Source: Gammaproteobacteria bacterium (GTDB lineage: Bacteria > Pseudomonadota > Gammaproteobacteria > HTCC5015). Taken from it: a stretch of 12,103 nucleotides of DNA. The DNA lies in the NCBI GenBank assembly GCA_020630145.1, contig JAHDBX010000001.1, positions 24,040 to 36,142 on the forward strand. The letters are read 5' to 3'. Numbering within the stretch: position 1 is the first letter of the stretch; each line of letters begins with the position of its first letter. The notes beneath the pieces are model-generated. The model saw nothing but the letters and a program-made list of their open reading frames with translations. It did no database searches and was not told the origin of the DNA. The position numbers were made by a program, and so were the translations under genes. Positions 1-12,103 of the stretch are shown piece after piece.

Positions 1-110
1 GGGTTTTTTGCTAATCAATATTCCCGTATAACAAGAGATAAGCCAACAGCTGATGTGTGGGTGCCCGCAGCACAAGCGACAAACTAAATAATGATTTAAG
101 AGTAAATATA

Positions 111-1094
111 ATGAGTGAAAATAAACTAGAGCAATTAAAAAAAATGACCGATGTGGTTGCTGACACAGGCGATATTGAAGCAATTCGGCGTTATAAGCCA
201 CTTGATGCGACAACCAACCCATCGTTACTTTTTAAAGCTGCACAAATGCCACAATATGAAGGCTTAGTTAACGATGCTATTGCTTGGGGAAAAGAGCAGT
301 CTACTAATAGAGAAGAAATTATCACTTGTGCTGCTGATAAATTGGCCGTACTTATTGGTGCTGAGATTTTATCTATTATTCCGGGTAGAATTTCTACAGA
401 AGTTGATGCACGCTTATCTTTTGATACGACAGCAATGCTTGATAAAGCTCGAGCATTAGTTGCTATGTATGAGTCATTAGGTGTGTCAAAAGATCGCTTA
501 CTTATTAAGGTAGCATCAACTTGGGAAGGCATAAAAGCAGCAGAAATATTAGAGCAAGAAGGGATTAAATGTAACTTAACCTTGTTGTTTAGTTTGGCTC
601 AAGCTGTTGCCTGCGGTGATGCAAAAGTATTTTTAATTTCACCTTTTGTAGGGCGAATTTTAGACTGGTATAAAGCTAATACCGATATACAAGAATATAC
701 TAGTGAAACAGACCCTGGTGTTATTTCCGTTAGGGAAGTTTACAATTATTACAAACAACATAATATTGATACAGTCGTTATGGGTGCGAGCTTCCGTAAT
801 ATCGGTGAAATTGAAGCCTTGGCGGGCTGTGACCGTTTAACCATCAGCCCAACATTACTTGCAGAACTAGAGAATGATAGCGAAATTCTTGAGAAAAAAT
901 TATCTCCGGATATGATTAACTATAAAGTTGATAGAATGGCGATGGATGAAGCGAGGTTTCGCTACGATATGAATCAGAATGCTATGGCAACAGATAAGTT
1001 GGCAGAAGGTATTAGGCAGTTTGTAGTTGATCAAATAAACTTAGAGGTATTTTTGTCAGAAAAATTAATAACTAATTTAAAAGGGTATGCTTAA
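111..1094 (+). CDS. tal: Transaldolase
   Basis: Transaldolase moves a dihydroxyacetone unit between sugar phosphates (sedoheptulose-7-P + glyceraldehyde-3-P to erythrose-4-P + fructose-6-P) in the cytoplasmic non-oxidative pentose phosphate pathway. The 327-residue product matches the TalB-type subfamily (E. coli TalB is about 317). Visible signatures are the N-terminal [10 protein letters not shown] (31-40), the [18 protein letters not shown] segment (88-105), and [12 protein letters not shown] with the Schiff-base lysine at K133. [11 protein letters not shown] follows, then [12 protein letters not shown]. The frame stays open upstream to a GTG at 57. I chose ATG 111 because AAGAG at 98-102 lies 8 bases before it and family homology begins there; the 18 extra residues from the GTG look like non-coding leader. 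It stands alone, and the GGG-T6 at bases 1-9 may be the tail of an upstream terminator. Family assignment is near certain. Confidence 0.97.
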
Positions 1095-1132
1095 CATCAG
1101 CATCAAAAATATGTGATTATAATAGTCTGCTT

Positions 1133-1157
1133 AGAGCCAGTAAGTAGGCTTTTATAT
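1133..1157 (+). terminator. Weak candidate terminator after tal
   Basis: AGAGCC (1133-1138) can pair with GGCTTT (1147-1152) around an 8-base loop, with one G-U pair, followed by TATAT. The stem is short and uses up most of its own T run, so this is only a candidate for the 3' end of the tal transcript. Nothing better is visible in 1095-1268. Confidence 0.3.
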
Positions 1158-1268
1158 TGTCACTGAATATTCGGTTCTAATACTCTATTTTATATATAAA
1201 ACAATGTGAGCGTTTAAGTATTGCCGTCCTTGGCTAATGGAGAGATAAATGACTCAAGCCCTTATTAT

Positions 1269-1784
1269 TTACTTCGAGTACAGGATATATAAATCTCTTT
1301 CTTCCAGTGTTACACGTTTGGTTAACGCGCTACCAATATTGTTATAGTCTTCTTCAAACTCAGCTGCTAATTCAGCAGATAGTTTGGGTTCATTGTATTT
1401 ACGGCAGAACTTAATAACGGCATTAGCAATACCGTTCATGTCGCGGCGAAACTCTTTGATAATATCTAAGCTGTGTGCATCGTCGGCTAGGTTTTGTTCT
1501 AAGTAAACATAGAACTTAACATTTTCTTTTAAGATGTGACTTTGAAATTCATATTTAAAGCTGTCTAACTTTGCCGCCATTTTTTTGTAATCTTTTTTCA
1601 AAAAGCAATCTGACCAAATTTCACCAAATAAATTAACGAGTCTAGCGTGGTCGTTTTCAAGTTCTGGTATTAAGCAGGAGTCGTAGTGAATGCCTTTGTT
1701 GCCTGAAAAATTTGTTGTAATCGGCGTGCTTAGATTTGCGGCTGGCGATCGTCCATTTAAAAAATTATATATTGCTGTTATCAC
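1269..1784 (-). CDS. Hemerythrin-like (HHE-type) four-helix protein
   Basis: The 171-residue cytoplasmic protein has no signal peptide or membrane segment. Its central part resembles hemerythrin/HHE cation-binding domains: helix A with IPELENDHARL (H46), helix B with SHILKENVKFY (H83, E87), a third helix around 105-127 and a terminal EERDLYILY (161-169). Family members bind a di-iron site and serve in oxygen, NO or iron sensing or in iron-centre repair. The His normally expected in helix C is replaced by the stretch FRRDMNGI, and H33 and H104 are possible alternatives, so a canonical di-iron site is uncertain. The start is a GTG at 1784; GGAG (complement of 1795-1798) lies 10 bases upstream and no in-frame ATG exists before M69. 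The gene is convergent with tal and divergent from the redox operon at 2230. The fold call is reasonable, while ligand and role are unknown. Confidence 0.65.
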   Translation of the reverse strand: MITAIYNFLNGRSPAANLSTPITTNFSGNKGIHYDSCLIPELENDHARLVNLFGEIWSDCFLKKDYKKMAAKLDSFKYEFQSHILKENVKFYVYLEQNLADDAHSLDIIKEFRRDMNGIANAVIKFCRKYNEPKLSAELAAEFEEDYNNIGSALTKRVTLEERDLYILYSK

Positions 1785-1923
1785 GGTAGGTGTTCTCCAT
1801 TAATAGTTATTGTTTCCAAACTTTAGTAGTCATAAATATGACCGCGGTATATGCGTCCATACAAAATAACTACACCTGTTGTAAGTCGGCCGCTATTTTG
1901 ACTTTCCGCATAGCATGCGTCAA

Positions 1924-1936
1924 CAACGAATCGTTG
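1924..1936. repeat. 13-base inverted repeat, possible operator
   Basis: CAACGA-A-TCGTTG is a perfect inverted repeat with a single central base. It lies 140 bases upstream of the hemerythrin-like start and about 294 bases upstream of the redox operon start. Just to its left is GCATAGCATGC (1908-1918), a second small inverted repeat. It is too short and lacks the T run for a terminator, and it could be a dimeric regulator site. I cannot name the regulator. Confidence 0.35.
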
Positions 1937-2218
1937 CAAAATTATTGTTATAAATTAGATAAAAAGAATATTTACTACACTTAATCAAGCGTTTACGAAC
2001 ATTTATCGCTTAAAAAAACGTTTGTCTGATCAATAGCGCCGTTTATCTGCATGTGAATAAAAGTTTTACTTGGGTTTACATATGAATTTGTCGGCTTGCC
2101 AAGTGTAGGAAAATTAATCATCAGGATAAGTAAAAAGAAGCATTGTAATTTTGCATGGTGTAATAGCGTCATGAATGTGTGATATGTTAGAAAAAAAATA
2201 AAAACATGCATGGCACTT

Positions 2219-2223
2219 GGAGG
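2219..2223 (+). promoter_or_regulatory. Ribosome binding site that decides the start at 2230
   Basis: GGAGG at 2219-2223 is followed by six bases and a GTG at 2230 in the frame of the oxidoreductase. The in-frame ATG at 2206 is preceded only by A-rich sequence with no Shine-Dalgarno and would place this GGAGG inside the gene. This favours GTG 2230. Confidence 0.7.
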
Positions 2224-2229
2224 CCTAAG

Positions 2230-4299
2230 GTGAAATTGGATGTCCTGGTTAGTAGGAATAAAAATAAGAAAAATGGCAGAGAGTATGTAGGCGAAAACCT
2301 ACAAGAAAATGCGGAAATATTACCACCCGATGCTCGCCGACATGAATCAATTAGCATTGAATTTAAAACACCAGCAATTGTTATTATAGGTGCTGGTCCA
2401 GTAGGTATTCGATGCGCGCAATTAATTTTAGATACTAATTATAATCAAGACGTCATTGTTTATGGTGATGAGTCAGCAGACCCTTATGACAGAGTAAATT
2501 TGTCTGCCTATATAGCAGGTCATGTTTCAAGAAAATCTTTAGCCAACCCAGTCAACGCAAAAATACCCAATAAATTTAAACAAATAACAGACTGCCGTAT
2601 AGTTGAAATTAACCGGGAGAAAAAATACGTTGTAGACCAGTATCAACGTCGCCAGTCATATTCAAAATTAATATTGGCAACGGGTTCATCAGTTAAGCCT
2701 TTAATGATTGATGGGGTGCGTTCAAGTTCTATACGCGCTTTGCGAACAATTGATGATGCGGATTACTTACTATCTATAAAAGATAAGATCCAACACTTAG
2801 TTATTGTTGGGGGCGGTTTGCTGGGCGTTGAAATTGCAATAGCAATGAAAACAGCTCGTTTAAATGTGACCTTGCTCGCGCCACATGGCTTGTTAACAAA
2901 AATGATTAGCACAGAAGCATCAGAGGTATTGGGTGACTACTTGCTATCACAAGGCGTATCATTAAAAACGAATGTAGCAATAGACAGTTGTAGAAAAACA
3001 AAAAAAGGGACGTCTTTATTTCTTGCTGATGGAGAAACCTTAGCATGCGATGAAGTTGTTGCTGCAATTGGCACACAGCCAAATACTGCTTTAGGCGAAA
3101 GCGCTCATTTGAAGTTGGAACAAGGTATTGTTGTTAATGATCATATGCAAACGTCAGACCCTAATATTTACGCGATAGGCGAATGTGCTGAGCATAAGAA
3201 TGTGTTGCATGGTTATGTAGCACCTGGTTACTCGCAGGCCCAAGATGCAGTCGATCATATGCATAAAGTAAACAGGCCCAAGCAGATTGCATTAAATAAA
3301 ATTGAACTTAAAGTGTTAAAGCAATCCGTTACTCTAGTGGGTGAGACGTCGTTGCATAACGGTGAGTGTAAAAAAGTTGTTTATGTAAATAAATTTAGTA
3401 GTGAATACCGGCAGGTTTTCATAAAGAAAGGCCGCTTAGTGGGTTATATTTCAATAGGTGACTGGGCCGCCAGTAGGCAATTACAACAAGCCATTAAAAA
3501 TAAGCAGCGTATTTATTTCTGGCAGCTCAAGCGTTTCAAGGAGCAAGGCGAACTGTGGAAGGAGTCTGCATCTATAACAACAAATGACTTGCCGGATGAT
3601 TACATTGTTTGTCTTTGTAATAATGTTACACGTCAGAAAATTAGTCATTCAATGGCTGATGGCAATCGTACAGTTGAGTCGATAGGTGCTGCAACATTTG
3701 CGGGTACAACGTGTGGTAGTTGTAAGTTTATGATTAATGAAATGCTCGATCAACCTGTTGAGCACCTCGTTATGCGGCATCATAAAAAAGTCGTTGGTTT
3801 TTCTCTGGTGTGTTTGTTATTAATCGTGATGTATGCTGTTATGCCGCCAGTTAATGCTGTGTTATCAATAGAAAATGGTTGGACTATTGCTAACTTCTGG
3901 TTTGACAATTTTTGGAAGCAAGTAAGTGGTTATGGCTTGTTAGGTTTTATGTTGTTGGCTGGCGCATATATAGCGCGCAGGCGAATTAAAAAAGTTAACC
4001 TTGGACATTTAGATGACTGGCGTTTATTGCATATTATTATAGGCGTGATAACAATGGGTATACTCTTTTTACATACAGGTATGCGCTTTGGTGAAAACTT
4101 AAATAAAGCGCTTATGATAGTATTTTTAATTGCCGCGTTTATGGGATCATCAGTTGGTATATTAATGGCAACGAGTGGCCATTGGCCAGAGGCAAGGCTG
4201 CAAAAATGGCGTCATGTGATATCGCGTTTTCACTATACATTATTATGGACGCTCCCCGCTTTACTTATTTTCCATATTATTTCCGTTTATTACTTTTAA
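2230..4299 (+). CDS. NirB-like FAD/NAD(P)H oxidoreductase fused to [2Fe-2S] and di-haem b membrane domain
   Basis: The 689-residue protein has a fused architecture. Residues 1-47 are a polar extension of unknown role. Residues 48-345 form a pyridine-nucleotide-disulphide-type reductase: FAD motif VIIGAGPVG (51-59), NirB-like PYDRVNLS (85-92), NAD(P) motif VIVGGGLLGVE (191-201) and FAD motif YAIGE (314-318). Residues 460-508 are a BFD-like [2Fe-2S] domain with CLC (461-463) and CGSC (495-498). Residues 521-688 hold five membrane helices, about 521-540, 566-583, 598-617, 626-648 and 667-688. Helix 3 carries H601/H615 and helix 5 carries H668/H682, each 14 apart, the spacing of bis-His di-haem b proteins. 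Basic loops (RRRIKK; KWRHVISR) put the N-terminal domains in the cytoplasm. The siroheme half of NirB is absent, so it is not a nitrite reductase. Likely role (inferred): moving electrons between NAD(P)H and periplasmic cytochromes. It is the first gene of the operon, with 44 bases to the next. Confidence 0.85.
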   Translation: MKLDVLVSRNKNKKNGREYVGENLQENAEILPPDARRHESISIEFKTPAIVIIGAGPVGIRCAQLILDTNYNQDVIVYGDESADPYDRVNLSAYIAGHVSRKSLANPVNAKIPNKFKQITDCRIVEINREKKYVVDQYQRRQSYSKLILATGSSVKPLMIDGVRSSSIRALRTIDDADYLLSIKDKIQHLVIVGGGLLGVEIAIAMKTARLNVTLLAPHGLLTKMISTEASEVLGDYLLSQGVSLKTNVAIDSCRKTKKGTSLFLADGETLACDEVVAAIGTQPNTALGESAHLKLEQGIVVNDHMQTSDPNIYAIGECAEHKNVLHGYVAPGYSQAQDAVDHMHKVNRPKQIALNKIELKVLKQSVTLVGETSLHNGECKKVVYVNKFSSEYRQVFIKKGRLVGYISIGDWAASRQLQQAIKNKQRIYFWQLKRFKEQGELWKESASITTNDLPDDYIVCLCNNVTRQKISHSMADGNRTVESIGAATFAGTTCGSCKFMINEMLDQPVEHLVMRHHKKVVGFSLVCLLLIVMYAVMPPVNAVLSIENGWTIANFWFDNFWKQVSGYGLLGFMLLAGAYIARRRIKKVNLGHLDDWRLLHIIIGVITMGILFLHTGMRFGENLNKALMIVFLIAAFMGSSVGILMATSGHWPEARLQKWRHVISRFHYTLLWTLPALLIFHIISVYYF

Positions 4300-4343
4300 T
4301 AGGCAAGCCTTCTTAATACACCTACTTAATAGTTTATTATTTT

Positions 4344-5696
4344 ATGACTTCTTTTCGTTTTCGTTTTTTCCATTTTGGGATAATGGTTGCTGTTATTCCA
4401 GCAATTTTTTATGGTTATAACTTAATATGGGGTGATCAAGGATTGTTTTTAATTGGTGATACGAGTCATGGTCATCATCAAATTGAAATGCAATGCGACG
4501 CTTGTCACACCTCGCCGTTTGGTGGAGAAGAGGTATTGCAAGATGCATGTGTAGATTGTCACGCTAATGAGTTGAAGGTATCGAGAGATAGCCATGCAAA
4601 GTCTAAATTTACTGATCCACGTAATGCAGAATTGTTGTCTGTTTTTGATGCTAGGCAGTGTGCGGTTTGTCACCGTGAACATCGACCAGAAATTACCGGT
4701 GATATGGCTGTTGCTATGCCGAGTGATTTTTGTTTTCAGTGCCATGCTGAAATTATTGAAGAGCGCGAGAGCCATGCTAATCTTGCTTTTGATTCTTGTG
4801 ACTCGGCGGGTTGCCATAACTACCATGATAATACGGCGCTTTACACTGATTTTTTAACAGATCATATGCATGAGGCTGATACTAAAAAGGAAGCACGTTT
4901 ACCTTTGCGTAACCAGTTAGAAATATATGTAAAGAAAAATGATATAGATCAACGCAGCACGAAAATATCCAGTCCTGATTGGCTTGTTAATGGCGATGAA
5001 GTACAACAAAAGATAATTGAAGAGTGGCAAAGTAGTGCGCACAGTGTAGTTGGTGTTGCTTGTTTGGATTGTCACACGGGCGAAGAAGTGTCTGATGAAA
5101 AAAGTGCGATACATTTATCGATAGCAGTATGTTCAGATTGTCATGAAAGCCAAGCGCTGGGGTTTCGTTCCGGTAAGCATGGCATGCGTATAGAACAAGG
5201 CTTGCCACCTATGACGCCTGCTATGGCTAAACTGCCTATGCATGAAGAAAGTAAACATAAGGAGTTAAGCTGTGTAAGTTGTCATGGCGCGCATACGGTT
5301 GATACAAACTATGCTGCTGTTGATAGCTGTTTAGGTTGTCACGCAGATGAGCATACCAAGGCATATCAAGAGTCCGCTCATTATCGTTTATGGCAGCAAG
5401 AACAAGCCGGCGATTTACCTGCTGGCTCGGGTGTGAGCTGTGCAAGCTGCCATATGCCAAGAAGTGTTGACACTAAAGACGAAAATAAACTTGTATCTGT
5501 TGAACATAATCAAAATGCAAATTTACGGCCAAATGAAAAAATGTTGCGCAGTGTATGTATGAATTGTCATGGTTTGACATTTTCATTAAATGCACTAACT
5601 GACAAGGAGCTCATTAAATGGAATTTTAATGCAAAACCGACCGGAGAATCTGAAACCATGCAGATGGTAGAAGATTATTTAAAAAAACGTGAATAA
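4344..5696 (+). CDS. Membrane-anchored undecahaem cytochrome c (c3/HAO-like)
   Basis: The 450-residue protein has an uncleaved-looking N-terminal anchor (about 9-29) after a basic start (R5, R7), which places the rest in the periplasm. Eleven haem motifs are visible: CXXCH at 51, 69, 106, 130, 240, 263, 310, 329, 366 and 405, plus CX4CH at 152-158. The first five are c3-like and cluster in 51-158. An 81-residue segment without haem motifs (159-239) follows, then six haems whose spacing and extra histidines recall the hydroxylamine oxidoreductase/c554/NrfA superfamily. That resemblance is general, and no catalytic signature such as the HAO crosslinking tyrosine can be assigned. ATG 4344 lacks an evident Shine-Dalgarno. 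The frame has a stop at 4314 and no other start before 4344, so translation may be coupled to the gene upstream. It probably receives electrons from, or delivers them to, the di-haem membrane protein. The substrate is unknown. Confidence 0.9.
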   Translation: MTSFRFRFFHFGIMVAVIPAIFYGYNLIWGDQGLFLIGDTSHGHHQIEMQCDACHTSPFGGEEVLQDACVDCHANELKVSRDSHAKSKFTDPRNAELLSVFDARQCAVCHREHRPEITGDMAVAMPSDFCFQCHAEIIEERESHANLAFDSCDSAGCHNYHDNTALYTDFLTDHMHEADTKKEARLPLRNQLEIYVKKNDIDQRSTKISSPDWLVNGDEVQQKIIEEWQSSAHSVVGVACLDCHTGEEVSDEKSAIHLSIAVCSDCHESQALGFRSGKHGMRIEQGLPPMTPAMAKLPMHEESKHKELSCVSCHGAHTVDTNYAAVDSCLGCHADEHTKAYQESAHYRLWQQEQAGDLPAGSGVSCASCHMPRSVDTKDENKLVSVEHNQNANLRPNEKMLRSVCMNCHGLTFSLNALTDKELIKWNFNAKPTGESETMQMVEDYLKKRE

Positions 5697-5722
5697 CACG
5701 GAATAATAAAAGAGGATAAAAA

Positions 5723-6304
5723 ATGAAAAGTAAACTAGTTTTGTTGGCATTCCTGTCAACCAGTGTAGTCGCATTGAGTGGCTTTAGCTTGTTTGGTGGT
5801 GATAAAGAAGAGGGTAGCGTGTCATTGCAACGGATGGCTGATGCTATGTTCGCTGTGATGGAAGCGGATCGCGCCAACTATACAAAGGAAGTAGTGCATC
5901 GCATGCAAAATGTCGAAAAAATAGTTGATGCAGATGAGTTTTGGGAAGACAAAAAAGCCTTGCCATTGCCGGCACAAATGTTTCGTTTGGGTGCAGAGCG
6001 TGTAGCTGAAAAAGACCTTGGTTTTACTTATGGCTTATTATCACAGTGGCCTATTAATAAACAGAATAAAGCAAAAACAAAAACAGAAAAAGAAGGTTTG
6101 GCTTACATTGCTGAGAATGCAGGTGAGAATTTCTATGGCAGTGAAAAACTAGGCAGTGATACATATTTTACAGCGGTCTATCCAGATGTTGCCGTTTCAA
6201 AAGCTTGTGTAAGTTGCCATAACGAGCATAAAGACTCGCCACGAACAGATTTTAAACTAGGCGATACAATGGGAGCGGTTGTTATACGTATTAAAGCGGA
6301 TTAG
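5723..6304 (+). CDS. Secreted monohaem cytochrome, DUF3365/Tll0287-like
   Basis: The 193-residue protein has an N-terminal signal sequence (about 1-20, K2/K4 then a hydrophobic core) and no lipobox cysteine, so it is exported to the periplasm, either cleaved or tethered. One haem motif, CVSCH (162-166), is followed by NEHKDSPRTDFKLGDTMGAV, and upstream lies FTYGLLSQWPINKQN. Both are hallmarks of the DUF3365 (Tll0287-like) haem domain, which has a PAS-like fold and often occurs in sensors or small redox proteins. C162 and C165 are the only cysteines, so a cysteine axial ligand as reported for the cyanobacterial Tll0287 is impossible here; H59 is a candidate distal ligand. AGAGG (5711-5715) lies seven bases before the ATG. 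It starts 26 bases after the multihaem gene, making it the last member of the operon. It could be an electron shuttle or a ligand/redox sensor for the system. Confidence 0.88.
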   Translation: MKSKLVLLAFLSTSVVALSGFSLFGGDKEEGSVSLQRMADAMFAVMEADRANYTKEVVHRMQNVEKIVDADEFWEDKKALPLPAQMFRLGAERVAEKDLGFTYGLLSQWPINKQNKAKTKTEKEGLAYIAENAGENFYGSEKLGSDTYFTAVYPDVAVSKACVSCHNEHKDSPRTDFKLGDTMGAVVIRIKAD

Positions 6305-6311
6305 AGCAAAT

Positions 6312-6360
6312 GGCCGGGATGGTGTGATGGCAAGCTTATTCCGGTCTAGCTTTGTTTTGT
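6312..6360 (+). terminator. Candidate terminator of the redox operon
   Basis: GGCCGGGA (6312-6319) pairs with TTCCGGTC (6339-6346), eight pairs including two G-U, around a 19-base loop, followed by TAGCTTTGTTTTGT. It lies eight bases after the last operon gene. The long loop and interrupted T run make it moderate at best. Confidence 0.4.
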
Positions 6361-6407
6361 TAAGAAGAGAGTATGTACTAAGAAAGTATTGATCTATCTT
6401 TAAGGAA

Positions 6408-6484
6408 TGGTGGGCCCTCGCAGACTCGAACTGCGGACCTAACGATTATGAGTCGTTTGCTCTAACCAACTGAGCTAAGGGCCC
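6408..6484 (-). tRNA. tRNA-Ile2 (CAU anticodon, lysidine type)
   Basis: On the - strand the cloverleaf is complete: acceptor GGGCCCT pairs with AGGGCCC, TAGCTCAGTTGGTTAGAGCA forms the D arm, the anticodon loop CTCATAA (anticodon 6448-6450) is closed by AACGA/TCGTT, the T arm contains GTTCGAGTC, and the 3' CCA is encoded. The CAU anticodon would suggest methionine. However, the D arm and anticodon stem closely match E. coli tRNA-Ile2 (as I recall it), not initiator or elongator tRNA-Met. Such tRNAs are modified to lysidine at C34 by TilS and read AUA codons, which are frequent in this AT-rich window. It lies 54 bases downstream of rpoD on the same strand. Confidence 0.93.
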
Positions 6485-6486
6485 TT

Positions 6487-6522
6487 AAAATAGAATGCCC
6501 TGATTGCTATTAACAATCAGGG
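6487..6522 (-). terminator. Hairpin between rpoD and tRNA, probable rpoD mRNA 3' end
   Basis: CCCTGATTG (6498-6506) and CAATCAGGG (6514-6522) form a perfect nine-pair stem with a seven-base loop. Read on the - strand it is followed by CATTCTATTTT, a modest T run, and the tRNA begins at 6484. It is a likely intrinsic terminator or an mRNA-stabilising hairpin after rpoD. Only 13 bases separate it from the tRNA, too few for a separate tRNA promoter, so the tRNA must be made by read-through or from a promoter inside the rpoD end. Confidence 0.6.
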
Positions 6523-6538
6523 GCGCAAGGATACACGA

Positions 6539-8353
6539 TTATTCTGAATCTAGGAAGCTTCTTAGTAGCTCAGAACGGCTTGGATGGCGTAATTTTCTTA
6601 ATGCCTTCGCCTCAATTTGGCGAATACGCTCACGGGTTACGTCAAATTGCTTGCCGACTTCTTCTAGTGTGTGATCAGTGTTCATGTCGATACCAAAGCG
6701 CATACGTAAAACTTTGGCTTCTCTTGGCGTTAAACCACCTAAGATATTGCGTGTGGCTTCTAATAAGCTTTCAACAATTGAAGATTCAATAGGTGATACG
6801 GTTTTGCCATCTTCAATAAAGTCGCCCAGATGAGAGTCTTCATCATCGCCAATAGGTGTTTCCATTGAAATAGGCTCTTTAGCTATTTTCAATACCTTAC
6901 GTATCTTGTCTTCTGGCATTTCCATACGTTCAGCGAGTTCTTCTGGTGTAGCTTCACGGCCTTGTTCTTGAAGGATTTGGCGAGAAATACGGTTTAGTTT
7001 GTTGATCGTCTCGATCATATGTACAGGAATACGGATCGTACGGGCTTGGTCAGCAATTGAACGTGTAATAGCCTGACGTATCCACCATGTTGCATAGGTA
7101 GAAAACTTATAGCCACGGCGATATTCAAACTTGTCTACCGCTTTCATTAATCCAATATTACCTTCTTGAATAAGGTCTAGGAATTGTAGGCCACGATTAG
7201 TGTACTTTTTGGCAATAGAGATGACTAAGCGCAGGTTGGCCTCAACCATTTCTTTCTTGGCGCGACGTGTTTTTGCTTCGCCAATAGACATTGAACGGTT
7301 AATGTCCTTGATATCGGTAATGGTCAATAGCTGCGTGTTTTGCATGTCTATTAAACGGTTTTGCAAAGCAACAATGTCATTTAAGTTATCGCTGAATGCT
7401 TGGCCGTACTCTTTATTTTTGCATTGTTCTTTAATCCATTTAGGATTAGTTTCATTTTGCTGAAATGAGTCAATAAAAGTTTTACGTGGCATTTTACAGC
7501 GATGTACGCAGATGCTCATGATTTCGCGCTCAACTTTGCGTATTTCGCCAATAACCGCGCGCATGTAGCGAATCATCTTGTCGATAAACTGCTGCGTAAA
7601 GCGAAACTCAAGGAAAGCCTCGCCGGCTAATTTTAGGTGTTTATTATCTATAGATAAGATTTTGTTGCGTTTACCAACCGCTTTGCCTAAGAATTTGTCC
7701 ATCATTATGATTTTTTCGGCAATTTCTTCAGGGCTAGGTCCGGTATTCTCTTCTTCGCCGTCACCTTCGGCCTCAGCTTTTTCAGCTTCGGCTTTGCTTA
7801 ATGCAGGTGGAATATCTTCGTCGGTAATAGGTTCTGCAAAACCAGCGACCATATCAGGAACACGTGCTTCACCTTCCAGCGACATTTTGTAGTGTTCGCT
7901 AACCAGAGTCATAGCATCAGGTAGTTGTGCAAGTGCTGATAGTGTTTGGCCAATACCTTCCTCAATACGTTTGGCAATTTCTATTTCGCCTTCACGAGTT
8001 AGTAGCTCAACTGTGCCCATTTCACGCATATACATACGTACCGGGTCAGTGGTACGTCCAAATTCGCTGTCAACTGATGCAAGTGCGGCCGCGGCTTCTT
8101 CGGCAGCATCTTCATCTGTAGCTGTATTGTCGGATAATAAAAGGGTGTCAGCATCAGGCGCAGTTTCCATTACCTTGATACCCATATCGTTGATCATACT
8201 AATGATATCTTCTACTTCATCAGTATTGACTAAATCATCCGGTAAATGGTCATTAACCTCGGCATAGGTTAAGTAACCTTGCTCTTTACCTTTGGTGATA
8301 AGTTCTTTGATTCGGGATTGTTGCGTTTCAGCGGCTGCAGCAGAGTCAGTCAT
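6539..8353 (-). CDS. rpoD: RNA polymerase primary sigma factor (sigma70)
   Basis: This is the housekeeping sigma factor, which directs RNA polymerase to -10/-35 promoters. At 604 residues it is close to E. coli RpoD (613). Domains in order: region 1.1 (about 10-65), an acidic/alanine linker (66-95), region 1.2 (about 96-135, [21 protein letters not shown]), a long non-conserved region (about 136-370) with an acidic EAEGDGEEE patch near 194-202, region 2 (371-450, with [31 protein letters not shown] and the -10-reading [12 protein letters not shown]), region 3 (about 451-535) and region 4 with helix-turn-helix [18 protein letters not shown] (571-588). The ATG at 8353 is preceded by a weak AGG. 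An extended -10 promoter lies just upstream. The usual dnaG neighbour is not upstream; the adjacent gene is divergent. The assignment is certain. Confidence 0.98.
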
Positions 8354-8393
8354 TGATTATTAACCTAATTTTATATCCAGCAAAAAGCCGCGG

Positions 8394-8402
8394 AGTATAG
8401 CA
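8394..8402 (-). promoter_or_regulatory. Extended -10 promoter of rpoD
   Basis: On the - strand TGC-TATACT fits the extended -10 pattern TGn-TATAAT with one mismatch. The -35 position 17 bases upstream reads CCGGCA, a poor match, as is usual for extended -10 promoters. Transcription would begin about 34 bases before the rpoD ATG. Confidence 0.5.
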
Positions 8403-8431
8403 GCTATTCAAAATTTTGCCGGAATATCTTA

Positions 8432-8437
8432 TATAAT
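8432..8437 (+). promoter_or_regulatory. Perfect -10 box upstream of the thioredoxin-like gene
   Basis: TATAAT is a consensus -10 element on the + strand about 85 bases before the gene at 8523. The -35 position (CAAAAT, 17-base spacer) is poor, so activity may be weak or activator-dependent. The rpoD and thioredoxin-like promoters are back to back here. Confidence 0.4.
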
Positions 8438-8459
8438 GTGAGAGTTTCATGTGGTTGGG

Positions 8460-8491
8460 CTTGATAACATATAACCTATATGTAGTTCAAG
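8460..8491. repeat. Imperfect inverted repeat in the 5' leader
   Basis: CTTGA-TA-ACATATA and TATATGT-AGT-TCAAG face each other around ACC. The inner seven and outer five pairs are perfect, separated by a small asymmetric internal loop. It lies after the predicted start of transcription and before the ribosome site of the gene at 8523, so it could fold in the RNA leader or act as an operator. Confidence 0.4.
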
Positions 8492-8522
8492 ATATTGATT
8501 TTTCAAGTACTTTCGAGGTTTT

Positions 8523-9074
8523 ATGGCAGCATTAGAGACACCGGTCTGTAATTTTGGGCAGGCAGGCATAGATTTTACTTTGCCGGGGGTAGATGGACAG
8601 AGTTTAAGCTACGCAGATGCAATGGGTGAAAAAGGCCTTTTGCTGGCTTTTATTTGTAACCACTGTCCTTTTGTAAAGGCTATTCAGTCACGTATGGTTA
8701 AAGATGCGCTAGATTTGCAGGCTTTGGGCGTTAATGTTGTGGCGATTAATTCAAATGACGCAAAAGCCTACCCCGAAGATAGTTTCGAGAATATGCAAAA
8801 AGAGGCGTCATTGCATAATTACCCTTTTCCTTATTTGTACGATGAGACGCAAGCAGTCGCTAAAGCCTATGGTGCTATTTGTACGCCAGATTTTTTTGGT
8901 TATAACGCCAGCGGTGAGTTGCAATACCGGGGGCGCTTGGATGCCAGTGGCCGGGCACAAAGTGATCAAGCAATGCGTCGGGACTTATTTGAAGCCATGA
9001 AATTGGTTGCTGAAACAGGCAAAGGGCCCAAAGAACAGTATGTGAGTATCGGTTGTTCGATTAAATGGCGCTAA
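8523..9074 (+). CDS. Thioredoxin-fold redoxin (AhpC/TSA-like, CNHC motif)
   Basis: The 183-residue cytoplasmic protein has a thioredoxin/peroxiredoxin fold. Residues 12-42 give the typical opening (GQAGIDFTLPGVDG), and the redox motif is FICNHCPFV with C45 and C48. The cis-proline loop follows as CTPDFF (120-125), and the C-terminus is SIGCSIKWR, with C178. This combination matches the 'thioredoxin family protein' group that sits between peroxiredoxins and TlpA-like oxidoreductases. There is no signal peptide, unlike periplasmic TlpA proteins. Its likely role is cytoplasmic thiol-disulphide exchange or peroxide reduction; the physiological substrate is not established. GAGG (8515-8518) lies four bases before the ATG, a slightly short spacing. 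It appears to be a single gene, divergent from rpoD. Confidence 0.88.
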   Translation: MAALETPVCNFGQAGIDFTLPGVDGQSLSYADAMGEKGLLLAFICNHCPFVKAIQSRMVKDALDLQALGVNVVAINSNDAKAYPEDSFENMQKEASLHNYPFPYLYDETQAVAKAYGAICTPDFFGYNASGELQYRGRLDASGRAQSDQAMRRDLFEAMKLVAETGKGPKEQYVSIGCSIKWR

Positions 9075-9132
9075 CCTTCGCGAAATAACGCGAAATCATT
9101 AGATGTATCGTCTTAAATCATCACTCTCCCCA

Positions 9133-9161
9133 TTGAGAAAAGTGGCCAAATAAGGGATAAT
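9133..9161 (+). promoter_or_regulatory. Sigma70 promoter of the tkt-gap operon
   Basis: TTGAGA (9133-9138) and GATAAT (9156-9161) each match consensus at five of six positions and are separated by the ideal 17 bases. Transcription would start near 9168, giving a leader of about 73 bases before tkt. This is the clearest promoter in the window. Confidence 0.7.
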
Positions 9162-9240
9162 AACGCCGCTTTTCTTACCTTCTTACGTACAGTCTTACAA
9201 TTCGATCTATGAATGATCCTAACAATTGAGGAAATTAATC

Positions 9241-11238
9241 ATGCCTACACGTCGTGATCTGGCCAATGCAATCCGTGCATTGAGTATGGATGCCGTGCAA
9301 CAAGCAAAATCTGGCCATCCTGGTGCCCCTATGGGTATGGCCGACATCGCCGAAGTCGTCTGGAACGACTTTCTAAAACATAACCCGCAAAACCCCAATT
9401 GGGTAGACAGAGACCGTTTCGTTTTATCGAATGGTCATGGCTCTATGCTAATTTATTCACTTCTACACTTAACGGGTTATGACTTAAGCATTGACGATTT
9501 AAAAGCATTTCGTCAAATGCACTCTAAAACACCGGGACACCCTGAACATGGTTATGCACCTGGCGTTGAGACAACAACAGGTCCGCTAGGGCAGGGTATC
9601 GCTAATGCTGTTGGTATGGCTTTAGCAGAGTCTATTTTAGCTGCCAAATTTAACCGTGATGACGCGAAAATTGTTGATCACCACACTTATGCATTCTTAG
9701 GTGATGGCTGTTTAATGGAAGGTATTTCGCACGAAGCATGTTCTTTAGCGGGCACGCTTAAGCTAGGCAAGTTAATAGCCTTATATGACGATAATAATAT
9801 TTCTATCGATGGTGAGGTAGAAGGCTGGTTTACAGATGATACAGCTAAACGTTTCGAATCTTACGGCTGGCATGTGATTGCTGATGTAGATGGCCATGAT
9901 GCCGACGCGATTAAGGCCGCCGTTGAAGAAGCAAAATCTGTTACTAGTAAGCCAACAATAATTTGCTGCAAAACACTGATTGGTTTTGGTTCGCCTAATA
10001 AGCAAGGCAAAGAATCTTCGCATGGCGCACCTTTAGGTGACGATGAAATTGCCTTAACTCGCAAAGAGTTGAATTGGCCACATGCGGCATTTGAAGTGCC
10101 TGATGATATTTATGCGGGTTGGGATGCAAAAAGCAAAGGTGAAACAGAAGAACAAATCTGGAATCAAGCTTTTACAAACTACCAGGCAAAATATCCTGAG
10201 CTAGCGGCTGAGTTTAATCGCCGTATAGCAGGTGACTTACCTGAAAACTGGTCTGAAGTGATTGATACTTACATCGAGTCTGTGCAAGCAAGCGCAGATA
10301 AAGTGGCAAGCCGTAAAGCGTCACAAATGGCATTAAATGTCATTGGCGAAGTTTTGCCTGAGTTGCTGGGTGGCTCAGCTGATTTAGCCGGTTCAAACCT
10401 CACGATTAATAGTGCATCAAAGGGCGTGTCTGCTGACGATAAAGACGGCAACTACATGTACTACGGTGTGCGTGAGTTTGGTATGTCGGCCATTATGAAT
10501 GGCGTGACTTTGCATCGTGGCTTTATACCTTATGGTGGTACTTTCTTAATGTTTTCTGAGTACGCGCGTAATGCATTACGCATGGCAGCGTTGATGAAGC
10601 AGCAAAGTATATTTGTATTTACCCACGACTCGATTGGCTTGGGCGAAGATGGCCCTACCCATCAACCTGTTGAGCAAGCGTCTACTCTTCGTTTGATGCC
10701 AAATATGTCAGTGTGGCGTCCTTGTGATGTAGTGGAGTCGGCCGTGGCTTGGAAGTCTGCCATTGAAAATAGAACAGGCCCGAGTTCATTATTGTTTTCT
10801 CGTCAAGGCTTACGTTGTGAAGCACGTGATGCAGGCCAAGTTGCTAACATTGCTAAAGGCGGTTATATCCTAAAAGATAGTGAAGGCGAGCCAGAAGCGA
10901 TTGTTATTGCAACAGGTTCAGAAGTATCTATTGCTGCTGAAGCTATCGAAAGTATGTCTGCAACAGAGCAAAAGAAAGTGCGTTTAGTATCAATGCCAAG
11001 CAATGACGTATTTGATGCGCAAGACGATGCATATAAAAATGCAGTATTGCCAGCAAATGTGACTAAGCGTGTAGTGGTTGAAGCGGGTGTAAGTGACTTT
11101 TGGTATAAGTATGCCGGTTTAGATGGCCGCTTCATTGGTGTAAACACCTTTGGTGAGTCTGCACCAATTGCAGATGTCTATGCTCACTTTGGTATTACAA
11201 CAGACAATATAAAAACGACATTGACCGAGTTGCTATGA
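9241..11238 (+). CDS. tkt: Transketolase
   Basis: Transketolase is a thiamine-diphosphate enzyme that moves two-carbon units between sugar phosphates, linking glycolysis with the pentose phosphate pathway (and the Calvin cycle where present). The 665-residue length equals the E. coli type (663). Conserved residues are present: H26 (SGHPGAP), H66 (SNGHGS), H100 (PGHPEHG), the ThDP/metal motif GDGCLMEG (154-161) with N185 further on, the catalytic glutamate in REFGMSAI (E412), and [17 protein letters not shown] near 460-477. The frame is open from a TTG at 9226. I chose ATG 9241 because GAGGA (9228-9232) sits eight bases before it and overlaps that TTG. The stop overlaps the gap start as ATGA, so the two genes are translationally coupled. 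It pairs functionally with tal at the left of the window, though far from it. Confidence 0.98.
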
Positions 11239-12103
11239 CAATAAAAGTTGCTATTAATGGTTATGGCCGTATAGGCCGCAACGTACTACGTGCTATTTAC
11301 GAAAGTAATTATCGTGAAAAAATAGAAGTAGTCGCGGTCAATGATCTAGCGGATGCAGATACCAATGCACACCTAAGCAAATATGATTCAGTTCATCATA
11401 CCTTTGATGCTGACATTCATTATGCTGATGGTGTTATGACTGTTAATGGCGACAAAATCAAAGTATTTAATGAACGCAACCCGGCAGATTTGCCTTGGGC
11501 AGAGTTGGGTGTTGATGTTGTTCATGAATGTACAGGCGTCTTTCGTAACAAGGAAAAAGTAGCCGGGCACTTACAGGCCGGTGCAAAAAAAGTATTGATT
11601 TCATCGCCGGCTAAAGGCGGTGAAGTTGATGCGACAATTGTGTATGGCGTAAATGACCACATTTTACGTGCTGAAGATACGGTTGTATCTAATGCTTCAT
11701 GCACAACAAACTGTTTAGCGCCTCTAGCGAAAGTATTGCATGAGGCTGTTGGTATAGAGAGTGGAGCGATGACAACGGTCCACGCTTATACCAACTCGCA
11801 GCGTTTAATCGACGTTTATCATAAAGATAAGCGTCGTGCGCGTGCTGCTACGCAATCTATTATTCCAACAACAACCGGTGCAGCAAAAGCCGTAACACAG
11901 GTGTTGCCCGAGTTAGCTGGAAAATTGCATGGTTATGCGGTTCGTGTACCAACTATTAATGTTTCAATGGTTGACCTTACTTTTGTACCTGTGCAAAAAA
12001 CATCTGTTGATGATATTAATAAAAAATTAAAAAGTGCAGTAGGCTCACTGAAGGGAGTGGTTGCTTGTAATGCCTTGCCATTAGTGTCTGTTGATTTTAA
12101 TCA
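11235..12103 (+). CDS. gap: Glyceraldehyde-3-phosphate dehydrogenase, type I (3' end outside window)
   Basis: This NAD-dependent enzyme converts glyceraldehyde-3-P and phosphate to 1,3-bisphosphoglycerate in glycolysis and the reverse in gluconeogenesis. The first 289 residues are present, of about 335 expected. The nucleotide-binding start is [16 protein letters not shown] (5-20), with D37 in the usual NAD-selecting position. The active site is SNASCTTNC with C156, H183 lies in TTVHAYT, and the phosphate-site [10 protein letters not shown] (211-220) and RVPT (237-240) follow. Some stretches ([24 protein letters not shown]) resemble erythrose-4-phosphate dehydrogenase (Epd), which occupies the tkt-epd-pgk position in other gammaproteobacteria. 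The active-site surroundings are GAPDH-like, and I favour gap. The start ATG overlaps the tkt stop by ATGA. GAG inside the tkt end gives a weak ribosome site. Confidence 0.93.

Follow-up and report, generated by a model that had tools for sequence, protein, structure and literature searches.

Organization of the locus

The DNA studied, called the window in the following, is a stretch of 12,103 nt from a Gammaproteobacteria bacterium of the HTCC5015 lineage (GCA_020630145.1, JAHDBX010000001.1, positions 24,040-36,142 of the forward strand); all positions refer to the numbering of this stretch. Positions 2230-6304 are occupied by three ORFs on the plus strand, A (2230..4299), B (4344..5696) and C (5723..6304), with intergenic gaps of 44 and 26 bases, in agreement with the three closely spaced, co-directional genes described in an initial annotation. 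Divergent from A, on the minus strand, lies the gene of a hemerythrin/Rsd-like protein (1269..1784). The neighbours of the unit are housekeeping genes, and no nitrate gene adjoins the window copy. A second A-B-C copy is present on the same contig; the initial annotation mentioned neither this copy nor the nitrate-assimilation and globin/hemerythrin surroundings described below.

The product of gene A combines a FAD/NAD(P)H domain of the NirB kind with a BFD-type [2Fe-2S] domain and a predicted di-haem b membrane domain. GTG at 2230 is a likelier start than the in-frame ATG at 2206 because GGAGG lies just upstream of it; residues are numbered from the ATG at 2206. Pfam matches were obtained to Pyr_redox_2 (9e-55), Rubredoxin_C (1e-11) and Fer2_BFD (7e-13). 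The FAD, NAD(P)H and [2Fe-2S] domains are shared with NirB, positions 1-469 of which align with residues 58-518 of A; where NirB continues into its sirohaem half, A has the membrane domain instead. The assignment of A as a NirB nitrite reductase was rejected, as TIGR02374 scored 306 bits against a cut-off of 578 and the match ends at position 469 of 794. The [2Fe-2S] domain (residues 467-515; 3604..3750, plus strand), recognized by Fer2_BFD and, with a C-terminal profile, by its match to bacterioferritin-associated ferredoxin in the PDB (2e-9), carries the cysteines 469/471/503/506 in a CxC...CxxC arrangement that is invariant in 23/23 A sequences. The membrane domain (approximately 3790..4296, plus strand) contains five hydrophobic segments according to hydropathy, the second of which is weak. 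Its four His residues, putative ligands of two b haems, are likewise invariant in 23/23 sequences; His609 and His623 lie in the third segment and His676 and His690 in the fifth, each pair being spaced by 13 intervening residues. Among ten members scanned, the domain gave weak matches to Ni_hydr_CYTB, DUF4405 and Ferric_reduct, the last (PF01794) in 3/10 members with a best value of 0.003 and not in window A; prokaryotic cytochrome b561 was matched in 7/10 (best 2e-5).

Gene B encodes a cytochrome c with 11 haem motifs, ten CxxCH and one CX4CH, behind an N-terminal hydrophobic stretch, a putative anchor read by eye. This haem pattern is kept in 83/84 B sequences, and in the 84th (L099) B is split over two ORFs. 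Across the 84 sequences the 11 motifs are accompanied by exactly 11 other His residues conserved at a level of at least 0.98, a number that would suit a wire of bis-His haems. Window B has 22 cysteines, every one of them part of a CxxCH or CX4CH motif, so that it contains no CxxCK motif of a catalytic haem.

Gene C encodes a Tll0287-like (sCache_heme) mono-haem c protein, probably secreted, judging by eye from its hydrophobic N-terminus. It matches PF11845 with 6e-20 and a score of 72.5 bits against a cut-off of 24; a PDB sequence search yielded no usable match, with one at 0.79 for the single sequence and none for the profile. CxxCH is present in 0.99 of 83 C sequences, and the two cysteines of window C both lie within it. 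From 15 residues before DRxxY onward, no Cys occurs outside the haem motif in 82/83 sequences, the exception (L053) having one at a lipobox-like place.

Conservation of the gene unit and its partners

The order A-B-C is kept in 76/80 A-anchored loci (the best 80 of 200 relatives), which are spread over five phyla, and the three genes occur together at 28/31 B-anchored places, with both host copies counted. The clustering is therefore not due to chance. The initial annotation had proposed a search for co-occurrence and had held that homologues usually found apart would speak against a joint function; the three genes are nearly always together. The two sets overlap in organisms (e.g., L054/L140 and L070/L131) and are not independent samples. 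In one genome (G285) a B-like gene is adjoined by neither A nor C, and B is absent from two genomes of the window organism's own family (G001 and G002). Cultured marine genera with the module include Microbulbifer, Simiduia, Pleionea, Aliikangiella and Neiella.

The neighbouring genes were clustered with a simple ORF caller and blastp, and most clusters were named by eye. An O2/NO-binding partner was found in 72/80 A-anchored loci (the best 80 of 200 relatives), never of two kinds at one locus: 27 loci have a hemerythrin-like protein, 32 a single-domain globin and 13 a truncated globin. In up to 24/78 loci, a relative of the hemerythrin/Rsd-like protein is encoded on the strand of A, separated from it by no more than one ORF on the upstream side. 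An FNR-type reductase accompanies the truncated globin at 13/13 loci and is found at 0 of the other 67 in the same best 80 of 200. In a quick tree of the 84 B sequences the partner states require nine changes. Two loci with a single-domain globin (L056 and L099) sit within the truncated-globin clade, from which it follows that partners have been swapped; the exclusivity of the partners is in part a matter of inheritance.

Association with nitrate assimilation

Genomes that contain B are enriched in nitrate-assimilation genes. In Fisher tests, which ignore the kinship of the genomes, an NrtA-type protein was found in 23/27 B genomes versus 56/342 others at an E cut of 1e-70 (p 2e-13), in 20/27 versus 41/342 when the best E had to be below 1e-160 (p 4e-12, among the matches listed), and NirB in 22/27 versus 145/342 (p 7e-5). 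A NasA-type reductase was present in 23/27 B genomes, the only ones searched for it, with 18 strong matches and five at 36-37% identity. At the level of the loci, NrtA/NrtB or an ANTAR regulator occurred in 12/80 A-anchored loci (the best 80 of 200) and in 9/20 B-anchored loci. The latter are those of 29 B-anchored places at which flanks were examined, the other nine being the window, three places covered in a separate set and five considered without their flanks. In the A-anchored set (the best 80 of 200) a globin is found in 45/80 loci and Nrt/NasT in 12/80; the window locus has neither. Within the flanks examined, no Nrt/NasT gene was seen at the 27 hemerythrin-type loci or, more broadly, at 68/80 A-anchored loci of the best 80 of 200. 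Upstream of A, FNR/DNR boxes were not enriched (3/77 versus 4.8% of random stretches), nor was an NsrR half-site significantly so (3/77 versus 1.6%, p 0.13). The idea that A-B-C substitutes for a nitrite reductase was abandoned in view of the NirB counts.

A proposed path of electrons

The domain matches and motifs support the chain of cofactors noted initially, from FAD/NAD(P)H, [2Fe-2S] and two b haems to an 11-haem cytochrome c and a small haem protein, and a wire composed of A, B and C is well supported. The order and direction of transfer, the topology, the pairing of the His residues and the acceptor are inferred. NAD(P)H would reduce the FAD of A, from which electrons would pass on the cytoplasmic side to the [2Fe-2S] domain and on to a b haem held by His609 and His676. 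They would then cross to a second b haem, between His623 and His690 on the periplasmic side, and leave A for the anchored cytochrome B and finally C. Such a flow would be directed outward, as both the low potential of NAD(P)H and the inside-negative membrane potential would favour, and no step involving a quinone is visible. A cytosolic globin, truncated globin or hemerythrin-like protein would work alongside, and the target would most likely be the removal of NO or related species arising in nitrate assimilation. With somewhat less than even confidence, it is thus proposed that A-B-C passes electrons from NAD(P)H outward to haems in the periplasm and, together with an O2/NO-binding cytosolic partner, serves the handling of nitrogen oxides.

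A more specific form of this proposal places the final reaction at C. C shares with Tll0287 and other sCache_heme proteins the PF11845 match and CxxCH and differs from Tll0287 and from a stand-alone Pseudomonas putida member in that the axial Cys is missing (PMC12889525). An sCache_heme protein without an axial Cys, fused to membrane and HAMP parts, binds NO tightly, whereas stand-alone members of the family have been assigned redox rather than NO-sensing roles (PMC12889525). Replacing the Cys of a stand-alone member by Ala left a protein with weak NO binding (PMC12889525), so that loss of the axial Cys is not sufficient by itself to create an NO site. The mono-haem of C may nevertheless be an open, NO-reactive site. 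According to this two-compartment scheme, the cytosolic globin or hemerythrin would clear NO inside the cell while, beyond the membrane, the quinone-free wire would supply the open haem of C with electrons for the reduction of NO or a related species. The scheme is rather unlikely as a whole; if it were true, the cell would possess a periplasmic NO sink powered directly by NAD(P)H.

The same protein family suggests that C might instead be a periplasmic redox or NO sensor kept reduced by A and B, serving signalling and not detoxification, as the Tll0287/DUF3365 family belongs to the Cache domains and includes NO sensors. Beyond the N-terminal signal-like stretch, however, C displays no transmembrane or signalling part, and none of the 40 neighbour clusters with the widest distribution is a transducer gene at a constant position next to C, which makes a sensor improbable.

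Reduction could also take place at B. In the PDB, an eight-haem nitrite reductase is matched by the C-terminal half of the profile built for B (3e-11 over the entire chain and 1e-5 in the strongest single segment), as are NrfA and hydroxylamine-oxidoreductase-like proteins, with the best stretches covering positions 214 onward only. Together with the nitrate context of the B genomes and loci, this similarity would fit a scheme in which B and C reduce nitrite, NO or hydroxylamine in the periplasm themselves, using electrons that A takes from NAD(P)H. B departs from these enzymes in its 11 haems and in the lack of CxxCK, and 11 extra conserved His residues for 11 haems suggest that no site is open. 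The His count has to be read with the fact that NrfA-type enzymes also have an active-site His that is not a ligand. Since NirB is encoded in 22/27 B genomes, B would not replace the known enzyme there, and a reductase role of B is given a low probability.

No higher is the probability that the unit is a general reductant valve or takes part in extracellular electron transfer. Its composition, a wire from NAD(P)H to the periplasm, would suit such a role, and B has a similarity to DmsE/MtrA-type decahaem proteins that stays below the family threshold (TIGR03508, 50 bits versus 192). In Ca. Tenderia electrophaga another 11-haem cytochrome, Tel_16545, has been suggested to exchange electrons with an electrode (PMC5371394). 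Arguing against this role is that inspection by eye of the 40 neighbour clusters of widest occurrence revealed no outer-membrane porin-cytochrome partner; the porin present in 5/80 A-anchored loci (the best 80 of 200) is Alginate_exp-like, according to one member scanned. The association with nitrate genes and globins would also be left unexplained.

Two further roles are very improbable. The supply of electrons to the periplasmic nitrate reductase Nap was suggested by one genome (G048), in which napF and napA, identified by family models, lie a few kb beyond A-B-C, globin and nrt genes and are followed by napG, H, B and C-like genes named by eye; as a general role it is already weak, since NapA was found in just 5/27 B genomes, where one of the five matches scored under the family cut-off, and NarG in 3/27 (only B genomes were searched). 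Hardly more credible is an inward flow from a periplasmic donor to NAD(P)+: electrons can in principle run along a haem wire either way, but no conserved periplasmic dehydrogenase was recognized among the neighbour clusters, the potential of NAD(P)H is low, and the inside-negative membrane potential pushes electrons outward and would oppose NAD(P)+ reduction unless this were coupled to a further process, of which no sign is seen here. The earlier suggestion that the membrane potential could drive such an inward flow is not supported, because for a wire that carries nothing but electrons the potential acts in the opposite sense.

Comparison with known systems

The initial annotation knew of no named complex of this composition, and no description of an A-B-C module was found in the open-access PMC papers searched. 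For the role in nitrogen-oxide handling favoured here there is a precedent in the narK-bjgb-flp-nasC cluster of Bradyrhizobium, whose nitrate-assimilation genes, under NasS-NasT control, include those of a single-domain globin and of a flavoprotein using NAD(P)H that protect the cell from NO (PMC4724949). In contrast to A-B-C, that cluster, going by its description, comprises neither a membrane b haem nor a multihaem cytochrome nor a C protein. The module would tie nitrate assimilation, globins and multihaem cytochromes into one testable system, and its occurrence in cultured marine genera makes the question of what the wire feeds addressable by mutants.

In its proposed path through the membrane, A would resemble the flavocytochromes b of the NOX and ferric reductase type, which carry electrons outward from NAD(P)H via FAD and a stack of two b haems. 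In NOX the paired His residues are separated by 13 residues in two helices, a spacing that recurs between the putative haem ligands in two hydrophobic segments of A. Unlike these enzymes, A has a head of the NirB type, placed at the N-terminus and equipped with an additional [2Fe-2S] domain. The well-known Gram-negative routes to periplasmic multihaem cytochromes start from quinol. Inner-membrane cytochromes of the CymA/NapC and CbcL types feed periplasmic cytochromes, as A would do, yet they draw on quinol whereas A is equipped to take electrons from NAD(P)H at a site within the protein. If a widespread module bypasses the quinone pool and begins with NAD(P)H, it would constitute a different entry point into periplasmic electron transfer, one that would also be useful for redox engineering.

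Organization and conservation of the gene unit

Three co-directional genes on the forward strand form the unit: A (2230, or alternatively 2206, to 4299), identified by ORF calling and domain matches; B (4344-5696), by ORF calling and haem motif count; and C (5723-6304), by ORF calling, a Tll0287-like match and a single CxxCH motif. ORF analysis reproduced the gaps of 44 and 26 bases of the initial annotation, whose descriptions of an 11-haem cytochrome c (B, with ten CxxCH motifs and one CX4CH) and a small haem protein (C) were also borne out. The start of A chosen there, GTG 2230, is favored by a GGAGG that closely precedes it. Pfam identifies Pyr_redox_2, Rubredoxin_C and Fer2_BFD domains in A, which aligns with positions 1-469 of the 794 of NirB. 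The other genes of the window are those for a hemerythrin/Rsd-like protein (1269-1784), transaldolase, tRNA-Met, RpoD, an AhpC/TSA-type protein and transketolase.

When the C-terminal part of A was used to scan GTDB genomes, 200 relatives were found; the best 80 of them were kept as loci and represent five phyla (Pseudomonadota, Poribacteria, Planctomycetota, Nitrospirota, Verrucomicrobiota). The order A-B-C with gaps <600 bases is seen in 76 of these 80. In one exception (L060) the contig stops before C; in the others (L052, L061, L088) the gap test failed because the C match lies within a long ORF overlapping B. Independently of A, a B profile (cut-off 1e-30) detected 29 places in 27 of the 369 genomes searched from the class, and no tail of weaker matches appeared at that cut-off. 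A-B-C was found at 26 of them; the other three were a contig end, a broken B beside A and a solitary B. In a draw of 398 genomes from the phylum, B occurred in the host and in two others, each of which has A-B-C, giving 28 of 31 B-anchored places when both host copies are counted. The homologues thus almost always occur together from either anchor, which answers the co-occurrence check proposed in the initial annotation.

The solitary B-like gene (L147:9240-10559, genome G285) has 11 CxxCH motifs and no CX4CH and adjoins a gene resembling rhodanese, with neither A nor C beside it. In locus L148 (genome G286) A adjoins a shortened B with 4 CxxCH motifs, a decaying or misassembled copy.

The host carries a second A-B-C (L018:2077-7785, G000 C95) ~24 kb from the window copy, followed by genes for a small cytochrome c, a truncated globin and a 2Fe-2S FNR-type reductase. 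Its B is 50% identical to the window B, and in a quick B tree it belongs to the truncated-globin clade, to which the window copy does not.

Conserved residues of A and B

In 23 aligned A sequences (20 relatives including the window A, plus three loci), no variation is seen in the four cysteines of the [2Fe-2S] domain or in His609, 623, 676 and 690 (numbered from 2206). Hydropathy reveals five hydrophobic segments in the tail of A, the second of which is weak. The distribution of positive residues would place the BFD domain and His609/676 on the cytoplasmic side and His623/690 on the periplasmic side; the histidines would be paired as b-haem ligands. When the tails of 10 members were compared with Pfam, no strong family emerged; matches were to prokaryotic cytochrome b561 (7/10, best 2e-5), DUF4405 (6/10, best 5e-4) and Ferric_reduct (3/10, best 3e-3).

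Each of the 11 haem motifs is conserved at 0.98 or above among 84 B sequences, as are 11 further histidines (44, 84, 113, 144, 161, 233, 279, 317, 337, 346 and 388), and no additional histidine reaches 0.8. The equal numbers would allow two histidine ligands per haem, which suggests that every haem of B is bis-His ligated and that B acts as a wire.

Partner proteins

With fixed score cut-offs and up to ~8 kb on each side, the 80 A-anchored loci contained a hemerythrin-like protein (27), a single-domain globin (32), a truncated globin (13) or none of these (8), and never two kinds together. An FNR-type reductase gene accompanied all 13 truncated globins and was found at 0 of the 67 other loci; L021, a locus outside both sets, has a truncated globin without it. 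Of 20 B-anchored loci, 13 had one partner, seven had none and none had two. When mapped on a quick tree built from 84 B sequences, the four partner states require 9 changes, compared with a mean of 41.6 after shuffling, so that inheritance within clades explains much of the distribution. Two single-domain globins (L056, L099) lie inside the truncated-globin clade of that tree.

The hemerythrin-like family retains H46, H83, E87 and E161/162 (30 sequences), which we take to be an incomplete textbook hemerythrin ligand set, and is also similar to Rsd. It accompanies A-B-C in Microbulbifer, Simiduia, Pleionea, Aliikangiella and Arenicella. The window protein may be regulatory or may carry a diiron site.

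Nitrate context

Genes for NrtA/NrtB or for a response regulator of the ANTAR type are present at 12 of the 80 A-anchored and 9 of the 20 B-anchored loci. NrtA lies within ~5 kb of B on the same contig in 8 of 27 B genomes; we estimate the chance expectation at roughly 1% per genome per 20-kb stretch. Genome-wide, NrtA-type proteins occur in 23/27 B genomes versus 56/342 others and, among genomes with NirB, in 21/22 with B versus 49/145 without. In the 27 B genomes, to which the reductase search was confined, NasA-type enzymes were found in 23 (18 strong, 5 at 36-37% identity), NapA in 5 and NarG in 3. From these frequencies, B genomes are mainly nitrate assimilators. The host has its own NirB and an NrtA, and by eye the genes behind NirB resemble those for NirD and NasA. 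No nitrate gene adjoins the window copy, and none of the 27 hemerythrin-type loci has one (Nrt/NasT) alongside, which counts against a nitrate role.

Genome G048 (L132, L152) combines A-B-C-globin, nrt genes, a nap cluster and urease-like genes within ~30 kb. There, L132:15329-16261 encodes a protein of ~310 residues with a QQHRG motif and no Pfam match, perhaps a nitrate-sensing protein; L056 and L076 contain similar starts. In G140 (L142, L153), NarG and NirB, recognized by family models, and an Alginate_exp-like porin are encoded near A-B.

Proposed function and relation to known systems

A-B-C very probably forms an electron wire. A would be a flavocytochrome b that oxidizes NAD(P)H and delivers electrons to its periplasmic haem, from which they could pass to the putatively anchored multihaem cytochrome B. 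Outward flow from NAD(P)H is favored by the redox gradient and by the inside-negative membrane potential. The initial annotation had also allowed reduction of NAD(P)+ from the periplasm driven by the membrane potential; for an uncoupled wire that sign is wrong, and gradient and potential would both oppose inward flow.

C is the sole further predicted periplasmic partner conserved throughout. The window C has no cysteine beyond its haem motif, and 82 of 83 relatives lack another in the haem domain; the one exception is lipobox-like. PMC12889525 reports tight NO binding by a family member without the axial cysteine, but that protein resides in the membrane and has a HAMP part; its authors attribute a redox role to stand-alone members, one of which retained weak NO binding when its Cys was changed to Ala. 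For these reasons the missing cysteine may serve as a lead to an NO site rather than as a test.

The initial annotation knew of no named complex of this composition, to which we add that searches of open-access PMC papers yielded no description of the module, nor did passages of PMC5371394, PMC13293256, PMC9230427 and PMC13322032. Two of these papers name 11-haem cytochromes, Tel_16545 of Ca. Tenderia electrophaga (PMC5371394) and one from Thiomicrorhabdus kin, which share with B the number of haems. The parts of A-B-C are of known kinds and their combination appears to be new. We tentatively propose, with distinctly less confidence than for the wire itself, that A-B-C exports electrons for nitrogen-oxide handling, most likely of NO. 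This role is favored by a precedent described in PMC4724949, in which a globin and an NAD(P)H flavoprotein, both from a nitrate assimilation cluster, guard the cell against NO from the assimilatory reductase.
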